From: Paenibacillus apiarius
Lineage (GTDB): Bacteria; Bacillota; Bacilli; Paenibacillales; Paenibacillaceae
Direction of reading: 5' to 3'
DNA: 64,000 nucleotides
Assembly: GCF_017052585.1 (NCBI RefSeq)
Contig: NZ_JAFFHZ010000001.1
Span: 3,700,001-3,764,000, forward strand
Below the pieces are notes generated by a model, which was given only the letters and a program-made list of their open reading frames with translations, was not told the DNA's origin and searched no databases. The position numbers and the translations under genes are program-made. How positions within the stretch are numbered: position 1 is the first letter of the stretch; every line of letters starts with the position of its first letter. This document shows positions 1-64,000 of the stretch, in pieces.

Positions 1-2555
<2,555 letters not shown>

Positions 2556-2635
2556 TACTAACACAATTGATTCTAGAGCAAATGAAACTTTCGCGTTCAG
2601 TTTTCAAGGCGCAATGCCTTGTTACAGATTCATAT

Positions 2636-2711
2636 TCCCTGATAGCTCAGTTGGTAGAGCACTCGGCTGTTAACCGAGTTGTCACAGGTTCGAGTCCTGT
2701 TCGGGGAGCCA
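2636..2711 (+). tRNA. tRNA-Asn (GTT)
   Basis: Cloverleaf with acceptor arms TCCCTGA/TCGGGGA, anticodon loop reading GTT, T-loop GGTTCGAGTCC and encoded CCA. First gene of a 16-tRNA cluster, starting about 80 bases after the 23S gene. Confidence 0.97.
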
Positions 2712-2712
2712 T

Positions 2713-2805
2713 GGAGAGATGTCCGAGTTTGGTCGAAGGAGCACGATTGGAAATCGTGTAGGCGCCAAAAGCGTCTCGAGGGTTCGAATCCCTCTCTCTC
2801 CGCCA
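2713..2805 (+). tRNA. tRNA-Ser (GGA)
   Basis: Class II tRNA of 93 nt with a long variable arm (GGCGCCAAAAGCGTC). Acceptor arms GGAGAGA/TCTCTCC, anticodon GGA in loop TTGGAAA, encoded CCA. Confidence 0.97.
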
Positions 2806-2810
2806 GCTGT

Positions 2811-2885
2811 GGCCCGTTGGTCAAGGGGTTAAGACACCTCCCTTTCACGGAGGTAACAGGGGTTCGAATCCCCTACGGGTCACCA
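2811..2885 (+). tRNA. tRNA-Glu (TTC)
   Basis: Acceptor arms GGCCCGT/ACGGGTC with one G-T pair, anticodon TTC in loop CTTTCAC, encoded CCA. Confidence 0.97.
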
Positions 2886-2967
2886 CTTACATCATTCAAC
2901 TGGAAGAAATTGAGGGTTGAAAAGAGTGAGTGATGATGATAGACTATAATAGTCATCGCAAAAAAAT

Positions 2968-3043
2968 GGACGCTTAGCTCAGCTGGGAGAGCATCTGCCT
3001 TACAAGCAGAGGGTCGGCGGTTCGATCCCGTCAGCGTCCACCA
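2968..3043 (+). tRNA. tRNA-Val (TAC)
   Basis: Acceptor arms GGACGCT/AGCGTCC, anticodon TAC, encoded CCA. Preceded by an 82-base spacer, the longest in the cluster; no separate promoter is obvious in it. Confidence 0.97.
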
Positions 3044-3047
3044 TTAT

Positions 3048-3124
<77 letters not shown>

Positions 3125-3129
3125 AATAT

Positions 3130-3206
3130 GGAGCTGTGGTGTAGAGGCCTAACATGCCTGCCTGTCACGCAGGAGAACGCGGGTTCGAATCCCGTCAGCT
3201 CCGCCA
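3130..3206 (+). tRNA. tRNA-Asp (GTC)
   Basis: Acceptor arms GGAGCTG/CAGCTCC, anticodon GTC in loop CTGTCAC, encoded CCA. Confidence 0.97.
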
Positions 3207-3210
3207 TTTT

Positions 3211-3286
<76 letters not shown>

Positions 3287-3298
3287 TACAAGGCTTGA

Positions 3299-3371
3299 GC
3301 CGGTGTAGCTCAGTTGGTAGAGCGGCTGACTTGTAATCAGTAGGTCGAGGGTTCGACTCCTTTCGCCGGCA
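3299..3371 (+). tRNA. tRNA-Thr (TGT), CCA not encoded
   Basis: Acceptor GCCGGTG/CGCCGGC, anticodon TGT in loop CTTGTAA. The 3' end reads GCCGGC-A-CTGATA, so the discriminator A is followed by CTG rather than CCA. It is the only one of the 16 without an encoded CCA, which would have to be added after transcription. Confidence 0.95.
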
Positions 3372-3381
3372 CTGATACTGT

Positions 3382-3467
3382 GGAGGATTAGCGAAGTGGC
3401 CAAACGCAGCAGACTGTAAATCTGTTCCCGGACGGGTTCGGTGGTTCGAATCCATCATCCTCCACCA
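3382..3467 (+). tRNA. tRNA-Tyr (GTA)
   Basis: Class II tRNA of 86 nt with a long variable arm. Acceptor GGAGGAT/ATCCTCC, anticodon GTA in loop CTGTAAA, encoded CCA. Confidence 0.97.
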
Positions 3468-3474
3468 CTTATAT

Positions 3475-3548
3475 AGGGGCATAGTTTAAAGGTAGAACAG
3501 CGGTCTCCAAAACCGTTAGTGTGGGTTCAATTCCTGCTGCCCCTGCCA
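3475..3548 (+). tRNA. tRNA-Trp (CCA)
   Basis: Acceptor AGGGGCA/TGCCCCT, anticodon CCA in loop CTCCAAA, encoded 3' CCA. This is the ligand expected for the T-box upstream of trpS at 47515-47795. Confidence 0.97.
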
Positions 3549-3566
3549 AGAGAAAATTGTGAATAT

Positions 3567-3643
3567 GGCGGTCGTGGCGAAGTGGTTAACGCATCGGATT
3601 GTGGCTCCGACATTCGGGGGTTCGATTCCCCTCGATCGCCCCA
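3567..3643 (+). tRNA. tRNA-His (GTG)
   Basis: Anticodon GTG. The extra 5' G (position -1) pairs with C73, the identity feature of tRNA-His. Acceptor GCGGTCG/CGATCGC; CCA encoded. Confidence 0.96.
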
Positions 3644-3654
3644 TATTACCACAA

Positions 3655-3729
3655 TGGGGATTAGCCAAGCGGTAAGGCAACGGACTTTGACTCCGTCATG
3701 CATAGGTTCGAATCCTATATCCCCAGCCA
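3655..3729 (+). tRNA. tRNA-Gln (TTG)
   Basis: Acceptor TGGGGAT/ATCCCCA, anticodon TTG in loop CTTTGAC, encoded CCA. Confidence 0.97.
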
Positions 3730-3732
3730 TTT

Positions 3733-3807
3733 GCGGACATAGCTCAGTGGTAGAGTATCGCCTTGCCAAGGCGAGGGTCGCGGGTTCGAATCCCGTTGTC
3801 CGCTCCA
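3733..3807 (+). tRNA. tRNA-Gly (GCC)
   Basis: Acceptor GCGGACA/TGTCCGC, anticodon GCC in loop TTGCCAA, encoded CCA. Confidence 0.97.
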
Positions 3808-3810
3808 GAT

Positions 3811-3885
3811 GGCGCCATAGCCAAGTGGTAAGGCAAAGCTCTGCAAAAGCTTTATTCCCCAGTTCGAATCTGGGTGGCGCCTCCA
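3811..3885 (+). tRNA. tRNA-Cys (GCA)
   Basis: Acceptor GGCGCCA/TGGCGCC, anticodon GCA in loop CTGCAAA, encoded CCA. Confidence 0.97.
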
Positions 3886-3896
3886 ACTTGCAATAT

Positions 3897-3973
3897 GTGC
3901 CCTTAGCTCAGCTGGATAGAGCGTTTGACTACGAATCAAAAGGTCAGGAGTTCGAATCTCTTAGGGCACGCCA
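3897..3973 (+). tRNA. tRNA-Arg (ACG)
   Basis: Acceptor GTGCCCT/AGGGCAC, anticodon ACG (A34 presumably edited to inosine, as is known for this tRNA), encoded CCA. Confidence 0.97.
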
Positions 3974-3995
3974 TTTAAGATAATTAGCTTCATAT

Positions 3996-4078
3996 GCCGG
4001 TGTGGCGGAATTGGCAGACGCGCGCGACTCAAAATCGTGAGGGAAACCGTGGAGGTTCGAGTCCTCTCACCGGCACCA
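3996..4078 (+). tRNA. tRNA-Leu (CAA)
   Basis: Class II tRNA, 83 nt, acceptor GCCGGTG/CACCGGC. The anticodon loop CTCAAAA gives CAA. CCA is encoded. Last gene of the cluster. Confidence 0.95.
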
Positions 4079-4090
4079 CTATTACAGATA

Positions 4091-4117
4091 AGCTACCATA
4101 AATATGGGGCTTTTTTT
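4091..4117 (+). terminator. probable terminator of the rRNA-tRNA operon
   Basis: An imperfect stem (AGCTACCAT with ATGGGGCT) is followed directly by seven T residues, 12 bases after the last tRNA. The stem is short and holds a G-T pair and a bulge, so the call is moderate. Confidence 0.5.
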
Positions 4118-4320
4118 GTTTATATAACAATCCCCCTTTATAGTTGCAATGCTGAAGCGCACGCTGTGTTTTGTAAATAATTGAACACGGCCTTACACCA
4201 TCCATCCGTACGTGATTGATGACAGCGGCCTGATGCCGATCGCGAGAAGAGCTGTCGCCTGAATTGACGAGGGGGACATGGTGTGCGGCCTATTGGTTAT
4301 CGCAATGAAGCCATAATAAA
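4118..4320. other. intergenic region without recognised features
   Basis: Between the tRNA cluster and the floT terminator I see no ORF with a ribosome site, no structured RNA motif and no convincing promoter on either strand. Confidence 0.6.
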
Positions 4321-4369
4321 GAAAGCCTTGCGGGCGCAGCTGAGATCAGGTGCTGCCCGCAAGGCTTTC
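4321..4369 (-). terminator. rho-independent terminator of yuaF-floT
   Basis: A 15-bp perfect inverted repeat (GAAAGCCTTGCGGGC with its complement) around an 18-base loop. Read leftward it is followed by TTTATTATGG, placing it about 50 bases after the floT stop codon on the same strand. Confidence 0.85.
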
Positions 4370-4418
4370 GTCATAAACAGGTCATAAATAGATAGAAATC
4401 AATTAGGGCATGCTAACG

Positions 4419-5969
4419 TTAGGCTTCCGGCGCATCCGTTGCTTTAATTGCAGGCAGCTTCTCGGCCGTCGCTGCAACGTTAGATACAGCAGAGGCTGGA
4501 GCTTGATTATCAATGCCGGCGCCTTCTGTCAGCCGCTTAATCATGCGTTCGATATCGAGACCCGATACATCTTTCAGCATTTGCGGCGCGGTTGCCATCA
4601 GCTGTGTGACATAATTGCTCACACGTGCCGCTCCTTCGCCATTACCCGTATCGACGACTGTCAGCTTGTCGATGGATTTAATCGGCTCAGCCACTTTACC
4701 AGCCAGCTCAGGCAGCATCTTCACGACAATGTCGAGCACCGCTGCTTCGCCGAACTTCTCGAACGCTTCGGCAAGCTTCTGCTTCGCATCCGCTTCCGCA
4801 AGACCGCGCAGCCGAATGACTTCTGCTTCCGCGGTACCGCGCGCACGCTCCGCATCCGCTTCGGCAAGCCCTGCGAGGCGCTTCTGCTCCGCTTGCGCCT
4901 TCGCCTCAGCCTCGATGCGGTATTGCATCGCATCCGCTTCAAGCACTTTGCGCGACTTCTCCGCTTCCGCCGCTTGAACGACCGAATAGCGATCAGCGTC
5001 CGCTTTTTTCTTTACTTCCGCATCGTACTGCTTCTCGCGCCGCAAAATCTCTTTAGCCTCGAGGTCAATTTCCCGTTCCTTCCGAACGAGCTCAACGCGC
5101 ATTTGCTCTTCCACAACGCTTTGCTTCGAGCGCGCTTCTTGAATGAAGTAGGCCTGGTCGGCTTCGGCGCGCGCCAGATCCTGGTCTTTCTTGAACGCCG
5201 CGATCTTCAATTCCTTCTCCTTCGACGCTTCGGCGACGTTGGTGTCGCGAATGAGCTCTGCCTTCATTCCTTCTTCTTCCGCCTTCGCCTTCTGAATGCG
5301 GGAATCACGAACGGCTTCCGCTTCAGCAATATCGGCGTCGCGCTTAACAGCAGCAATACGCGGCTTCCCGAGCGCATCCAAGTATCCGTGCTTGTCACGC
5401 ACGTCTTTAATGGTGAACGATACGATTTGCAGGCCCATCTTCTTCAAGTCTCGCGCAGCAACCGACTGCACCTCCTGAGCGAAACGATCACGGTTGCGGT
5501 ACACTTCCTCGACGGTCATCGAGCCAAGGATAGCGCGCAGATGGCCTTCCAGCACTTCCTGCGCCTCACTTTTTAACGCTTCCGTCGGCTTGCCCAAGAA
5601 TTGTTCGGCTGCCGTCGCGATGTCTTCCACGGTACCGCCAATCTTGATGATGGCGACCGCGTCCGTCATGACGGGAACCCCTTGCTCGGTATATACCTCT
5701 GGCGTCATGACGTCCAGTTTGTGCGAGAGCAAGGACAGATTACGCGACTGCTGGAAAATAGGCAATATGAATGCGCCGCCGCCGCGGACAATCTTCATCT
5801 TGCGTCCAGATTCATCTGCGTTTACATTTTTCGTGCCAAGATAAGAACCGGTGACAATCATCGCTTCGTCTGGCCGGACCGTCTTGTAACGGGCCCAGAA
5901 GGCGAGTCCGAGCAGAACGATGACTCCGATGACGATGGCTGGAATCACAATTACATCATTTAAATCCAT
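4419..5969 (-). CDS. floT: flotillin-like protein FloT (YuaG)
   Basis: Membrane scaffold protein of the SPFH family, which in Bacillus organises functional membrane microdomains and affects signalling and secretion. The 516-residue product starts with one membrane segment (about residues 8-27). An SPFH domain follows to about 190, then a long Ala/Glu-rich coiled coil with repeated EAEA-type units (about 190-400) and a C-terminal oligomerisation region ending in an Ala/Pro-rich tail. Length is close to the Bacillus protein (about 509). A ribosome site AAGGGAG precedes the ATG. It lies 45 bases downstream of a NfeD-family gene, the usual partner. The high Ala/Glu content produces long open antisense frames that are not genes. 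Confidence 0.93.
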   Translation of the reverse strand: MDLNDVIVIPAIVIGVIVLLGLAFWARYKTVRPDEAMIVTGSYLGTKNVNADESGRKMKIVRGGGAFILPIFQQSRNLSLLSHKLDVMTPEVYTEQGVPVMTDAVAIIKIGGTVEDIATAAEQFLGKPTEALKSEAQEVLEGHLRAILGSMTVEEVYRNRDRFAQEVQSVAARDLKKMGLQIVSFTIKDVRDKHGYLDALGKPRIAAVKRDADIAEAEAVRDSRIQKAKAEEEGMKAELIRDTNVAEASKEKELKIAAFKKDQDLARAEADQAYFIQEARSKQSVVEEQMRVELVRKEREIDLEAKEILRREKQYDAEVKKKADADRYSVVQAAEAEKSRKVLEADAMQYRIEAEAKAQAEQKRLAGLAEADAERARGTAEAEVIRLRGLAEADAKQKLAEAFEKFGEAAVLDIVVKMLPELAGKVAEPIKSIDKLTVVDTGNGEGAARVSNYVTQLMATAPQMLKDVSGLDIERMIKRLTEGAGIDNQAPASAVSNVAATAEKLPAIKATDAPEA

Positions 5970-6014
5970 GGCATACAGCTCCCTTTTATATATAAATTTG
6001 TGGAAACACCAATG

Positions 6015-6554
6015 TTAGCGGCTTGGACGGAGCAAATCTTCGGTGAGAGGAGCAACATATAGCGTATCTTCCTTCACTTCGACTACGACAATGGTCATTC
6101 CAGAAGGAATGTTCTCCTTATCGAAAGAAGCCGCAATCTGATTCGTCAAGCCCGCTCCGATGCGCACGGTCACTTCGCCGAAGCCTGTTGCCGGAATCGG
6201 CACGATTACTTCGCCTACCTTCCCGGTCAGATCCTGGATAGAGAAGCCGATAGAATTCTCTCCTTGCTCCATCGGTTTTATATAGAAGAAATACATCATA
6301 ACGGAGACGAGAAGGGCGCAAGCGATGGCGATAAGCAGGATGCTGGCCGACTGGAAGGCCGTGTAGCGGGTAAGCAGTATCCCGGTAGCACCAAGCGCAG
6401 TCAAGCCGCTTACTAATGCGGTAGGTTGCAGGAAGGAGAGGTGTCCGTCGCCTACTAAGGCGTCAAAGGCGTGGCTTAGCACTTCTCCGAAGATGAAGGT
6501 AATGACGGCATATAAAGCGCCGAATACGAGCAAGCTCCAATATAAAGCTTCCAT
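6015..6554 (-). CDS. yuaF: NfeD-family membrane protein (YuaF)
   Basis: Small integral membrane protein of 179 residues. Hydrophobic segments lie near residues 5-25, 40-62 and 70-95. They are followed by an OB-fold-like NfeD domain (GKVGEVIVPI...GFGEVTVRIG to the C-terminus). NfeD proteins are encoded with flotillins or stomatins and are thought to work with them in the membrane. Here it is the first gene of a two-gene operon with floT and sits directly behind a SigW-type promoter, as in Bacillus subtilis. Length (about 174 in Bacillus) and context make the assignment firm; its molecular function is not known in detail. Confidence 0.88.
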   Translation of the reverse strand: MEALYWSLLVFGALYAVITFIFGEVLSHAFDALVGDGHLSFLQPTALVSGLTALGATGILLTRYTAFQSASILLIAIACALLVSVMMYFFYIKPMEQGENSIGFSIQDLTGKVGEVIVPIPATGFGEVTVRIGAGLTNQIAASFDKENIPSGMTIVVVEVKEDTLYVAPLTEDLLRPSR

Positions 6555-6620
6555 AGCATCTCTCCTTAGCAGCAGGTTCGTGTGGTGAGGATCAGGTGTT
6601 TGGATCCTTATGGAAATATA

Positions 6621-6647
6621 TACGTGCGATACTGCGCGGTAGTTTCA
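6621..6647 (-). promoter_or_regulatory. SigW-type (ECF) promoter for yuaF-floT
   Basis: Read leftward: TGAAAC, a 17-base spacer, then CGTA, the published ECF/SigW consensus in Bacillus. It lies about 67 bases upstream of the yuaF start, which suggests induction by cell-envelope stress. An ECF sigma factor other than a true SigW could also read it. Confidence 0.8.
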
Positions 6648-6738
6648 CTCCTGCATCTAATCTGTCTAGCATCGGCTCAAACTGGGGTCGATCCCGGCCC
6701 CCGACTTCAGTCTAGGTTCAAAAACCGCCCCCAGCCTG

Positions 6739-6767
6739 TTTTGAATAAATGCGATTCCACCTAAAAT
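6739..6767 (+). promoter_or_regulatory. candidate SigA promoter of the lia/psp operon
   Basis: TTTTGA, 17-base spacer, TAAAAT, 43 bases before the first operon gene. The -35 box is weak, as expected for a promoter that needs an activator such as LiaR. A half-repeated TCTAG...TTCAAA/CTCAAA pattern near 6666-6725 could hold an activator site, but I cannot define it. Confidence 0.4.
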
Positions 6768-6809
6768 AAAGACATAAGCAAGGCACAACGAAAGGTGGTG
6801 ACGAACCGA

Positions 6810-7115
6810 ATGCAAATGAACAAAGGAAATACCTTCGCTTTTATACTTATCGCACTGGGTGGCTTCATCCTTCTCAGCAAGTTCGGGATTCACTTGGGTA
6901 GCTGGTTCGGCTATTTGCTTCCGATTCTCCTGATTGGACTGGGTTACTATGGTGTGAAGGCGGGAAATTCGACCTTCGGATGGATTTTCATCATTATCGG
7001 CTCGATTAGCTTAATCGGTAAGTTATCTTGGCTCATCGGTATTATCGTTGCCGTAGCAATGGTTGGATTCGGGATATCGATGTTGTCCAGTAAGCGCAAT
7101 AGACATCCTTACTAA
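6810..7115 (+). CDS. LiaI/LiaF-like small membrane protein
   Basis: About 101 residues, almost entirely hydrophobic, with roughly four membrane segments and the LALGGFILLSKFG and LLPILLIGLGYYGVK patterns typical of the LiaI-LiaF-type transmembrane domain. I place the start at the ATG at 6810 because AAAGGTGG lies 11 bases upstream; an in-frame GTG at 6795 is less well spaced. In Bacillus, LiaI is a membrane anchor that recruits the PspA homologue LiaH. Here the gene stands directly before a PspA gene, which fits that role. First gene of the operon. Confidence 0.7.
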   Translation: MQMNKGNTFAFILIALGGFILLSKFGIHLGSWFGYLLPILLIGLGYYGVKAGNSTFGWIFIIIGSISLIGKLSWLIGIIVAVAMVGFGISMLSSKRNRHPY

Positions 7116-7167
7116 ACAAAACAAAAACGATGCAGCAAAATGACGAGTCAAGGAGGGAAAGAGCGGT

Positions 7168-7833
7168 ATGAGCAACATTTTTAAAAGGGTTCGCGACATC
7201 ACACTCGCTACGCTCAACGAGCGATTGGATAAAGTGGAAGACCCTGTGCGCTTGATTGACCAGTTTCTAATGCGCACACGGCACGATATTGCGGAAGCAG
7301 ACCGCCTTTATCAGCAATATGTGATGCACGCGAATCAAATGAGACATCAAATGAATCAAGCGCAGGAAATGCGTGACCGCAGAGAACAGCAAGCGATGCT
7401 GGCATTGAAGGCGGGCGAGGAATTCGCCGCAAAGATCGCTTTGCAAGAGAAGCTGATGCATGAAGAAAAAGCAATACAGTACGCTGATTTATATGATAAG
7501 AGCAAGCAAGCCATTCTTGATCTGGAAGAACAGTTGAACCTGCTCAAGAGTGAATATCAAACGGTGTATGACAAGCGCCAATATTATTTCGCCCGTATGC
7601 AAAATATTCGACTGCAGCAGCAGATGAATCAACGCTTCGGACAATATGGCGGCGGGCAAGTCGACGGCATGTTCCGGCGCCTGGAAGACCGCGTCACCGA
7701 TATGGAGTGGGAAACAGAGAGTATCCAACAAGTTCGCCGGATGGGCGGACAGGCGGGCAGCCTGGGGCAAGAATCGGCGCTGCAGCGCGAGATGGAACGT
7801 TTAAGACAGAAATTAGATTCGACAAAGGAGTGA
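7168..7833 (+). CDS. PspA/IM30 family protein (LiaH-like), copy 1
   Basis: Peripheral membrane-protecting protein of the PspA/IM30/LiaH family, predicted to be almost all alpha-helical coiled coil, 221 residues. The N-terminal amphipathic helix ([26 protein letters not shown]) and the KVEDPVRLIDQFL motif are family signatures. The C-terminal part has a Gln/Gly-rich break (RFGQYGGGQVDG) before the last helices. AGGAGGG precedes the ATG at 7168. It is followed by pspC, whose ribosome site lies in its last codons, then by a second PspA gene. Family function: binding stressed membranes as oligomers to limit ion leakage. Confidence 0.88.
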   Translation: MSNIFKRVRDITLATLNERLDKVEDPVRLIDQFLMRTRHDIAEADRLYQQYVMHANQMRHQMNQAQEMRDRREQQAMLALKAGEEFAAKIALQEKLMHEEKAIQYADLYDKSKQAILDLEEQLNLLKSEYQTVYDKRQYYFARMQNIRLQQQMNQRFGQYGGGQVDGMFRRLEDRVTDMEWETESIQQVRRMGGQAGSLGQESALQREMERLRQKLDSTKE

Positions 7834-7841
7834 CATGAGTC

Positions 7842-8321
7842 ATGAACAGAAAATTATATCGTTCGGTTCGTGACCGGAAGCTGTGCGGCCTCATCGGCGG
7901 CCTGGGCGAATGGCTCGGCTTTGATGTAACTCTGCTGCGTATCCTATTTGTGATTGGGTGTTTCTTTTCCGGCTTCACGTTACTGTTCGTCTATTTCATC
8001 GTGGCGCTTGTAGTGCCAAAAGAACCTTATTCTCCGTATGGTCCGCAAGGATACGGCTCGGGCCCGTACAATAACCCAAACGGCTACAATAGCTATAATG
8101 GCGGCTATACGGCGAATGACCAAGGATGTTACAACAACACCCGTCAAGGCGGAGCGTACGACAATTACGGCTCTTACAACTCTTCCAGCTATGGAAGCAT
8201 GAAGCAAAAGGATAATTCCTCCATTGATTCCATGATGGAAGATATCGAAAGAAAAGCAATGATGAAAGAATTACAAGAATTGCGCAATAAAGTCGCAAAG
8301 TATGAGAAAGGGGATAAGTAA
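7842..8321 (+). CDS. PspC domain protein
   Basis: Phage-shock-protein C family membrane protein, 159 residues. The N-terminal PspC domain (residues 1-65) has the hallmark [16 protein letters not shown]-type pattern and a membrane helix (about 30-60). A Tyr/Gly/Asn-rich linker with repeated YN, YG and NGY units follows (about 65-125), then a basic-acidic helix at the C-terminus. In proteobacteria PspC senses envelope stress and signals to PspA. Here it sits between two pspA genes with 8-base and 1-base gaps, so the three are surely co-translated. The low-complexity linker is longer than in a minimal PspC. Confidence 0.87.
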
Positions 8322-8322
8322 A

Positions 8323-9006
8323 ATGGGAGTATTCAAACGAATTAAAGATATGACAAAGGCGTCGGTTCACGAGGTATTGGATAAAGTAGAAGACCCGGTA
8401 GTAATGTTAAATCAGTATCTGCGCGACATGGAGCAGGAAATTCATGAAGCGGAAGTGACGGTAGCGAAGCAAATGGCAAACGAGCGCCGCATTAAGCACC
8501 GCTTCGATGAAGCGATTCGGATGTCTGCCGACCGTGAAGCGCAAGCCGAGCGCGCGCTGACTTCAGGACAAGAAGAATTGGCCCGCAAATGCCTGGAAGA
8601 GAAGCTGTACTATGATCAAAAAGTAGCGGAATACAGTGACTTGCATACACAAGCCAAATCGCAAGCAGACGAATTGATGCAGCAATTGCATTCCATGAAG
8701 GATGAATTCTACAAGCTGCGCAACAAGCGCAATGAATTGGCTGCCCGCGCACAAATGGCGAAGGCCCGCAAGCAAATGGCTTCCATCACAAGCGTCCATT
8801 CCATTGAAGCGGGCAATGCTTCCCGCGGCTTCCACCGCATGGAAGAGAAGATTATGCAGTTGGAGGCGGAAGCAGAAGTGATGCGTGCCCCTTACGGAGG
8901 CTATTCTACACCGGCTTCGTACCAACAACCGGTTGATGTCGAGAAGCAAATCAAAGTCGACGAGCAGTTGGCTGCGTTGAAACAAAAATTAGGCCAAAAC
9001 GAATAA
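8323..9006 (+). CDS. PspA/IM30 family protein, copy 2
   Basis: Second PspA/IM30 homologue, 227 residues. The N-terminus [21 protein letters not shown] is an amphipathic helix followed by the [12 protein letters not shown] motif, then continuous coiled coil to about 190 and a Tyr/Pro/Gln-rich linker before a final helix. The ATG at 8323 is preceded by GAGAAAGGGG and follows the pspC stop by one base; the in-frame upstream ATG at 8302 lies inside pspC and lacks a ribosome site. It diverges clearly from copy 1, so it is an old paralogue rather than a recent duplication. Mixed PspA oligomers are a possibility. Confidence 0.87.
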
Positions 9007-9054
9007 CCCCTTGGGGTAGGCCTCAGGTTATGATATGCTAACAAAGGAGCTCTG

Positions 9055-9076
9055 CGGCGATGCATTTGCATCGCCG
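9055..9076 (+). other. intra-operon hairpin between pspA copy 2 and liaF
   Basis: A perfect 10-bp stem (CGGCGATGCA with TGCATCGCCG) around a 2-base centre, followed by TTATT. The T-run is too short for a strong terminator. It may act as a partial terminator or 3' stabiliser that raises psp mRNA relative to liaFSR. Confidence 0.5.
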
Positions 9077-9116
9077 TTATTGGCTTCACACGATTCTTTG
9101 CGACAGGAGGTGCGAC

Positions 9117-9767
9117 ATGAAGACAAACAACCGTTTACTTGCATATGTGCTCATTGTTGTTGGATTGCTTATTCTGATAGGCAAGTGGCTTAGTTTCGGT
9201 ACGTTTGTCGCCCTCGTAATGCTATATTTAGGCGTCCGTAAAGTTCGTGCTGCGGAATTGCGTGTCGGTTATATTTTGCTCGGTGTCGGGGGAGCGCTGC
9301 TGTTGTTGGAGCATTTGATGCTCTTTATGGGAATTATCCTTATATCGTTAGGCATTTTTTATTCGCGGACCCGACAGGATGAAAAGCAAGAGCGGGTCGA
9401 GAAACGCCAAAATTTGACCGCAAGCTTGAAATGGGATCGGGAGCCCTATATTTTGCATAGCCAGAGCATGTGGCACGTAATCGGAGAGTGCGATATCGAC
9501 TTATCGCTTGCCATATTGGAGGAGCCAGAAACGAAGCTGCTGTTCCAGGGCGTGATGGGCGATATGGATATTACCATTCCGGACGATGTAGGCGTAGAGA
9601 TCGAAGCTACCGTTTTATTCGGACAGATCGATATCGGGCGGGATAAAGAGACGGGATTGTTCAACAAGTGGACTTGGCGTTCCCCCAATTATGATTGGGC
9701 CGAACAACGAGTGAAACTATACATCTCTTATATCGTAGGAGATATAGATATCAAATTGCACGTATAG
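9117..9767 (+). CDS. liaF: LiaF-like membrane protein, regulator of the LiaRS system
   Basis: 216 residues. The N-terminal half has about four hydrophobic segments of LiaI-LiaF type. The C-terminal half (about 110-216) is a soluble beta-rich domain (HVIGECDIDLSLAILEEPETKLLFQGVMGDMDITIP...) matching the C-terminal domain of LiaF. In Bacillus, LiaF inhibits LiaS in the absence of envelope stress. The ATG at 9117 follows an AGGAGGTG ribosome site. It stands before a LiaS-like kinase and LiaR-like regulator, giving the usual F-S-R order, here separated by a short palindromic repeat. Confidence 0.82.
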   Translation: MKTNNRLLAYVLIVVGLLILIGKWLSFGTFVALVMLYLGVRKVRAAELRVGYILLGVGGALLLLEHLMLFMGIILISLGIFYSRTRQDEKQERVEKRQNLTASLKWDREPYILHSQSMWHVIGECDIDLSLAILEEPETKLLFQGVMGDMDITIPDDVGVEIEATVLFGQIDIGRDKETGLFNKWTWRSPNYDWAEQRVKLYISYIVGDIDIKLHV

Positions 9768-9797
9768 AGGTTGTTCAAAAAGCCCCTTTTGAACACG
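9768..9797 (+). repeat. dispersed 30-bp palindromic repeat, copy 1
   Basis: AGGTTGTTCAAAAAG, then CCCCTTTTGAACACG: an imperfect palindrome in the liaF-liaS gap. Inverted copies occur at 40706-40735 and 63719-63749; end fragments occur near 13050 and 56601. Confidence 0.75.
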
Positions 9798-9841
9798 AAT
9801 TTTAGCGAATGGAATGTGGAAAGGAGATGCAATAGCCGGCG

Positions 9842-10945
9842 ATGGAACCGAAGAAAAATGCGAACATGGTTGTGCGTTTAGTGGGCGAAACGCTTCTCCT
9901 TTCATGTATTTTATTTTTTATCATCGTATATTTAATGCAGTCCTACGGCTACGTAAAGCCGTTTGAAACCTGGCTTGACGGCGTGAAGGCGACGTTGTCG
10001 GCCTTAATCGTGGTTGCCATCATTGCGACCAGCTACGGTTTCTTTCAAGGATACCGCATGAAGCGCCGCATTGAGCTGCTGCGCGAATCGATGCTGCTCT
10101 TGGAGAAGGGGAACTTGTCCCGGCCGATGCCCGACTTGGGCGAAGATGAAATCGGTCAATTGGCCGATCAATTGGGGAGGGTCAGCAAGCGTTGGGAAGA
10201 GCAGGTCACATCCTTGCAAAGGCTGTCGACGAACAACGCCCAGTTGGCCGAGCAAGCCCGGATTTCGGCTATTATTGAAGAGCGGCAACGCTTGGCGCGG
10301 GAGCTGCATGATGCGGTAAGTCAGCAGCTGTTCGCCATTTCGATGACGGCAACGGCCGTCAGACGCACATTGGATAAAGACTTCGACCGCGCCGAACGGC
10401 AGGTGGAGCTCATTGAAGAGATGGCTTCCGTGGCTCAATCCGAGATGCGCGCACTGCTGCTGCATTTGCGGCCGGTTCATTTGGAAGGCAAAGGGTTGGC
10501 CCAAGGGATTGCGGAATTGATACGGGAGTTGCAAAGCAAGATACCGATTGAAATTCTATGTGAAATGGATGAGCATATCGAGCTTGTCAAAGGCGTAGAA
10601 AATCATCTGTTCCGCATTGTGCAAGAAGCGCTGTCGAATACACTGCGGCACTCGAAGGCAACCCGCATGGAGATTAAGCTGCAGAATCGGGATGATTTCG
10701 TTCGTCTGTTCATTCGGGACAACGGCGTGGGCTTTGACTGGGATGATAAAAAGCAAGCGAGCTACGGACTTCGAACGATGCAAGAGCGTATTCATGAAGT
10801 GGGAGGTTCCATTCAGTTCATTACTGCTCCGGAAAAAGGGACCCGCATCGAGATACGCGTACCTGTCGTGAAAGAGGAAAGTGGCTTGAGAGAGGAAGAA
10901 GGTAGCGATGGAGATGGAAGCATCCATGATGGAGACAACCGTTAA
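9842..10945 (+). CDS. liaS: sensor histidine kinase, LiaS-like (HPK7/NarX type)
   Basis: Membrane histidine kinase of 367 residues. Two membrane helices (about 12-34 and 50-70) enclose only a short extracellular loop, the 'intramembrane-sensing' layout of LiaS. A HAMP-like region follows, then the dimerisation box ERQRLARELHDAVSQQ with the phosphorylated His156, and a HATPase_c domain with N-box (FRIVQEALSNTLRHS) and G-box (DNGVGFD). Its last 38 bases overlap liaR. It should phosphorylate that regulator when envelope damage releases LiaF inhibition. The C-terminal tail past the ATPase domain is Glu/Asp/Gly-rich and probably unstructured. Confidence 0.88.
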   Translation: MEPKKNANMVVRLVGETLLLSCILFFIIVYLMQSYGYVKPFETWLDGVKATLSALIVVAIIATSYGFFQGYRMKRRIELLRESMLLLEKGNLSRPMPDLGEDEIGQLADQLGRVSKRWEEQVTSLQRLSTNNAQLAEQARISAIIEERQRLARELHDAVSQQLFAISMTATAVRRTLDKDFDRAERQVELIEEMASVAQSEMRALLLHLRPVHLEGKGLAQGIAELIRELQSKIPIEILCEMDEHIELVKGVENHLFRIVQEALSNTLRHSKATRMEIKLQNRDDFVRLFIRDNGVGFDWDDKKQASYGLRTMQERIHEVGGSIQFITAPEKGTRIEIRVPVVKEESGLREEEGSDGDGSIHDGDNR

Positions 10946-11573
10946 AGTATTGCTGGTCGATGATCATGAAATGGTTCGAATCGGCCTGGCAGCCGTGTTA
11001 AGCACCGAAGACGGCATCGAAGTTGTAGGTGAGGCAAGCAACGGCGAGGATGGCATTCGCCTTGCGCAGGAGTATAAGCCGGATGTCGTGCTGATGGACC
11101 TGGTTATGGACGGCATGGACGGCATCGAGACGACGCGCAAGCTGCTGCAGTTATACCCGGAATGCAAAGTCATCGTGCTCACCAGTTATTTGGATGATGA
11201 GAAGATGTATCCAGTTATTGAGGCGGGCGCGTTCAGCTATTTGCTGAAGACATCGCGCGCAACCGAAATCGCAGAAGCGATTCGGGCCGCGGCAAGAGGA
11301 CAATCCGTTCTGGAATCCCAAGTGGCATCCAAGATGATGAACAGGTTCCGGCAACCGAAACAATCATTGGCTGCGCATGAGCAGCTGACAGAACGAGAAA
11401 TGGACGTTCTGCGCTTGCTCGCACAAGGAAAATCGAATCAGGATATTGCCAACGATCTTTTTATCGGTATTAAGACCGTGAAGTTCCATGTCACGAACAT
11501 ATTAGCGAAGCTAGGAGTAGAGGACCGCACGCAGGCGGCTATTTACGCCTATAAGAATGGTTTGGCTGAATAA
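10908..11573 (+). CDS. liaR: response regulator, LiaR-like (NarL/FixJ family)
   Basis: 221 residues: a receiver domain with the acidic pair D18/D19, phospho-acceptor D64 in VLMDLVMDG and a conserved Lys in LLKTS, followed by a LuxR-type helix-turn-helix (LTEREMDVLRLLAQGKSNQDIANDLFIGIKTVKFHVTNILAKLG). It overlaps liaS in another frame and is preceded by GAAGAAGG inside liaS. Internal ATGs at 10914 and 10926 are alternative starts. It is expected to activate the promoter of its own operon, as in Bacillus. A strong terminator follows at once. Confidence 0.9.
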   Translation: MEMEASMMETTVKVLLVDDHEMVRIGLAAVLSTEDGIEVVGEASNGEDGIRLAQEYKPDVVLMDLVMDGMDGIETTRKLLQLYPECKVIVLTSYLDDEKMYPVIEAGAFSYLLKTSRATEIAEAIRAAARGQSVLESQVASKMMNRFRQPKQSLAAHEQLTEREMDVLRLLAQGKSNQDIANDLFIGIKTVKFHVTNILAKLGVEDRTQAAIYAYKNGLAE

Positions 11574-11618
11574 CAAAGAACCCGACACTTTCAGGAGAAA
11601 GCGGTCGGGTTCTTTGTT
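11572..11618. terminator. terminator after liaR, probably bidirectional
   Basis: A 15-bp stem AACAAAGAACCCGAC with its complement, overlapping the liaR stop codon. T-rich and A-rich ends on both sides allow it also to end the leftward gene at 11655-12026. Confidence 0.85.
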
Positions 11619-11654
11619 CACGAACAGAAGGGCGGAATAGGTAAGCAGGATTTT

Positions 11655-12026
11655 TCAGATGAAAAGCAGAAGCAATAAAGTTACCAGACCTAAATCCAAA
11701 TCAACGCGGGGACCGTAGTTGTAAGGGGCGTACGGATAAGGATAATACGGGCCATAGGGAAAAATGGCGTTGGTGCGTGCCTTCCGGGCTTTTTTCGCGG
11801 ACGCTGCAGTGCTTGGTTCATTTTGTTTTTTTGCCTTTTTTCTTTTTTTTGCAGGAGTGAGCGAGTGCTGCTTGGAGACAGAAGGCGCATCGGCGTTCAG
11901 CACGAGCTTTCCCCCTTGGCATGAGCTCAGCCGGCCGATATACCGTCGTCCGTCTTGCGTCTCGACATAAACCGTCCGACCGCAATAATGTTGGATGGTT
12001 CGTTCATCCAGTGGAACCGGAACCAT
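11655..12026 (-). CDS. small protein with N-terminal beta-rich domain and C-terminal hydrophobic tail, unknown function
   Basis: I do not recognise a named family. The 123-residue product starts with a short domain (HYCGRTVYVETQDGRRYIGRLSSCQGGKLVLN) that looks like an Sm-like or KOW-like beta barrel. A strongly basic Lys/Ala-rich stretch follows (about 55-85), then a Tyr/Pro-rich region (YGPYYPYPYAPYNYG), and it ends in a hydrophobic segment (LDLGLVTLLLLLFI). This layout suggests an RNA-, DNA- or wall-associated protein with a membrane or assembly tail. It is transcribed toward liaR and shares the terminator with it. It seems single-gene; the neighbouring gene diverges. Confidence 0.65.
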   Translation of the reverse strand: MVPVPLDERTIQHYCGRTVYVETQDGRRYIGRLSSCQGGKLVLNADAPSVSKQHSLTPAKKRKKAKKQNEPSTAASAKKARKARTNAIFPYGPYYPYPYAPYNYGPRVDLDLGLVTLLLLLFI

Positions 12027-12233
12027 GTTACTATGCCTCCTTCTTCCTTCCGAGACGTTTATGACAACAGTCTATTCCATAGAGGATACAAGCGTATGGT
12101 CATTCACCCAGAAGAAAAGTGCCTATTTTACCATTAAGGAATACTTACGTTCCGTGGAGCGATAAAGCGGAATCAACATTTCTTATGGCGATAAAATTTC
12201 GATTCACAATTTCTGCAAAGGCAAGGTGATCGA

Positions 12234-13010
12234 ATGTCGAAAGCAGTCCGCCGTACGGGTTCGGCAGCTATCGGATTAGTGGTGCTTGCGCTCTGCGGCG
12301 CTTTGTTGGCGGTGTGGAACGGCGCGGAGTGGCGTCTTGCCTCTTCCCAAGAGAAGGAGCCCGTTGACATGATGAAGCGGGTGAAAATGCTGTGGGTACT
12401 GGCCGAGCTAAGTGGCGAGCGGCAATTCAACACAGTCGTCGCGGTTCATGGCAGCTTTATTGCGGAGGAAGACACGGATGACGAAGTAAACCGCTGGCGG
12501 ATAGCAGTGGGCATGAGAGAAGCTTTGGCACCGGTTCAGGAGCGGGGCAGGGAAGTGTATCGCGGGAGCTATGCGACGTCTTCGTATATTGGGGATATGC
12601 TGTTGTTCCAAGAAGCGGATGGAAGGATATACTATACTGTAAAAATTCAAGGCTCCGCCAAAGGCGGGATGTTGGCAACTGCGCAGGAGGGGGAACGGCT
12701 GATTTATGCGCTGGCGGGCAACAATTTCAAGCCGGATTGGAACGCAACGGTACGAACGGTCACTGCTGCCTCTCTTCAGCAAAGCTTCGACAAGGCAGAG
12801 AATGCGCTGCGGGAATGGGGACAAGCGGAACCGCTTGACCGGTACGAGGATGAGCGAACCATAAGCGTATCCTATGAGACCGACTATATGGGACAAGGCG
12901 TACAAATGAAGCAGGGCCATGCGAACTTGCAGCTTGCCGTCCATGATAACCGGGAGAAAGGGGAGACCCGAATTTCATTCGGCACGCCGCTTATTGCCGG
13001 GGAATATTAG
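12234..13010 (+). CDS. exported protein, possibly YwmB family
   Basis: 258 residues with an N-terminal membrane or signal segment (about 8-30, SAAIGLVVLALCGALLAVWNG) and a predicted extracytoplasmic part. The latter has alternating charged and beta-like stretches, as in the YwmB family, whose fold resembles TATA-box-binding protein. The match is by general shape and length (about 250) and not by a diagnostic motif, so it is tentative. In Bacillus ywmB lies near murAA and spoIID; that neighbourhood is absent here. The ribosome site is weak (AAGGTGATCG before the ATG). No partner is evident; zwf follows after 198 bases. Confidence 0.6.
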   Translation: MSKAVRRTGSAAIGLVVLALCGALLAVWNGAEWRLASSQEKEPVDMMKRVKMLWVLAELSGERQFNTVVAVHGSFIAEEDTDDEVNRWRIAVGMREALAPVQERGREVYRGSYATSSYIGDMLLFQEADGRIYYTVKIQGSAKGGMLATAQEGERLIYALAGNNFKPDWNATVRTVTAASLQQSFDKAENALREWGQAEPLDRYEDERTISVSYETDYMGQGVQMKQGHANLQLAVHDNREKGETRISFGTPLIAGEY

Positions 13011-13208
13011 AAGTTCGAGTTATTGCAACCTTCTCGGTTCGGGAAAATATGCCTTTTTGAACGCGCATGATTAGAGTTTTATCCCCTCAATGACTTTTCT
13101 ACTTGACGGGAAGGCATAGCATCTGTGCTTTAAGTATGCTAAAATGGCATCACATTCGAAATGTGATATATTTAGATCGATAAACGAGTGTAAGGATGAT
13201 GGAGAGAG

Positions 13209-14753
13209 ATGACTGTGATGCAGAATCAAGAATCCCAATTGGCTGAGGGCGCCGTCTTTTACATATTCGGTGCAACCGGCGACCTGGCACGCCGCAAACT
13301 GTTCCCGGCTATATACAGTCTATACCGCGAAGGCAAGCTAGGCGAACGCTTCGCTGTCATTGGACTGGCGCGCCGCGAACGCACAAACGATCAATTCCGT
13401 GAAGATGTGCGAGCATCAATTGACGAATTTTGTCGTTACCCGATTCAGAACGAGGAAGAATGGAGCGGCTTTGCCAAGCATTTTGAGTACAAACCGCTCG
13501 ACATCAATAATGTGGAAGGCTTCCGCGAACTGCTGGTCCAGACGGAACATATTGAACGGGAATATAATATTCCGGGCAATCGCCTGTTCTATTTGGCTCT
13601 CGCACCTGAGCTGTTCGGCAGCGTATCCCATAACTTGCGCGAAGGCGGGATGCTTGACAGCGCTGGCTGGCATCGTCTTGTCATCGAGAAGCCATTTGGC
13701 TATGATCTTCGATCAGCGCAGAAGCTGAATGAAGAAATTCGCCAAGTGTTCAAAGAGGAAGAAATTTATCGCATCGACCACTATCTCGGCAAAGAGATGG
13801 TTCAGAACATTGAAATGATTCGCTTCGCGAATGCTTTCTTTGAACCATTGTGGAACAACAAGCATATTGCGAACATTCAAATCTCCTTATCCGAAACGGT
13901 GGGTGTAGAAGAACGCGGCGGCTATTATGATCATGCGGGCGCACTGAGAGACATGGCGCAGAATCATATGCTGCAAATGCTGACGATGATTGCCATGGAA
14001 CCGCCTAGCCGTCTTCATCCGGAAGATATCCGCGACGAGAAGGTGAAGGTGCTGCGCTCTCTTCGTCAATACCATACAGGGGAAGAAGTGCGGCGCAATG
14101 TCGTGCGCGGACAATACTCCGCCGGGACGTTGAACAACAAGGAGCTTCCGGGATACCGCGAAGAGGACAAGGTTAATCCGGCATCCGTCACGGAGACGTA
14201 TTTTGCCGCACGCGTATATGTCGATAACTTCCGCTGGGCCGGAGTACCGTTCTACATTCGTACCGGCAAGCGGCTTCCGGTGAAGACGACCGAAGTCGTA
14301 GTGGAATTTAAAAACATGCCGACCAATGTATATCTTGGACAGAAGCACACGCTTGAGCCGAACCTGCTCGTCATTCGCGTCAATCCGATGGAAGGCATCT
14401 ATATTAAGATTAACGGGAAAAAGCCTGGCGCTGAAGGCGGCGTTCAACCGCTTGCCATGGACTTTTGCCAAAGCTGCATGATCGGCATTAATACGCCAGA
14501 GGCGTATGAGCGTTTGATCTTTGATGCGGCACGCGGGGATTCCACCTATTTCACGCGTTGGGACGAAGTCGCTTCGGCGTGGACATTCGTTGATCGCATT
14601 GCTAACGCATGGAAGGAAGGCAATGACGATTTGTTCTTGTATCCAGCTGGGTCTTGGGGACCGGCGCAAGCGGACGAGATGTTGGCACAAGACGGATTCC
14701 ATTGGTGGCCGGTTAACGGACAAGAAGAAAGCCAAGTGGTGTGGACGAAATAA
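13209..14753 (+). CDS. zwf: glucose-6-phosphate 1-dehydrogenase
   Basis: First enzyme of the oxidative pentose-phosphate pathway: oxidises glucose-6-phosphate to 6-phosphogluconolactone and makes NADPH. The 514-residue protein has the nucleotide-binding motif GATGDLARRK (residues 21-30), the substrate-binding signature RIDHYLGKEMVQN, and the NP-(I/V)-type dimer region near NPMEGIYIKINGKKPG. It is slightly longer than the typical 480-490 because of extra residues at the N-terminus; the ATG at 13209 has GATGGAGAGAG before it, and the second ATG at 13218 is an alternative. It is a single-gene unit ending at a clear terminator; gnd is not next to it. Confidence 0.95.
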   Translation: MTVMQNQESQLAEGAVFYIFGATGDLARRKLFPAIYSLYREGKLGERFAVIGLARRERTNDQFREDVRASIDEFCRYPIQNEEEWSGFAKHFEYKPLDINNVEGFRELLVQTEHIEREYNIPGNRLFYLALAPELFGSVSHNLREGGMLDSAGWHRLVIEKPFGYDLRSAQKLNEEIRQVFKEEEIYRIDHYLGKEMVQNIEMIRFANAFFEPLWNNKHIANIQISLSETVGVEERGGYYDHAGALRDMAQNHMLQMLTMIAMEPPSRLHPEDIRDEKVKVLRSLRQYHTGEEVRRNVVRGQYSAGTLNNKELPGYREEDKVNPASVTETYFAARVYVDNFRWAGVPFYIRTGKRLPVKTTEVVVEFKNMPTNVYLGQKHTLEPNLLVIRVNPMEGIYIKINGKKPGAEGGVQPLAMDFCQSCMIGINTPEAYERLIFDAARGDSTYFTRWDEVASAWTFVDRIANAWKEGNDDLFLYPAGSWGPAQADEMLAQDGFHWWPVNGQEESQVVWTK

Positions 14754-14808
14754 CCAGAATTCGAGCTGAGTCTGCCCGGGTTTTTAGTAGTGGTTAATAT
14801 TGGTGGAC

Positions 14809-14842
14809 AGGCTGTGCTCTAGGAAAGAGCGCAGCCTTTTTG
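14809..14842 (+). terminator. terminator of zwf
   Basis: A 12-bp stem AGGCTGTGCTCT with AGAGCGCAGCCT (one G-T pair), short loop, then TTTTTG. Confidence 0.85.
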
Positions 14843-14917
14843 CTGCTGCATAAGCGTTTTATTCGTACTGTTCCTCACTAAAATGTTTAATTCCTATAAA
14901 GAAACTCGGGAAAAAGA

Positions 14918-14945
14918 TTGCTATCTGATGAAAGATCGTTATACT
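14918..14945 (+). promoter_or_regulatory. candidate SigA promoter of the opp operon
   Basis: TTGCTA, 16-base spacer, TATACT, giving a leader of about 35 bases before the ribosome site AGGGGGA of oppA. Confidence 0.5.
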
Positions 14946-14985
14946 AATATCATACTCTAGTTTACATCATTCAGGGGGAATCGAC

Positions 14986-16593
14986 ATGAAACGCAAGAAC
15001 ATCTGGATTACAGGTCTGTTATCTCTTCTCGTTCTGTTCATGAGCGCATGCGGTAACAGCTCGACTCCAGCACAGGATCCTAATTCAACATCGTCGACAG
15101 CGGCGGAAGGGACAGGCCAGCCGAAGGACGGCGGCAATATTATCATCGCTGTGCATGAGGATCCCCGCGTATTGAATCCGTTATATTCGAACGACCGGGT
15201 GACGTTAACGATTAACCAATCGTTGTTCGCTCCATTATATACAATTGAAGACGGAGGCGAAAAGAAATTCGTGCTCGCAGAAAGCCTGACGTCTTCGGAA
15301 GATTTTCTGACGTATACGCTGAAGCTGCGCGAAGGGCTGACATGGCATGATGGCCAGTCGCTGACGGCTGACGATATCGTGTATACAATGAACAGCATTT
15401 TGGATGAGAAGCAGAACAGCTCTCAGCGCGGATCCTTCGTATTCAACGGCAAGCCATTGACCGCGAAGAAGGTGGACGATCGCACCGTAGATTTCGTGCT
15501 TCCGCAGCCATCTGCATCCTTTGAAGCGATGCTGGCGACGTTGAAGCCGATTCCGGAGCATGTATTCAAAGGGGAAACCGACTTGGAGAAAAGCGGCAAG
15601 AACAGCAATCCAATCGGTTCGGGACCATTCAAATTCAAAGAATACCGTCCTGGTGAATATGTGACGCTTGAGCGCTTCGACAATTATTTTGGCGGTAAAG
15701 CCCGTTTGGATTCCGTCACATACCGGATTGCGAAAGATCCGAATGCAGCCAACCTGGCGCTGCAAAATGGCGAATTGAATATGCGCAAAATTGACCCAGC
15801 GGATTACAACAAGCTGAATGGCACCGGCAAATTCAATATGGTTATTTATCCGGAAGGCCGTCTGAACTACATGGTATTCAACTTCAATACCGAGGCGCTG
15901 AAAAAGAAAGAAGTCCGTCAAGCGATTGGATACGCGCTCGACAAGAACGAATTGATTGCGACCGCATATGGTTCATCTGAGTTTGCTGAGCCGGGAACAT
16001 CCATCTTCACGCCGGATACGCAATATCAATCGGCAGACCATGAACAATACAATTACAATGCAGACCAAGCGAAGGAACTGCTCAAGGCGGCGGGCGCCGA
16101 GAACTTGAAGCTTCGCCTCGCATATGCGAATTCAAACAAAATCCAAGAGGCTCAAGCTCTTGTCATTCAGCAGAAGCTGAAAGAAGTCAGCATCGAAGTA
16201 GAATTGATGCCGCTGGATTCCACGGCGTACAGCAATATGTCACTGGATCCGAATAACACGAAGTTCGACCTGTCGTTCAATGGCTACATTATGGGTGTCG
16301 AGCCGGATGCTTATAAATCGCTGTACTTGAGCGATGCGGCTTACAATTACTCGCATTATAAAAATGCGGACCTCGACAAGCTGTGGGATCAAGCGGCGGT
16401 GGAAATGGATACGGCCAAACGGGCCGAGCAGTACAAGCAAATCCAGCAAACCATTGCCGATGAAATGGTCGTCTATCCGATTGCGTTCGACAAGGCAATT
16501 ATTGCAGTGGACAAACGCTACGGCGGACTGGACGAAGCCCGTCCGAAGCCGGTCTTCATGTTCGAAGATTTGTCCAAGCTTTATTTGAATTAA
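14986..16593 (+). CDS. oppA: oligopeptide ABC transporter substrate-binding lipoprotein (OppA/DppE type)
   Basis: Extracellular solute-binding protein of family 5, 535 residues. It has a lipoprotein signal with lipobox FMSA-C (lipidated C22). A Ser/Thr/Gln-rich linker follows, and then the family-5 fold with its marker segments (PLYSNDRVTLTINQSLFAPLY, LREGLTWHDGQSLTADDIVYT, GSGPFKF). It captures peptides outside the membrane and hands them to OppBC. It is the first of five co-directional genes. A strong hairpin follows its stop codon, a common device for making much more binding protein than permease. Exact substrate (oligo- versus dipeptide) cannot be read from the sequence. Confidence 0.92.
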   Translation: MKRKNIWITGLLSLLVLFMSACGNSSTPAQDPNSTSSTAAEGTGQPKDGGNIIIAVHEDPRVLNPLYSNDRVTLTINQSLFAPLYTIEDGGEKKFVLAESLTSSEDFLTYTLKLREGLTWHDGQSLTADDIVYTMNSILDEKQNSSQRGSFVFNGKPLTAKKVDDRTVDFVLPQPSASFEAMLATLKPIPEHVFKGETDLEKSGKNSNPIGSGPFKFKEYRPGEYVTLERFDNYFGGKARLDSVTYRIAKDPNAANLALQNGELNMRKIDPADYNKLNGTGKFNMVIYPEGRLNYMVFNFNTEALKKKEVRQAIGYALDKNELIATAYGSSEFAEPGTSIFTPDTQYQSADHEQYNYNADQAKELLKAAGAENLKLRLAYANSNKIQEAQALVIQQKLKEVSIEVELMPLDSTAYSNMSLDPNNTKFDLSFNGYIMGVEPDAYKSLYLSDAAYNYSHYKNADLDKLWDQAAVEMDTAKRAEQYKQIQQTIADEMVVYPIAFDKAIIAVDKRYGGLDEARPKPVFMFEDLSKLYLN

Positions 16594-16630
16594 TAGGCCT
16601 GCAAGGCACTGAACTATACAACTAGAAAAA

Positions 16631-16656
16631 AAGCGCCGGTGATGTCACCGGCGCTT
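16631..16656 (+). other. hairpin between oppA and oppB (attenuator or mRNA stabiliser)
   Basis: A perfect 12-bp stem, AAGCGCCGGTGA with its complement, around a 2-base centre. It is followed by GTTCGGAGGG, which is not a T-run, so read-through into oppB is expected. Such elements between binding-protein and permease genes usually protect the upstream mRNA. Confidence 0.7.
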
Positions 16657-16673
16657 GTTCGGAGGGAACCCCT

Positions 16674-17624
16674 TTGCAGAAATACATCTTGCGACGAGTC
16701 CTGCAGGCGATTCCGCTTCTGTGGTTCATCTCAATCGTATCGTTCGCGCTCATTAAGCTTGCACCGGGTGATCCGGTGCTTTCGTTCGTCACGCCGGACA
16801 TGGACGCGGAAGCCGTAGAGAGAGTTCGCCAAAGCTTGGGGCTGGATCAGCCGATCTATATTCAATATTGGATTTGGCTCAAAAATGTATTTATGGGCAA
16901 CTTGGGCTACTCTGTATCCAATCATCGGCCGGTGTTGACGCTCATTGTGGAGCGCCTGCCGGCTACCATTGGGTTAATGGGGTCAGCCCTCTTGTTGTCG
17001 CTTATCATTTCCATTCCGCTCAGCATGTATGCCGCATCGAGACAAAATCGTCCGGCTGACCGCGTGCTGGGGTTGATTTCCTATATCGGCATTTCCATTC
17101 CCAGCTTCTGGTTCGGCATTATGCTCATCTATTTGTTCTCGTTGAAGCTGAATTGGCTGCCGAGCATGGGGATGCGCACGATCGGCGTTGATTCGGTGTG
17201 GGATATTGTCAAGCACGGCATCTTGCCGTGTACGGTGCTCGCTTTCATGAACGTGTCGGTCTATATGCGCTACATCCGATCGCACACGATCAGTCAATTG
17301 GAGGAGGATTATGTCCAGATCCAGTATGCTTATGGGGCGACTCAAGGCACCGTGCTGCGTCGCCATGTGCTGAAAAATGTGCTGCTGCCGATTATTACGA
17401 TATTGGGGATGTCCTTTCCTGAGCTGATAGCAGGGGCGTTCATTACGGAATCGGTATTCTCATGGCCAGGAATGGGGCTGCTCGGCATTAATTCAGTCTT
17501 CTCTCTCGATTATCCCGTCATCATGGGGATTACCATGATATCGTCGGTGATGCTTGTCATCGGGAATTTGGTGGCAGACGTACTGTACGGCGTGGTTGAT
17601 CCGCGAATAAAGACGATGGGGTGA
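16674..17624 (+). CDS. oppB: oligopeptide ABC transporter permease OppB
   Basis: Inner-membrane permease of 316 residues with about six membrane helices. The N-terminal MQKYILRRVLQAIPLLWFIS...PGDP pattern is typical of OppB/DppB. The EAA loop that contacts the ATPases is present (YAYGATQGTVLRRHVLKNVLLP). The start is TTG at 16674, eight bases after GGAGGGAACC; no ATG fits. It forms the channel with OppC, encoded 7 bases downstream. Confidence 0.92.
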   Translation: MQKYILRRVLQAIPLLWFISIVSFALIKLAPGDPVLSFVTPDMDAEAVERVRQSLGLDQPIYIQYWIWLKNVFMGNLGYSVSNHRPVLTLIVERLPATIGLMGSALLLSLIISIPLSMYAASRQNRPADRVLGLISYIGISIPSFWFGIMLIYLFSLKLNWLPSMGMRTIGVDSVWDIVKHGILPCTVLAFMNVSVYMRYIRSHTISQLEEDYVQIQYAYGATQGTVLRRHVLKNVLLPIITILGMSFPELIAGAFITESVFSWPGMGLLGINSVFSLDYPVIMGITMISSVMLVIGNLVADVLYGVVDPRIKTMG

Positions 17625-17631
17625 TGGAGAA

Positions 17632-18477
17632 ATGAACCAAATGAAATGGCGCAACGTACTGACACAGTTGAAAGAACAGAAGGCGGCGCTCGCCGCGCTT
17701 ATCATACTCGCCGTATTTGTCCTCATGTCCGTCTTGGCCTTTCTGTCGCCGTATGATCCGAACAAGATTATGCCTATGGACAAGCTGCAGGCACCGAGCG
17801 CAACCCATTGGTTCGGAACGGATGATTACGGGCGTGATTATTTCGCCCGCGCGCTGTATGGCGGACGCGTATCGCTCTCCGTCGGTTTCTTGTCCATGGC
17901 GATCGCCGTCTTGGTCGGAACGGCCGTGGGGACGGTGAGCGGATATTTCGGAGGATGGGTCGATAATGTGCTGATGCGCACGGTCGACGTATTGATGTCC
18001 ATTCCGTCGTTCTTCTTAATGTTGATTTTAAATGCGTATTTAAAGCCGGGAATCAGCACGATTATTATTATTATCGGCATGCTCAGTTGGATGAATATAG
18101 CGAGAATTGTGCGTGCGGAGACATTGTCTGTCAAGGAGAGGGAATATGTGCTCTATGCTCGTGTCTCTGGACAGAGCAGGCTTGCTATTATTTTGAAACA
18201 TATCGTACCGAACATTATGCCGACCATTATCGTCGCGGCCACGATTAACATCGCATCGGCCATTTTGATGGAATCGTCGCTCAGCTTTCTCGGCCTTGGC
18301 GTGCAGCAGCCGAATTCATCATGGGGCAGCATGCTGAATAACGCGCAAGGTTATATCGGGGAGGCTCCATATTTGGCGTTATTCCCTGGAATGTTCATCT
18401 TGTTGACTGTTCTGTCCTTCAATTTCTTGGGCGATGTATTCCGTGTAGCGTTCGAACCGAGAGCGAATCGAAGATAA
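17632..18477 (+). CDS. oppC: oligopeptide ABC transporter permease OppC
   Basis: 281-residue permease, partner of OppB, with an N-terminal OppC-type helix (about 20-42). It shows the FGTDDYGRDYFARALYGGRVSL signature and the EAA loop (VLYARVSGQSRLAIILKHIVPNIMP), and has about six membrane helices. It follows oppB with a 7-base gap and GATGGAGA as ribosome site. A 100-base gap separates it from oppD without a terminator, so the operon continues. Confidence 0.92.
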   Translation: MNQMKWRNVLTQLKEQKAALAALIILAVFVLMSVLAFLSPYDPNKIMPMDKLQAPSATHWFGTDDYGRDYFARALYGGRVSLSVGFLSMAIAVLVGTAVGTVSGYFGGWVDNVLMRTVDVLMSIPSFFLMLILNAYLKPGISTIIIIIGMLSWMNIARIVRAETLSVKEREYVLYARVSGQSRLAIILKHIVPNIMPTIIVAATINIASAILMESSLSFLGLGVQQPNSSWGSMLNNAQGYIGEAPYLALFPGMFILLTVLSFNFLGDVFRVAFEPRANRR

Positions 18478-18581
18478 AAGATTGCGCGGACGCTTTCATT
18501 CAACTCGCATGAATCGCACAGGATACAGCCCGACGATACGATGGGAACTGGCGAATGATTATATACAACGGAGTGAGACTT

Positions 18582-19592
18582 ATGACTGAATTGCTATCCG
18601 TTCAACAACTGAGAACTTCGTTCATGACACGGGGTGGGGAAGTGCAGTCTGTCCGGGGCGTCAGCTTTGATGTGCGCGAGGGGGAAGTAATCGGCATCGT
18701 TGGCGAGTCGGGCAGCGGCAAAAGTGTTACCGCTAAGTCGCTCATCGGTCTTATTCCCCCGCCAGGACAAATAAAAAGCGGAGAGGTATGGTTTCGCGGC
18801 GAAAATATGTTGGCCATGTCCGATAAAGAACTGCGCCGCATCCGCGGCAACCGTATCGCTATGATTTTTCAAGACCCGATGACCTCGCTCAATCCGGTAA
18901 TCAAGGTCGGCGCGCAAATCATCGAGGTGCTGCAGCGGCACAAGAAGCTCGGCAAAACGGAAGCCCGCGCCCGGGCTATCGAACTGCTCCGGCAGGTGGG
19001 GATCCCCTCTCCGGAGACACGCATCGACCAATATCCGCATGAGTTCAGCGGCGGCATGCGTCAACGCGCGATGATCGCCATGGCGTTGTCCTGCCAGCCG
19101 GAATTGTTAATTGCGGACGAGCCGACTACCGCTTTGGACGTTACGATTCAGGCGCAAATTCTCGGATTGATGAAGCAGCTGCGGGATACGACCCGCACTG
19201 CCATCTTGCTAATTACGCATGACTTGGGCGTTGTAGCGCAAGTATGCACCCGTGTAGTCGTCATGTACGGCGGACTCATTATGGAAGAGGGAGCGGTAGA
19301 AGATATCTTTGAAAGACCGCAGCATCCATACACGCAAGGGCTGCTGCGTTCCATTCCAAAAGTCACGGATGGTCAGCGTGAAAGATTGGCTACGATAGAA
19401 GGCACACCGCCTAATTTGCTCCATCCGCCCGAAGGCTGTCCATTCATGGAACGCTGCGCCTACGCGACCGAGCAGTGCCGCCAGATGCCGCCTTACGTGA
19501 CGACGGAGCCGGGGCACCGTTCGCTTTGTTGGCTGCTGGATGAACAGCATCAAGAAGGCAGCAATCAGAAGCGGGAGGAGGATGCCGAATGA
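18582..19592 (+). CDS. oppD: oligopeptide ABC transporter ATPase OppD
   Basis: ATP-binding subunit, 336 residues. Walker [10 protein letters not shown]-loop [15 protein letters not shown] signature FSGGMRQR, Walker [13 protein letters not shown] and H-loop ITHDLG are all present. The C-terminal oligopeptide-transporter extension carries the Cys-rich motif [14 protein letters not shown], which in this family binds an iron-sulfur cluster or structural metal. I use the ATG at 18582, preceded by CGGAGTGAG, rather than the ATG at 18555. Its stop codon overlaps the start of oppF by 4 bases (ATGA). Confidence 0.92.
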
Positions 19593-20578
19593 GCAAGAAG
19601 GAAGATGTGCTGCTGGACGTCCGCGGTTTGAAGAAATATTTTCCTGCTTCCAAAGGTTTATTTGGCCGCAACCGCGAAGTGTTAAAAGCGGTGGACAATG
19701 TAAGCTTCCAAATCAACCGTGGCGAAACATTCGGTCTTGTAGGCGAATCAGGCTGCGGCAAATCGACGACAGGGCGTTCCATCGTCCGCTTATATGATGT
19801 GACAGGCGGTGAGATATGGTTCGATGGAAGCAATGTAGCCGGCATGCATGAAACGGAGCTGAAGCCGTTCCGCAAACGGATGCAGACGATATTCCAAGAT
19901 CCGTATTCATCGCTGAATCCCGGAATGAACGTTACGCAAATCATTAGCGAGCCAATGGAAATTCACGGGTTCGGAAGCCCGCAGGAGCGCCGCCAGATCG
20001 TGTTGGAGCTGTTGGACAAAGTCGGATTAAAGCCGGAGCATGCCGAGCGTTATCCGCACGAGTTCAGTGGCGGGCAGCGGCAACGCATCAGCATTGCGCG
20101 CGCGTTGTCGGTGAGACCTGAATTTATATTGTGTGATGAGCCGATATCGGCATTGGATGTGTCTGTCCAAGCGCAGGTTGTAAATATGCTTGAGGATTTG
20201 CAGGCGGAGTATGGATTGACCTATTTATTCATAGCCCATGATTTATCGATGGTACGGCACATTTCGAATCGAATCGGCGTCATGTATCTCGGCAAGCTGG
20301 TGGAGGTTGCGGAAAGCGATGAGCTGTACCGTCGTCCCGCGCATCCTTACACGCAAGCTCTGCTATCGGCTATTCCCGTGCCTGATCCGAAGGCGGTAGG
20401 CGGAGCTTCATCCGCGATGCTGCAGGGGGATCTGCCAAGTCCGTTGGATGAGATTCACGGGTGCAAGTTCGCTTCGCGCTGTCCGTTTGCTACCGAGCGG
20501 TGCCGTGAACAAGAGCCGGAGTGGCGGGAGATTGCTCCGGGCCACTATGCAGCCTGCCATCTGCATGCCGGGGAATGA
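19589..20578 (+). CDS. oppF: oligopeptide ABC transporter ATPase OppF
   Basis: Second ATPase of the transporter, 329 residues, with Walker [10 protein letters not shown], signature FSGGQRQR, Walker [13 protein letters not shown] and H-loop AHDLS. The C-terminal Cys motif reads [14 protein letters not shown]. It pairs with OppD to power import. It is translationally coupled to oppD by an ATGA overlap, with GGGAGGAGG just upstream. No terminator follows it; the next one lies after the small gene at 20721-21179. Confidence 0.92.
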
Positions 20579-20720
20579 GCATGATTAGGATGAGGTGCAC
20601 CCGGGATTAGAGCAAGGCGGATACAGAGGTCTGCTTCGTGATTTAATGGTGATCAGCGACGGCTGAGGCTCTCAACTCAACAATAACTGTCTTGTGGACA
20701 GGGAAATGGAAGGTGTCTAG

Positions 20721-21179
20721 ATGGCAAACGGAATTTTGTTGTCGCAAAATACAGCAATCATGTTGGAGCGGGCGCGCCGCAAAGGCTTGACGGACGAGCA
20801 GTTGCTGCACATCATCCGCACTGAAGATATTAGCCAGCTTCTTCGGATTAATGAAGAATGGTACACATATGATGAATTTTTGTCCTATGCGAAAGAGCAT
20901 GGCGAATCGTTGGAGGAAGCCGTTCTGGAAGGCTACCGCATCACTTTCAATACGATGAACGGATTGAAAATTTGGCTCCATGAACGGTTCGGTGTGGAGG
21001 AAGGCGCAGATTTCACCCGGGGAGAGGGACAATACAGCGGGTTGAAGCTGTCCGAAGCCGACCTGGATGTGCTTCGAGCGACACTTGCGGCGAACTGGAC
21101 CGTTATCGAGGAAGAAACGGCTGCTCATGGTCAAGAACGAACGGTGACGCTCGCGGTGCGCGCCTTGGTTGGGCAATAA
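20721..21179 (+). CDS. conserved-looking protein of unknown function
   Basis: I do not recognise the family. The 152-residue soluble protein is acidic and predicted mostly helical in its first two thirds (LTDEQLLHIIRTEDISQLLRINEEWYTYDEFLSYAKEH). It then has a short beta-like part including LKIWLHERFGVEEGADF, and an ending with LAANWTVIEEE. It has no signal peptide or membrane segment. AAGGTG precedes the ATG. It lies 142 bases after oppF and before a strong terminator, so it is probably the last gene of the opp transcript. Confidence 0.7.
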   Translation: MANGILLSQNTAIMLERARRKGLTDEQLLHIIRTEDISQLLRINEEWYTYDEFLSYAKEHGESLEEAVLEGYRITFNTMNGLKIWLHERFGVEEGADFTRGEGQYSGLKLSEADLDVLRATLAANWTVIEEETAAHGQERTVTLAVRALVGQ

Positions 21180-21200
21180 GCTTGAATAATTGAGGACTGT

Positions 21201-21247
21201 AAGGCGCCTGTTTCTCTTCTAGGGGGAGAATCAGGCGCTTATTTTTA
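21201..21247 (+). terminator. terminator after the opp operon
   Basis: Stem AAGGCGCCTG..TCTC with GAGA..CAGGCGCTT followed by ATTTTTAG, 21 bases after the stop codon of the preceding gene. Confidence 0.85.
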
Positions 21248-21525
21248 GCATCACTCTCCGAGATAATCAGAATAACCTTAGTTTCAATCTCCCAAGCAGT
21301 CAGGATTCAAAACGTTGAGAAGAAGCAGACGGAGCGCTTTCTATAGATATAAGTCATGAAGCAGCCTGATGGAAGGGGAAAATGAAGCAAAGAGTCGTAT
21401 CAAGCAACTCCTAGTTTAGATGTAATCAGCTCAAAATATTTCTTTATACGATTCGCCGACACAAAATATTTTTATGTTAACGCTCATGTTGTTCGCTTTC
21501 CCCATTTATGGCCTTCCCTATTTTG
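21248..21525. other. prfC upstream region without recognised features
   Basis: AT-rich intergenic DNA of about 280 bases. I see no ORF with a ribosome site, no repeat and no riboswitch motif. Confidence 0.55.
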
Positions 21526-21534
21526 TGATACAAT
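21526..21534 (+). promoter_or_regulatory. extended -10 promoter of prfC
   Basis: TGATACAAT fits TGnTATAAT with one mismatch; the -35 region (TTATGG) is poor, which an extended -10 can compensate. It gives a leader of about 30 bases before prfC. Confidence 0.5.
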
Positions 21535-21572
21535 AACAGATACGTGATTTTGTGATGAGAGGGCTAAAAAAT

Positions 21573-23159
21573 ATGAGCAAATCGTTATCCGAACAATTGA
21601 AGCAAGAAGTGGAGAAACGCCGCACATTTGCGATCATTTCCCACCCTGACGCCGGGAAGACGACGTTAACAGAGAAGCTGTTGCTGTTTGGGGGAGCTAT
21701 TCGCCTGGCAGGAACGGTAAAAGCGCGCAAAGCGAGCAAGCACGCGACGAGCGACTGGATGGAAATCGAGAAGCAGCGGGGAATTTCCGTCACTTCTTCG
21801 GTTATGCAATTCGATTATAAAGGACACCGGATCAACATTCTCGATACGCCGGGTCACCAAGACTTCAGCGAGGACACATACCGCACGCTTACCGCTGCGG
21901 ACAGCGCCGTCATGCTGATTGACGTGGCCAAAGGGGTCGAGGCGCAAACGATTAAGCTGTTCCAGGTGTGCGCGAAGCGGGGCATCCCGATCTTTACGTT
22001 TATTAACAAGCTGGACCGGGAAGGACGCAGTCCGTTCGAGCTGATGGAAGAAATTGAGCAGGTGCTCGGCATCCGTTCGGTTCCGATGAACTGGCCGATC
22101 GGCATGGGACGCGGGTTGTGCGGCGTCTATGATCGGATGAAGAAACAGGTGGAATTGTTCCAGGGGGACGACCATTCTGTCATTAAGGTAGAAAAAGTCG
22201 AGGATTACCGCGATCCGGTCATTCGGGACATGGCGGGCGATTATTTGCATGATCAATTGTGCGAAGAGCTCGAGCTGCTCGATGTGGCGGGCGATGAATT
22301 CGATTACGAGAAAGTCAAGCGCGGTGAATTGACTCCGGTCTTTTTCGGCAGCGCGATCAATAACTTCGGTGTACAGACATTTCTGGAGAACTTCCTGCAA
22401 TTGGCGCCGAAGCCGGAAATCCGTCAGTCGACGGAAGGGCCGGTTGATCCGACCGATGAGAAATTTACAGGCTATATTTTTAAAATTCAAGCGAATATGA
22501 ACCCCGCGCATCGTGACCGTATCGCCTTTTTGCGCATTTGCTCAGGCAAATTCGAACGCGGAATGAGCGTGAAGCACGTTCGTGCAGGCAAAGAGATTAA
22601 GCTGGCGCAGCCGCAGCAATTTTTGGCTCAAGACCGGGATATCGTTCAGGAAGCGTTCCCGGGAGATATTATCGGTTTGTTCGATCCGGGCATCTTCCGT
22701 ATCGGAGACAGCTTGAGCCAAGGTTCGGAGGTAACGTTCGACGAGATGCCGACGTTCTCTCCCGAGATTTTTGCACGGGTAACGGTCAAAAATGCATTGA
22801 AGCATAAACAGTATCAAAAAGGCGTAGACCAACTGACGGAAGAAGGCACTATTCAAGTGTTCCATGCGACAGGCGTATTCGACGAGACGATTCTGGGCGT
22901 CGTCGGGCAACTCCAATTCGAGGTGTTCGAATACCGCATGAAGGCGGAGTATGGAGTGGAAGTGATGCTTCAGCGCCTTACGTACCAGTTTGCGCGTTGG
23001 GTGTCGGGGGCATCGCTGGATCCATCGAAGTTCCGTATCAATTCGCAATTGGTCACAGATAAGAATGGGAATTATGTGGCGCTGTTCGAGAACGAATATG
23101 CAATGCGTACGGCTATGGACAAAATGCCGGATGTGACCTTTTCGGAGACTGCGCCATAA
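21573..23159 (+). CDS. prfC: peptide chain release factor 3
   Basis: Translational GTPase that recycles class I release factors and aids quality control on the ribosome; 528 residues. It has G1 HPDAGKT (24-30), switch II/G3 DTPGHQDFSEDTYRTL and G4 NKLDREGR, the RF3 versions of these motifs rather than those of EF-G. It has the EF-Tu-like domain 2 and an RF3-type C-terminal domain. I choose the ATG at 21573, with GAGAGGGC 9 bases upstream; the ATG at 21552 lacks a site. It is a single gene whose terminator has been split by an insertion sequence. Among Bacillales RF3 is patchily distributed. Confidence 0.93.
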   Translation: MSKSLSEQLKQEVEKRRTFAIISHPDAGKTTLTEKLLLFGGAIRLAGTVKARKASKHATSDWMEIEKQRGISVTSSVMQFDYKGHRINILDTPGHQDFSEDTYRTLTAADSAVMLIDVAKGVEAQTIKLFQVCAKRGIPIFTFINKLDREGRSPFELMEEIEQVLGIRSVPMNWPIGMGRGLCGVYDRMKKQVELFQGDDHSVIKVEKVEDYRDPVIRDMAGDYLHDQLCEELELLDVAGDEFDYEKVKRGELTPVFFGSAINNFGVQTFLENFLQLAPKPEIRQSTEGPVDPTDEKFTGYIFKIQANMNPAHRDRIAFLRICSGKFERGMSVKHVRAGKEIKLAQPQQFLAQDRDIVQEAFPGDIIGLFDPGIFRIGDSLSQGSEVTFDEMPTFSPEIFARVTVKNALKHKQYQKGVDQLTEEGTIQVFHATGVFDETILGVVGQLQFEVFEYRMKAEYGVEVMLQRLTYQFARWVSGASLDPSKFRINSQLVTDKNGNYVALFENEYAMRTAMDKMPDVTFSETAP

Positions 23160-23193
23160 GCGGAGAATTACAAAGCGAGAAGCTGGATCAAAC

Positions 23194-23219
23194 AGACCCG
23201 CCGATATATCGGCGGGTCT
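23194..23219. repeat. 26-bp palindrome, left copy of a direct repeat flanking the IS (remnant of prfC terminator)
   Basis: Perfect palindrome AGACCCGCCGATA/TATCGGCGGGTCT. It is identical to 24784-24809. The left copy is preceded by AAAC and the right copy is followed by GTTT. Joining the outer flanks around one copy therefore restores a 34-bp perfect palindrome, the probable original bidirectional terminator. Confidence 0.85.
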
Positions 23220-23222
23220 CAG

Positions 23223-23251
23223 GCTGTCGAGAAAGTTCTCGACAGCTATTT
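23223..23251 (+). terminator. terminator-like hairpin at left IS end
   Basis: Perfect 11-bp stem GCTGTCGAGAA with TTCTCGACAGC around AG, followed by TATTTTTAT. It overlaps the inverted terminal repeat and can stop transcription entering from prfC. Confidence 0.7.
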
Positions 23252-23332
23252 TTATTTGACTTAATTCAACACGACACCGCGTTAATATTGTATAATATAG
23301 GTAACAATACTCATGACGGAAGGTGCTTGGTT

Positions 23333-24697
23333 ATGTTGCGTTCCAATCGGGAAAGACAACAATCTTACGAATTCGTTTCAATTGAGGATTTGGTTCCCCA
23401 AGATCATTTGCTGCGTAAGGTGGACAGATACATTGACTTCTCGTTTATAGATAAGAAGGTTCGTCCCTTGTACTGCGAGGACAATGGTCGGCCTGCAATT
23501 GATCCTGCAGTCCTCTTCAAGATGATCTTTCTCGGTTATTTCTATGGCATTCGCTCCGAACGCCAACTTGAACGTGAAATTCAAACCAACCTGGCCTATC
23601 GCTGGTTCTTAGGGCTAGGGCTTACCGATAGAGTTCCTGACCATACAACGATTAGCTGGAATCGACGTACCCGTTTTAAAAATACGGATATTTTTCAAGA
23701 GGTCTTTGATGAAATTGTACTGCAAGCGATTCAACACCGGATGGTCGGAGGACGTGTACTGATTTCCGACTCCACACATGTCAAAGCGAACGCTAATAAA
23801 CACCAGTATACCAAGCAACAAGTGCTGCAAAACACCAAAGATTACATTGGCGAGCTCAACGCTGCGGTTGAAGTAGACCGGAAGGCAAACGGAAAAAAGC
23901 CCTGAAAACCAGAGAGGACGTGAGAGTAGAAAAAGAGATAAAAGTGAGCAAGACGGATCCCGACAGTGGATATATGATTCGAGACGGTAAGCCGGAAGGA
24001 TTCTTTTATTTAGATCACCGCACCGTAGATGTAAAATACAATCTGATTACGGATGTACATGTCACGCCCGGAAATGTCCATGATTCTGTGCCGTATTTGT
24101 CACGCTTAGATCGCCAAAGTGAACGATTCGGTTTTGAAGTAGAAGCTGTCGCCTTAGATTCAGGTTATTTGACTACGCCTATTTGTAAAGGTCTGCAAAA
24201 ACGAGGGATTTTTGCTGTGATTGCTCACCGAAGATTTCATCCTACGCAAGGATTATTTCCAAAATGGAAATTCACTTATGATGCTGAGCGGAATATTTAC
24301 GTCTGTCCAGCTAAGCAGGAGCTTTCTTACCGGACAACCAACCGAGAGGGTTACCGGCAATATGCCTCTGATCCAGAACATTGCAAGAGCTGCCCTTTAC
24401 TGAACGAATGTACACGCTCTCGAAATCACCGAAAGGTGATTGCCCGGCATGTATGGGAGGACAGCAAAGAGTGGGTACGGAACAACCGGCTTAGCAAGTC
24501 AGAAGTCAGGCAAATGGTTGTACCGCAAACGAAAAGAAACAATTGAGCGAAGCTTCGCGGATGCTAAAGAGCTCCATGGGTTTCGCTATTGCCGTTTACG
24601 CGGACTGCAAAACGTCAGGGAACAAGCCTTGATGACGGCGGCCGTGCAGAATATGAAGAAGATAGCGATCCACCTGGATCGCCTGGAAAGAGGGTAA
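23333..24697 (+). pseudogene. IS1182-family transposase, disrupted by two frameshifts
   Basis: The reading is continuous over about 450 residues if two shifts are allowed. Segment 1 (23333-23905) has the N-terminal DUF772-like domain and the first catalytic Asp region (LISDSTHVKAN). Segment 2 (to about 24500) has DHRTVDVKYNLITDVHVTPGN and ALDSGYLTTP. Segment 3 (to 24697) has [21 protein letters not shown] with the catalytic Glu. The first break lies at A-AAA-AAG/CCC-TGA around 23893-23905 and looks like a lost base; a -1 slip there would restore the frame. The second is a 7-bp tandem duplication, AAGTCAG twice, near 24500-24513. The start ATG follows GGAAGGTG. Confidence 0.85.
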
Positions 24698-24714
24698 TTC
24701 CCCCTCTTTTCTTT
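24687..24714 (+). terminator. terminator of the IS transposase gene
   Basis: Stem AAAGAGGG with CCCTCTTT, then TTTCTTTA, overlapping the end of the transposase reading frame. Confidence 0.6.
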
Positions 24715-24739
24715 ACTCATGTAGCTGGATGAAAACAAA

Positions 24740-24774
24740 GAGAAACCCTCGTCTTGAAAAAGACAGGGTTTCTC
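24740..24774. other. hairpin at right IS end
   Basis: GAGAAACCCT..GTCTT with AAGAC..AGGGTTTCTC, a stem of about 15 bp with one bulge. It overlaps the right terminal repeat and mirrors the hairpin at the left end. Confidence 0.7.
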
Positions 24775-24783
24775 GACAAGCTG

Positions 24784-24809
24784 AGACCCGCCGATATATC
24801 GGCGGGTCT
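24784..24809. repeat. 26-bp palindrome, right copy of a direct repeat flanking the IS
   Basis: Identical to 23194-23219. It is followed by GTTT and then the stop codon of the leftward methyltransferase gene (24812-24814), so before the insertion it served both prfC and that gene. Confidence 0.85.
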
Positions 24810-24811
24810 GT

Positions 24812-25579
24812 TTACCATTCTTTCACCCACATGCCCGTGAAGGATGGCAGCAAGACAGTTCCATCAGCCTCTTGACGGAGCATGCGAAGCGCCTCGGTGC
24901 CAAAGAACCAGGCTGAGAGCGATTCTGCCTCACAAAGATTCGGAAAGCGAAAGTCGGTCTGAAGTATGGTGCGGCGAAAATGATGGCGTTGTTCGATAGC
25001 TTCAATGTATCCGCGTAATAAGGGAAGAACTTCAGGGGCCTCCACACCGGTTCCGAGCGTTTCCCAGATGACCATGCGACCGCCCGGCCGCAGGATGCGG
25101 CACGCCTCTTCCATGATGGTGGGCAGCATGTCGTTCTGCTCCTCATCGCTGCAGGCGTAGCATATGGTCCAGCCAGCCAGCACCAAGTCGGCGGAAGCAT
25201 CTGCCAGAGGCAGACGATGATGCGATGCCGTCACGGTACGAACCCTATTGGCCTGTACGCTGTCATAATGCCCAGCCTCGACGTCACGCCGCACATTCGC
25301 TTCCAATTGGCGCAGCATGGAAGCAGAGGCGTCACAGGCGGTGTATTCGATTAACTGAGGAGCATATTGGAGCACGAGACGCGCCAAGCGCCCTGTGCCC
25401 GCTCCAAGCTCTGTGACCCGGCCATGTGATTCCGCTTGCAGCAGCGCGCTTAGCGCTTGTCTCAATTCCAGCCTGTCGTCCTCACACCCGATAAGCCGAT
25501 CATATTTATCTGCTTGATGCTCATAGATGAAGTCATGATCGGGAACGGCAATATGATTCGCTGAATGCTCAGATGCCAT
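24812..25579 (-). CDS. class I SAM-dependent methyltransferase
   Basis: 255 residues with the Rossmann methyltransferase motifs: motif I VTELGAGTGRLARLVL (SAM binding), an acidic CDASASML at the end of strand 2, motif II near ADLVLAGWTICYACS and the post-motif ILRPGGRMVIWETLG. The N-terminal part (FIYEHQADKYDRLI) resembles ubiquinone/menaquinone-type methyltransferases. The substrate cannot be told. It starts 3 bases after the stop of the MerR-methyltransferase gene, so the two are one operon. It probably methylates a small molecule related to what the upstream regulator senses. Confidence 0.85.
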   Translation of the reverse strand: MASEHSANHIAVPDHDFIYEHQADKYDRLIGCEDDRLELRQALSALLQAESHGRVTELGAGTGRLARLVLQYAPQLIEYTACDASASMLRQLEANVRRDVEAGHYDSVQANRVRTVTASHHRLPLADASADLVLAGWTICYACSDEEQNDMLPTIMEEACRILRPGGRMVIWETLGTGVEAPEVLPLLRGYIEAIEQRHHFRRTILQTDFRFPNLCEAESLSAWFFGTEALRMLRQEADGTVLLPSFTGMWVKEW

Positions 25580-25582
25580 CGT

Positions 25583-26647
25583 TCAGACTCCTTTCTTTTT
25601 TCGCACAACGAGCAAATGCATCAAGTGAGTCAGTTGATCGGCAGTTACGTCATAATGATGCCGTTCCAACCAGGATATTAAGCGGGAGCGATCCGCATAA
25701 TATTCGTCGTGAATCGCCGCGATGGAGTGCGTATCTCCCTTCGCTTCCAATTCAGCAATAAATGCTGTCCGGTGCGCTTTATCAATGAACATCAGATCGG
25801 CAATGACGAGGCGCCCCTCTGAAGCGAGCACACGTCCCATCTCTTCAAGGGCGATTTCTTTCTGCTCATCCGTCAAATGATGGAGCGCATAACTTGTCAC
25901 AATAAAATCGAACCGCTCGTCTGCAAGCGGCAAGGCCATCATATTGCCCTGAAGGAGCCGGATGGCCGGCCACTTCTCCTGACAGCGTTCAAGCATGGCC
26001 GCGGATTGGTCCACCCCTGTCATCTCGGCTTCAAGGCGCAGGCAGCGACCCGCCAAATTGCCTGTTCCTATACCCACCTCCAGCCCGCGATCTCCCGGCT
26101 TCGGGTCGGCTTCCCGGCATACCCGGTCCAAGATCTGCTCGTAATCGGCATGTACTCTGAGCGAATCAGTATTCATATACACCGCGTCATCGTATCGAGT
26201 AGCTTGCGCATCGAAATTCCAGCGATCGGACCAATCGCTGCGCAGCTTTTGATAACGGCGTGACTGTTCGCCGATATGATGCAATTGTTTCACGACAACC
26301 TCTCCCTGTTGGTTATGATCCATGTCAAGCAGATTATCCAGCAGCCCGAGCAAGCGTTTGAGCTCTGCATATTGCAAAGCCAGCTCTTGCCGCTTCTCCA
26401 ATAAATAAGGACGCAAGGCCATCATTTCACCGGCCTCCGCCTCGTCGATGCAGCTGCGGATGTGCTCCAAGGACAAATTCAGCTCCCGCAAAGCGCCGAT
26501 AGTGCGCAGACGGTCAATGTCCGCTTCACGAAACACGCGGTAGCCATTATCCTCTTGCTTCGCAGGGGATAGCAATCCCTTCTGTTCATAGAACCGGATG
26601 GCGCGGGCCGTCATGCCTAACCGCTCTGCCGCTTCTTGTATTTTCAT
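25583..26647 (-). CDS. MerR-family regulator fused to a SAM-dependent methyltransferase
   Basis: 354 residues with two parts. Residues 1-110 are a MerR winged helix-turn-helix and dimerisation helix (MKIQEAAERLGMTARAIRFYEQKGLL, YRVFREADIDRLRTI, LNLSLEHIRSCID). Residues about 165-350 are a class I methyltransferase with motif I LEVGIGTGNLAGRCL, VDQSAAML, and FDFIVTSYALHHLTDEQKEIALEEMGRVL. The ATG at 26647 has AAAGGAG upstream; an earlier in-frame ATG at 26704 would lie inside the promoter. The methyltransferase domain takes the place of the usual C-terminal ligand-binding domain of a MerR regulator. It could sense SAM or the substrate, or modify an inducer. It heads an operon with a second methyltransferase. 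Confidence 0.87.
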   Translation of the reverse strand: MKIQEAAERLGMTARAIRFYEQKGLLSPAKQEDNGYRVFREADIDRLRTIGALRELNLSLEHIRSCIDEAEAGEMMALRPYLLEKRQELALQYAELKRLLGLLDNLLDMDHNQQGEVVVKQLHHIGEQSRRYQKLRSDWSDRWNFDAQATRYDDAVYMNTDSLRVHADYEQILDRVCREADPKPGDRGLEVGIGTGNLAGRCLRLEAEMTGVDQSAAMLERCQEKWPAIRLLQGNMMALPLADERFDFIVTSYALHHLTDEQKEIALEEMGRVLASEGRLVIADLMFIDKAHRTAFIAELEAKGDTHSIAAIHDEYYADRSRLISWLERHHYDVTADQLTHLMHLLVVRKKKGV

Positions 26648-26669
26648 GCATTCAACTCCTTTTGCAATC

Positions 26670-26700
26670 ATTGTAACGTTTGACGCTGCGTCAATGTAAA
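26670..26700 (-). promoter_or_regulatory. MerR-type promoter with 19-bp spacer and perfect operator dyad
   Basis: Read leftward: TTTACA, a 19-base spacer, TACAAT. The spacer contains the perfect dyad TTGACGC-A-GCGTCAA. An overlong spacer carrying a dyad is the diagnostic design of MerR-activated promoters. It lies about 23 bases upstream of the MerR-methyltransferase gene, so autoregulation is expected. Confidence 0.85.
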
Positions 26701-26974
26701 GCAATTTCGCTAGAATGCTGAATTAACATAGCCGCATGGGTTTGGCTAATAGGTTGCTTAACCGATATGATTACGGGTATCTAATTTGCACGTGATGGCT
26801 CGCGTTCGTATGAAGCACGGATGAATTAGGTTGGGGATTGGACAAGATTGCGGAAGAAGAAACCAAAAGGGGAAGGGTTATCCGGCATCGGGAACAGGGG
26901 AGGGCGGCTGTTTCGCTTACCGTCATGCCGCCGCTGCCCGTTCTTTGACGCGCATATTCATACCAGCTTGCCTG

Positions 26975-27202
26975 TTATTGCGGTCCTTGTCCTTCGTGCA
27001 GCTTATGCTGCAAAGTATCGACCAATTGTTGACGCATATCATCGTCGCTTTCTTTCCAGATCATTTCGAACAACACGCCAAGCCCAGGAAGCGCGCGTTC
27101 GTCAAAATCGATAGAGCCCTCGATCATGCCGACAATGTCCTCATCCGACTTATTCGTTACTTTTTGAACGATGGCTTGACGCAAATTAAGAGTGACGGCC
27201 AT
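26975..27202 (-). CDS. sspI: small acid-soluble spore protein SspI
   Basis: 75 residues. It matches the minor SASP SspI in length and pattern: MAVTLNLRQAIVQKVT, an acidic middle and the conserved LPGLGVLFEMIWKESDDD block, then a helical end. SspI is made in the forespore and is found in the spore core; its precise role is unknown. A strong site GAAGGAGGAG lies before the ATG. In Bacillus, sspI is adjacent to the rRNA methyltransferase gene ysgA; here ysgA is two genes away, with a potassium-uptake regulator between. A forespore (SigG) promoter is expected, but I could not place one confidently. Confidence 0.88.
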   Translation of the reverse strand: MAVTLNLRQAIVQKVTNKSDEDIVGMIEGSIDFDERALPGLGVLFEMIWKESDDDMRQQLVDTLQHKLHEGQGPQ

Positions 27203-27441
27203 TGGGTACTCCTCCTTCTTTCACGTTCCGCATGTTCGCCGAGCTGTCTATTCGTATAGCCTTAGTCCTGTTTATCCCTTTCTCAAAAAGTGGGAGTAAG
27301 AGGCGCACAATATGTACGCAAGACACGGTTACACTACATAGCAGAAGGTTCACCTTGCGGCTTCGCGTATAACGTTCCCTAAGGTTTTCGTCCTCATGCA
27401 TCGATTGTCAGACAGACAAATTTCAACAAACGGGATGACCA

Positions 27442-27450
27442 TGGTATAAT
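27442..27450 (+). promoter_or_regulatory. extended -10 promoter of the ktr-ysgA operon
   Basis: TGG followed by a perfect TATAAT; the -35 (TTCAAC, 17 bases upstream) is weak. It lies about 40 bases before the coding start. Confidence 0.6.
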
Positions 27451-27491
27451 AATTGCATTGATAAGTGCCGGTATATGGGGAAGGTGAGTCT

Positions 27492-28160
27492 ATGGCTGCG
27501 AAAAAGCAATTTGCAATCATTGGGATGGGACGGTTCGGTTCTAGCATCGCACAAAGCTTGAGCAAGATGGGCTTCGAAGTGCTTGCGATCGATTCAAGCC
27601 AACAGAAAATACAAGAAGTCGTGAATATGGTGACGCATGCCGTATCTGCAGACTGTACAGATGAGGATGCGCTTAAGGCACTTGGCGTCCGTAACTTCGA
27701 CGTTGTCGTGGTTGCCATCGGACAAGATATTCAAGCTAGTATTTTAACGACGTTAATATTAAAGGATCTCGGGGTGCCGAAAATTGTGGCGAAAGCGCAA
27801 AATGAGCTGCATGGCAAGGTATTGAGCAAGATTGGAGCCGACAAGGTCGTGTTCCCGGAACGAGACATGGGCACACGGGTCGCGCATAATCTGATTTCTC
27901 CTAATATTTTGGATTACATCGAGCTGTCTGAGGATCACAGCATCATTGAAGTGCGCGCATCTTCGCTAATGGTTGGCAAGAACCTGAAGGAATTGGACAT
28001 TCGCGCCAAATACGGTTGTAACGTTATGGCGATTAAAAATAACGGAAAGACGAACATTTCTCCATATGCGGAGGATCGTATCAAAGAAGGCGATATTTTG
28101 GTCATTGTCGGCCTTAACGATCATCTGCACAATCTGGAGTTGGCATTCTCCGAATCATGA
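27492..28160 (+). CDS. potassium uptake regulatory protein, KtrA/KtrC type (RCK domains)
   Basis: Cytoplasmic gating subunit of a Ktr K+ channel, 222 residues. An RCK_N Rossmann domain (FAIIGMGRFGSSIAQSL, with the dinucleotide Gly pattern GMGRFG, and the acidic LAIDSS) is followed by an RCK_C domain (about 135-220, ending in GDILVIVGLNDHLHNLE). The family binds ATP/ADP and c-di-AMP. The ATG at 27492 has AAGGTGAG before it; the ATG at 27465 does not. It lacks an adjacent ktrB/ktrD, like the orphan ktrC of Bacillus, so I do not choose between KtrA and KtrC. No c-di-AMP riboswitch was recognised upstream. Overlaps ysgA by 4 bases. Confidence 0.87.
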   Translation: MAAKKQFAIIGMGRFGSSIAQSLSKMGFEVLAIDSSQQKIQEVVNMVTHAVSADCTDEDALKALGVRNFDVVVVAIGQDIQASILTTLILKDLGVPKIVAKAQNELHGKVLSKIGADKVVFPERDMGTRVAHNLISPNILDYIELSEDHSIIEVRASSLMVGKNLKELDIRAKYGCNVMAIKNNGKTNISPYAEDRIKEGDILVIVGLNDHLHNLELAFSES

Positions 28161-28999
28161 GAGAACAGAGAATAACATCCCTGCAAAATATAAGAGTGAA
28201 GCAATGGGCCCAGTTAAAAGAGCGCAAGCATCGCAATAAGGAAGGCCGGTTCCTTGTAGAGGGAATCCATCTAGTGCTTGAAGCGCTGCGTTCCAAGGCA
28301 GACGTTGAGACAGTAGTGTACGATATGGAAGCGGGTATTCCGCGGGAATTGACCTCATATGGTCCAGACATCGTCTCAAGCATGTCTCAAGGCGACGGAA
28401 CTGCGCAAGCGGGCGTAGAATGGATAGCTGCTACCGATGCAATTATTCGCAAGTGTTGTGACACAGATACGCCGCAGCCTGTATTTGCTGTAGTGCGAAA
28501 GCGGAAGGCAGATGGGCTGCAAGCTTTGCTTCGCGCAAACTCTGCGCTAGTCGTCGTCGTCGATGGTGTGCAGGATCCCGGCAACCTGGGAACGATTATT
28601 CGAACGGCGGATGCGGTCGGTGCTGACGGCGTGGTCATAGGTAAAGGGACAGTCGACCTATACAATGCCAAAACAGTGCGTTCCACTATGGGGTCTTTAT
28701 TTCATCTGCCCATTGTGGAAGGGAATTTAACGGAACTGCTGCCGGAAGCGAAAGAATGCGGGGCGCGGGTTGTGAGCACAAGTCTACAGGCGTCGCACTC
28801 GTGCTATGGCTACAATTATTGCGCTGCGACCTGGATTGTCGTGGGTAATGAAGGGCAAGGCGTGTCCGAGGCGGTGCAGGCGCTGGTGGATGACACGATT
28901 ATTATTCCGATGCGCGGTCAAGCAGAATCGCTGAACGTCGCGATGGCGACGACCGTGCTATTGTACGAAGCGATGCGTCAGCGTCATTATTCTAACTAA
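28157..28999 (+). CDS. ysgA: TrmH/SpoU-family rRNA methyltransferase (YsgA)
   Basis: 280 residues. An N-terminal SpoU substrate-binding domain (VKQWAQLKERKHRNKEGRFLVEGIHLVLEAL) is followed by a SPOUT methyltransferase domain with all three motifs: VDGVQDPGNLGTIIRTADAVGADG, IVVGNEGQGVSEAV, and IIPMRGQAESLNVAMATTVLLYEAMRQR. The trefoil-knot fold uses SAM to methylate rRNA or tRNA 2'-hydroxyls. It is coupled to the potassium regulator gene by ATGA. Proximity to sspI supports identity with Bacillus ysgA. Confidence 0.88.
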   Translation: MREQRITSLQNIRVKQWAQLKERKHRNKEGRFLVEGIHLVLEALRSKADVETVVYDMEAGIPRELTSYGPDIVSSMSQGDGTAQAGVEWIAATDAIIRKCCDTDTPQPVFAVVRKRKADGLQALLRANSALVVVVDGVQDPGNLGTIIRTADAVGADGVVIGKGTVDLYNAKTVRSTMGSLFHLPIVEGNLTELLPEAKECGARVVSTSLQASHSCYGYNYCAATWIVVGNEGQGVSEAVQALVDDTIIIPMRGQAESLNVAMATTVLLYEAMRQRHYSN

Positions 29000-29046
29000 A
29001 TCTCATGCAGCAAGCTGTCTGCAAAAACTTACTTTCATGATAAAAA

Positions 29047-29096
29047 AACGGGGACAGGAGCGAGGGGAATCAATGCTCTTGCTCCCGTTCTTTTTT
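29047..29096 (+). terminator. terminator after ysgA
   Basis: AACGGG..GGAGC pairs with GCTC..CCCGTT and is followed by CTTTTTTGG, about 45 bases after the stop. Confidence 0.75.
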
Positions 29097-29145
29097 GGTA
29101 CATCTATTCCTCTACTAAACTATAAGAAGGGAGCGCATATGAACA

Positions 29146-29667
29146 ATGGCAGAAAGAACCAGGGTTATCGAGGTTGTTCCATACAATGCGGACTGGAAAA
29201 CGCAATTTTATAACATGAAAGAAATGATTACGAGTTACATCGGTGATTTGATCTTGAAAGTAGAGCATGTTGGCAGCACCGCAGTAGAAGGATTATCGGC
29301 TAAGCCAATAATTGATATAGATGTAGTCATTGAGAGCTACAGCGTGCTGCCAGCAATTATTGCTCGATTAGCTAAGGAAGGATTTGAACATCAAGGAAAT
29401 TTGGGAGTGGAAGGTCGGGAAGCTTTTCAAAGAACGTTTGCCGATGGGCATATGAAGTATCACCTTTACGTATGTCCCCAAGACGGCAAAGGATACTTGG
29501 AACATATTGCATTGCGCGATTATCTTCGCGCCAATGAAGCCGCCCGCAACGAATATCAATCATTAAAATTGAAACTGGCGCAAATGTATCGTTATGATAT
29601 TGATAAATATGTCGATGCAAAGACAAAATTTATAACAGATATTTTACGTAAAACGCTCTATCGTTGA
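29146..29667 (+). CDS. GrpB family protein (UPF0157)
   Basis: 173 residues with the GrpB pattern VVPYNADWKTQF, EHVGSTAVEGLSAKPIIDIDVVI (a nucleotidyltransferase-like core with GS and DxD) and HLYVCPQDGKGYLEHIALRDYLRAN. The fold belongs to the nucleotidyltransferase superfamily; members are of unknown or varied function, and some are dephospho-CoA kinase-associated domains. The ATG at 29146 lies about 13 bases after AAGGGAG; an out-of-frame ATG at 29139 is better spaced but opens no long frame. Single-gene unit between two terminators. Confidence 0.85.
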   Translation: MAERTRVIEVVPYNADWKTQFYNMKEMITSYIGDLILKVEHVGSTAVEGLSAKPIIDIDVVIESYSVLPAIIARLAKEGFEHQGNLGVEGREAFQRTFADGHMKYHLYVCPQDGKGYLEHIALRDYLRANEAARNEYQSLKLKLAQMYRYDIDKYVDAKTKFITDILRKTLYR

Positions 29668-29686
29668 GTAAAAAGATAAATGAAAT

Positions 29687-29733
29687 AGGTATCAACAGAG
29701 TTGAAAACACAACTCCGTCGATACCTCTTTTTC
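29687..29733. terminator. bidirectional terminator between grpB-like and ABC-F genes
   Basis: AGGTATC..AGTTG pairs with CAACT..GATACCT and is followed rightward by CTTTTTCTT. The leftward ABC-F gene ends at its edge. Confidence 0.75.
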
Positions 29734-31272
29734 TTAATGGTTGCACCAACCTTGCACTTCCCATACTTGCGTCACCCAGCCTTCATAGAAGTCCGGCTCG
29801 TGTGAAACAAGCAGAAGCGTGCCTTTATATAGTTGCAGAGCCTCTTTAAGTGCATCCTTGGCCCGGCTATCCAAATGATTCGTCGGCTCATCCAAGACAA
29901 GCACATTGCTTGTTGTCAGCATGAGCTCGCATAATCGGACCTTGGCCTGCTCTCCGCCGCTCAAGGAGCTGAGCGGCTGCCGAATATGGTTGTCTGTCAG
30001 TCCAGACATTGCCAGCGTTTGCCTAATTTCTTTCTGCGTCAAATCAGGCCGGAATGACCACAATAGTTCGAGCGCTGTGCGGGTTGAAGCAAAATCCTCT
30101 TGCGCAAAGTAGGCTGCCTTTACTTGCTCGCCTACTTGCACCGTGCCGCTTATTGGTTGCAAATGCCCCAATAATGTTTTGAGCATGGTGGATTTGCCGA
30201 CACCGTTATGCCCGACAATTGCAATTTTTTCACCGCGCTTGATCAGCAAATCAATCGGTCCGAATAGCGGCTCTGTATAGCCAATTTGTAGATTGTTCGC
30301 CTCGATAATTTTGTTTACGGGGTCCGTGTTCACTTGGAACGCAAAGCGGGGCCGTGGTCCGGACGCAGGTCTATCGATGCGGCTCATTTTTTCAAGCGCC
30401 TTTTCCCGGCTCTTCGCTTGCTTTGCTTTCCGGTTTCGATTTTTTTGGATAAAGCTTTCCAGCCTGCCGATTTCTCTTTGCTGTCTGTCATATGCAGCTT
30501 GCAGCTGCTGCTTGCTTTGTTCGTAGCTGTTGAGAAAGGCTTTATAATTACCTGTATACCGCTTGAGCGTTTGATGCTCTAGATGGAAGATCGTATTTGC
30601 AATCTCATTTAAAAAACGTTCGTCATGCGATACGACAAGGTAAGCATGCTTATAGCTTTTTAAATATCCGATAAGCCAATCAATGTGCGAGTCGTCCAAA
30701 TAGTTTGTCGGTTCATCAAGCAGCAACACATGCGGTTCTTCCAATAACAGCTTGCCTAACAACAGCTTCGTTCGCTGGCCGCCGCTTAGTTTCTCTACAT
30801 CGCGGTCTTTGCCTAGCTCTAAAATGCCCAATCCGGCAGCAACTTCTTCGATTTTCGCATCAATCTGATAAAAATCAGAATGCTCCAGCTTATTTTGCAG
30901 CTCGCCATATTGTGCCAACCATCGGTCCAGATCATGATCTGCCGCAGCCATTTTCTCTGCGATTTGCAGCATGCTGCGCTCGATCTCATACAAATGGGCA
31001 AATGAGCTGCGTAAATATTCCATAATGGTTGTTCCCGGTACCAAATCAATGTGCTGCTGCAGAAAGCCGATATTGACATGAGGATACCATGCCATCGTGC
31101 CTTCGTCAGGCAGCATTTCTCCAGCCAAAATGCGGAGCAGCGTCGATTTGCCCGCTCCGTTGCTTCCGACGAGTCCGGCGTGCTCTCCTGGCAGCAAACG
31201 CAAGCTTATATCTTTAAATATTTTTTTATCTCCGTACATATGGGTAAGTCGTTCAACGGTTAATATACTCAT
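29734..31272 (-). CDS. ABC-F family ATPase (YfmM-like)
   Basis: 512 residues, two ABC ATPase domains and no membrane segments, so a ribosome-associated ABC-F protein. Domain 1 has Walker A GSNGAGKST (36-44), signature LSGGQRTK and Walker B VLLLDEPTNYLD. Domain 2 has GHNGVGKST, LSGGEQAK and VLVLDEPTNHLD. Between them is a basic linker of about 80 residues (KKNRNRKAKQAKSREKALEKM) that in this family reaches the ribosomal exit site. It looks closest to Bacillus YfmM. ATG at 31272 has AAAGGAGAG upstream. Its leader contains a promoter, a 13-codon ORF and a terminator, the arrangement seen for ABC-F genes that are induced by ribosome-targeting antibiotics. Confidence 0.9.
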   Translation of the reverse strand: MSILTVERLTHMYGDKKIFKDISLRLLPGEHAGLVGSNGAGKSTLLRILAGEMLPDEGTMAWYPHVNIGFLQQHIDLVPGTTIMEYLRSSFAHLYEIERSMLQIAEKMAAADHDLDRWLAQYGELQNKLEHSDFYQIDAKIEEVAAGLGILELGKDRDVEKLSGGQRTKLLLGKLLLEEPHVLLLDEPTNYLDDSHIDWLIGYLKSYKHAYLVVSHDERFLNEIANTIFHLEHQTLKRYTGNYKAFLNSYEQSKQQLQAAYDRQQREIGRLESFIQKNRNRKAKQAKSREKALEKMSRIDRPASGPRPRFAFQVNTDPVNKIIEANNLQIGYTEPLFGPIDLLIKRGEKIAIVGHNGVGKSTMLKTLLGHLQPISGTVQVGEQVKAAYFAQEDFASTRTALELLWSFRPDLTQKEIRQTLAMSGLTDNHIRQPLSSLSGGEQAKVRLCELMLTTSNVLVLDEPTNHLDSRAKDALKEALQLYKGTLLLVSHEPDFYEGWVTQVWEVQGWCNH

Positions 31273-31365
31273 TTCATTCTCTCCTTTTCGCTTTGCATTC
31301 AAAGCCAAGCCGAGAGAACAGCAGCTTAAAGATCGCATTCAATTTGCAGCATTGGTGAAGTTAAC

Positions 31366-31400
31366 AAAAAATGGGTAAGGCGAACATACGCCTTACCCAT
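31366..31400 (-). terminator. attenuator terminator in the ABC-F leader
   Basis: Read leftward: perfect 12-bp stem ATGGGTAAGGCG with its complement, 6-base loop TATGTT, then a T-run (TTTTTTG). It lies about 95 bases upstream of the ABC-F start codon and downstream of its promoter, so it must be passed for expression. Confidence 0.85.
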
Positions 31401-31487
31401 TACAAAACGAATTTGTAAGAAAGGAATCGTTCTTTATCAACTGTTCTTCGGTTGGCTTAGATGAAAAATGGGCAGATCTCTCCCGTG

Positions 31488-31529
31488 TTAAGCCAAATAC
31501 CGTTTCAGAACAGTCGATAAAATCATCAT
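31488..31529 (-). CDS. putative 13-residue leader peptide (uORF) of the ABC-F gene
   Basis: ATG at 31529 after GGTGGAAAGGAA; it encodes MMILSTVLKRYLA and stops with TAA at 31488. It is the first ORF after the promoter at 31572-31601. Its own codons take part in two nested helices: 31507-31514 pairs with 31440-31447 (8 bp), and 31489-31496, at the uORF end, pairs with 31452-31459 (8 bp). A ribosome stalled on the uORF would break these helices. A freed GCCCAT (31468-31473) could pair with the 5' arm of the terminator. The peptide is inferred; no homologue is claimed. Confidence 0.6.
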   Translation of the reverse strand: MMILSTVLKRYLA

Positions 31530-31571
31530 TTCCTTTCCACCTCATTAGAAATTTATAGTTATACATCAGCA

Positions 31572-31601
31572 AGTATACGCAGTCGTTTGCTGACCTGTCA
31601 A
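31572..31601 (-). promoter_or_regulatory. strong SigA promoter of the ABC-F transcript
   Basis: Perfect -35 TTGACA, 18-base spacer, TATACT -10 read leftward. It is followed by a leader of about 290 bases. Strong initiation together with a downstream terminator fits control by attenuation. Confidence 0.8.
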
Positions 31602-31707
31602 GACAACGCTCCTTGCCATGTCCGTTCTTCTTTTTTTGCGGCCGTCCGCATACACTGGGAACGTACAGGCTGCTCCTGTCAAGCCGAGCCGGAAGGGGGG
31701 ATGTGAG

Positions 31708-32709
31708 TTGAGCAGATGGCGGCCAGGCTGGCGCTCGGGATTTCGACCGCGCAGATGGCAACTGCCCACTATATCGTTCAGCAAAAGGCGCGCTTCCGGA
31801 TGGCGTGCAGCAGGCTGGCGCAAAAGCGTTCGCCCGTTGGGCAGCGGAAGCGCTAATACTGCCTCGCAATGGCAGAATCGGCCGGTTAAGCCGCGACGCA
31901 AGCGGAGGCTGTTCTTTATTGCGCTCGTTATATTTACGCTGCTGTCGGTACAGATGTTCGCCTATGTGGATAAAAATGTGCGGGGACCGTTAATGCACCT
32001 TGCGAAAATAAGGGTAAAGCAAATTGCGACTCAGGCGATTAACAAAGCGATAACCGAGCAAGTGATGCGGGGCAGAGAACTTAATAAACTAATCGAATGG
32101 AAGACAGATTCACGCGGCAAGGTCACCAGCGTCGCCTTGAACTATAATGAACAAATGCGAATTACGGCGGATACGGTCGAGGTCGTTCAATCGACGCTGA
32201 ATCAAGCGGATGAGCTCAAGGATCATATCCCGGTCGGCCAAGCATTGGGCAGTCCGTTGATCGCATCGTTCGGTCCGCGCATTCCGGTGCGGATGGAGCC
32301 GCAGGGAGCAGCCAAGGTCGAGCTGAACACCCGCCCTAGGGACGTTGGAATTAATATGGTAATCATTGAAGTATACATAAAAGTAGTGGAAGAAGTGGCG
32401 ATTGTCATTCCATTCGATTTGGAGCCAGAAGTGGTGGAAACGGAAATTCCGATTTCCTATCTGCTCGTCGTAGGCGATGTGCCAATGTATTATTATGACG
32501 GCAAAGGGCAACCGGTCGGCACGAATAGTGATAAGGCGCCAGCGTTATCATTGCCGATGCAGTCTTTGCCAGGGGGCTCGATAGGCGCATCCACGCCGCA
32601 GGACGGCATCAGCGTTCCTGCACAGACAGAGACGCATACGGAGCCTGCTCAGCCGGTTGAAGGCAGCACGGAATCATCTGTGCCTGTGCAAGGACAAGGG
32701 CATGAGTAA
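31708..32709 (+). CDS. yunB: sporulation protein YunB
   Basis: 333 residues from a TTG start at 31708, which follows GGAAGGGGGG. An Arg-rich N-terminal stretch precedes one membrane helix (RLFFIALVIFTLLSVQMFAYV). Then comes the YunB domain: IATQAINKAITEQV, HIPVGQALGSPLIASFGPRIPVRMEPQG, VGINMVIIEVYIKVVEEVAIVIPFDLEPEVVETEIPISYLLVVGDVP. A Pro/Thr/Glu-rich tail (about 285-333) is absent from the shorter Bacillus protein (about 254). In Bacillus yunB is made under SigE and is needed for efficient sporulation. Converges with lytH, as its neighbours do in Bacillus (lytH-yunB cluster). Confidence 0.88.
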   Translation: MSRWRPGWRSGFRPRRWQLPTISFSKRRASGWRAAGWRKSVRPLGSGSANTASQWQNRPVKPRRKRRLFFIALVIFTLLSVQMFAYVDKNVRGPLMHLAKIRVKQIATQAINKAITEQVMRGRELNKLIEWKTDSRGKVTSVALNYNEQMRITADTVEVVQSTLNQADELKDHIPVGQALGSPLIASFGPRIPVRMEPQGAAKVELNTRPRDVGINMVIIEVYIKVVEEVAIVIPFDLEPEVVETEIPISYLLVVGDVPMYYYDGKGQPVGTNSDKAPALSLPMQSLPGGSIGASTPQDGISVPAQTETHTEPAQPVEGSTESSVPVQGQGHE

Positions 32710-32710
32710 C

Positions 32711-32752
32711 ACGCAAGAAGCGTCCGGGGAGAGGCCGCTTCTTGCGTTTCTT
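32711..32752 (+). terminator. terminator after yunB
   Basis: Perfect 12-bp stem ACGCAAGAAGCG with its complement, 13-base loop, then TTTCTTG, 1 base after the yunB stop codon. Confidence 0.8.
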
Positions 32753-32784
32753 GTGCTTCAGCGCATTTATGGATGCATGCTGCG

Positions 32785-33900
32785 CTATTTTTTTGTTTCT
32801 TTGGCAGGCTTGGCGGAATTCTGCTTCGTTTTTTTCGGCTGTTTGAGTTTCCGCTTTTCAGACTGCTCCCATTGATGCAGCAGGGGGTACGGATCGAACG
32901 CATACTCCACCAGCCCCCGATCCCGGTACACGCCGTAATGCAGATGCGGAGGGAACTTGCCGGATGTGCCCGGTTTGCCGTACCCTGAGCTGCCCACCCA
33001 GCCGATCGTTTGACCGGGTTTGACAATATCGCCGATTTTGATGCTTTTCTCATAACCGGATAAGTGAGCGTAATAGTGGTAAAGGTTGTTCAAATCGCGG
33101 ATTCCGATGCGCCACCCGCCGTAACGGTTCCAGCCCTTCACTTCCACTATGCCGTAGCAGGTGCTGCGCACGGGCACTCCGTATCCGGCAAATATATCGG
33201 TCCCCTCGTGAATTCGGAACCCGCCGTAATGCCGCCCCATGCCCCAGGTGCTGCGGTAGGAATAGGTGGACTTCACCGGCAATGGAAAGGCGTGCTCGAA
33301 CAGCTGGAGTTGGTCAAAGTGCTCATAGATGCGGGCGAACTGCTTCACCCGCTGCACGGATCTGGGATTGGAATAGTAATTCCAGAGCCCCGCGCCGAAG
33401 TCGTCTTCGTTCGGACCGTAGGAGCCTATGAACGAGGCGACGCTGTATAGCAGGTCGGTATCGTTGTTGGCGTCGGCACGTTGATCACCCGAACCGTCGC
33501 GCCCGATCCCCTTGAACAAAGAAATCGATTGCGGATTTTTATCTTCAATATCCGGGTTCATGAGACCGACCCATTTCGGGGGTTCGACGTATACACTGGT
33601 TAACCGTTTTGGATGTTCGCGTTTTTTAGGATTCGCCTTCGTCAATGTTCGTTCATATTGATCGATGGCTGCCAGACGATACCATGGAATTCCGGTCACT
33701 ACACTCATTTTTTCATATAAGTCTCGCCGTTCTCTCCATACCTCGCCATCCGAATCGGCTGTTGCAGCCAACTCATCCGAAAAGGCGCGCTCTGAAATTT
33801 CGTTGCGGCCCAAGGAATGCGCAGGCGATGCGTCAAGCGGCGAGCCAAAGGTAATCGATAAGGCAAGACTTGCAACCAATACAGATGCAACTTGTCTCAT
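32785..33900 (-). CDS. lytH: M23-family peptidoglycan endopeptidase, LytH-like
   Basis: 371 residues with a signal peptide (about 1-25). A middle region resembling the N-terminal domain of Bacillus YunA/LytH (WYRLAAIDQYERTL, DTDLLYSVASFIGSYGPNEDDF) precedes a C-terminal LytM/M23 domain. The zinc ligands are visible as HEGTDIF and HLHYG. In Bacillus, LytH is a mother-cell (SigK) L-Ala-D-Glu endopeptidase that trims cortex-type muropeptides. A Lys-rich tail follows the catalytic domain. Synteny with yunB and lipA supports the assignment. A start at 33900 (ATG, GGAGGAAACTG upstream) fits the signal peptide. Confidence 0.85.
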   Translation of the reverse strand: MRQVASVLVASLALSITFGSPLDASPAHSLGRNEISERAFSDELAATADSDGEVWRERRDLYEKMSVVTGIPWYRLAAIDQYERTLTKANPKKREHPKRLTSVYVEPPKWVGLMNPDIEDKNPQSISLFKGIGRDGSGDQRADANNDTDLLYSVASFIGSYGPNEDDFGAGLWNYYSNPRSVQRVKQFARIYEHFDQLQLFEHAFPLPVKSTYSYRSTWGMGRHYGGFRIHEGTDIFAGYGVPVRSTCYGIVEVKGWNRYGGWRIGIRDLNNLYHYYAHLSGYEKSIKIGDIVKPGQTIGWVGSSGYGKPGTSGKFPPHLHYGVYRDRGLVEYAFDPYPLLHQWEQSEKRKLKQPKKTKQNSAKPAKETKK

Positions 33901-34013
33901 GCGGCAGTTTCCTCCTTATTCCATATCCGAAAGGGATGGTTTAATGTTAGAATGTGCGTTGGTGGCCTTTTTATCCAAGCAATGGACACACAGGTATGGA
34001 TTTTTGAGGGTTC

Positions 34014-34023
34014 ATGGTATAAT
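34014..34023 (+). promoter_or_regulatory. extended -10 promoter of lipA
   Basis: CATGG then TATAAT, a TGn extended -10 with a perfect hexamer; no good -35. About 45 bases before the lipA start. Confidence 0.55.
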
Positions 34024-34071
34024 ACTGAATTAGGTCAAGGTTAAGCGAACAGAGAAGGAAGGGTACACTCC

Positions 34072-34959
34072 ATGAAAACGAGAGAGCAGAAACCAGACTG
34101 GATACGCATCAAACTGACCACAGGAGAGAATTACACCGAAATTAAAGATATGATGCGCTCCAAAACGCTGCATACGGTATGCGAAGAGGCGCGTTGTCCG
34201 AACATATACGAGTGCTGGGCCAACCGCACGGCAACGTTCATGATTTTGGGTGATATTTGTACGCGTGCTTGCCGCTTCTGTGCAGTGAATACTGGTATGC
34301 CAACCGAATTGGACTTGCAAGAGCCGGAACGCGTGGCTGAAGCAGCTGAACGCATGGGCTTGCGGCATTGTGTCGTAACTTCCGTCGCCAGAGACGATTT
34401 GCAGGACGGCGGAGCTTCTATCTTTGCGGAGACGATTCGAGCGGTTCGCCGCCGGATGCCATTCTGCACGGTAGAAGTGCTCATCCCCGACTTTATGGGG
34501 AATTGGGATGCGCTCCGTATCGTGATGGACGCCAAACCGGATATTTTGAACCACAATGTGGAAACAGTAGAACGGATGTCTGATCGTGTGCGGGCTAAGG
34601 CGAAGTATGATCGCACTTTGGAATTGCTGAAGCGGGCGAAGGAAATGCAGCCGCAAATTCCAACGAAATCCAGCATTATGCTTGGTGTCGGTGAAGAGTG
34701 GGATGAAATCCTGCAAACGATGGATGACTTGCGTGCTGTAGATTGTGATATTTTGACCCTTGGGCAGTATTTGCAGCCAACTAAGAAACATTTGAATGTT
34801 GAAAAATATTATCGTCCGGAGCAATTTGCAGAGTTGAAGGACGAAGGATTGAAGCGCGGGTTCAGCCATGTCGAATCAGGACCGCTTGTGCGCAGTTCCT
34901 ACCATGCGCATGAACAAGTGAAATCCGCTCATCAGACGATGGCTTCCTCGAATGCTTAG
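34072..34959 (+). CDS. lipA: lipoyl synthase
   Basis: Radical SAM enzyme that inserts two sulfurs into protein-bound octanoyl groups to make lipoate for 2-oxoacid dehydrogenases. 295 residues. The auxiliary cluster ligands [12 protein letters not shown] precede the radical-SAM motif CTRACRFC, and the C-terminal RSSYHA provides the serine ligand of the auxiliary cluster. Length is standard. GAGAAGGAAGGG lies before the ATG. yutD follows after 35 bases, the same order as in Bacillus relatives. Confidence 0.96.
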
Positions 34960-34994
34960 GCTGCTCATCAGCCGCGGTATGCAGACCGGGGGGC

Positions 34995-35648
34995 ATGAAG
35001 CAGCGTGCTCATCCGTTCGTGCTTGAGCCTGTCATCGACGGGGAAGGGGGAATCACGGACATGATTCATGTTGGAGGCAGAACGTACGAAGTTATTCAAG
35101 AGCACAAAAATGCATGGAATCCGGAAGCGTTCCGAAGCCGATACAGTGAAGTGCTGGAACGGTATGATTACATACTGGGCGATTGGGGCTACAGCCAGCT
35201 ACGCTTAAAAGGCTTCTTCCGGGATAATCATCCGAAGTCCACCAAAGAGTCGGCCGTATCAAGTATGATGGACTATATTAATGAATATTGCAACTTCGGC
35301 TGTGCTTATTTCATCCTTGAGAAGGTCAGCAACAAAGATGCGCGCCTGCGCTCGGGCACTGATCAAGGGGATGAAGCAGAGCGGGAAGGGGCGGCAGCAG
35401 TGGAAGATGCCGGTGCAGAAGCCGTGCCGCAAGCGCAGCAAGGCATATCATTGCAGCCGAAGACAGCCGCTAACGATGCTTCTGCCGAGCAGACTCCAAA
35501 ACCAGCCTCGTCGGAGCGCAAACCGCGTCAGCACCGCAATCGCCATAAGCATGGCGGTAAAGGTAATGGAGCGCCGAATGCGCACGCACAGCAGCGTGGC
35601 CCGGCGGAATCGAAAGAGTCGCGTGAAGCGAAGGAAGTTCGATCATAG
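34995..35648 (+). CDS. yutD: YutD family protein
   Basis: 217 residues. The first 110 carry the YutD domain (VGGRTYEVIQEHKNAWNPEAFRSRYSEVLERYDYILGDWGYSQLRLKGFFRD, CNFGCAYFILEK). The rest is a low-complexity Ala/Gln/Glu/Lys/Arg-rich tail ending in a basic RKPRQHRNRHKHGGK stretch. The tail is longer than in Bacillus YutD (about 100 residues) and looks RNA-binding. The function of the family is unknown. GGGGGGC precedes the ATG; a second ATG at 35061 is possible. Same transcript as lipA, with a terminator after it. Confidence 0.82.
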   Translation: MKQRAHPFVLEPVIDGEGGITDMIHVGGRTYEVIQEHKNAWNPEAFRSRYSEVLERYDYILGDWGYSQLRLKGFFRDNHPKSTKESAVSSMMDYINEYCNFGCAYFILEKVSNKDARLRSGTDQGDEAEREGAAAVEDAGAEAVPQAQQGISLQPKTAANDASAEQTPKPASSERKPRQHRNRHKHGGKGNGAPNAHAQQRGPAESKESREAKEVRS

Positions 35649-35688
35649 CGTGAACATTCCCTGTGCCTGATGCGGTTATGGCTTATAG

Positions 35689-35724
35689 AAAAGGTGCGCC
35701 CATTGAAAGGGACGCACCTTTTTT
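35689..35724 (+). terminator. terminator of lipA-yutD
   Basis: AAAGGTGCG pairs with CGCACCTTT and is followed by TTTCG; A-rich on the other side, so it may also serve nadK. Confidence 0.8.
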
Positions 35725-35760
35725 CGCTGTAAATGAGACATTGCAGGGCACAGGCTCGTC

Positions 35761-36567
35761 TTAGCCGAGAAATGCTTCGCGCACGCGATTCCAAAACGGA
35801 AACGGCCGGTAGCGGATGAACGTCACGGACTGATCGGCAACCCGGCAGCGAATCGAACGCAAATGGTCAATGGGAATGTTCACATGATCCACCGTCAGCA
35901 GCAGCTTCTGCTTCTTGCGCGGATGAATGTCGAAATGGTGATGTTGGGGCAAAATAAGCGACGACCCCAGCGTGCGGTACACACGGTTGTTGATGGATGC
36001 GATCTCGGCAAGCTGAATGGACGGGATGGAAGGGTGCACCATGGCCCCGCCAAGGCTCTTGTTATAAGCCGTGCTGCCGGATGGCGTAGATACGCATATC
36101 CCGTCGCCGCGAAACATTTCGAACAGTTCGTCATTAATATCGATTTGAGCGACGAGCGTATTCTCTACGCCCTTCAACGTAAATTCATTCAAGGCAATAT
36201 ACATCCTCTTGCCAGTATCCTCTCCGTCCACTTGCAGCTCAATGAGCGGATACTTCACGATGCGCGGATAAATCTGGTCCTTCGAACGGTTCTCGGCCAT
36301 CAACTGAACGAGCAGTTCGATTTCATCAGGCTTCCAATCAGCGTAGAAGCCAAGATGGCCGGTATGAATCCCGACGAACGCGATTCTATCAAGTTGGCCG
36401 ACATAGCGGTGAAAGGCTTGAAGCATCGTTCCGTCGCCACCGATCGACAGAACAATCTCGGGCTCTTCATCGTCACAAATGAGACCTTGGCCGTGGGCTA
36501 AACGGTGAAACGTCTCGGTCAAAGTGACAGAGATCTCGTCTCCTCGGTTTAATATTGCGTATTTCAA
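35761..36567 (-). CDS. nadK: NAD kinase
   Basis: Phosphorylates NAD to NADP. 268 residues from a TTG start at 36567, which has AAAGGAG nine bases upstream; an ATG further upstream (36618) has no site. The hallmark GGDGT is at residues 43-47. The second family motif is seen in VSTPSGSTAYNKSLGG, and the NE pair in ALNEFTLKG. Length matches the Gram-positive enzymes. Same direction as ylbJ, 124 bases downstream of it. Confidence 0.93.
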   Translation of the reverse strand: MKYAILNRGDEISVTLTETFHRLAHGQGLICDDEEPEIVLSIGGDGTMLQAFHRYVGQLDRIAFVGIHTGHLGFYADWKPDEIELLVQLMAENRSKDQIYPRIVKYPLIELQVDGEDTGKRMYIALNEFTLKGVENTLVAQIDINDELFEMFRGDGICVSTPSGSTAYNKSLGGAMVHPSIPSIQLAEIASINNRVYRTLGSSLILPQHHHFDIHPRKKQKLLLTVDHVNIPIDHLRSIRCRVADQSVTFIRYRPFPFWNRVREAFLG

Positions 36568-36691
36568 GGCGCTGACTCCTTTGTTATGCGTTAATGTATA
36601 ATCTTCTTTATCGAACATATCAACTACATATTATACGTTCCGCCACAGGAATACAATCGCCATTTCGGGTAAAGATGGCTGACAATGCAAG

Positions 36692-37954
36692 TTATTTGCG
36701 ATTCAAGCGCACTGTCTCGATAAAGAAGGAGAGGAGGCACATCAAGATAAAAAAGAGCGCTGCCAGCACAAGTCCGACTCGCGTTGAACTCCAAGCGGTC
36801 TCCCAAGGAGACATCCATGCAGCGGAGTCCCCGAGGAATGGAAGCCAAGCAGGGAGCTGCGGCTCCAATCGCATGAGGAACGGATACAGCCAGTATGCGG
36901 CCACAGCAGCTCCCACACTATGGATAAGCCTGGCCAATAGAAACGGCATGTACCTCAGATCGCTTTGGTTCATGATACTGGCAATTTGTGCATGGACCGA
37001 CAATCCGGCCCATGACAGCACCCAGGCGGCTGCCACCACCTGTGCATGGGTGCCGGCAGTGACGGCGGCGCCTGCGCTTTTCGCCCCTAAGGTCACTTCA
37101 AATAAGCCTCCCGTGAAAGCGGGAGCAAGATTCGGGGATAAATGAAAGGTCTTCAGCAGCAGCTGAAACAAATGTTCCCAGAACTGCATAACTCCGATGA
37201 CGGCAAGCAAATCCATGACAACGGAAAAGAAGACGACAAGACCGCCGACCACGATCATGAGTTTCAATGAGGAATCGATTGCTTCTTTGAGCAGGGTGCC
37301 CAACGGCCGGCCATCCTGTTTCCTCGCTTCGTGCATCGCTCGAAAAGCTCTCCGGAAAATGGACGCCTTCTGGACTTTCCCCGAACCATCTGCAGGCGAT
37401 GGCTCATCAAGCGGCGTCAGCGGCGCATGCGGCGCGTAAAATCGCATGATTATCCCGACGACAAGCCCGGAGCCATAATGAGCGAGCGCGAGGGTTAAGG
37501 CAAGGCGGGCATCTCCGAAGAAGCTGACCGCCACGGCTCCGATGAGAAAGATAGGATCGGACGAGGTAGTGAACGCAACGAGCCGTTCGCCTTCTTCTCG
37601 CGTAATTAAATTTTGTGTGCGCAGCCGTGTCGTCAACTTGGCGCCTACCGGGTATCCGGAAGCATAGCCCATCGCCACTACGAAGCCCCCGATGCCAGGA
37701 ATACGGAACATAGGGCGCATGACAGGGTCAAGCAGCATCCCGATAAAGTGCACAATGCCAAAGCCTAGCAGCGCTTCGGAAATAATGAAAAAAGGCAGCA
37801 GCGAAGGAAACAGCACGTCCCACCAAATGGACACGCCGCGCGTGGCTGCGTCCAAGACAGTGGAGGGGTGCGCTGCCATTAGCATGAGAAATAGGCCGCA
37901 TATGCCTGCGATGAGCAATAGCGCCAAATAAGAACGGCTTGTCCTGTGTTTCAT
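36692..37954 (-). CDS. ylbJ: sporulation integral membrane protein YlbJ
   Basis: 420 residues with about eight to ten membrane helices. It has the YlbJ family features: N-terminal WWDVLFPSLLPFFIISE, MGYASGYPVGAKLT, and FEVTLGAKSAGAAV in the second half, two related Gate-like repeats. In Bacillus ylbJ is SigE-dependent and needed for spore cortex formation. The ATG at 37954 follows GAAAGGAGAG; the frame stays open upstream but without a start signal. A cytoplasmic linker of about 50 residues (PLDEPSPADGSGKVQ...) separates the two membrane halves. Confidence 0.9.
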   Translation of the reverse strand: MKHRTSRSYLALLLIAGICGLFLMLMAAHPSTVLDAATRGVSIWWDVLFPSLLPFFIISEALLGFGIVHFIGMLLDPVMRPMFRIPGIGGFVVAMGYASGYPVGAKLTTRLRTQNLITREEGERLVAFTTSSDPIFLIGAVAVSFFGDARLALTLALAHYGSGLVVGIIMRFYAPHAPLTPLDEPSPADGSGKVQKASIFRRAFRAMHEARKQDGRPLGTLLKEAIDSSLKLMIVVGGLVVFFSVVMDLLAVIGVMQFWEHLFQLLLKTFHLSPNLAPAFTGGLFEVTLGAKSAGAAVTAGTHAQVVAAAWVLSWAGLSVHAQIASIMNQSDLRYMPFLLARLIHSVGAAVAAYWLYPFLMRLEPQLPAWLPFLGDSAAWMSPWETAWSSTRVGLVLAALFFILMCLLSFFIETVRLNRK

Positions 37955-38178
37955 GGGCACTCTCCTTTCACAAGGCCTGCACGCATTACTCCCTTCAAAC
38001 ATATGATGAGATAAAGGCAAACATGCCAAGCACCAGCTTATCGTACGTCTCCAATCGAATTTTGTAATCAAAATGTAAAGTAAACGCTTGCAGAAGAACG
38101 TATATTTTTGGGTATCGTTGTGATAAAATAAATGTAGAGAACGATGAAACGCGTAGTAGTTCGTTAGGGGTGATGAGG

Positions 38179-38280
38179 ATGGGTATAATTGCTGGCATCC
38201 TTGTGTGCGCTTTCGTCTATGTCATTCGAGAGTCGTTGATGGGACCGCAGGAAGAGGATTGGGAAAGGTATTATAATTAA
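38179..38280 (+). CDS. 33-residue membrane peptide, unknown
   Basis: A short gene encoding MGIIAGILVCAFVYVIRES and then LMGPQEEDWERYYN: one membrane segment and an acidic cytoplasmic or external tail. GGTGATGAGG lies directly upstream, and a rho-independent terminator lies 7 bases after the stop, so the unit is complete and probably expressed. I know no named family for it. Confidence 0.6.
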   Translation: MGIIAGILVCAFVYVIRESLMGPQEEDWERYYN

Positions 38281-38287
38281 GTCACGG

Positions 38288-38312
38288 CGCTGAATTCATT
38301 CAGCGTTTTTTT
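38288..38312 (+). terminator. terminator of the 33-residue peptide gene
   Basis: CGCTGAA pairs with TTCAGCG and is followed by TTTTTTT. Confidence 0.8.
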
Positions 38313-38468
38313 GTGCAGATATACGTATGCAGCAGCCAGCATCTTCCTGAAATGAATTGAAAACAGGGTGCTTTTGTAATAAAGTTGAGCAGAGAGTACT
38401 ATTATTATAGGGCTGAAGGAGGGGAGTCTGATGTGCTTACCCTACTTGCGCCAAAGACAGGAGTGCGT

Positions 38469-38849
38469 ATGGAAAGATATAGCCAGACGATATATGAAGC
38501 GATCGGGGGGGAAGCGACCGTTCGGCGGATTGTAGAGGCATTTTATCCGAGGGTGCAAGCTGACCCTCTAATCGGGCCGCTGTTTCCGGAAAATATTATG
38601 CCTGTCATGGAAAAGCAGTTCATGTTTCTGACGCAATTTTTCGGAGGACCGTCACTCTTCTCCGATGAATACGGCCATCCGATGATGCGGGCGCGCCACA
38701 TGCCGTTCCCGATTACCCGCGAGCGTGCGGATGCATGGCTGGGCTGCATGCGCGAGGCGTTGACAGAGATCGGCTTGGAGCCTTCGCTGCGAGACATGGT
38801 GTTGGAACGATTATCGGGACCGGCCTATCATTTTGTTAACACCAATTAG
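38469..38849 (+). CDS. truncated haemoglobin (group II, YjbI-like)
   Basis: 126-residue 2-on-2 globin: TIYEAIGGEATVRRIVEAFYPRVQADP (with the GG turn and B-helix Phe/Tyr), LFPENI, KQFMFLTQFFGGPSLFSDEYGHPMMRARHMPFPITRERADAWLGCM (proximal His in RARHMPF), and the C-terminal helix ending. These proteins bind oxygen or nitric oxide through haem. The ATG at 38469 has CAGGAG upstream; a longer reading from 38385 has no site. Single gene, not next to a yjbH-like gene. Confidence 0.88.
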   Translation: MERYSQTIYEAIGGEATVRRIVEAFYPRVQADPLIGPLFPENIMPVMEKQFMFLTQFFGGPSLFSDEYGHPMMRARHMPFPITRERADAWLGCMREALTEIGLEPSLRDMVLERLSGPAYHFVNTN

Positions 38850-38931
38850 TTCACAGCATAAGTTCCGATAATGTGGTAAAGTTCCCTCATCACTTATGCT
38901 TATCAATCAGCAAGAAGGAAGGGACACTATA

Positions 38932-39651
38932 ATGGAGGTTGAACCACTTTACCTGCTACAAGTGGAATGCCCATATTGCAAGAATACATTCCAATCGTCA
39001 CGCGTACGATCGCGTTTTAAAAAGCCGATTCGCATTGACAGCGATTTTTGTCCGCATTTCGGTGAGGATAAAGTGAATCCCGACTTTTACGTTGTGCGGG
39101 TCTGTCCGGAATGCGGCTGCGCCTCGACAGAGAATTCGCTGAAGAATTGGCTGCCTGCCAACCGGGAAGCTTTTGAAGAAGTCATCGCTTCCCAATGGAC
39201 ATCGCGGGAATACGCTGGCGAGCGTACATGGGACCAAGCGCTAGAAACCTATAAACTCGCCTTGTTGACAGCCCAGACGATCGGGGAAAGCAAACGCGTC
39301 GTTGCCGGTCTGCTGCACCACATTGCGTGGCTCTACCGCTACCGGAACGATACGAACAACGAGCTGCGCTATCTGCGTTTTGCCCTGGATTCGTATATTA
39401 TCGTATTCGAGCACGAATGGCGCGATCAGAACGATGCCCGCCTCATTTATATTATCGGTGAGCTATACCGCCGGCTGGGCGATCTGAATGAAGCTGCCAA
39501 GTGCTTCGCCCGGATTATTCACGACAAGCGCATTATGGATGCCGCGATGATTCGTGCGGCACGCGAGCAATGGGCCGTCCTTCGGGAACAGATGGCGGAG
39601 GAAGGAGATGCGCCGCCTGCCGTTAGCATCAGCGGGGGATTCACACAATAA
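38932..39651 (+). CDS. DUF2225 family protein
   Basis: 239 residues. The N-terminal metal-site region has CPYCKNTF and, after about 50 residues, CPECG, a likely zinc ribbon. The rest is a helical, TPR-like domain (TWDQALETYKLALLTAQTIGESKRVVAGLLHHIAWLYRYR, NELRYLRFALDSY, LIYIIGELYRRLGDLNEAAKCFARII). The family is widespread in Firmicutes and of unknown function. The ATG at 38932 has GAAGGAAGGG upstream; the frame opens earlier at 38896 without a site. Confidence 0.82.
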   Translation: MEVEPLYLLQVECPYCKNTFQSSRVRSRFKKPIRIDSDFCPHFGEDKVNPDFYVVRVCPECGCASTENSLKNWLPANREAFEEVIASQWTSREYAGERTWDQALETYKLALLTAQTIGESKRVVAGLLHHIAWLYRYRNDTNNELRYLRFALDSYIIVFEHEWRDQNDARLIYIIGELYRRLGDLNEAAKCFARIIHDKRIMDAAMIRAAREQWAVLREQMAEEGDAPPAVSISGGFTQ

Positions 39652-40133
39652 TGTTCACTGGCAAGCTGGTTCCTGAGAATATAAGGGAGCCAGCTTGCTT
39701 GTTGTTGCCGTGATTGGGTATGAAGAGTCAGCTTTTTTATTTTGAGGATTGATGACTAGGTGGATAAGGGGGGAAGTGAACTGCAAAAGGCAGTTTATTT
39801 TGCTGAAAAATTCCTTCTTCAGCATTTCAAATGCAAAAGTGCAGTTAAAATAAAAAATTCCCTCTATATCAGCGATTTTCACGAAAATGAAATGCACATT
39901 TGCAGTTAAAGACCAGTGATGGCGAGTTATTAGATTTAAATAAGTGTACTATTGCAGTTCAGTGCCATTGAAATGTGAACCATGAGACTGGCAAGGGCCA
40001 GTTAGCCAGTTCCGGGCGTTGCAAGGCAAGCTCGTATTAAGTAGAGGCGGGCAAGATGCTGCAGATGGATGGGACAGTCAATCATCATTTCATACAGGTC
40101 GGTTTTTTGGGTAATATTCAGTGTTGAAAAAAG
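39652..40133. other. 480-base gene-free region containing degenerate repeats
   Basis: No ORF with a ribosome site is visible. It holds the imperfect tandem repeat at 39783-39910 and a further related end (ATTGCAGTTCAGTG, 39951-39964). The remainder shows nothing I can name. Confidence 0.6.
39783..39910. repeat. imperfect tandem repeats of a 50-60 bp unit
   Basis: Units begin at 39783, 39833 and (partial) 39893. Shared pattern: GCAAAAG-GCAGTT, then AAAAATTCC, TC, CAGC, ATTT and AAATGCA. The units differ by small indels and substitutions, and each begins and ends with TGCA-type boxes. The region is AT-rich, noncoding and probably structured. Confidence 0.6.
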
Positions 40134-40203
40134 AAAAACCCCCTCAGCACATTGAAGTTGTTACTACAAGGTGCTGCATCAATGTGCAGAGAGAGGGGTG
40201 TCC
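40134..40203 (-). terminator. terminator of the yycC-like/small Cys protein operon
   Basis: Read leftward: CCCCTCTC..GCACATTG pairs with CAATGTGC.GAGGGG around a 25-base loop, then TTTTTCTTTTTT. Confidence 0.75.
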
Positions 40204-40211
40204 GTCGAAGA

Positions 40212-40442
40212 TTAACGAATCTGGCGGTCAGCCAACAAGTAATCGCTATCCGCGTCGATGAGAACGATGCGGTTCCGGCAGCATGGGAACACGAGCAGCC
40301 GTTTCTTGCCGTCGCGGATATCCGGCAGTTCTTGCGGTTTCAAGGGGAGCAAGACGTTGTCTTTATGACAGAACGGGCAGCTCGAAACATAAATATCTCC
40401 CATGATGTGATCGTAAGGCAGCGTATTCTCTAATGGTATCAT
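40212..40442 (-). CDS. small cysteine-containing protein of unknown function
   Basis: 76 residues. CPFCH near residue 22 and FPCCRNR near residue 53 could form a zinc site, in a protein otherwise rich in hydrophobic and acidic residues (ENTLPYDHIMGDIYV, IVLIDADSDYLLADR). No named family is recognised. The start overlaps the end of the upstream YycC-like gene by 4 bases, so the two are translated together. Followed by a terminator. Confidence 0.65.
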   Translation of the reverse strand: MIPLENTLPYDHIMGDIYVSSCPFCHKDNVLLPLKPQELPDIRDGKKRLLVFPCCRNRIVLIDADSDYLLADRQIR

Positions 40443-40621
40443 TTCGAATTCTCCGCCGAAGTGTGATTTTTGGCAGCGGAAGAGTCAGCATCGGCTTGGG
40501 CCAGCTCGGCAAGCTGCTTCAATAAAATATGCTGCGGCATATGCATAAGCTGCTCCACGGGGACGCCGAGCGCTTTCGATAACTTCAACGCGGTATCCGC
40601 TGAGATTTGCAAAGGTCTCAT
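40439..40621 (-). CDS. YycC-like small protein
   Basis: 60 residues: MRPLQISADTALKLSKALGV, then PVEQLMHMPQHILLKQLAEL and a polar tail. The MHMPQHILL core and the N-terminal MRPLQ pattern resemble the YycC-like family of Bacilli, whose function is unknown. GGGAGGATTATAGCGC before the ATG gives a good ribosome site. First gene of a two-gene operon. Confidence 0.7.
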   Translation of the reverse strand: MRPLQISADTALKLSKALGVPVEQLMHMPQHILLKQLAELAQADADSSAAKNHTSAENSK

Positions 40622-40705
40622 GCGCTATAATCCTCCCTGTGCGAGTAAGTTTAATTTTGGTATAGTTTAGTTATACACGGTCAAGGTGCAAAACTCAAAT
40701 AGTTG

Positions 40706-40735
40706 CGTGTTCAAAAAGAGCTTTTTGAACAACCT
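40706..40735 (-). repeat. dispersed 30-bp palindromic repeat, copy 2 (inverted)
   Basis: CGTGTTCAAAAAG-AGC-TTTTTGAACAACCT; its reverse complement matches the element at 9768-9797. It lies in the gap before pepF. Confidence 0.75.
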
Positions 40736-40782
40736 ATTATGCCTTCCGTTACCAATAATATTCGCAGAAAGGTGTGTGTGGC

Positions 40783-42573
40783 ATGAAACAACCGTTAAGC
40801 CAAACGTGGGATTTGGATGTCATTTTCTCCGGAGGCGCGGAGTCTGAAGCATTGCGACAATCGCTTGCAGCCGCAGAACAGGATATCGCGGCACTGACCG
40901 GCAAGCTTAAAGAAATGTCTGCTCCGCAGACGTTGGAGGATACGAAGGAACTTGTACATATAACTGAACAACTGCAGGATGTAAATAAACGCCTCCATGA
41001 AGCGGGGGCTTATGTCGGTTGCCTTACAGCACAAAACATTAAAGACAAGAAAGCGGTTCAATTGTCCGGCCGCATTCAAACGCTGGGCGCGCAGCTGCTT
41101 ACAGTCGATACGCTGTATGATGAATTGCTGCGCAGCATGCCGGACGAAGTCTGGGCAGCTTTCGTGAAGCTTCCGGAAAATGATGGCATCGCCTTCAACT
41201 TGAATGAGCGCCGTGAATGGGCTCAGGAGAAGATGTCCCCCGAAAAAGAAGCGCTCGTCGGCGATCTGGCTACAGACGGCTATCACGGCTGGTCGGAAAT
41301 GTACAACACGGTCATTTCGCATTTCCGGATCGACTATGAAGAAGAGGGTACAAAGGTACAGCTATCCGCCGGTCAAGCGCACAATAAGCTGTCGCATCCC
41401 AACCGCGAAGTCCGTGAACAAATGTTCAAGCTATGGGAAGAAGCATGGAGCGAGAAGGCGGACTTCTGCGCAGACGCGCTGAATCGTATTGCCGGGTTCC
41501 GGCTGAAGTTGTATGAGCATCGCGGATGGGACAGTGTCTTGAAAGAGCCGCTTGCCATGAACCGCATGTCTGAAGAGACGTTGGACGCCATGTGGAATAC
41601 GATTGTACGCAATAAGCCGAAGTTCGTCGCATATCTGGAGCGCAAAGCCAAGCTGCTGGGCGTAGAAAAATTGACGTGGTGCGATGTGGAAGCGCCGCTG
41701 GGCGGGACGCAAGCGACGATTTCGTATGATGAGGGCGCAAATACTATCGTTGAGCAGTTCGGCAAATTCAGCCCGCGCATGTCTGACTTCGCCGTGCAGG
41801 CTTTCGAGAACCGTTGGATTGAAGCGGAAGATCGTCCTGGCAAGCGTCCGGGCGGATTCTGCACCTCGCTTCCGGTCGTGAATCAAACACGGATATTCAT
41901 GACATATGCAGGTACGCCTTCCAACGTGTCTACGCTGGCGCATGAGCTGGGTCATGGCTATCATCAATACGTCATGGACGGATTGCCTGCATTTGCGCAG
42001 CAATATGCGATGAACGTCGCAGAGACCGCATCGACTTTTGCAGAGATGATCGTATCTGATTCTGCTGTGAAGCAGGCGAAAGACGAGCAGGAGAAGCTGG
42101 CCTTGCTGGAGGACAAGATTCAGCGTTCCATTGCTTTTTACATGAATATACATGCTCGCTTCCTGTTCGAGACGCGTTTCTTCGAGAAGCGCAAAGAAGG
42201 ACTCCTGTCCTCCGAGCAGTTGTGTGCTCTAATGGAAGAGGCGCAAAACGAAGCGTTCTGCGGGGCTCTTGACTCGCTGCATCCGCATTTTTGGGTTTCC
42301 AAAATGCACTTCTATTTCACGGATGTTCCGTTCTATAACTTCCCGTACACGTTCGGTTATCTATTCAGCACCGGACTGTATGCGCGCGCATTGCAGGAAG
42401 GCGAATCCTTCGCTGCCAAATACGATGCGCTGCTGCGCGATACAGGTGTCATGACAGTCGAAGCGTTGGCCGAGAAGCACCTTGGCGTCGATCTGACGAA
42501 ACCGGATTTTTGGCAAACCGCAATTGACGTTACGCTCAAGGATGTTGAATTGTTCCTGCAAATGACGGAATAA
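40783..42573 (+). CDS. pepF: oligoendopeptidase F (M3 family)
   Basis: Cytosolic zinc metallopeptidase that cuts peptides of about 7-17 residues, working with peptide import. 596 residues, close to the family length. The zinc motif HELGHGYH starts at residue 387, with the third ligand Glu in NVAETASTFAEMI. The N-terminal helical domain is the usual PepF one. The ATG at 40783 follows AAAGGTGTG; a GTG at 40774 is less likely. It is a single gene. The opp operon elsewhere in this window could supply its substrates. Confidence 0.93.
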   Translation: MKQPLSQTWDLDVIFSGGAESEALRQSLAAAEQDIAALTGKLKEMSAPQTLEDTKELVHITEQLQDVNKRLHEAGAYVGCLTAQNIKDKKAVQLSGRIQTLGAQLLTVDTLYDELLRSMPDEVWAAFVKLPENDGIAFNLNERREWAQEKMSPEKEALVGDLATDGYHGWSEMYNTVISHFRIDYEEEGTKVQLSAGQAHNKLSHPNREVREQMFKLWEEAWSEKADFCADALNRIAGFRLKLYEHRGWDSVLKEPLAMNRMSEETLDAMWNTIVRNKPKFVAYLERKAKLLGVEKLTWCDVEAPLGGTQATISYDEGANTIVEQFGKFSPRMSDFAVQAFENRWIEAEDRPGKRPGGFCTSLPVVNQTRIFMTYAGTPSNVSTLAHELGHGYHQYVMDGLPAFAQQYAMNVAETASTFAEMIVSDSAVKQAKDEQEKLALLEDKIQRSIAFYMNIHARFLFETRFFEKRKEGLLSSEQLCALMEEAQNEAFCGALDSLHPHFWVSKMHFYFTDVPFYNFPYTFGYLFSTGLYARALQEGESFAAKYDALLRDTGVMTVEALAEKHLGVDLTKPDFWQTAIDVTLKDVELFLQMTE

Positions 42574-42647
42574 GCCAGAAGCGCGGCGGCATTTCCTCTT
42601 AGGCGCAGGAGCGCAAGTAGAGCAATCTGGAAAGGAAAGACCTCATT

Positions 42648-43832
42648 GTGACATCGAATCGCTTGTTAAAGATGTTTCATGCTTTGTTCTATTCCATCAA
42701 TGCGCTGCTCATCCCTTATTTGCCGCTCCTGTTGCGGGAGCGGGGGTTTCAATCCTTTGAAGTCGGAACGTTGCTAATGCTGGGGCCTTTCCTTGCAATG
42801 TTCGCTCAACCAGTCGCCGGGCTCTTGAGCGACCGTATAAAGGCGATTAGACCGCTCCTGCTCGGTTTATGGCTCGGAAAAGGAATTGCCGCTGCCTGCT
42901 TGTTTTTGTCTACAGACCGCATTACGGCTGCAGTCAGTCTGCTTGTGCTGTATATTTGCTTTCTGCCGGCTGTTTCCTTGCTTGATACGCTGACGGTCAA
43001 GTCGGCGACGGCGGTCGGCCAGTCTTACAGCTCGATTCGAATGTGGGGCTCGGTCGGATTCACGTTAACCGCCATCGTGATGGGGCAGATGTTCGACTTA
43101 TGGGGCGGGGTCGACTCGCTGTTCTGGATGTACGTGCCGATATGGGGCAGCCTGTTCGTGAGCATGTTCTTGCTGCAAGAACCGCCGCAGGAAGCGGCGG
43201 GCGCGGAAGCTGCAGTAAATGCAGCCGTGCTGAAAAAAGCGCTTTCCGTGCCCTCTCTGCTCCTCTTTTTGACGCTTATCTTTATCATTGCCATGCCGCA
43301 CCGCATGAATGATGCGTTGTTGTCGCTGCATATGAACGACTTGGGAGCCTCATCGGTACAGGTGTCATGGGCCTGGGCCGTCGCCGGATTAAGTGAGGTA
43401 ATCGGCTTTGCCATGATGACCAGACTGATGCGGCGCAGCCGAATGCTGAAGCTTCTAACACTGGTCAGCGCCCTATATGCGATAAGATGGCTCATATATG
43501 CCCTTGTGAAGGAGCCATGGGTAGTTGTCGCGCTTCAGGGAGCGCATGCGATTACGTATGCGGCGCTATGGGTGCTTGCAATCGAATTTGTCGTGCAGCT
43601 TCTGCCGAAGCAATTGGCAGCGACGGGGCAAGCGTTGCTCGGCATGGTGTTCCTCGGACTCGCCGGCATTGCTGGAGGTATGAGCGGTGGAGCGCTGCAG
43701 GAGGCGTACGGTGGTCAGGCCATGTACTTATACGGCTTCGTCTGCGGGTTGACAGGCACAGTTGGATTCATGCTGTGGCTGAGTAGAGAGCGCAGGCGTT
43801 CCGCTCGTACCGGAAAGCATAGGATAGGCTGA
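42648..43832 (+). CDS. MFS transporter (MFS_1_like/PPP family)
   Basis: 394 residues with about 12 membrane helices. It has the N-terminal LFYSINALLIPYLPLLLRERGFQSFEVGTL pattern and the GLLSDRIKAIRP loop (the MFS motif between helices 2 and 3). SYSSIRMWGSVGFTLTAIVMG resembles the LacY/NupG-like 'MFS_1_like' group. The substrate is unknown. The start is GTG at 42648 after GGAAAGGAAAG. A terminator follows 18 bases after the stop. Confidence 0.87.
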   Translation: MTSNRLLKMFHALFYSINALLIPYLPLLLRERGFQSFEVGTLLMLGPFLAMFAQPVAGLLSDRIKAIRPLLLGLWLGKGIAAACLFLSTDRITAAVSLLVLYICFLPAVSLLDTLTVKSATAVGQSYSSIRMWGSVGFTLTAIVMGQMFDLWGGVDSLFWMYVPIWGSLFVSMFLLQEPPQEAAGAEAAVNAAVLKKALSVPSLLLFLTLIFIIAMPHRMNDALLSLHMNDLGASSVQVSWAWAVAGLSEVIGFAMMTRLMRRSRMLKLLTLVSALYAIRWLIYALVKEPWVVVALQGAHAITYAALWVLAIEFVVQLLPKQLAATGQALLGMVFLGLAGIAGGMSGGALQEAYGGQAMYLYGFVCGLTGTVGFMLWLSRERRRSARTGKHRIG

Positions 43833-43850
43833 TCGGCCGTGAAAGGGCGA

Positions 43851-43885
43851 AGGGCTGCAGATCTTGATGATCTGCAGCCCTTTTT
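43851..43885 (+). terminator. terminator of the MFS gene
   Basis: AGGGCTGCAGATC pairs with GATCTGCAGCCCT, short loop, then TTTT. Confidence 0.88.
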
Positions 43886-43930
43886 GACTCGGGGGAAGAT
43901 GAACTGTTGTCACGATGCAAGCTATTTGTT

Positions 43931-45187
43931 TCACAATTTGAATACTTGAAAGGTACGCTGCAACTGTACTACTTTCAGCTGCAGTTCCTCGGTAGTCTCC
44001 ACCATAGCTTGAACGGAAGCAATCTGTTCGTTCATGGAAGCGGATACCTGCTCGGTTCCGGCGGCGGATTGCTGCGTAATCGCAGAAATGTTCTCAATGG
44101 AGCTGGAAATCGTCTTGGCTCCGTCCAGCATACTGTCGCTCTCTTGGGCAAAGGCCGCAATTTGCCCCGTTATGAACCGGATGCTTTCTACAATCTCATT
44201 AAAGATGCGTTCGGTTTCCCGAATCATTTCTGTTTGAGTATGTACAACTTCTTCATTGATATGAATATTTGTAATCGCTTGCTTGATGCCTTGCTCGATT
44301 CCTTTGACAAGCGTGAATACTTCCTTGGTGGAAGCGGTTGATTCCTCAGCGAGATTCCTTACTTCCTGGGCGACTACGGCAAAGCCTCTGCCATGCTCGC
44401 CGGCGCGCGCCGCTTCAATGGAAGCGTTCAAGGATAGAAGGTTCGTCTGTTCGGCAATCTCTGAAATGGTGCGGGTGATTTTGGAGATTCCTTCGGTCTG
44501 GCGTGCCAGCTGGTTAATCGCAGTCGCTACATGCTCAGTCGCTTCAATATTCCGCTGCATGCCCGCACTTTGCGTGTCTACGGCCGTCCGGCCCTTATCC
44601 ACCAAACGCAAGGTCAGGGCGGATCGATCGTTCATTTCTTTTGTGGAATGAGTATAGGATTCGACTTTATGCTCGATTTGCTTGATGGAATCCGACATGG
44701 CGGATATATCTTCTGAAATTTCGGCAGCGCCGATAGCCAGCTCGTTCGACGATGCAGCCACCTGCTCCATGACCATTTTCATGTTCTGGTTCTTATGATA
44801 CATATCCCGGCCGGAGTCGGAAACGTGGCGGGATATATCGGTCGTTTGCTGCAATATTTCACGCAGCTTGATGACCATTGAGTTAAACGAATGACCGAGC
44901 TCTCCCAAGGCATCATTTGCCGACACCTGAACGGTCTGGGAGAAGTCTCCCTTCGCAATCTGCAATGCGGATCGGGACATCTCCATAATAGGCTCAGTCA
45001 GGGATTTCTCCAACATGTTGATGAACGGATAACTGATTCCGATAAGGATGACAAGGGTAATTAGTCCTGGTATGAGCGAAGCGCCGCTTGTAAGCAGCAC
45101 AATCGTTGTCAATGCGAACAAGCCCACGATGCCATAGCAGCCGATTAACAGCTTATGCTTCAAGTTTAGCGTATTGAACCAATTCAT
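43931..45187 (-). CDS. methyl-accepting chemotaxis protein without large sensor domain
   Basis: 418 residues. Two membrane helices (about 14-34 and 37-56) are separated by only a few residues, so there is no extracellular ligand domain. A HAMP domain (about 57-110) and an MCP signalling domain follow. The conserved hairpin tip reads EIAEQTNLLSLNASIEAARAGEHGRGFAVVAQEVRNLAEES. It should form receptor arrays with CheA/CheW. Lack of a periplasmic domain suggests sensing of a membrane or cytoplasmic signal, or coupling to a partner. GGAGCGGTC lies before the ATG. Single gene. Confidence 0.92.
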   Translation of the reverse strand: MNWFNTLNLKHKLLIGCYGIVGLFALTTIVLLTSGASLIPGLITLVILIGISYPFINMLEKSLTEPIMEMSRSALQIAKGDFSQTVQVSANDALGELGHSFNSMVIKLREILQQTTDISRHVSDSGRDMYHKNQNMKMVMEQVAASSNELAIGAAEISEDISAMSDSIKQIEHKVESYTHSTKEMNDRSALTLRLVDKGRTAVDTQSAGMQRNIEATEHVATAINQLARQTEGISKITRTISEIAEQTNLLSLNASIEAARAGEHGRGFAVVAQEVRNLAEESTASTKEVFTLVKGIEQGIKQAITNIHINEEVVHTQTEMIRETERIFNEIVESIRFITGQIAAFAQESDSMLDGAKTISSSIENISAITQQSAAGTEQVSASMNEQIASVQAMVETTEELQLKVVQLQRTFQVFKL

Positions 45188-45240
45188 ATGACCGCTCCTT
45201 TATATGTCCCAAGAGATCCATAATATAGCATGCTAGCATC

Positions 45241-45246
45241 ATTATA
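45241..45246 (-). promoter_or_regulatory. extended -10 promoter of the chemoreceptor gene
   Basis: Read leftward, TGC followed by TATAAT, about 55 bases before the start. A near-dyad CCCTGTATAGGGG (45255-45267) lies just upstream and may bind a regulator. No SigD (motility) consensus was seen. Confidence 0.45.
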
Positions 45247-45350
45247 GCATCGCCCCTATACAGGGTCTATGCAAATGTTAGCAAAAAAACAAACATTTAT
45301 TATAGTTTTGTCGTTTGAAGTCAAGAAAAATCTAAATATGTATATATGTG

Positions 45351-45379
45351 TTGAAAATAGGAAAAAGTTCCCTTATAAT
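45351..45379 (+). promoter_or_regulatory. SigA promoter
   Basis: TTGAAA, exactly 17 bases, TATAAT. It drives the gene at 45441 and shows that the in-frame codons before it are not translated. Confidence 0.75.
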
Positions 45380-45440
45380 GAGTCTTGAGAACCATTTTCA
45401 GGATGGTGCGGTTATTTTATATAAGGAGGGACTTTGTAAA

Positions 45441-45833
45441 ATGAAGACTAACGGAATGCCTTTGGCTAGGCAATTAAGCCTAGTGTTTGAGCAATTGGAG
45501 TCTGAATTGATCGGACTAACTGGGGGGACGGTCATTGTCTGCATTCGCAATGACGTGGTAGGGAAGTTCGGCGTGAAGCACGATGCGCTGGAGAGCAGCA
45601 ATGGTATCAACAAGCCCATCAGACAGGGCTTGACGCTGCGTCATGTGGCCTCGTTCCGCCAGACTGCCATCGATTCTTTGAAGCACAAGAAGCAATGGAC
45701 ACACGGTGAAATCGTATTTGACTTTGCTGTCAAGCAGGATACATTGCATATCAGCACATGGTTCGAATCGAATTATAATTTGGTACATATGCTTGATAAG
45801 CAGGAATCCCAAACATATAAGCGCGCTTCCTGA
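45441..45833 (+). CDS. protein of unknown function
   Basis: 130 residues, soluble, no signal or membrane segment and no family I recognise. It alternates helix (ARQLSLVFEQLESELIGL) and beta-like stretches (GGTVIVCIRNDVVGKFGVKH, GEIVFDFAVKQDTLHISTWFES), suggesting a small alpha/beta fold. The ATG at 45441 follows AAGGAGGG with about 11-base spacing. Own promoter and own terminator, so a single-gene unit. Confidence 0.75.
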   Translation: MKTNGMPLARQLSLVFEQLESELIGLTGGTVIVCIRNDVVGKFGVKHDALESSNGINKPIRQGLTLRHVASFRQTAIDSLKHKKQWTHGEIVFDFAVKQDTLHISTWFESNYNLVHMLDKQESQTYKRAS

Positions 45834-45848
45834 GCCGAGGACAAAAGC

Positions 45849-45886
45849 AAAGAAGCTCTCTATCTTAGAAAAGAGAGCTTCTTTAA
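45849..45886 (+). terminator. terminator
   Basis: AAAGAAGCTCTCT pairs with AGAGAGCTTCTTT, 10-base loop, then AACATT; A/T-rich on both sides. Confidence 0.8.
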
Positions 45887-46014
45887 CATTGGCGAGCAAA
45901 TGATTCTGCCCGCCACGCAGGAACGGTAGTGGCCGAAGGAAGAGGCCGAATAAGCCGAAGCTGCTTGTGCTGCTTAAGTATGGACGATGCATTGGCCTTG
46001 CTGCACGGTAGCTA

Positions 46015-46242
46015 TTAGCGAGTGCGGCCCGCCAATTGTTGTTCAGCCATTTGAACAAGACGCTTTGTAATAAATCCACCGATGGAACCCATGTCACGGG
46101 AAGTGTAGTTTCCATAGTAGCCATCTTGTGCGATTGGAATACCCAATTCTTGAGCAATCTCATACTTCATTTGTTGAAGAGCTGCTGTAGCTTGAGGTAC
46201 CACCAAGTTGTTAGAGCGGCTTCCTGATTGATTTGCTGGCAT
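46015..46242 (-). CDS. alpha/beta-type small acid-soluble spore protein, copy 1
   Basis: 75 residues. It coats spore DNA and protects it from UV and heat. The family blocks are clear: NLVVPQATAALQQMKYEIAQELG and DGYYGNYTSRDMGSIGGFITKRLV. The GPR protease site, normally E-(F/I)-A within such a region, corresponds to YEIAQE. ATG at 46242 is eight bases after AAGGAGG; a GTG at 46251 overlaps the ribosome site. It has a near-consensus SigG promoter. A second copy lies in the opposite direction at 49241. Confidence 0.95.
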   Translation of the reverse strand: MPANQSGSRSNNLVVPQATAALQQMKYEIAQELGIPIAQDGYYGNYTSRDMGSIGGFITKRLVQMAEQQLAGRTR

Positions 46243-46265
46243 GTTGTTCACCTCCTTGTGTTTGT

Positions 46266-46294
46266 TAGTATGGAAAGCTAGAGTGGAAATATGC
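46266..46294 (-). promoter_or_regulatory. SigG (forespore) promoter of SASP copy 1
   Basis: Read leftward: GCATA, 17-base spacer, CATACTA, an excellent match to the SigG consensus, placed 24 bases before the start codon. Confidence 0.8.
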
Positions 46295-46324
46295 GATGAA
46301 CCTTGCTAAGCCGTTCATGTAAAT

Positions 46325-46354
46325 AATGCCAAGTCAGAGGGCCGACTTGGCATT
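46325..46354 (-). terminator. terminator of galM
   Basis: Perfect 11-bp stem AATGCCAAGTC with its complement, 8-base loop, ATTTAC after it leftward; 15 bases after the galM stop. Confidence 0.7.
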
Positions 46355-46368
46355 GGTAAAACGAACAT

Positions 46369-47334
46369 TTATGGATGTTGGATTTCTAGATCGAGCACGA
46401 GCGTGATCGGCTCATTCGGCTGTAAGTCGATTAAACCGGTCGTGTCGTTATCAAATGGCAGATTAGGGGCATCGGTCAACCAGGTATACGGTTCCACACA
46501 GACGATTTCATCCGCAACACCGCGGGTGTAGAGCACCCAATGCTTAAAGAACGGACGGTTGCCTGCATAACGGATGCGATAGCCGTCATCCCGTGTCAAC
46601 CATGCCTCAGGCTTGTCCAAACCGATGCTGAATACCGTATCGAAGTTCGTGCCTTGCAAATTCATTCCCTTAAGAAGCTGTTCGTTCTCGCCTAACGGCA
46701 AAGTATTGCCTGTAGTTATCAGTTCCTCATCCAATTCATAAATACCGCTTACCGGAACCTGAAGCGTCCAGCGATTCGGTTCGCCGTCGATGAGGAACCA
46801 AGTATGCGTTCCAAAGCCGAACGGTGCCGCCTGCCCGCCAACGTTCGTCACCGTCAAGTGCTGGGATAGCGTGCTTCCTTGCAGGACGAACGTTAATTGA
46901 AACTCCAGCGGAGTCGGGTATTGGCGCATCCAATTGTCATCGTCAGCTGTATGGAATTGTGCCGTAACCACAGCCTGATCGGCTTCCGCTTCCGCGCGAA
47001 TGACAGACCATGGCTGCAAGCGATGCAGGCCATGAATGTGGTTATCGTTCGCCGTATTTTGGTCGAACTGGTAGGACACGCCCGCATATTCGAAATGTCC
47101 CCGGCGAATCCGTCCGGGCGGCATCAGCATCGGAATGCCGAAATGATATGGCTTCGTCATATAATAATCGAGGTCGCTCTCCGCTGGTGCACGCAGGATG
47201 TCGCGCTGGGCGGATTTATCCCACAGCCGGATGACATTGCATCCAAGTCCGGGAAGCAGAGTCGCTTCCAGGGCGCCGCTGTCCATGATGAGCGTCTCAT
47301 AACCGTTCCATTGGCCTTTTGTAATCTGATACAT
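46369..47334 (-). CDS. galM: aldose 1-epimerase family protein
   Basis: 321 residues, beta-sandwich galactose mutarotase fold: LPGLGCNVIRLWD, HFGIPMLMPPGRIRRGHFEYAGVSYQF (general base region), NDNHIHGLHRLQPWSV (catalytic His), PFGFGTHTWFLIDG, and CVEPYTWLTDAPN (catalytic Glu). It interconverts sugar anomers. It belongs to the subgroup found in Bacillales without gal operon neighbours, so the sugar is uncertain. ATG at 47334 has AAAGGAG upstream. Confidence 0.87.
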   Translation of the reverse strand: MYQITKGQWNGYETLIMDSGALEATLLPGLGCNVIRLWDKSAQRDILRAPAESDLDYYMTKPYHFGIPMLMPPGRIRRGHFEYAGVSYQFDQNTANDNHIHGLHRLQPWSVIRAEAEADQAVVTAQFHTADDDNWMRQYPTPLEFQLTFVLQGSTLSQHLTVTNVGGQAAPFGFGTHTWFLIDGEPNRWTLQVPVSGIYELDEELITTGNTLPLGENEQLLKGMNLQGTNFDTVFSIGLDKPEAWLTRDDGYRIRYAGNRPFFKHWVLYTRGVADEIVCVEPYTWLTDAPNLPFDNDTTGLIDLQPNEPITLVLDLEIQHP

Positions 47335-47439
47335 ATGTAATTGCTCCTTTATACAATGAATTTTGAGCGCTTCTGCGTTACGATTTATGATATCAAATCC
47401 GCTCCGTAAAGTCATATGACTTGATGTACGCGAGGGCGA

Positions 47440-47468
47440 TTGACAAAAGGGGAGTTCTTCGCTATTCT
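47440..47468 (+). promoter_or_regulatory. SigA promoter of trpS
   Basis: TTGACA, 17-base spacer, TATTCT; transcription would begin about 35 bases before the T-box stem I. Confidence 0.75.
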
Positions 47469-47514
47469 AGTGGCTAATCAAGTACGCGTTGCCTGTGGCA
47501 AGGCGGAGGCATCT

Positions 47515-47795
47515 AATTGAAAGCGATGATAAGGACAAGTATGCGATACGTTGGGCTTCAGAGAGCCGGTGGATGCTGTGAACCGGTGCTGGCGCATCAG
47601 CTGAATGGACCTTTGAGCGCTGAGCCGAACCGGTGCGATCCGAGCATCGCCAGTAGGCTTGGCCGCATCCCGGCGTTATCGGGCAGAGATTCGCGCAACC
47701 GCGACTTCAGTACATGCTAAGTACATGCTGGTTGAGGCGAATAAAAGAGGGTGGCACCACGGTCTTTCGTCCCTTGACGAAAGGCCTTTTTGTAT
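47515..47795 (+). promoter_or_regulatory. T-box riboswitch (tRNA-Trp) controlling trpS
   Basis: Leader with T-box hallmarks. The AGAGAGCCGGTGG...GAACCGG stem I element is at 47558-47586. The specifier is in GAATGGACC, with TGG (Trp) at 47606-47608. The T-box proper AGGGTGGCACCACGG is at 47747-47761, and the competing terminator GGTCTTTCGTC/GACGAAAGGCC plus T-run is at 47761-47791. Uncharged tRNA-Trp should stabilise the antiterminator and turn on trpS. Confidence 0.93.
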
Positions 47796-47840
47796 TTTTC
47801 TAAGCATGATAATGCAGAAAGTAAAAGGAGTGTGAACAGG

Positions 47841-48827
47841 ATGAAACGTGTATTATCGGGCATCCAACCAAGCGGTCAATTAACGATGGGCAATTACATC
47901 GGAGCGATTCAAAATTTCGTGAAGCTGCAGCATGAGCATGAATGCTTCTTCATGGTCGTCGACCTGCACGCGATTACGGTCCCTCAAGATCCTGAAGCGC
48001 TGAGAGAGCAGACGGAATCCGTCGCCGCCCTGTATATTGCGGCAGGCATCGATCCAGTTAAAGCGGCGATTTTCCTGCAATCGCAGGTGCCGCAGCATGC
48101 GGAGCTCGGATGGTTATTAACGACGTTGACGTATATGGGCGAATTGGAGCGAATGACGCAGTTCAAAGACAAATCGGAAGGCAAGGAATCGGTCGGTGCC
48201 GGGTTGTTTGTCTACCCGTCACTAATGGCGGCAGATATTTTGCTCTACAATGCGGATTTGGTTCCCGTAGGCGACGATCAGAAGCAGCATTTGGAGCTGA
48301 CTCGCGATATTGCGAACCGGTTCAATCACCGATTTGGCGATTACTTTACCGTACCTGCGACCTACACTCCCGAAGTGGGCGCACGAATCATGTCGTTGGA
48401 CGATGCGTCGAAGAAAATGAGCAAGAGCAATCCGAATGCGGGAAGCTACATTGCGCTGTTGGATGACCCTGCTGTCATTCGGAAGAAAATTAGCCGGGCC
48501 AAGACCGACTCCGAAGCTGTCGTCAAATACGATCCGGCCAATAAGCCGGAAGTCAGCAACCTGCTTAGTATCTATTCTCACGCTGCAGGAATGTCGATTG
48601 CGGAGATTGAAGCGAAATACGAAGGCCAGATGTATGGGCCGTTCAAGAAGGATTTGGCGGAACAAGTCGCTGCGCTTATCGAACCGCTGCAAGCCCGTTA
48701 TCATGAAGTCCGCCGCACGGGGGAACATCACGATGCTCTTAGCCGGGGTGCCGAACGGGCCTGCGAAGTGGCACAGAAGACGCTTGATGAAGTGAAGCGC
48801 CGCATGGGATTTGTGCTTCCTCGATAA
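47841..48827 (+). CDS. trpS: tryptophanyl-tRNA synthetase
   Basis: Class I aminoacyl-tRNA synthetase charging tRNA-Trp. 328 residues. The HIGH-type motif reads PSGQLTMGNYIGA, the KMSKS loop is intact (ASKKMSKSNPNAG), and the GDDQKQHLELTRDIANRFN segment is typical. The ATG at 47841 follows AAAAGGAGTG; the longer open frame upstream lies in the T-box and is not translated. Single-gene unit. Confidence 0.97.
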   Translation: MKRVLSGIQPSGQLTMGNYIGAIQNFVKLQHEHECFFMVVDLHAITVPQDPEALREQTESVAALYIAAGIDPVKAAIFLQSQVPQHAELGWLLTTLTYMGELERMTQFKDKSEGKESVGAGLFVYPSLMAADILLYNADLVPVGDDQKQHLELTRDIANRFNHRFGDYFTVPATYTPEVGARIMSLDDASKKMSKSNPNAGSYIALLDDPAVIRKKISRAKTDSEAVVKYDPANKPEVSNLLSIYSHAAGMSIAEIEAKYEGQMYGPFKKDLAEQVAALIEPLQARYHEVRRTGEHHDALSRGAERACEVAQKTLDEVKRRMGFVLPR

Positions 48828-48868
48828 GGTTAGCCTGCCGGTATGAATGCGATGGCCGTCCGGCCGCC

Positions 48869-48930
48869 AACAAAAAAGCAAGAGGCCTCTCCAAGAGCGA
48901 TTCACTTCGCGGGAGGTCTCTTGCTTTTGT
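48869..48930. terminator. bidirectional terminator between trpS and a leftward small gene
   Basis: CAAAAAAGCAAGAG.CCTC pairs with GAGG.CTCTTGCTTTTG. It has T-rich ends in both directions. Confidence 0.8.
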
Positions 48931-49119
48931 TCATTTATTCACGGAGGAAGCGGATTGGCGACGCAGTCTTGCTTTCGTCACGAAGCCGAATCCAATATTG
49001 CATACGGCCAAGACTGCAAACAAGGCGACAAGCCATGCACTGTAGCTTAAGGAGATGGCGGTGGCCGTCAAGAGGCCGATAGATGAGCAGGCGAACCATA
49101 GCGCCAGGCCTTTACTCAT
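48931..49119 (-). CDS. small membrane protein, two membrane helices, unknown function
   Basis: 62 residues: MSKGLALWFACSSIGLLTATAISLSYSAWLVALFAVLAVCNIGFGFVTKARLRRQ with two membrane segments (about 6-25 and 28-48) and a basic C-terminus. ATG at 49119 has AAAAGGAGCGATCTCC upstream; longer in-frame reading lacks a site. It converges with trpS and shares its terminator. No family recognised. Confidence 0.65.
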   Translation of the reverse strand: MSKGLALWFACSSIGLLTATAISLSYSAWLVALFAVLAVCNIGFGFVTKARLRRQSASSVNK

Positions 49120-49240
49120 GGAGATCGCTCCTTTTGGATAGAAATTGAGTCGACAACAAGTATAACATTCCGCAGAGCGGATAAAATAAGCTTGCAAGCT
49201 TGCACAACTAGAACCGCCAATGTGAAAGGAGATTCACCCT

Positions 49241-49459
49241 ATGTCTAATCAATCCCGTTCCAACAATTTGGTCGTTCCTCAAGCCACTGCAGCACTGCAA
49301 CAAATGAAATACGAAATCGCTCAAGAATTGGGCATTCCGATCGCTCAAGACGGCTACTATGGAAACTACACTTCCCGTGACATGGGTTCCATCGGTGGAT
49401 TTATTACAAAGCGTCTTGTGCAAATGGCTGAGCAACAATTGTCCGGCGGAAATCGTTAA
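49241..49459 (+). CDS. alpha/beta-type small acid-soluble spore protein, copy 2
   Basis: 72 residues, nearly identical in the core to copy 1 at 46015-46242, differing at the N-terminus (MSNQSRSNN) and last residues (LSGGNR). AAAGGAG precedes the ATG. Its promoter is less clear than that of copy 1: GGATA near 49180 and CAACTA near 49205 resemble SigG boxes only roughly. It runs opposite to copy 1, 3 kb away. Confidence 0.95.
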   Translation: MSNQSRSNNLVVPQATAALQQMKYEIAQELGIPIAQDGYYGNYTSRDMGSIGGFITKRLVQMAEQQLSGGNR

Positions 49460-49480
49460 TAGCATGCATTGAAGTTTTGA

Positions 49481-49512
49481 GGCTACTCCTGCGCGCGGAG
49501 TAGTCTTTTATC
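49481..49512 (+). terminator. terminator of SASP copy 2
   Basis: GGCTACTCC pairs with GGAGTAGTC, 7-base loop, then TTTTAT. Confidence 0.75.
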
Positions 49513-49650
49513 GTTATGGTGAGGCTAGGCGTAACCAAATACCTTTTATGGTGATTTTAGTATATCACATACCGTCGTCGAACAGGTTTTTATTACGGGC
49601 AGCGCAACGTGTATGGAAGCCAAAGATGCGTCTTTATCCTTAACGCGCCG

Positions 49651-50631
49651 CTATTCCAAGCCGTACCGTTTGACGGTGCGAGTATGACTTAACCAACCGA
49701 TAAAGTAGTCCAGTGTTTCGTACTTTAAGTTCATCATGACGATGGCCACTAATGGATACTGCTTGCGGTGACGATACCTTACGTCCACCCAACGAACGGC
49801 GTAGCCGTATCCCGTCTGCTCCACGGTGGCGCAAGCGTAGTTGGAGAAATAAAGCAGGGCCTGCACGGCAGGGTGCGACTTGGATGCTTCAACGGCGGGA
49901 TGATCGTGACATACCGCTCTTTCCGTCCAATAAAGGATGCCCCGTTTCCAGTGGCCAATCATAAAAGAGCCGTTTGGCTTCCGCTTGACTACATTCCATC
50001 TCGACAGAGCAACGGTCGGAATAATCGTGTACGTTTCTCCTTTTTCATAGTCCGTGTCGAGAAGGGGCAAATGCCGCTCAACTTGCCGGTGAACACGGGT
50101 TCGCCATACATAGTAAGCAATAAGCAGCAAATATAGAGCTGGAAACAGCACGCGTGGTGAGAGGATGCCGAATCCCCAGAGCACAATCGCAATGAGATGA
50201 GTGGAAAAAATAATCGGATCGAACAAAGAAATGATATTCCATGATATCCATCGTTTTGTAAATGGCCAGCCCGCTTGAGTGCCATAAGCATTGAAGACGT
50301 CCGTTAGGACATGAAGGCATACGGCCAAGCCTGTCCACACCAATACGTGCGTGAAGGAAGCCCCTTTATTGAGCCATGTCAGCACACCGGATATAAGAAA
50401 CGACCATACTGCAATCATAGGCAGCGAATGGGAATACCCGCGATGCTGGCGAATATAAAGCATATTGCTTTTCCATTTTAACACCGTATCGAAATCTGGA
50501 GCTTGAGAACCAATCAGCACGCCGAAGAAGACGGCAGTCGAGGTTGCCGGCTCCAAGGCTACGAGAGCGTCGCATTGGGCCAGCCCGGCCAATCCGAGTC
50601 CGATTATGGCATGTGTGCTTGTATCCATCAT
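49651..50631 (-). CDS. yfhP: membrane-bound metal-dependent hydrolase, YfhP/YdjM type
   Basis: 326 residues. The N-terminal 200 form the YdjM-type membrane domain with the conserved metal-binding pattern: DTSTHAIIGLGLAGL, IGSQAPDFDTVLKW, and RQHRGYSHSL. About five helices follow, then a soluble C-terminal domain with WNVVKRKPNGSFMIGHWKRG. In Bacillus YfhP is of similar length and unknown function. AGAGGGTG lies before the ATG pair at 50631/50628. It diverges from the small gene at 50715 with only about 80 bases between. Confidence 0.85.
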   Translation of the reverse strand: MMDTSTHAIIGLGLAGLAQCDALVALEPATSTAVFFGVLIGSQAPDFDTVLKWKSNMLYIRQHRGYSHSLPMIAVWSFLISGVLTWLNKGASFTHVLVWTGLAVCLHVLTDVFNAYGTQAGWPFTKRWISWNIISLFDPIIFSTHLIAIVLWGFGILSPRVLFPALYLLLIAYYVWRTRVHRQVERHLPLLDTDYEKGETYTIIPTVALSRWNVVKRKPNGSFMIGHWKRGILYWTERAVCHDHPAVEASKSHPAVQALLYFSNYACATVEQTGYGYAVRWVDVRYRHRKQYPLVAIVMMNLKYETLDYFIGWLSHTRTVKRYGLE

Positions 50632-50714
50632 TAATCACCCTCTTGTATTGTGCACAACTTTGTTCCAAAATATGACTCATGGGTTCATAAGAGATTAGAG
50701 AGAGGGTGGTAAAG

Positions 50715-51011
50715 GTGAATCGAATCATATTTGTCGAATATCGGATTGATCCGAAGCTGCGGGAAACATATCTGTCTCTCGTGAAGAAACAGCTGCAGCG
50801 CCACGCGAATGCGGTGCTGTATGAGGGGACGGATCAACCTAATGTGTTTGTCGAACAATGGTTGCGCACTTCTCACGAGGATTATGTTCGGATGAAAACT
50901 TTGCGGCTTGAAGAGAGCAGTGAATGGGACGCAATTACGGCCTGCATTCCAGGAGGAAGAGAAAAATTGCATATTTGGGAATTTGAAGAAATGAACAAAC
51001 ATTGTGAATAA
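50715..51011 (+). CDS. small protein, possible dimeric alpha/beta-barrel fold, unknown function
   Basis: 98 residues from a GTG at 50715 after GAGAGAGGGTGG. Pattern: NRIIFVEYRIDPKLRETYLSLVKKQLQRH, a beta strand then helix; then VLYEGTDQPNVFVEQWLRTSHEDYVRMKTLR and EKLHIWEFEEM. This resembles antibiotic-biosynthesis-monooxygenase or NIPSNAP-like dimeric barrels, but no active-site residue can be named. It may be co-regulated with yfhP through the short divergent region. Confidence 0.65.
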   Translation: MNRIIFVEYRIDPKLRETYLSLVKKQLQRHANAVLYEGTDQPNVFVEQWLRTSHEDYVRMKTLRLEESSEWDAITACIPGGREKLHIWEFEEMNKHCE

Positions 51012-51044
51012 AAGGTCAATGCTTTGTCAAATTATTGAACGACA

Positions 51045-51074
51045 TTGTCATGTGCTGGACACTTTTGCTATGAT
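51045..51074 (+). promoter_or_regulatory. candidate promoter of ctaB-sco operon
   Basis: TTGTCA, 18-base spacer, TATGAT. TTGTCA occurs twice (51024-51029 and 51045-51050) in a pattern that could also be read by a redox regulator; none can be assigned. Confidence 0.5.
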
Positions 51075-51140
51075 AAAAATTACAGCGGAATGCACCAATT
51101 TTCTGCTCTTCTCTGAACAATACAAGGAGGATAGGGTCAC

Positions 51141-52073
51141 GTGGATAAACAAATGACTTATCAGGCTCCTTCCGATGCCGTTATGCTATCGCCGGAACCG
51201 ATGCGGGCCGGATTATGGAGAGAGTTTATTCTGTTAACGAAGCCGGGCATTATACGCTCCAATTTATTGGCAACGTTTGCGGGCTTCTGGGTGGCAGCGA
51301 AATGGGACATTCCTTGGATGACCTTGCTGTGGGTGCTGGCGGGAACAACTCTCGTTATGGCATCCTCATGTGTGTTTAACAACTATTTCGACCGTGATTT
51401 CGATATGAAGATGGAACGCACGCGCAACCGGGCGCTGCCAATGGGTCGATTGCAGCCCCGGGTCGTACTTTGGTATGCGATTGGATTGGGAGTCGCCGGA
51501 TTGTCATGTTTATTTTTGCTCGTCAATCCGTTGGCAGGTTTGTGCGGCATCGCAGGGATGTTTGCCTATGTCGTTATTTATACGCTCTGGCTGAAACGAA
51601 CATCCACTTGGAGCACATCGGTGGGCGGGATCTCGGGAGCGATGCCGCCGGTTATCGGTTATGTGGCCGTTACGGGGAATGTGGACATCGGAGCGGTTCT
51701 GCTCTTTGCCTTGCTGTTCTTATGGCAGCCGCCTCATTTCTGGGCGCTCGGCATTCTCCGCGTGGAAGACTACCGCGCGGCAGGCTACCCTCTGCTGCCG
51801 GTCGTCAAGGGCATCAAACGGACAAAGTGGCAGATGACTCCTTATGTCGCGTTGCTTTTGCCTGTTTCATGGTTGTTTTACACCTATGGATACGTCAGTC
51901 TTATTTACGGCATTGCGGGAACGGTTATTAACTTAATTTGGTTGTATGTGTGTGTTGCAGGACTTCGCAGCAGCAACGACGAGGTGTGGGCCAAGCGCAA
52001 CTTCATTCTCTCGATCAACGCCCTGATGCTGCATCTGATTATTCTTATCTTGGATACAATGGGTAAAGCCTGA
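51141..52073 (+). CDS. ctaB: protohaem IX farnesyltransferase (haem O synthase)
   Basis: UbiA-family membrane prenyltransferase that adds farnesyl to haem B to give haem O for terminal oxidases. 310 residues with about nine helices. The first Asp-rich motif is NNYFDRDFDMKMERTRNR, and LFLWQPPHFWALGILRVEDYRAAGYPLLPVVKG holds the second motif region. GTG start at 51141 after AGGAGGATAGGG. The next gene is a SCO copper protein, so both serve cytochrome oxidase assembly. Confidence 0.94.
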   Translation: MDKQMTYQAPSDAVMLSPEPMRAGLWREFILLTKPGIIRSNLLATFAGFWVAAKWDIPWMTLLWVLAGTTLVMASSCVFNNYFDRDFDMKMERTRNRALPMGRLQPRVVLWYAIGLGVAGLSCLFLLVNPLAGLCGIAGMFAYVVIYTLWLKRTSTWSTSVGGISGAMPPVIGYVAVTGNVDIGAVLLFALLFLWQPPHFWALGILRVEDYRAAGYPLLPVVKGIKRTKWQMTPYVALLLPVSWLFYTYGYVSLIYGIAGTVINLIWLYVCVAGLRSSNDEVWAKRNFILSINALMLHLIILILDTMGKA

Positions 52074-52123
52074 AGTATAGGTTAAGAATTATAGAACATG
52101 GGAGAGTAACGGGGGATCGAACG

Positions 52124-52738
52124 ATGTCACAATGGGCGAAGAAATATTCTTTTCAAATTTTTCTGATGGCATTAGTCCTTGTATTTGCTGTCGTGGCGGC
52201 CATTCTGTACTGGCCCCGCGGGCCGGAGCTTCCCCTTACGGGGAAGTCGGCGCCGGATTTTACGATGCAGAACGTAGACGGCAACACGGTTAGCTTGGCA
52301 GATACGAACGGCAAGGCGCGTTTGTTCTATTTCTACTTTACCAATTGTCCGGATGTATGTCCGCCAACGACATACATGCTGTCCGAAGTTCAGCAATTGT
52401 TGAAGGACAAAGGCGTATTTGGCAAAGATGCAAGCATTGTGTCCATATCGTTCGATCCGGAGCGGGACACGCCGGAAGCGATTCAAGAATGGTCAAAGAA
52501 ATACAATGCCGATTATAGCGGATGGTACTTCCTGCGCGGTGACGAGGCAGACGTGGCCAAGATGATGCCAGCCCTCGGTTCGAGTGTCATCAAAGACGAG
52601 GATGGCAACTTTACTCATTTGAATGTCATTACGTTGGTCGATAAGGATGGAAACATCCGCAAATACTACAACGCCAATGATCGTGAAACCGCATCACCTG
52701 AGATCATTGTGAATGACGTTATGAGTTTAGCGAAATAG
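52124..52738 (+). CDS. SCO1/SenC family copper chaperone
   Basis: 204 residues, N-terminal membrane anchor (about 9-29) and an extracytoplasmic thioredoxin-like domain. Copper ligands Cys75 and Cys79 in NCPDVCP and His165 in THLNVITLVD are all present. It delivers copper to, or keeps reduced, the CuA site of cytochrome c oxidase. Like Bacillus YpmQ (BsSCO). AGAGTAACGGGGGATC precedes the ATG. Last gene of the ctaB transcript; its terminator lies inside the end of the opposing Toprim gene. Confidence 0.93.
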   Translation: MSQWAKKYSFQIFLMALVLVFAVVAAILYWPRGPELPLTGKSAPDFTMQNVDGNTVSLADTNGKARLFYFYFTNCPDVCPPTTYMLSEVQQLLKDKGVFGKDASIVSISFDPERDTPEAIQEWSKKYNADYSGWYFLRGDEADVAKMMPALGSSVIKDEDGNFTHLNVITLVDKDGNIRKYYNANDRETASPEIIVNDVMSLAK

Positions 52739-52749
52739 TAAATAAACAA

Positions 52750-53100
52750 TCAGGCGAACGGGGCTGGGTCCGGATACACGATGTATTCGTCCAGCCCCGC
52801 TTTTTCTAGCTGCTGGATTAAATATTCGTCAGGGGTGCCTTCCACGCCCGCATAGCCGCGACGGGTATATATATGCTCGGCATCGGGAAACGTATCCCGC
52901 AGCACGCCTCGTATACGCTTGCCAGAGGCATCGTTATCCATAAACAGATAGACCGGCTTGTCCCCCGCTTTTTTGCGCAGCGCTTCGGTCCGTTCCGTAT
53001 TCAATGTGCCATTTGTACACAAAATGCAGACATCATCGTTCAAGAGGCTGCGCAAGCGGCTGCGGTCGTTTTTTCCTTCTACAATGATTGCGATTTCCAT
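52750..53100 (-). CDS. Toprim domain protein
   Basis: 116 residues: EIAIIVEGKNDRSRLRSLL (Toprim Glu), VYLFMDNDASGKRIRGVLRD (the DxD motif), then GYAGVEGTPDEYLIQQLEKAG. A free-standing Toprim domain similar in size to the ribonuclease M5-type and OLD-type small proteins; it is shorter than RnmV. Probably acts on nucleic acid with Mg2+; the target is unknown. ATG at 53100 has TAGGTGAACGCC upstream. Its last 45 bases double as the terminator for the opposite operon. Confidence 0.82.
   Translation of the reverse strand: MEIAIIVEGKNDRSRLRSLLNDDVCILCTNGTLNTERTEALRKKAGDKPVYLFMDNDASGKRIRGVLRDTFPDAEHIYTRRGYAGVEGTPDEYLIQQLEKAGLDEYIVYPDPAPFA
52759..52805 (+). terminator. terminator of ctaB-sco, inside the Toprim gene end
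   Basis: CGGGGCTGG pairs with CCAGCCCCG around a 23-base loop, then CTTTTTC. It starts 21 bases after the SCO stop codon and overlaps the coding 3' end of the opposite gene. Confidence 0.75.
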
Positions 53101-53274
53101 GGCGTTCACCTACTAATATGTAAAGTTCATTTTTGTTAAATGAATCGGTTGTGATTTCCTAGTGTAACACAAACCCCGCACTGTCTTGCAACGTTCCGGC
53201 CGCTACTTCCGTACCTATGCGGGAAAGGCTCCAACGAACAATTCAAAGATGATAACGGCGTTAAGCAGCAGATG

Positions 53275-53302
53275 AAAAAACGGCTTGCCTTGAGACAAGC
53301 CG
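53275..53302 (-). terminator. terminator of the YjcZ-like gene
   Basis: Read leftward: CGGCTTG pairs with CAAGCCG, 8-base loop, then TTTTTTC. 24 bases after the stop codon. Confidence 0.8.
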
Positions 53303-53325
53303 CATGAGGAGAGAGCGAGAGGAGT

Positions 53326-53475
53326 TTAAAGCAATGGAGCGCGGAGAATGATGACAAGCAAGATGTAAAGAACGAGGATTGTGCTTGTTGCCGTCCAAAA
53401 GCCTATCCCGCATCCAGCGGCGATTGGCGCAACGGGGGCCGGACCAGGACCGCATGGATCATAACAATTTCCCAT
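53326..53475 (-). CDS. YjcZ-like small hydrophobic (sporulation) peptide
   Basis: 49 residues. A Cys/Pro/Gly-rich head (MGNCYDPCGPGPAPVAPIAAGCGIG) is followed by one membrane segment (TSTILVLYILLVIIL), the FALIVVLFILLIIVG-like tail of YjcZ-type spore peptides. GGGGTGA precedes the ATG at 53475, and a good terminator follows, so it is a complete unit. The Cys residues in the head are unusual for YjcZ itself; the assignment rests on the tail and size. Confidence 0.6.
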   Translation of the reverse strand: MGNCYDPCGPGPAPVAPIAAGCGIGFWTATSTILVLYILLVIILRAPLL

Positions 53476-53605
53476 CTCGTTTCACCCCGCTTTCGTCGAT
53501 AGTCTGTTGACACAATGCTATACTATGTCAGATGTCAGGGGTTGTTCTGTGCTTCTACCCAGATCGACCCAATTTAGATTAGCGCCCGTTAGTCAGCCAA
53601 TGCCT

Positions 53606-54796
53606 TTACGTACGCGGGGAGGTTGCATGGGGCTGCTGCGCGCGCAGCCTGCCATGCGGTATAAACGGTTGTCTGGCTGGAAGCAACGTGACTGCCAGCA
53701 TAAGAAACAGAAAAGCGATAAAATAAGGGGAAATCGTATCCCGCAGTTGTCCGGCAATCATCGGACCAAGAAACGAACCGATGGAAGAAGCGATGGACAA
53801 GATGGAAAATATGCGTCCATAGCGGACTCCGCCGCTAAGCTGTATCAGATGAGCTGATAGGGCGGGAAGTATGATTCCCTTGGTCATTCCGATAAGAAAC
53901 AAGGTTGCCATTAACGGTATGGGCCAATGGATAGCGAGCCCGAAGAACAGCAGCGATAAGCCGAAGGCGCCCATCCACGTGCGCGTAAAGGCAGGGTATT
54001 GGTTCAAGAACAGCAGGCTAAGCGTGAATAGGGCGCCTAGGCTGACAGCGGAAAATAAAATGCCTGTCTTCATTATGGATTCAAGCGCGTCGGCCATAAG
54101 CGGAAGCTCGAAGAACAAGATGCCCTGCGAGCAGGCAATGGCTAACGGCATAAAGTAGAAGCGCCACGGCACTGCAGGCGCTTTGTCTTTGGCGGTAACG
54201 GGAGTTGACGTACTTTCGCTCTGTGCAGGCGTCTTATGCATGTCGCTTTCTTTAATATCATGTATAAAAAACCAAGCCAACGCACCGACGAAGACGAGCG
54301 CGATGCCAAGCGCCTGAAATGCCATTGAGAAGCCTATTTTGGCGACGAGGTAGGCCCCGGCTGCCGGAGAGACGACGGACGCGAGCGTATGCACAAGGCC
54401 GTTGCCCGCCATAAGCTTGCCTTGCTGCACATGATCCCGCGCCATGCGGGCAAGCAGCGTCAAGCAGGCCGGAGACAGAAAGGCAAGCACGAATCCGCTA
54501 ATCGAGCGCAGCACGAGCAATTGCCACGGATTGACGACATGGGCCTGCAGAATCATGATAATACCGGCGCCGATAAGGCTCAGCACAATAAAAATCCGGC
54601 TACCGAATCGGTCGACTCCGTAACCGGCCATAACATTGCCTGGCAGATGGGTAAAGGAGTACATGCCCATCATCAATCCGATAAAGGACGGGGCCGCACC
54701 TAAAGAAATGGCAAACGGGGTCAATATCGGATACTGCGCATGAAGATCAAAAAAAGCAACGAATAAGAACAAGTAGAGCCAAAGCACAGAGCGCAA
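53606..54796 (-). CDS. MFS transporter
   Basis: 396 residues from a TTG start at 54796 just after GGAGGTGACTGA; longer in-frame reading has no ribosome site. About 12 membrane helices; motif A region YGVDRFGSRIFIVLS between helices 2 and 3; a cytoplasmic loop (DIKESDMHKTPAQSESTSTPVTAKDK) between the two halves. The substrate is unknown; general shape fits multidrug or sugar efflux-type MFS proteins. Confidence 0.85.
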   Translation of the reverse strand: MRSVLWLYLFLFVAFFDLHAQYPILTPFAISLGAAPSFIGLMMGMYSFTHLPGNVMAGYGVDRFGSRIFIVLSLIGAGIIMILQAHVVNPWQLLVLRSISGFVLAFLSPACLTLLARMARDHVQQGKLMAGNGLVHTLASVVSPAAGAYLVAKIGFSMAFQALGIALVFVGALAWFFIHDIKESDMHKTPAQSESTSTPVTAKDKAPAVPWRFYFMPLAIACSQGILFFELPLMADALESIMKTGILFSAVSLGALFTLSLLFLNQYPAFTRTWMGAFGLSLLFFGLAIHWPIPLMATLFLIGMTKGIILPALSAHLIQLSGGVRYGRIFSILSIASSIGSFLGPMIAGQLRDTISPYFIAFLFLMLAVTLLPARQPFIPHGRLRAQQPHATSPRT

Positions 54797-54962
54797 ATCA
54801 GTCACCTCCAGATCGCTATGGTATACTTGTACGTCGGAATGGACGAACTTATTACTTTTAAGAGACAGTTCACAAAAGTACTCTTTTGATCCGGTCTTGC
54901 TGTTGCAACTATAGGGAATGATGTATAATACGCAAAGACGCAATGGAAAGGATGATTGACTA

Positions 54963-55403
54963 GTGAATCAATTGGAAATGTGGTTCGAATTCATAAAGCA
55001 AAATTGGCTTGTCTTCCTGATCGCACTCATCGTGTTGTTCGTTATCGTAAGTTTCGTGAAGACGATGGTCAAATGGGCGCTTGTCGTCGTCATTGTGGCG
55101 GCGGTGGCCGTATATAGCGGCATTACATGGGACGATGTGAACCATGTCGTGACGACGGTCACGGACGAGGCGGTAGTCAAGCTGAAGGATCAAGCGGTCC
55201 AGGCGATGATGGACGAAGCGAAGCAGGCTGACTTTACCGCCAATGAAGACGGGACGTATACAATCAAAACGACGAATCTCGAATTGAAAGGAACGCCGAA
55301 CAGCGGGAAGGTAAACGTGTCCTTCCGCGGCGTATCGCTCGGTGAATGGGACATGAACGATTCGATCCGCCAATTCATTCAAACGGCGAAACAAAATAAA
55401 TGA
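54963..55403 (+). CDS. membrane-anchored protein of unknown function
   Basis: 146 residues from a GTG at 54963 (AAAGGATGA upstream). Two adjacent hydrophobic segments (about 15-33 and 36-52) and a C-terminal domain (about 75-146) of beta-like structure: DFTANEDGTYTIKTTNLELKGTPNSGKVNVSFRGVSLGEWDM. It is coupled by an ATGA overlap to the transglutaminase-like gene, so the two proteins probably act together at the cell surface. A TATAAT box lies at 54926-54931. Confidence 0.7.
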   Translation: MNQLEMWFEFIKQNWLVFLIALIVLFVIVSFVKTMVKWALVVVIVAAVAVYSGITWDDVNHVVTTVTDEAVVKLKDQAVQAMMDEAKQADFTANEDGTYTIKTTNLELKGTPNSGKVNVSFRGVSLGEWDMNDSIRQFIQTAKQNK

Positions 55404-56596
55404 ATTCGGGGATAGTATGGGAATGGAATGCCGTGACGATCTTGCTCCTCGTCATCGTCCTTCTTTCCGTTCTGCAAGGGGTGATGAGAGGCGCTACGGG
55501 GTCTATGCGTCACCTCTTCTTCTTTATTATGGACTCGTTGTTTACGTTCATGTCCTTGTTCATCACCTTTCATATGTCGCTATGGCTTTCTCCATACGTT
55601 CAACGTCAATTCGCCGCTTGGAACATTGCGATTCCGCCGCATTCTTTGGCTTGGTGGGAGCAAATGTATTACACGTTTATTACCGGAATACGCGATTTCG
55701 CTCTGCTGCGCTTTGCGATTCTGTTCATGCCCCTCTATCTGATCGTGCGGATGGTGCTGGCATGGATCGGGGCGCATACCGTAATGCGCGGAGGCGGTGC
55801 GTCCGCGCAGAGCAGCCGTGGAGAGGGTCGGCAATCGGGGATGATGCGCGTGCTCCAGGGGACAGTCAATTGGCTTGTCGGTGCCGTGCTGGGCGGTGCT
55901 GTCGGAGTTGCGCGCGCCTTTTTCGTCATCTTGGTGTTATTTGCCTATGTCACACTGCAGCCTAATACGAAAGCAAGTGATATGATACAAGCTTCGTCTG
56001 CTTATCGCACCGTGGCAAGCCGGGTCATCGAGCCGGTAGCCGGCAACTTTATCGCGGATCAGCTTCCTGTGTTTACTTCGCAGGTGGAGAAGGAATTAAG
56101 CGCGCTGATGCAGCGGAAGTACGAGGTAATCGATAATCAAATCCCGCCCGATATCGAGCAGGCTGCGCTTGAAATTACGCGCGGCGCGAAGACGGATGAG
56201 GATAAAGCGCGCCGGTTATACGACTGGATCGGCAGCCGGGTGCAGTATGATTGGGACAAAGCGCGACAGTATGAGACGAAGCGCATTTGGAAGGAGCAGG
56301 GGCCCGAAGAGACATTTGCGTCCAAACAGGGCGTATGCATTGATTACGCGCGTCTATACGCGGTTATGGCGCGCGTGGTTGAGCTCGACGCGAAGGTGGT
56401 GACAGGGCTCGGATATAACGGAACAGGCGGCTATGGCCCGCATGCATGGAACGAAGTATGGCTGCGCGAGGACAAGCGGTGGATTCCGCTCGATGCAACA
56501 TGGGCAAGCTCCGGCGACTGGTTCAACCCGCCGAAGTTCGATGCGACGCATATCCCGGACAAGCTGCTTTCTGCCAGCAATTTTTCCTCGCCTTAA
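55400..56596 (+). CDS. membrane protein with CvpA-like N-terminus and transglutaminase-like C-terminal domain
   Basis: 398 residues. The first 200 hold about five membrane helices in a CvpA-like arrangement, with a cytoplasmic loop of low complexity (GGGASAQSSRGEGRQSG). The extracytoplasmic rest ends in a transglutaminase-like domain with an intact triad: Cys313 (QGVCIDYARLY), His348 (GPHAWNEVW) and Asp365 (PLDATW). Such domains cross-link or cleave peptide bonds at surfaces. Between a small membrane partner (overlap 4 bases) and a class B PBP, so a wall-related role is likely. Confidence 0.82.
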   Translation: MNSGIVWEWNAVTILLLVIVLLSVLQGVMRGATGSMRHLFFFIMDSLFTFMSLFITFHMSLWLSPYVQRQFAAWNIAIPPHSLAWWEQMYYTFITGIRDFALLRFAILFMPLYLIVRMVLAWIGAHTVMRGGGASAQSSRGEGRQSGMMRVLQGTVNWLVGAVLGGAVGVARAFFVILVLFAYVTLQPNTKASDMIQASSAYRTVASRVIEPVAGNFIADQLPVFTSQVEKELSALMQRKYEVIDNQIPPDIEQAALEITRGAKTDEDKARRLYDWIGSRVQYDWDKARQYETKRIWKEQGPEETFASKQGVCIDYARLYAVMARVVELDAKVVTGLGYNGTGGYGPHAWNEVWLREDKRWIPLDATWASSGDWFNPPKFDATHIPDKLLSASNFSSP

Positions 56597-56613
56597 TATT
56601 CTGAACAACCTCT

Positions 56614-56643
56614 TTGAATGTAGAGGAACGGATATGGTAAAAT
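56614..56643 (+). promoter_or_regulatory. SigA promoter of the PBP gene
   Basis: TTGAAT, 18-base spacer ending in TGG, TAAAAT (extended -10). It overlaps the end of a remnant of the dispersed palindrome (TGAACAACCT, 56602-56611). Confidence 0.6.
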
Positions 56644-56683
56644 AGACAGGATTGTAAAGTAAAGCAAGAAAGGATGATGAGGC

Positions 56684-58795
56684 TTGAGTCATCCACATGC
56701 GGATGATCCGCAGAAGCGTGAACTCCAGAACCGCCGGAATTTCTCGTTCCGGTTGAACTTATTCTTTTTTATAACCTTTGTCGTATTTACCGTGCTTATC
56801 GTGCGGCTGGCGATATTGCAATTCGTAGAAGGCCCCAGCCTGAAGGAGAAGGAGTCGCAGCTCGGGTTCCGGGAGACGGCGATTCCGCCGCTGCGGGGCA
56901 CGATTTGGGATGCTTCCGGCAAGACGAGGGTGGCATATTCGACGGCGACCCAGTCGCTCTATTTCAACGTGGAGAAGAACTACGGAGATCCGAAGAAAGC
57001 CAAGCTGACGGAGACTCAGGAGAAGAACCGTGAAGAGGCCAAGCTTCTGGCGAACCGGCTAGCCGAAGTGTTCAATACGCTAGGGACTCCGAGCGAGAAG
57101 CCGTTAACGCAAGATGTCATATATAATGAGCTGATGGATTTAGAAGGAAAGAGAAATTTCGTCTATGTGCCGCGCCTCATCAAGACCGGGCTGACACAGA
57201 AGGAAATCGCGTATTTTCTCGAGCATAAGCCGGAATTCAAAGGCATCGACATTGTCGAAGACAGCGTGCGCAACTATGATCCCGATTCGGTAGCCGTGCA
57301 GACGGTGGGCTACTTGAAGAAGTTCAAAGGGGTGCGCGAGGACTCTTCCTATTACAAAGAAAAATATGAAAACCGCAATGAGTTGTCCACTGAAGAGCAG
57401 TATTTGGAATACGAGGATGTCGGCTTCGACGGCATAGAGCTCATGTACCAGGATGAGCTGCGAGGCTTGAACGGCGTCAAGAAGTTCCCGGTCAACGTTG
57501 CCGGACGCATTATCGGTCCGATGGAATTGACGAGGCCGCAGAGGGGCAATGATCTCTATTTGACGATTAACAAAGATATTCAGGAACGAACGGAAACCGC
57601 GATTATGGAGCATCTGAAGAAGCTCCGCAATTCGTCCAACCGGTTCGAATCGGCTCCGAACGCCCGTACAGGCTTTGCCGTCGCAATGGAAGTGGACACA
57701 GGCAATGTAGTATCTATTGCGAGCATGCCTGACTACGATACGAACGTGTGGAAGAACGGAGCGATAAGTCCTGAAAACTATCGAAATAATCAGTATTTCA
57801 TGGGCAACGGGGCAATCCGTGAAGTGCAGGCGCCTTATGAGGATGACAAGGAGCGGATGAAGCATCCGAGCTCGCTCGTCTATCTCGGCTCGACGATGAA
57901 GCCGTTGTCCGTACTCATAGGCTTGCAGGAGGGATTTTATGGCCCTTACTATGAATACTATGACAATGGGTATGCAGAAATTGGTCGTAAAGGCTACGAA
58001 CGTAAGATATGGAACTCGAGCCGCCGTTCATATGGACGTATGAATATTCCGTATGCATTAGAGAAATCGTCCAACGCATTTATGGTAGATATGATCGGGA
58101 AACGATTGTACAGCATGCCGGAGAAGAATGGCAAGAACGGTCTGCAAATTTGGGATGAATACATGGAAGCATTCGGTCTCGGCGTCAAGACCGGCAGCGG
58201 CCTCCCGGGCGAGTTCCTTGGCTTGAAGGATTACATGGCGGAAGCGGAAAGAAATAATGCCCAATCTGCCTTGGCATTTGCTTCATTTGGCCAATTAGGG
58301 AAATATACGACGCTTCAGCTTGCGCAGTATGCGACAACGCTCGCCAACCACGGCCAGCGCGTCAAGCCGCAGTTCGTCAGCAAAATTGTGGATGGGGAAG
58401 GTAAAGTAGTCAAAACATTCGGCCGCGAGGTGTTGAACGAAACCTCATTCAATCAACAATACTGGGATGTCGTCGAGCAAGGGATGCTGAAGGTCGGCGT
58501 TCAAGGGTTCGATGGCTTCCCTTATCAGTTCTACCGCAAGACGGGTACGTCCGAGCAGGATGTTGGCGGCGGTAAGCGCGTTGAGAACGCGGTATTTATC
58601 GCATATGCGCCTGCGGATAAGCCGAAGCTGGCGGTGGCCGTCGTCGTGCCGGAAGGCGGCTACGGTTCATACGGGGCTGGCCCGATCGCACGTGAAATCT
58701 TCGATGCGTATGACGAAGAATACGGCTTGGATGGCGTGCCGAAGAAGAAGGCGAAGACAGATACCGTGAAGTCAGAGACAGAAGCGGAAGAATAA
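56684..58795 (+). CDS. class B penicillin-binding protein (transpeptidase)
   Basis: 703 residues: one N-terminal membrane helix (about 24-48), a PBP dimerisation domain (about 65-290) and a transpeptidase domain. The three catalytic motifs are intact: STMK with Ser403, SSN at 462-464 and KTG at 619-621. It makes peptide cross-links in peptidoglycan. General layout fits the PBP2/MrdA-PbpA (elongation) branch. The Lys/Glu-rich C-terminal tail (KKKAKTDTVKSETEAEE) is extra. TTG start at 56684 after AAAGGATGATGAGG. No rodA or mre gene is adjacent. Confidence 0.92.
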   Translation: MSHPHADDPQKRELQNRRNFSFRLNLFFFITFVVFTVLIVRLAILQFVEGPSLKEKESQLGFRETAIPPLRGTIWDASGKTRVAYSTATQSLYFNVEKNYGDPKKAKLTETQEKNREEAKLLANRLAEVFNTLGTPSEKPLTQDVIYNELMDLEGKRNFVYVPRLIKTGLTQKEIAYFLEHKPEFKGIDIVEDSVRNYDPDSVAVQTVGYLKKFKGVREDSSYYKEKYENRNELSTEEQYLEYEDVGFDGIELMYQDELRGLNGVKKFPVNVAGRIIGPMELTRPQRGNDLYLTINKDIQERTETAIMEHLKKLRNSSNRFESAPNARTGFAVAMEVDTGNVVSIASMPDYDTNVWKNGAISPENYRNNQYFMGNGAIREVQAPYEDDKERMKHPSSLVYLGSTMKPLSVLIGLQEGFYGPYYEYYDNGYAEIGRKGYERKIWNSSRRSYGRMNIPYALEKSSNAFMVDMIGKRLYSMPEKNGKNGLQIWDEYMEAFGLGVKTGSGLPGEFLGLKDYMAEAERNNAQSALAFASFGQLGKYTTLQLAQYATTLANHGQRVKPQFVSKIVDGEGKVVKTFGREVLNETSFNQQYWDVVEQGMLKVGVQGFDGFPYQFYRKTGTSEQDVGGGKRVENAVFIAYAPADKPKLAVAVVVPEGGYGSYGAGPIAREIFDAYDEEYGLDGVPKKKAKTDTVKSETEAEE

Positions 58796-58838
58796 AGATT
58801 GCCGTAAGGCCAAGAAATTGAGATGACAACAACAAGAA

Positions 58839-58919
58839 AAAGACTTTGTCCACTGTCCGGAAAGCGCACCAGAAATGGGGTGTCCGCATAGAATAATGAC
58901 AAAGTCTTTTCTTTTTTTT
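58839..58919 (+). terminator. terminator of the PBP gene
   Basis: AAAGACTTTGTC pairs with GACAAAGTCTTT and is followed by TCTTTTTTTTA. The 47-base loop holds a second small hairpin, so the structure is branched. Confidence 0.75.
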
Positions 58920-58982
58920 ACCACAAATGTTGTATTGAAGAAACATTTTTGCATATATTGAAAAAAGAAGGTGTGTAACAAA

Positions 58983-59004
58983 ATTTTTGAATCTATCAAA
59001 AAAT
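58983..59004. promoter_or_regulatory. dyad upstream of the metal ABC operon, candidate operator
   Basis: ATTTTTGA-ATCTA-TCAAAAAAT, just downstream of a possible promoter (TTGTAT, 18 bases, TATATT). Position and symmetry suit a metal-responsive repressor (MntR or Zur), but the sequence does not match the boxes I know for those. Confidence 0.4.
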
Positions 59005-59044
59005 GGAATCAGGGGAAGCGGAAAGATAGGAGAGTGCAGGTTGA

Positions 59045-60040
59045 ATGATTAGGAAATTGGGGAAAGCGGCAAGTAAAGTGAAATGGAATTCGGCGATAAA
59101 GAGGTTGCTGATGACGGTGCTATTCCTGAGTGTAGCGCTTGCTCTTGCAGCCTGCGGCAAGGCGACCGAGGAGAAACCGGCAGATGGAGGTGTGAAGGCT
59201 GACAGCAAGCTGAAGGTGACCGCGACGATCGGCATGATTGCGGACGTCGTCAAAGAAGTAGGCGGCGATCATGTGGATGTTATCGGCTTAATGGGACCGG
59301 GCGTCGATCCGCATCTGTATAAAGCGTCGCAAGGGGATATCAAGAAGCTTGACGATGCGGATATTGTGTTCTACAACGGACTTCACCTTGAAGGCAAAAT
59401 GGTCGATATTTTGGAGAAGATGAGCGAGAGCAAGACAACGGTTCCCGTCTCGAAAACCATTCCGGAACCGGAGCTGCTGGCTGACCCGGCATTGAAAGAA
59501 TCACATGACCCGCACATTTGGTTTAACGTGAAAAATTGGATGAAGGCGACCGAGGTCATACGTGACACGTTGATAAATGAAGATGTCGTAAATGCGGACG
59601 AATATAAGCAGCGGGCAGAGGCCTATTTAAGCAAATTAACGGAGCTGGATTCGCTTGTAAGAGCGCGCGTTGCGGAAATCCCGGAAGCAAGCCGGGTGCT
59701 CGTCACGGCGCATGACGCGTTCGGATACTTCGGTGAAGCGTATGGAATGAAGGTGATGGGACTGCAAGGGATTAGCACCGCCTCCGAGTACGGAAGCAAG
59801 GATGTATCGGATCTGCGCGATTACCTCATTGAGAACAAAATCAAAGCGGTCTTCATCGAGTCAAGCGTGCCGCAAAAGGCGATTGAAGCGGTTATCGAAG
59901 GGGCAAGGAAAAAGGGCCACGAGGTGGTCATCGGCGGAGAGCTGTTCTCTGACGCAATGGGCGAACCCGGAACAGCAGAAGGCACTTACATCGGTATGGT
60001 CCGCCATAACGTAAATACGATTGTGGAAGCATTGAAATAA
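59045..60040 (+). CDS. mntA: manganese/zinc ABC transporter substrate-binding lipoprotein (TroA/MntA type)
   Basis: 331 residues, cluster A-I (family 9) binding protein. Lipobox ALAA-C with Cys37 after an unusually long N-terminal region (MIRKLGKAASKVKWNSAIKR); translation from the ATG encoding residue 23 would give a normal signal. Metal-ligand regions: GVDPHLYK, SHDPHIWFN, TAHDAFGYFGEAYG (Glu) and GELFSDAMGEPGTAEGTY (Asp). It lacks the His-rich loop of ZnuA zinc proteins, which favours manganese. First gene of a four-gene operon. GGAGAGTGCAGG lies upstream. Confidence 0.87.
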   Translation: MIRKLGKAASKVKWNSAIKRLLMTVLFLSVALALAACGKATEEKPADGGVKADSKLKVTATIGMIADVVKEVGGDHVDVIGLMGPGVDPHLYKASQGDIKKLDDADIVFYNGLHLEGKMVDILEKMSESKTTVPVSKTIPEPELLADPALKESHDPHIWFNVKNWMKATEVIRDTLINEDVVNADEYKQRAEAYLSKLTELDSLVRARVAEIPEASRVLVTAHDAFGYFGEAYGMKVMGLQGISTASEYGSKDVSDLRDYLIENKIKAVFIESSVPQKAIEAVIEGARKKGHEVVIGGELFSDAMGEPGTAEGTYIGMVRHNVNTIVEALK

Positions 60041-60112
60041 ACGGAAATAATAGAACTTATTTACAGTGGTTGGTTGGCACGATCGACCCCCGTGGAGAGA
60101 GGAGCGAGCAGC

Positions 60113-60883
60113 TTGCAAAATACGGAGAAGACGCCTCTGCAGGTCAAAGGCTTGACAGTGGCCTATCAGAAGAAGCCAGTGCTGCGCAATGTTGGCTTTA
60201 CGATTCCCGAAGGGAATCTTATCGGCATTATCGGCCCGAACGGCGCCGGAAAATCAACTTTAATCAAGGCCGTGCTCGGGCTCATTCCGAAGGTGAGCGG
60301 AGAGGTGAGCATATATGGCAAGCCGTACGTAGAGACGCGCAAGCGGGTAGGGTATGTGCCCCAACGGGAGTCGGTAGACTGGGATTTCCCGACGAACGCG
60401 CTCGATGTGGTCATGATGGGGCGGTACGGTCATCTTGGGTGGTTCAAGCGTCCAGGCGCGAAGGAGAAAGAAATGGCGCTCGATTGTCTCGCCAAGGTCG
60501 GCATGGCCGATTTCGCAGAACGGCAAATCAGTCAATTGTCAGGAGGACAGCAGCAGCGCGTTTTTCTAGCCCGGGCTCTCGCCCAAAATGCGGATTTGTA
60601 CTTTATGGATGAGCCGTTCGCCGGTGTAGACGCAATGACGGAGAAAGCCATCATTACGCTCTTGAATGAATTGAAGCGACAAGGCAAGACGGTGCTGGTC
60701 GTTCACCATGACTTGGCTACCGTCAAGGAATATTTTGATTGGGTTCTTCTGCTTAATGTTGAATTGGTCGCATTTGGGCCGACGGAAGATATCTTCACGA
60801 CGACGCTGTTACAATTCACATACGGCGGCCGCCTTGCCGTGCTGGATCAGCAGCCAGGCGCCGTTCTGGCAGAATCGAGGTGA
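60113..60883 (+). CDS. mntB: manganese/zinc ABC transporter ATPase (MntB type)
   Basis: 256 residues from a TTG at 60113, eight bases after GAGAGGAG. Walker [10 protein letters not shown], the metal-transporter motif [33 protein letters not shown], signature LSGGQQQR, Walker [13 protein letters not shown] and H-loop VHHDL. The RESVDWDFP segment is typical of Mn/Zn importers. Follows mntA by 72 bases and precedes the permeases with a 5-base gap. Confidence 0.9.
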
Positions 60884-60888
60884 ACGGT

Positions 60889-61842
60889 ATGTTCGGTATT
60901 TCATGGAGCGTGCTGAGTGACCCTAATACGCAGTGGATTCTTATCGGTTGCTTGCTGCTCGGGCTGATGAGCGGAATTGTGGGCAGCTTCGCCTATTTGC
61001 GGAAGCAGAGCTTGGTCGGGGATACACTCGCTCATGCCGCTCTGCCCGGCATCTGCATAGCTTTCATGCTGACGGGCGTCAAGTCTTTGCCGTTATTCTT
61101 TCTCGGCGCATTTCTTTCCGGCATGCTGGCGACAGCAGGCATCTCGATCTTGACGCGCTATACGCGCATAAAAGCGGATGCTGCCATGGGAATTATGCTC
61201 TCGGTGTTTTTCGGGGCCGGAATCGTCCTGCTGACGCACATTCAACATTCCAACTATGGAAATCAGAGCGGACTGGATAAATTTTTGTTCGGTCAAGCGG
61301 CATCCATGATTCAGAGCGATGTTTATACCATGGCCGGTGTATCTGTGCTTATCATTGCGGCATGCAGTCTGCTCTTCAAGGAATTCAAGATGCTGAGCTT
61401 CGATCCGGGCTTTGCCCGCGGCCTAGGCTTTCCGGTAGCGATGTTGGAGCAATTGCTGATGCTGTTTACGGTTATGGCCGTCGTCGTCGGCATCCAAGCC
61501 GTTGGCGTAGTGCTTGTCGCCGCGTTGCTGATTACTCCGGCCGTGTCAGCGCGTTATTGGACGGACCGCTTGGGGCTTATGGTCACGTTAAGCGGTGTAT
61601 TCGGCGCAGCAGGCGGCGTCATTGGCACGCTCGCAAGCACGGCGACGAGCAATTTGCCGACGGGACCGCTCAGCGTGCTGGCCGTCACATTCGTATTCCT
61701 TTGTTCCGTGGTGTTTGCGCCACGCCGGGGCATGCTTGCGAAGTGGATCCGCCGTCTTCGCAACAACCGTTCCATTCGCGAGAATGAGCGTTCCCGCCAA
61801 GCGCAAGCGAGCCCGCGGCTGCGGAAGGAGGCGTCCTTATGA
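60889..61842 (+). CDS. mntC: manganese/zinc ABC transporter permease 1 (MntC type)
   Basis: 317 residues, ABC-3 family with about eight helices: GIVGSFAYLRKQSLVGDTLAHAALPGICIAFML, MGIMLSVFFGAGIVLLTHIQ, GVQAVGVVLVAALLITPAVSARYWTDRLG. ATG at 60889 after GAGGTGA, which overlaps the mntB stop. The C-terminus carries a basic, low-complexity tail (NRSIRENERSRQAQASPRLRKE). The next gene overlaps it by 4 bases. Confidence 0.9.
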   Translation: MFGISWSVLSDPNTQWILIGCLLLGLMSGIVGSFAYLRKQSLVGDTLAHAALPGICIAFMLTGVKSLPLFFLGAFLSGMLATAGISILTRYTRIKADAAMGIMLSVFFGAGIVLLTHIQHSNYGNQSGLDKFLFGQAASMIQSDVYTMAGVSVLIIAACSLLFKEFKMLSFDPGFARGLGFPVAMLEQLLMLFTVMAVVVGIQAVGVVLVAALLITPAVSARYWTDRLGLMVTLSGVFGAAGGVIGTLASTATSNLPTGPLSVLAVTFVFLCSVVFAPRRGMLAKWIRRLRNNRSIRENERSRQAQASPRLRKEASL

Positions 61843-62720
61843 CCGACTTGTGGATTATACTGACCGGCGCGCTCGTTGCTGCAACATGCGGAATTTTGGG
61901 CTGTTTCCTCGTGTTGCGGAAAATGTCCATGATAGGCGATGCTATCAGCCATTCCGTGCTGCCGGGTATCGTAATCGCTTTTATGGTGAGCGGTTCGCGC
62001 GATTCGTTCGTCATGCTGCTCGGCGCTTCGATCGTCGGTCTCATTACGGTGTTTCTCATTCAGATGTTCCAACAAAGCGGCGTCCAGTCTGACGCAGCGA
62101 TCGGCGTCGTTTTTACGGCTCTGTTCGCGGTGGGCGTTGTGCTCGTGAGCTTGAATGCGCGTAACGTAGACCTTGACCTAGACTGCGTGCTGTTCGGCGA
62201 AATAGCCTATGTGCACTGGAATACGATATCCATCTCCGGGATCGATATCGTGCCGAAGGCCGTCTGGATCCTCGGATTTACGCTGCTTGTCATTTTGCTG
62301 GTCGTCGGATTGTTCTACAAGCAATTCAAAATATGCGCGTTCGATCCGGCCATGGCGCTCGCCTGCGGCATACCGGTGGCGCTGTTCCACTATTTGCTCA
62401 TGGGGCTCGTCTCGATGACGACGGTGGCCTCCTTCGAAAGCGTCGGCGCCATTCTCGTCGTTGGCATGCTCATCGTGCCGGCATCGACAGCATATTTGCT
62501 TACCGAACGGTTGAGCGTCATGATTGTGTATAGTGTTGCCATCGGCATTACATGCGCGGTTGCGGGATATTATCTGTCCGCCCTGCTGGATGCGTCCATT
62601 GCGGGAATGATGGTGACGGTAGCAGGGGCTTTGTTCGTGCTGGCGCTCATCCTCTCGCCTTCGCATGGCTTGCTCGTTCGTGTGCTGAAGCGCCGCCGGA
62701 TGGCGGAAGGAACTGCATAA
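61839..62720 (+). CDS. mntD: manganese/zinc ABC transporter permease 2 (MntD type)
   Basis: 293 residues, ABC-3 family, paralogue of the preceding permease: GILGCFLVLRKMSMIGDAISHSVLPGIVIAFMV, AAIGVVFTALFAVGVVLVSL, FESVGAILVVGMLIVPASTAYLLTERL. The two permeases are expected to form the heterodimeric channel, as in Bacillus MntCD. Start ATG overlaps the mntC stop (ATGA) with GGAGGCG just upstream. A terminator follows 12 bases after the stop codon. Confidence 0.9.
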   Translation: MTDLWIILTGALVAATCGILGCFLVLRKMSMIGDAISHSVLPGIVIAFMVSGSRDSFVMLLGASIVGLITVFLIQMFQQSGVQSDAAIGVVFTALFAVGVVLVSLNARNVDLDLDCVLFGEIAYVHWNTISISGIDIVPKAVWILGFTLLVILLVVGLFYKQFKICAFDPAMALACGIPVALFHYLLMGLVSMTTVASFESVGAILVVGMLIVPASTAYLLTERLSVMIVYSVAIGITCAVAGYYLSALLDASIAGMMVTVAGALFVLALILSPSHGLLVRVLKRRRMAEGTA

Positions 62721-62732
62721 TGGAGATGAGGG

Positions 62733-62774
62733 AACGCTCCTTGCTCGGTATATTCGGGCAATGGGGCGTTTTTG
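62733..62774 (+). terminator. terminator of the mnt operon
   Basis: AACGCTCCTTGC pairs with GCAA.GGGGCGTT (one bulge), then TTTTG. Confidence 0.7.
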
Positions 62775-62817
62775 TCGTATGATGCGATAACAGACAGTTA
62801 AACTAGGAAGGAAGTCT

Positions 62818-62846
62818 TTGTTGTAGCCGCATCGTTATGATACAAT
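62818..62846 (+). promoter_or_regulatory. SigA promoter of the HAD phosphatase gene
   Basis: TTGTTG, 17-base spacer, TACAAT with TGA before it (extended -10). The leader before the coding start is about 120 bases and has no recognised motif. Confidence 0.65.
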
Positions 62847-62970
62847 GTCGTTATGCAAATTTACGTATGACAAACTTCAACATATTCAAATATACAAGTA
62901 TACAAGCTTCGACAATAACGACGGCAACGAGTCTGAAGCTGGACAGCCAGAGCTGGGAGTGAATGCTGAA

Positions 62971-63705
62971 ATGAGTAAATATACATTATTGGCCCTTGAT
63001 ATGGATGGAACGGTGTTGGACGAAGATCAGAACATCAGCAGTGAAACGGCGGATGCAATTCGCGCCGCGCGCGATGCGGGCGTCATTGTCATGTTCTCTA
63101 CGGGGCGGGCGTTTCAGAACGCGCAGCCTTATGCGGAGGAGCTTGGATTGGAGTCGCCGATGGTAACGGTAAATGGCAGTGAAGTATGGAAAAATCCGCA
63201 TGAATTGCTTGTACGCCACCTGCTTGACCGCGATACGGTTAGAAAAATGGTGGAGCTGTCAGAAAAGCACGACGCTTGGTTCTGGGCTTACTCCACAGAG
63301 CGACAATATAATCGAGAGAACTGGGATGCTGATATTGACGCGGAGGAATGGCTGAAATTCGGCTACTTTACGGAGGATGACAACGTTCGGGAACAGCTGT
63401 GGAAAGAACTGCGCGCGATGGGCGGACTGGAATTGACTAATTCATCGCCTCATAATATAGAGATCAATCCGATCGGAATAAGTAAAGCATCGGGCATTCA
63501 GACCGTGTGCGATCTGCTTGGATTTACGATGTCGCAAGTAGTTGCTGTAGGAGACAGCTTGAATGATCTGGCGGTAATCCGGGCGGCAGGACTTGGCGTT
63601 GCTATGGGCAATGCGCAGGATGAAGTAAAGAACGCGGCGGATGTCGTCGTACGTTCGAACAATGAACATGGCGTGGCCCAAGTAATCCAGGAATATTTAT
63701 TGTAG
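62971..63705 (+). CDS. HAD-superfamily hydrolase, Cof-type (IIB)
   Basis: 244 residues. Motif I LALDMDGTVLD (nucleophile Asp10, acid Asp12), motif II FSTGR, motif III Lys within ISKASGIQ, motif IV VGDSLNDLAVI. The cap (about 85-185) is of the C2 type. Such enzymes dephosphorylate sugar phosphates, pyridoxal phosphate or flavin nucleotides; the substrate is unknown. ATG at 62971 after GGGAGTGAATGCTGAA; the frame is open upstream but lies within the leader. Confidence 0.88.
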   Translation: MSKYTLLALDMDGTVLDEDQNISSETADAIRAARDAGVIVMFSTGRAFQNAQPYAEELGLESPMVTVNGSEVWKNPHELLVRHLLDRDTVRKMVELSEKHDAWFWAYSTERQYNRENWDADIDAEEWLKFGYFTEDDNVREQLWKELRAMGGLELTNSSPHNIEINPIGISKASGIQTVCDLLGFTMSQVVAVGDSLNDLAVIRAAGLGVAMGNAQDEVKNAADVVVRSNNEHGVAQVIQEYLL

Positions 63706-63718
63706 AAAACTTATGGTG

Positions 63719-63749
63719 AGTGTTCAAAAAGTGACTTTTTGAGCAACCT
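63719..63749 (-). repeat. dispersed 30-bp palindromic repeat, copy 3 (inverted)
   Basis: AGTGTTCAAAAAG-TGA-CTTTTTGAGCAACCT, same orientation as 40706-40735 and opposite to 9768-9797, in the gap before the last gene. Confidence 0.75.
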
Positions 63750-63768
63750 CTTTTGGAGGCGTCTATCT

Positions 63769-64000
63769 ATGACCATCCTTGCTTGGTTATGTGTGATCGC
63801 ATTATTTGTTATTGGCATGGCCGGTGCGATCTACCCGATCCTGCCGGGAGCGCTCGCGATCTATGCAGCTTTCTTTGCATATGGCTTGTTTATCAGCTTC
63901 GAACCGTTCGGATTCTGGTTCTGGGCGATACAGACAATGATCGTAGCCGTATTGTTCATAGCCGATTACGTCGTCAATGCATGGGGCGTAAAACGGTTCG
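63769..64000 (+). CDS. DUF456 family membrane protein (YqgC-like), 5' part
   Basis: The first 77 residues are inside the window; the gene runs off the end. ATG at 63769 after TTGGAGGCG. It starts MTILAWLCVIALFVIGMAGA, then has IYPILPGALAIYAAFFAYGLF and WFWAIQTMIVAVLFIADYVVNAWGVKRF. Together these give the G-x-x-x-P-x-LPG pattern and the ADYVVNAWGVKRFG region of DUF456 proteins such as Bacillus YqgC. Function unknown. Confidence 0.8.
   Translation, partial: MTILAWLCVIALFVIGMAGAIYPILPGALAIYAAFFAYGLFISFEPFGFWFWAIQTMIVAVLFIADYVVNAWGVKRF

Follow-up and report, generated by a model that had tools for sequence, protein, structure and literature searches.

The gene for an ABC-F ATPase in Paenibacillus apiarius is preceded by a leader that is, in all likelihood, a ribosome-mediated attenuator working on two levels, translation and probably transcription, and that carries a 21-nt element (ACGGGANANGTCTGYCCATTT) 3' of a short upstream open reading frame (uORF). 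This element recurs before unrelated genes for resistance to ribosome-targeting antibiotics in Bacillales, among them genes for ABC-F proteins including Msr, for Erm (ermD too), for HflX, and for Mph-, Mef- and FexA-like proteins. By its anatomy the leader would be an attenuator of translation, and probably of transcription as well. It resembles the vmlR attenuator with a second layer that hides the Shine-Dalgarno sequence (SD) of the gene; the unexpected part is the shared element. The leader occupies positions 31273..31601, on the reverse strand, of the window, that is, the whole stretch of 64,000 nucleotides that was analysed (Table 1).

Table 1. Coordinates of the predicted leader features and the ABC-F gene in the window
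Feature	Position	Strand	Basis
Sigma-70-type promoter, TTGACA-18-TATACT	31572..31601	-	site scan of sequence
uORF SD region, GAGGTGGAAAGGA	31531..31543	-	read from sequence
uORF MMILSTVLKRYLA plus stop (ATG at 31529, stop ends at 31488); codons 5-13 form strand A	31488..31529	-	28/29 distinct ortholog leaders
21-nt element, ACGGGAGAGATCTGCCCATTT	31466..31486	-	common to leaders of many resistance genes
Strand B, TAAGCCAACCGAAGAACAGTTGAT, putative partner of A (off state) or D (on state)	31436..31459	-	pair counts, duplex energies
ATTCCTTTC, base of the A:B hairpin, where it pairs with the uORF SD region	31419..31427	-	fold
Intrinsic terminator hairpin, then T-run	31370..31401	-	13 pairs
Strand D, GCTGTTCTCTCGGCTTGGCTTT, incomplete copy of strand A close to the ABC-F start	31301..31322	-	ortholog comparison
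ABC-F SD, GGAGAGAA, in the off state paired with TTCTCTC of D	31277..31284	-	folds
ABC-F ATPase, 512 aa, best NCBIfam model NF000355 'ribosomal protection-like ABC-F'	29734..31272	-	profile search

The initial annotation had described a promoter, a 13-codon uORF with its ribosome site, two 8-bp helices involving uORF codons, and a terminator with T-run before the ABC-F gene. All of these were recovered at the positions in Table 1. In the first helix ACTGTTCT (31514-31507) pairs with AGAACAGT (31447-31440), in the second TTGGCTTA (31496-31489) pairs with TAAGCCAA (31459-31452), and the regions concerned are paired in the fold. The 21-nt element, strand D and the hairpin that hides the SD are additions to that description. 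The whole leader folds at -99.1 kcal/mol (z -6.7; none of 200 shuffles equally stable). Promoter-like and terminator-like sites taken singly are found once each, against 1.5 and 1.9 expected in shuffles, and the decisive evidence for the predicted leader is conservation rather than the frequency of single sites. A search of the whole window against Rfam returned nothing at gathering score for the leader, and relaxed matches to the leader alone lie far below gathering scores. Elsewhere the window holds a 23S rRNA gene followed by a cluster of 16 tRNA genes (1-4075) and a T-box leader (47517-47777).

The ABC-F gene is read from the ATG at 31272, which has an SD at 31284-31277; a longer reading frame from 31338 was rejected as the likely start. 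With residues 2-512 as query, the protein scores 419.9 against the NF000355 cut-off of 380, and both ABC domains and the ABC-F linker are present (ABC_tran in two stretches, ABC_tran_Xtn at 84.6 bits). Among the best 25 NCBIfam families listed, the named resistance subfamilies Msr, Vga, Lsa, Sal, OptrA and CplR are all below cut-off. The best solved relatives are YbiT and EttA, with VmlR and Msr ranking after them. The protein looks like a housekeeping ABC-F, yet its gene has a full control region, and it may be a resistance factor.

To follow the leader through relatives, the protein was searched in 60 genomes (the source and 59 relatives), which gave 11 places at 68-100% identity, source included, the next matches being at 54% identity or less. 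The leader precedes all 11 orthologs and none of 19 paralogs. The 11 have in common the uORF, ACGGGA..TCTGCCCAT immediately downstream of its stop codon, the terminator, and strands B and D, the latter before the ABC-F SD. The best match to the element within 500 nt upstream has 0 mismatches in the orthologs and 6-8 in the 19 paralogs (51-54% identity), so the leader goes with this gene family. A comparable promoter is readable in 9 of the 11 leaders, the sequences of L005 and L007 ending short of the promoter region. The uORF SD has the form GAGGTGGAA(A)GG in 9 and GGATTAGAAAGGG in L005 and L007, and a sequence like ATTCCTTTC is present in the aligned ortholog leaders. A wider set of 43 loci with an ortholog of at least 58% identity yielded 29 distinct leaders, of which 25 still differ from one another when only the aligned part is compared; since most orthologs beyond the first 11 were found through element searches, their element is not independent evidence.

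Strand B (TAAGCCAACCGAAGAACAG) can pair either with the uORF codons (A) or with strand D (GCTGTTCTCTCGGCTTGGCTT), and D can also pair with the ABC-F SD. The fold of the whole leader gives A:B plus D:SD, and when folding starts at position 31493, without most of A, B:D replaces A:B and the SD is free. In the 25 leaders, A:B (25 pairs) is paired in 86.6% of cells, against 31-50% in slid controls, and B:D (18 pairs) in 90.4%, against 34-50% when slid. Judged against 500 shuffles that ignore the relatedness of the leaders, double changes are in excess in A:B (7 of 25 pairs, reached in 1 shuffle; 13 cells against 5.4, reached in none), in B:D (5 of 18 pairs, 8 shuffles; 11 cells, 2 shuffles) and in the 13-pair terminator, which is paired in 92.8% of cells (7 pairs, reached in no shuffle). 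The signal for D:SD is moderate: 83.1% are paired and 5 pairs have double changes (17 of 500 shuffles), and slid versions have as many. Further pair types are not above shuffles (333 of 500 for A:B, 156 of 500 for B:D). Duplex energies range from -23 to -35 kcal/mol for A:B and from -23 to -45 kcal/mol for B:D in 29 of 29 leaders. The compensatory changes support the predicted exchange of strands between A:B and B:D. What this comparison of sequences brings out is the putative uORF, A:B, B:D, the terminator and the element.

The anatomy combines hallmarks of two kinds of attenuator. Like the anti-antiterminator of vmlR-, ermK- and msrD-kind attenuators, the uORF codons lie in a helix with compensatory changes, and the order of promoter, SD-led short uORF and intrinsic terminator before the gene is that of the same kind and is conserved. 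As in translational attenuators of the ermC kind, the SD of the gene is hidden and is freed by an alternative pairing. The proposal of the initial annotation that this is a ribosome-mediated attenuator of the vmlR kind is borne out: the uORF, the helices that compete and the terminator are all kept in 25 distinct ortholog leaders, where compensatory changes also occur. It had looked to orthologous genes for the uORF and for pairing changes, and both are conserved in relatives; with uORF, helices and terminator retained there, a lack of conservation cannot be held against the attenuator. To this proposal the present analysis adds a translational layer, in which B:D pairing would compete with the hiding of the ABC-F SD.

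The uORF reads MxxL[ST][TA]V[LQ]xR in 28 of the 29 distinct leaders, being one residue shorter at its start in L004; L126 has the element and no uORF of this type. Counted from the Val, positions 4 and 10 are Leu and Arg without exception in these 28. Arg-10 is encoded by CGG in 21 and by AGA in 7, and because it is kept through both codons, selection seems to act on the amino acid as well as on the RNA strand. A ribosome with codon 9 in the P site would, by the usual size of its footprint, cover the message to about AUG+40, up to the end of A and the margin of the element. One positioned on the start codon would leave most of A uncovered, which favours an elongation stall. This geometry and the conserved Arg-10 point to a stall during elongation, at about codons 9-10, rather than to drugs that arrest initiation. 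With its nine-residue chain and an Arg in the A site, such a stall would resemble those that depend on macrolides, and Ser, Thr or Ala at positions 5-6 would also suit chloramphenicol or linezolid; with low confidence, a macrolide-like drug is ranked first as the inducer.

In the proposed mechanism, the uORF would be read fast when no drug is present, A would pair with B and the terminator would form; in transcripts that escape the terminator, D would hide the ABC-F SD. A drug would stall the ribosome on the uORF; the P site would then most likely be occupied by codon 9, and the A site by the invariant Arg-10. Covered by the stalled ribosome, A would leave B free to pair with D, and the SD would be released. 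Termination would probably be reduced simultaneously, perhaps through the 21-nt element between the uORF and B, which would be a module common to Bacillales resistance leaders. RNA polymerase would pass the element shortly before transcribing the 3' arm of the uORF hairpin. The element would fit best as a pause site at which polymerase and ribosome are kept in step, or as an antiterminator strand. Induction by a drug, the identity of the drug, the stall codon, the antitermination step and the resistance function of the protein are parts of this scheme that we infer.

The transcriptional coupling is the weakest link of the scheme. Within the element, TGCCCATT can pair with AATGGGTA of the terminator 5' arm, with CCC of the element opposite GGG of the arm in 24-25 of 25 leaders, and this pairing is possible in 87.0% of cells, against 35.5-53.5% when slid, with no double changes. 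In all 17 leaders computed it costs 6.0 to 17.1 kcal/mol relative to the terminator fold, the other 12 of the 29 being omitted (the strict hairpin finder failed in 11, and the arm lacked GGG in one). The sole antiterminator that can be named is thus predicted to be disfavoured at equilibrium, and could work only during synthesis of the terminator, or another step is missing. As a general antiterminator the element was rejected: against shuffled elements the mean z is -0.65, with 22% below -1.5, in the 59 of 91 non-redundant motif loci that have a terminator, and among these 59 the pairing is strong in the window family and a few others.

A purely translational attenuator, in which A:B gives way to B:D and frees the SD while the terminator is a constitutive damper, would account for the clear competition between B:D and D:SD and for the disfavoured antiterminator in the 17 leaders computed. 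We consider it unlikely, since the strongest compensatory changes belong to the terminator and the element keeps its CCC opposite the GGG of the terminator arm. Furthermore, the terminator lies between uORF and gene, as it does in vmlR, msrD and hflXr, for which the cited passages describe regulated read-through (PMC9226507, PMC10314930, PMC6310831). Control on both levels is the preferred reading.

Several known leaders share parts of this arrangement. In the translational attenuator of ermC a ribosome stall leads to an alternative pairing that frees the SD, as is proposed for the window leader, but ermC has no terminator step and a different peptide. The ermD leader of Bacillus licheniformis plasmid pBL141-1 (L278) is alike in having a uORF, the element (with 2 mismatches), terminator-like hairpins and a resistance gene. 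It differs in that its uORF (MTHSMRLRFPTLNQ) has an RLR motif and starts 85 nt before the element (43 nt in the window), in a CTCTGT..CAGAG hairpin directly before the element, and in its product, which is Erm and not ABC-F. The related ermK is regulated by attenuation. Alike in design is vmlR of Bacillus subtilis, which, in the parts of its description cited, shares the ABC-F gene, a uORF inside an anti-antiterminator hairpin, the terminator, an SD-hiding hairpin relieved by alternative pairing, and attenuation of both transcription and translation (PMC9226507). However, its uORF is the tripeptide MIN and its induction relies on initiation arrest, and its pause hairpin, with GCUAUUU and a TTATTT NusG motif, is unlike the 21-nt element; the sequence quoted for it differs, and the two were rejected as the same thing (PMC9226507). 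The hflXr (lmo0762/rli80) leader of Listeria, as far as the cited account goes, has a 14-aa uORF, an anti-antiterminator, an antiterminator, a terminator and induction by antibiotics, but the uORF is of the RLR type and the product is HflX (PMC6310831). In cplR of Clostridioides difficile an ABC-F gene is likewise under translational and transcriptional attenuation through a uORF; according to the sections cited, this uORF encodes MRI, and the SD is hidden by the stem of the terminator, a task that in the window would fall to the separate strand D (PMC10201436).

The element is widespread. With at most one mismatch, the pattern ACGGGANANRTCTGYCCATTT was found in 235 of 392 genomes of the source's order and in 76 of 398 of its class (the sets overlap), compared with 4 and 2 genomes, respectively, among the matches listed for the reversed pattern. 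Within the window the element is the only match at up to 3 mismatches, where 0.04 are expected. A scan of named genomes gave at least 117 stretches with the element, and the 80 stretches listed belong to Paenibacillus, Lysinibacillus, Brevibacillus, Fictibacillus, Gottfriedia, Neobacillus, Cohnella, Thermoactinomyces and others. Of these 117, 86 have the start of an ABC reading frame no more than 700 nt away, with two ABC signatures in 74 of them; 19 have another reading frame and 12 have none in reach. The 19 comprise 5 Erm, 6 MFS, 1 RidA-like, 3 truncated ABC-F and 4 unclear proteins, assigned partly by eye. Twenty representatives behind the element were named with NCBIfam. Among these, Msr occurs once (726.4, cut-off 680) and Erm twice (above 212), and ribosomal protection-like ABC-F exceeds 380 in four full-length proteins and stays below it in six cut by the end of the locus. 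Mph, Mef, FexA (protein cut) and an RlmA/TlrB-like methyltransferase were best matches, yet below cut-off, and four of the 20 received no NCBIfam name. With 2 mismatches the element is present in the ErmD leader of Bacillus licheniformis and the mef(F) leader of Macrococcoides canis. A search for relatives of the ErmD-type leader of L091 matched 25 plasmid records; the matching search with the ABC-F leader of L170 found none. Near the element, Rfam gave no match in 20 further motif loci, with one T-box elsewhere in L045. Probable chance matches of the pattern are L034, L055, L111, L160, L163, L176 and L212, and those among the 91 non-redundant loci are kept in the counts.

In the source genome the element occurs at five places with at most 2 mismatches: the window leader, two more ABC-F genes, a serine hydrolase and a short reading frame. 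When 3 mismatches are allowed, the count is 21 against 7 for the reversed control, so such matches need other support. One further ABC-F gene (G000:C1:332988-334604, reverse strand; L245/L259) has the variant element ACGGGATACGTGTGTCTTTTT, flanked by a terminator-like hairpin downstream and by a uORF whose start lies 79 nt upstream. A 3-mismatch element (L272; G000:C1:3013311, forward strand) precedes an HflX-like GTPase (TIGR03156 above cut-off). In two species (L045, and L261 at G000:C1:5416211 of the source genome) a variant element with a 5-codon uORF, MPAML, stands before a serine hydrolase, that of L261 belonging to the beta-lactamase Pfam family. At G000:C1:1525478 (L258) the element and a terminator-like hairpin precede a 132-aa reading frame, perhaps truncated, whose start looks like a GNAT acetyltransferase by eye and which has no Pfam match. 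The element also lies before a 189-aa protein with a C-terminal S4 domain (L103, L119), a candidate resistance gene for which L103 gave no NCBIfam name, and before a RidA-like (Ribonuc_L-PSP) gene (L043, L046, L147), with a 21-codon uORF in L043 and L046. A Stenotrophomonas plasmid (CP031730.1; L279) has an ErmD-like leader before an msr-type ABC-F gene, its element being one base shorter, with 6 mismatches ungapped; this is a leader of Bacillales type in a Gram-negative host.

The association was also examined starting from proteins. ABC-F homologs retrieved by protein in 60 genomes of the order have the element 160-345 nt upstream, differing from the pattern at no more than 3 positions, in 29 of 30 loci (30 of the 36 matches listed), L253 being the only one without it; second-best sites have 7-9 mismatches. 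A parallel search with HflX, again over 30 loci of 36 matches and with a slightly looser pattern and a longer stretch (~1000 nt), found the element at up to 4 mismatches in 13 of 15 HflXr-type genes of Paenibacillales (65-100% identical to the source's) and in none of 15 housekeeping HflX genes (49-51%; best 5-7 mismatches). The two remaining HflXr-type genes have 5 mismatches and a similar hairpin before the element.

The surroundings of the element are constrained in distance more than in sequence. A start codon preceded by a strong SD lies no more than 110 nt upstream of the element in 62 of the 91 non-redundant motif loci, whereas only 8% of 1571 control positions have one; by the same rule it is missing from the other 29. 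A strict finder places a terminator downstream in 59 of the 91. The start of the uORF lies 76-88 nt before the element in 45 of the 62 leaders, 40-43 nt in 9 (the window at 43) and elsewhere in 8. The uORFs themselves are of unlike types (RxR, long ones running through the element, and the window type), and the flanks of the element are little conserved in the 91 loci. Because these loci were fetched with the pattern, the invariance of the element in them is partly built in. In 26 distinct leader windows retrieved by protein, column identity averages 0.91-0.92 in the element and 0.45-0.83 in other stretches of ten; this alignment has no gaps and takes the element as its anchor, a bias in the element's favour. 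The element was rejected as coding sequence in general, as 24 of the 62 uORFs stop short of it and its amino acids are variable; 33 of the 38 uORFs that cover it use one frame (..NG[RIT][SRG]L[SP]IF..), with variable amino acids. It was also rejected as a self-contained hairpin (GGANA/UGUCC), as position 7 is G in 43% of the 91 and cannot pair with G14, and genomes with ACGCGA have no compensating change in the element. G3, G4, T13 and G14 would fit the pause consensus G-11 G-10..Y-1 G+1, which is only a lead; HflXr variants with A at position 14 speak against this fit.

Common descent of leaders passed between genes, the element having no function of its own, would explain why macrolide-type leaders share more than the element, namely a CTCTGn..CAGAG hairpin and an RxR uORF. 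We regard this as improbable, as the flanks are little conserved, the element exceeds other stretches in column identity (in the alignment that favours it), and the distance from AUG to element is confined even though the uORF sequences differ. A sensor of amino acid scarcity or of slow translation generally, rather than of a drug, has very little to recommend it: the ABC-F protein does resemble housekeeping ABC-Fs, but the uORF has no run of any one codon, and the same element precedes Erm, Msr, HflXr-type, Mph-like and Mef-like genes, several with RxR uORFs known from macrolide leaders. The reading of the element as a dedicated sequence-specific site (a pause, an antitermination signal or the target of an unknown factor) that defines one common class of antibiotic-sensing attenuators in Bacillales has somewhat less than even odds.

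The leaders of vmlR, cplR, msrD, mef(E) and hflXr are each treated singly in the parts of the papers cited (including PMC9226507, PMC10201436, PMC10314930 and PMC6310831). A description of the shared element was not found in the running text of the open-access literature searched, and of the six papers that an exact-string search returned, none deals with bacterial leaders to judge from its title. Many such attenuators would form one class with common mechanics if they share an element whose distance from the uORF start is confined. If so, any resistance gene, be it for ABC-F, Erm, Mph, Mef, a Fex-like protein or HflXr, could be brought under drug control through a single module of uORF start, approximately 80 or 43 nt, element and terminator. 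Genes of unknown role behind this module would then be candidates for resistance, and the element would provide a genome-wide handle on inducible resistance genes, perhaps the ABC-F gene of the window among them, that no sequence family flags.
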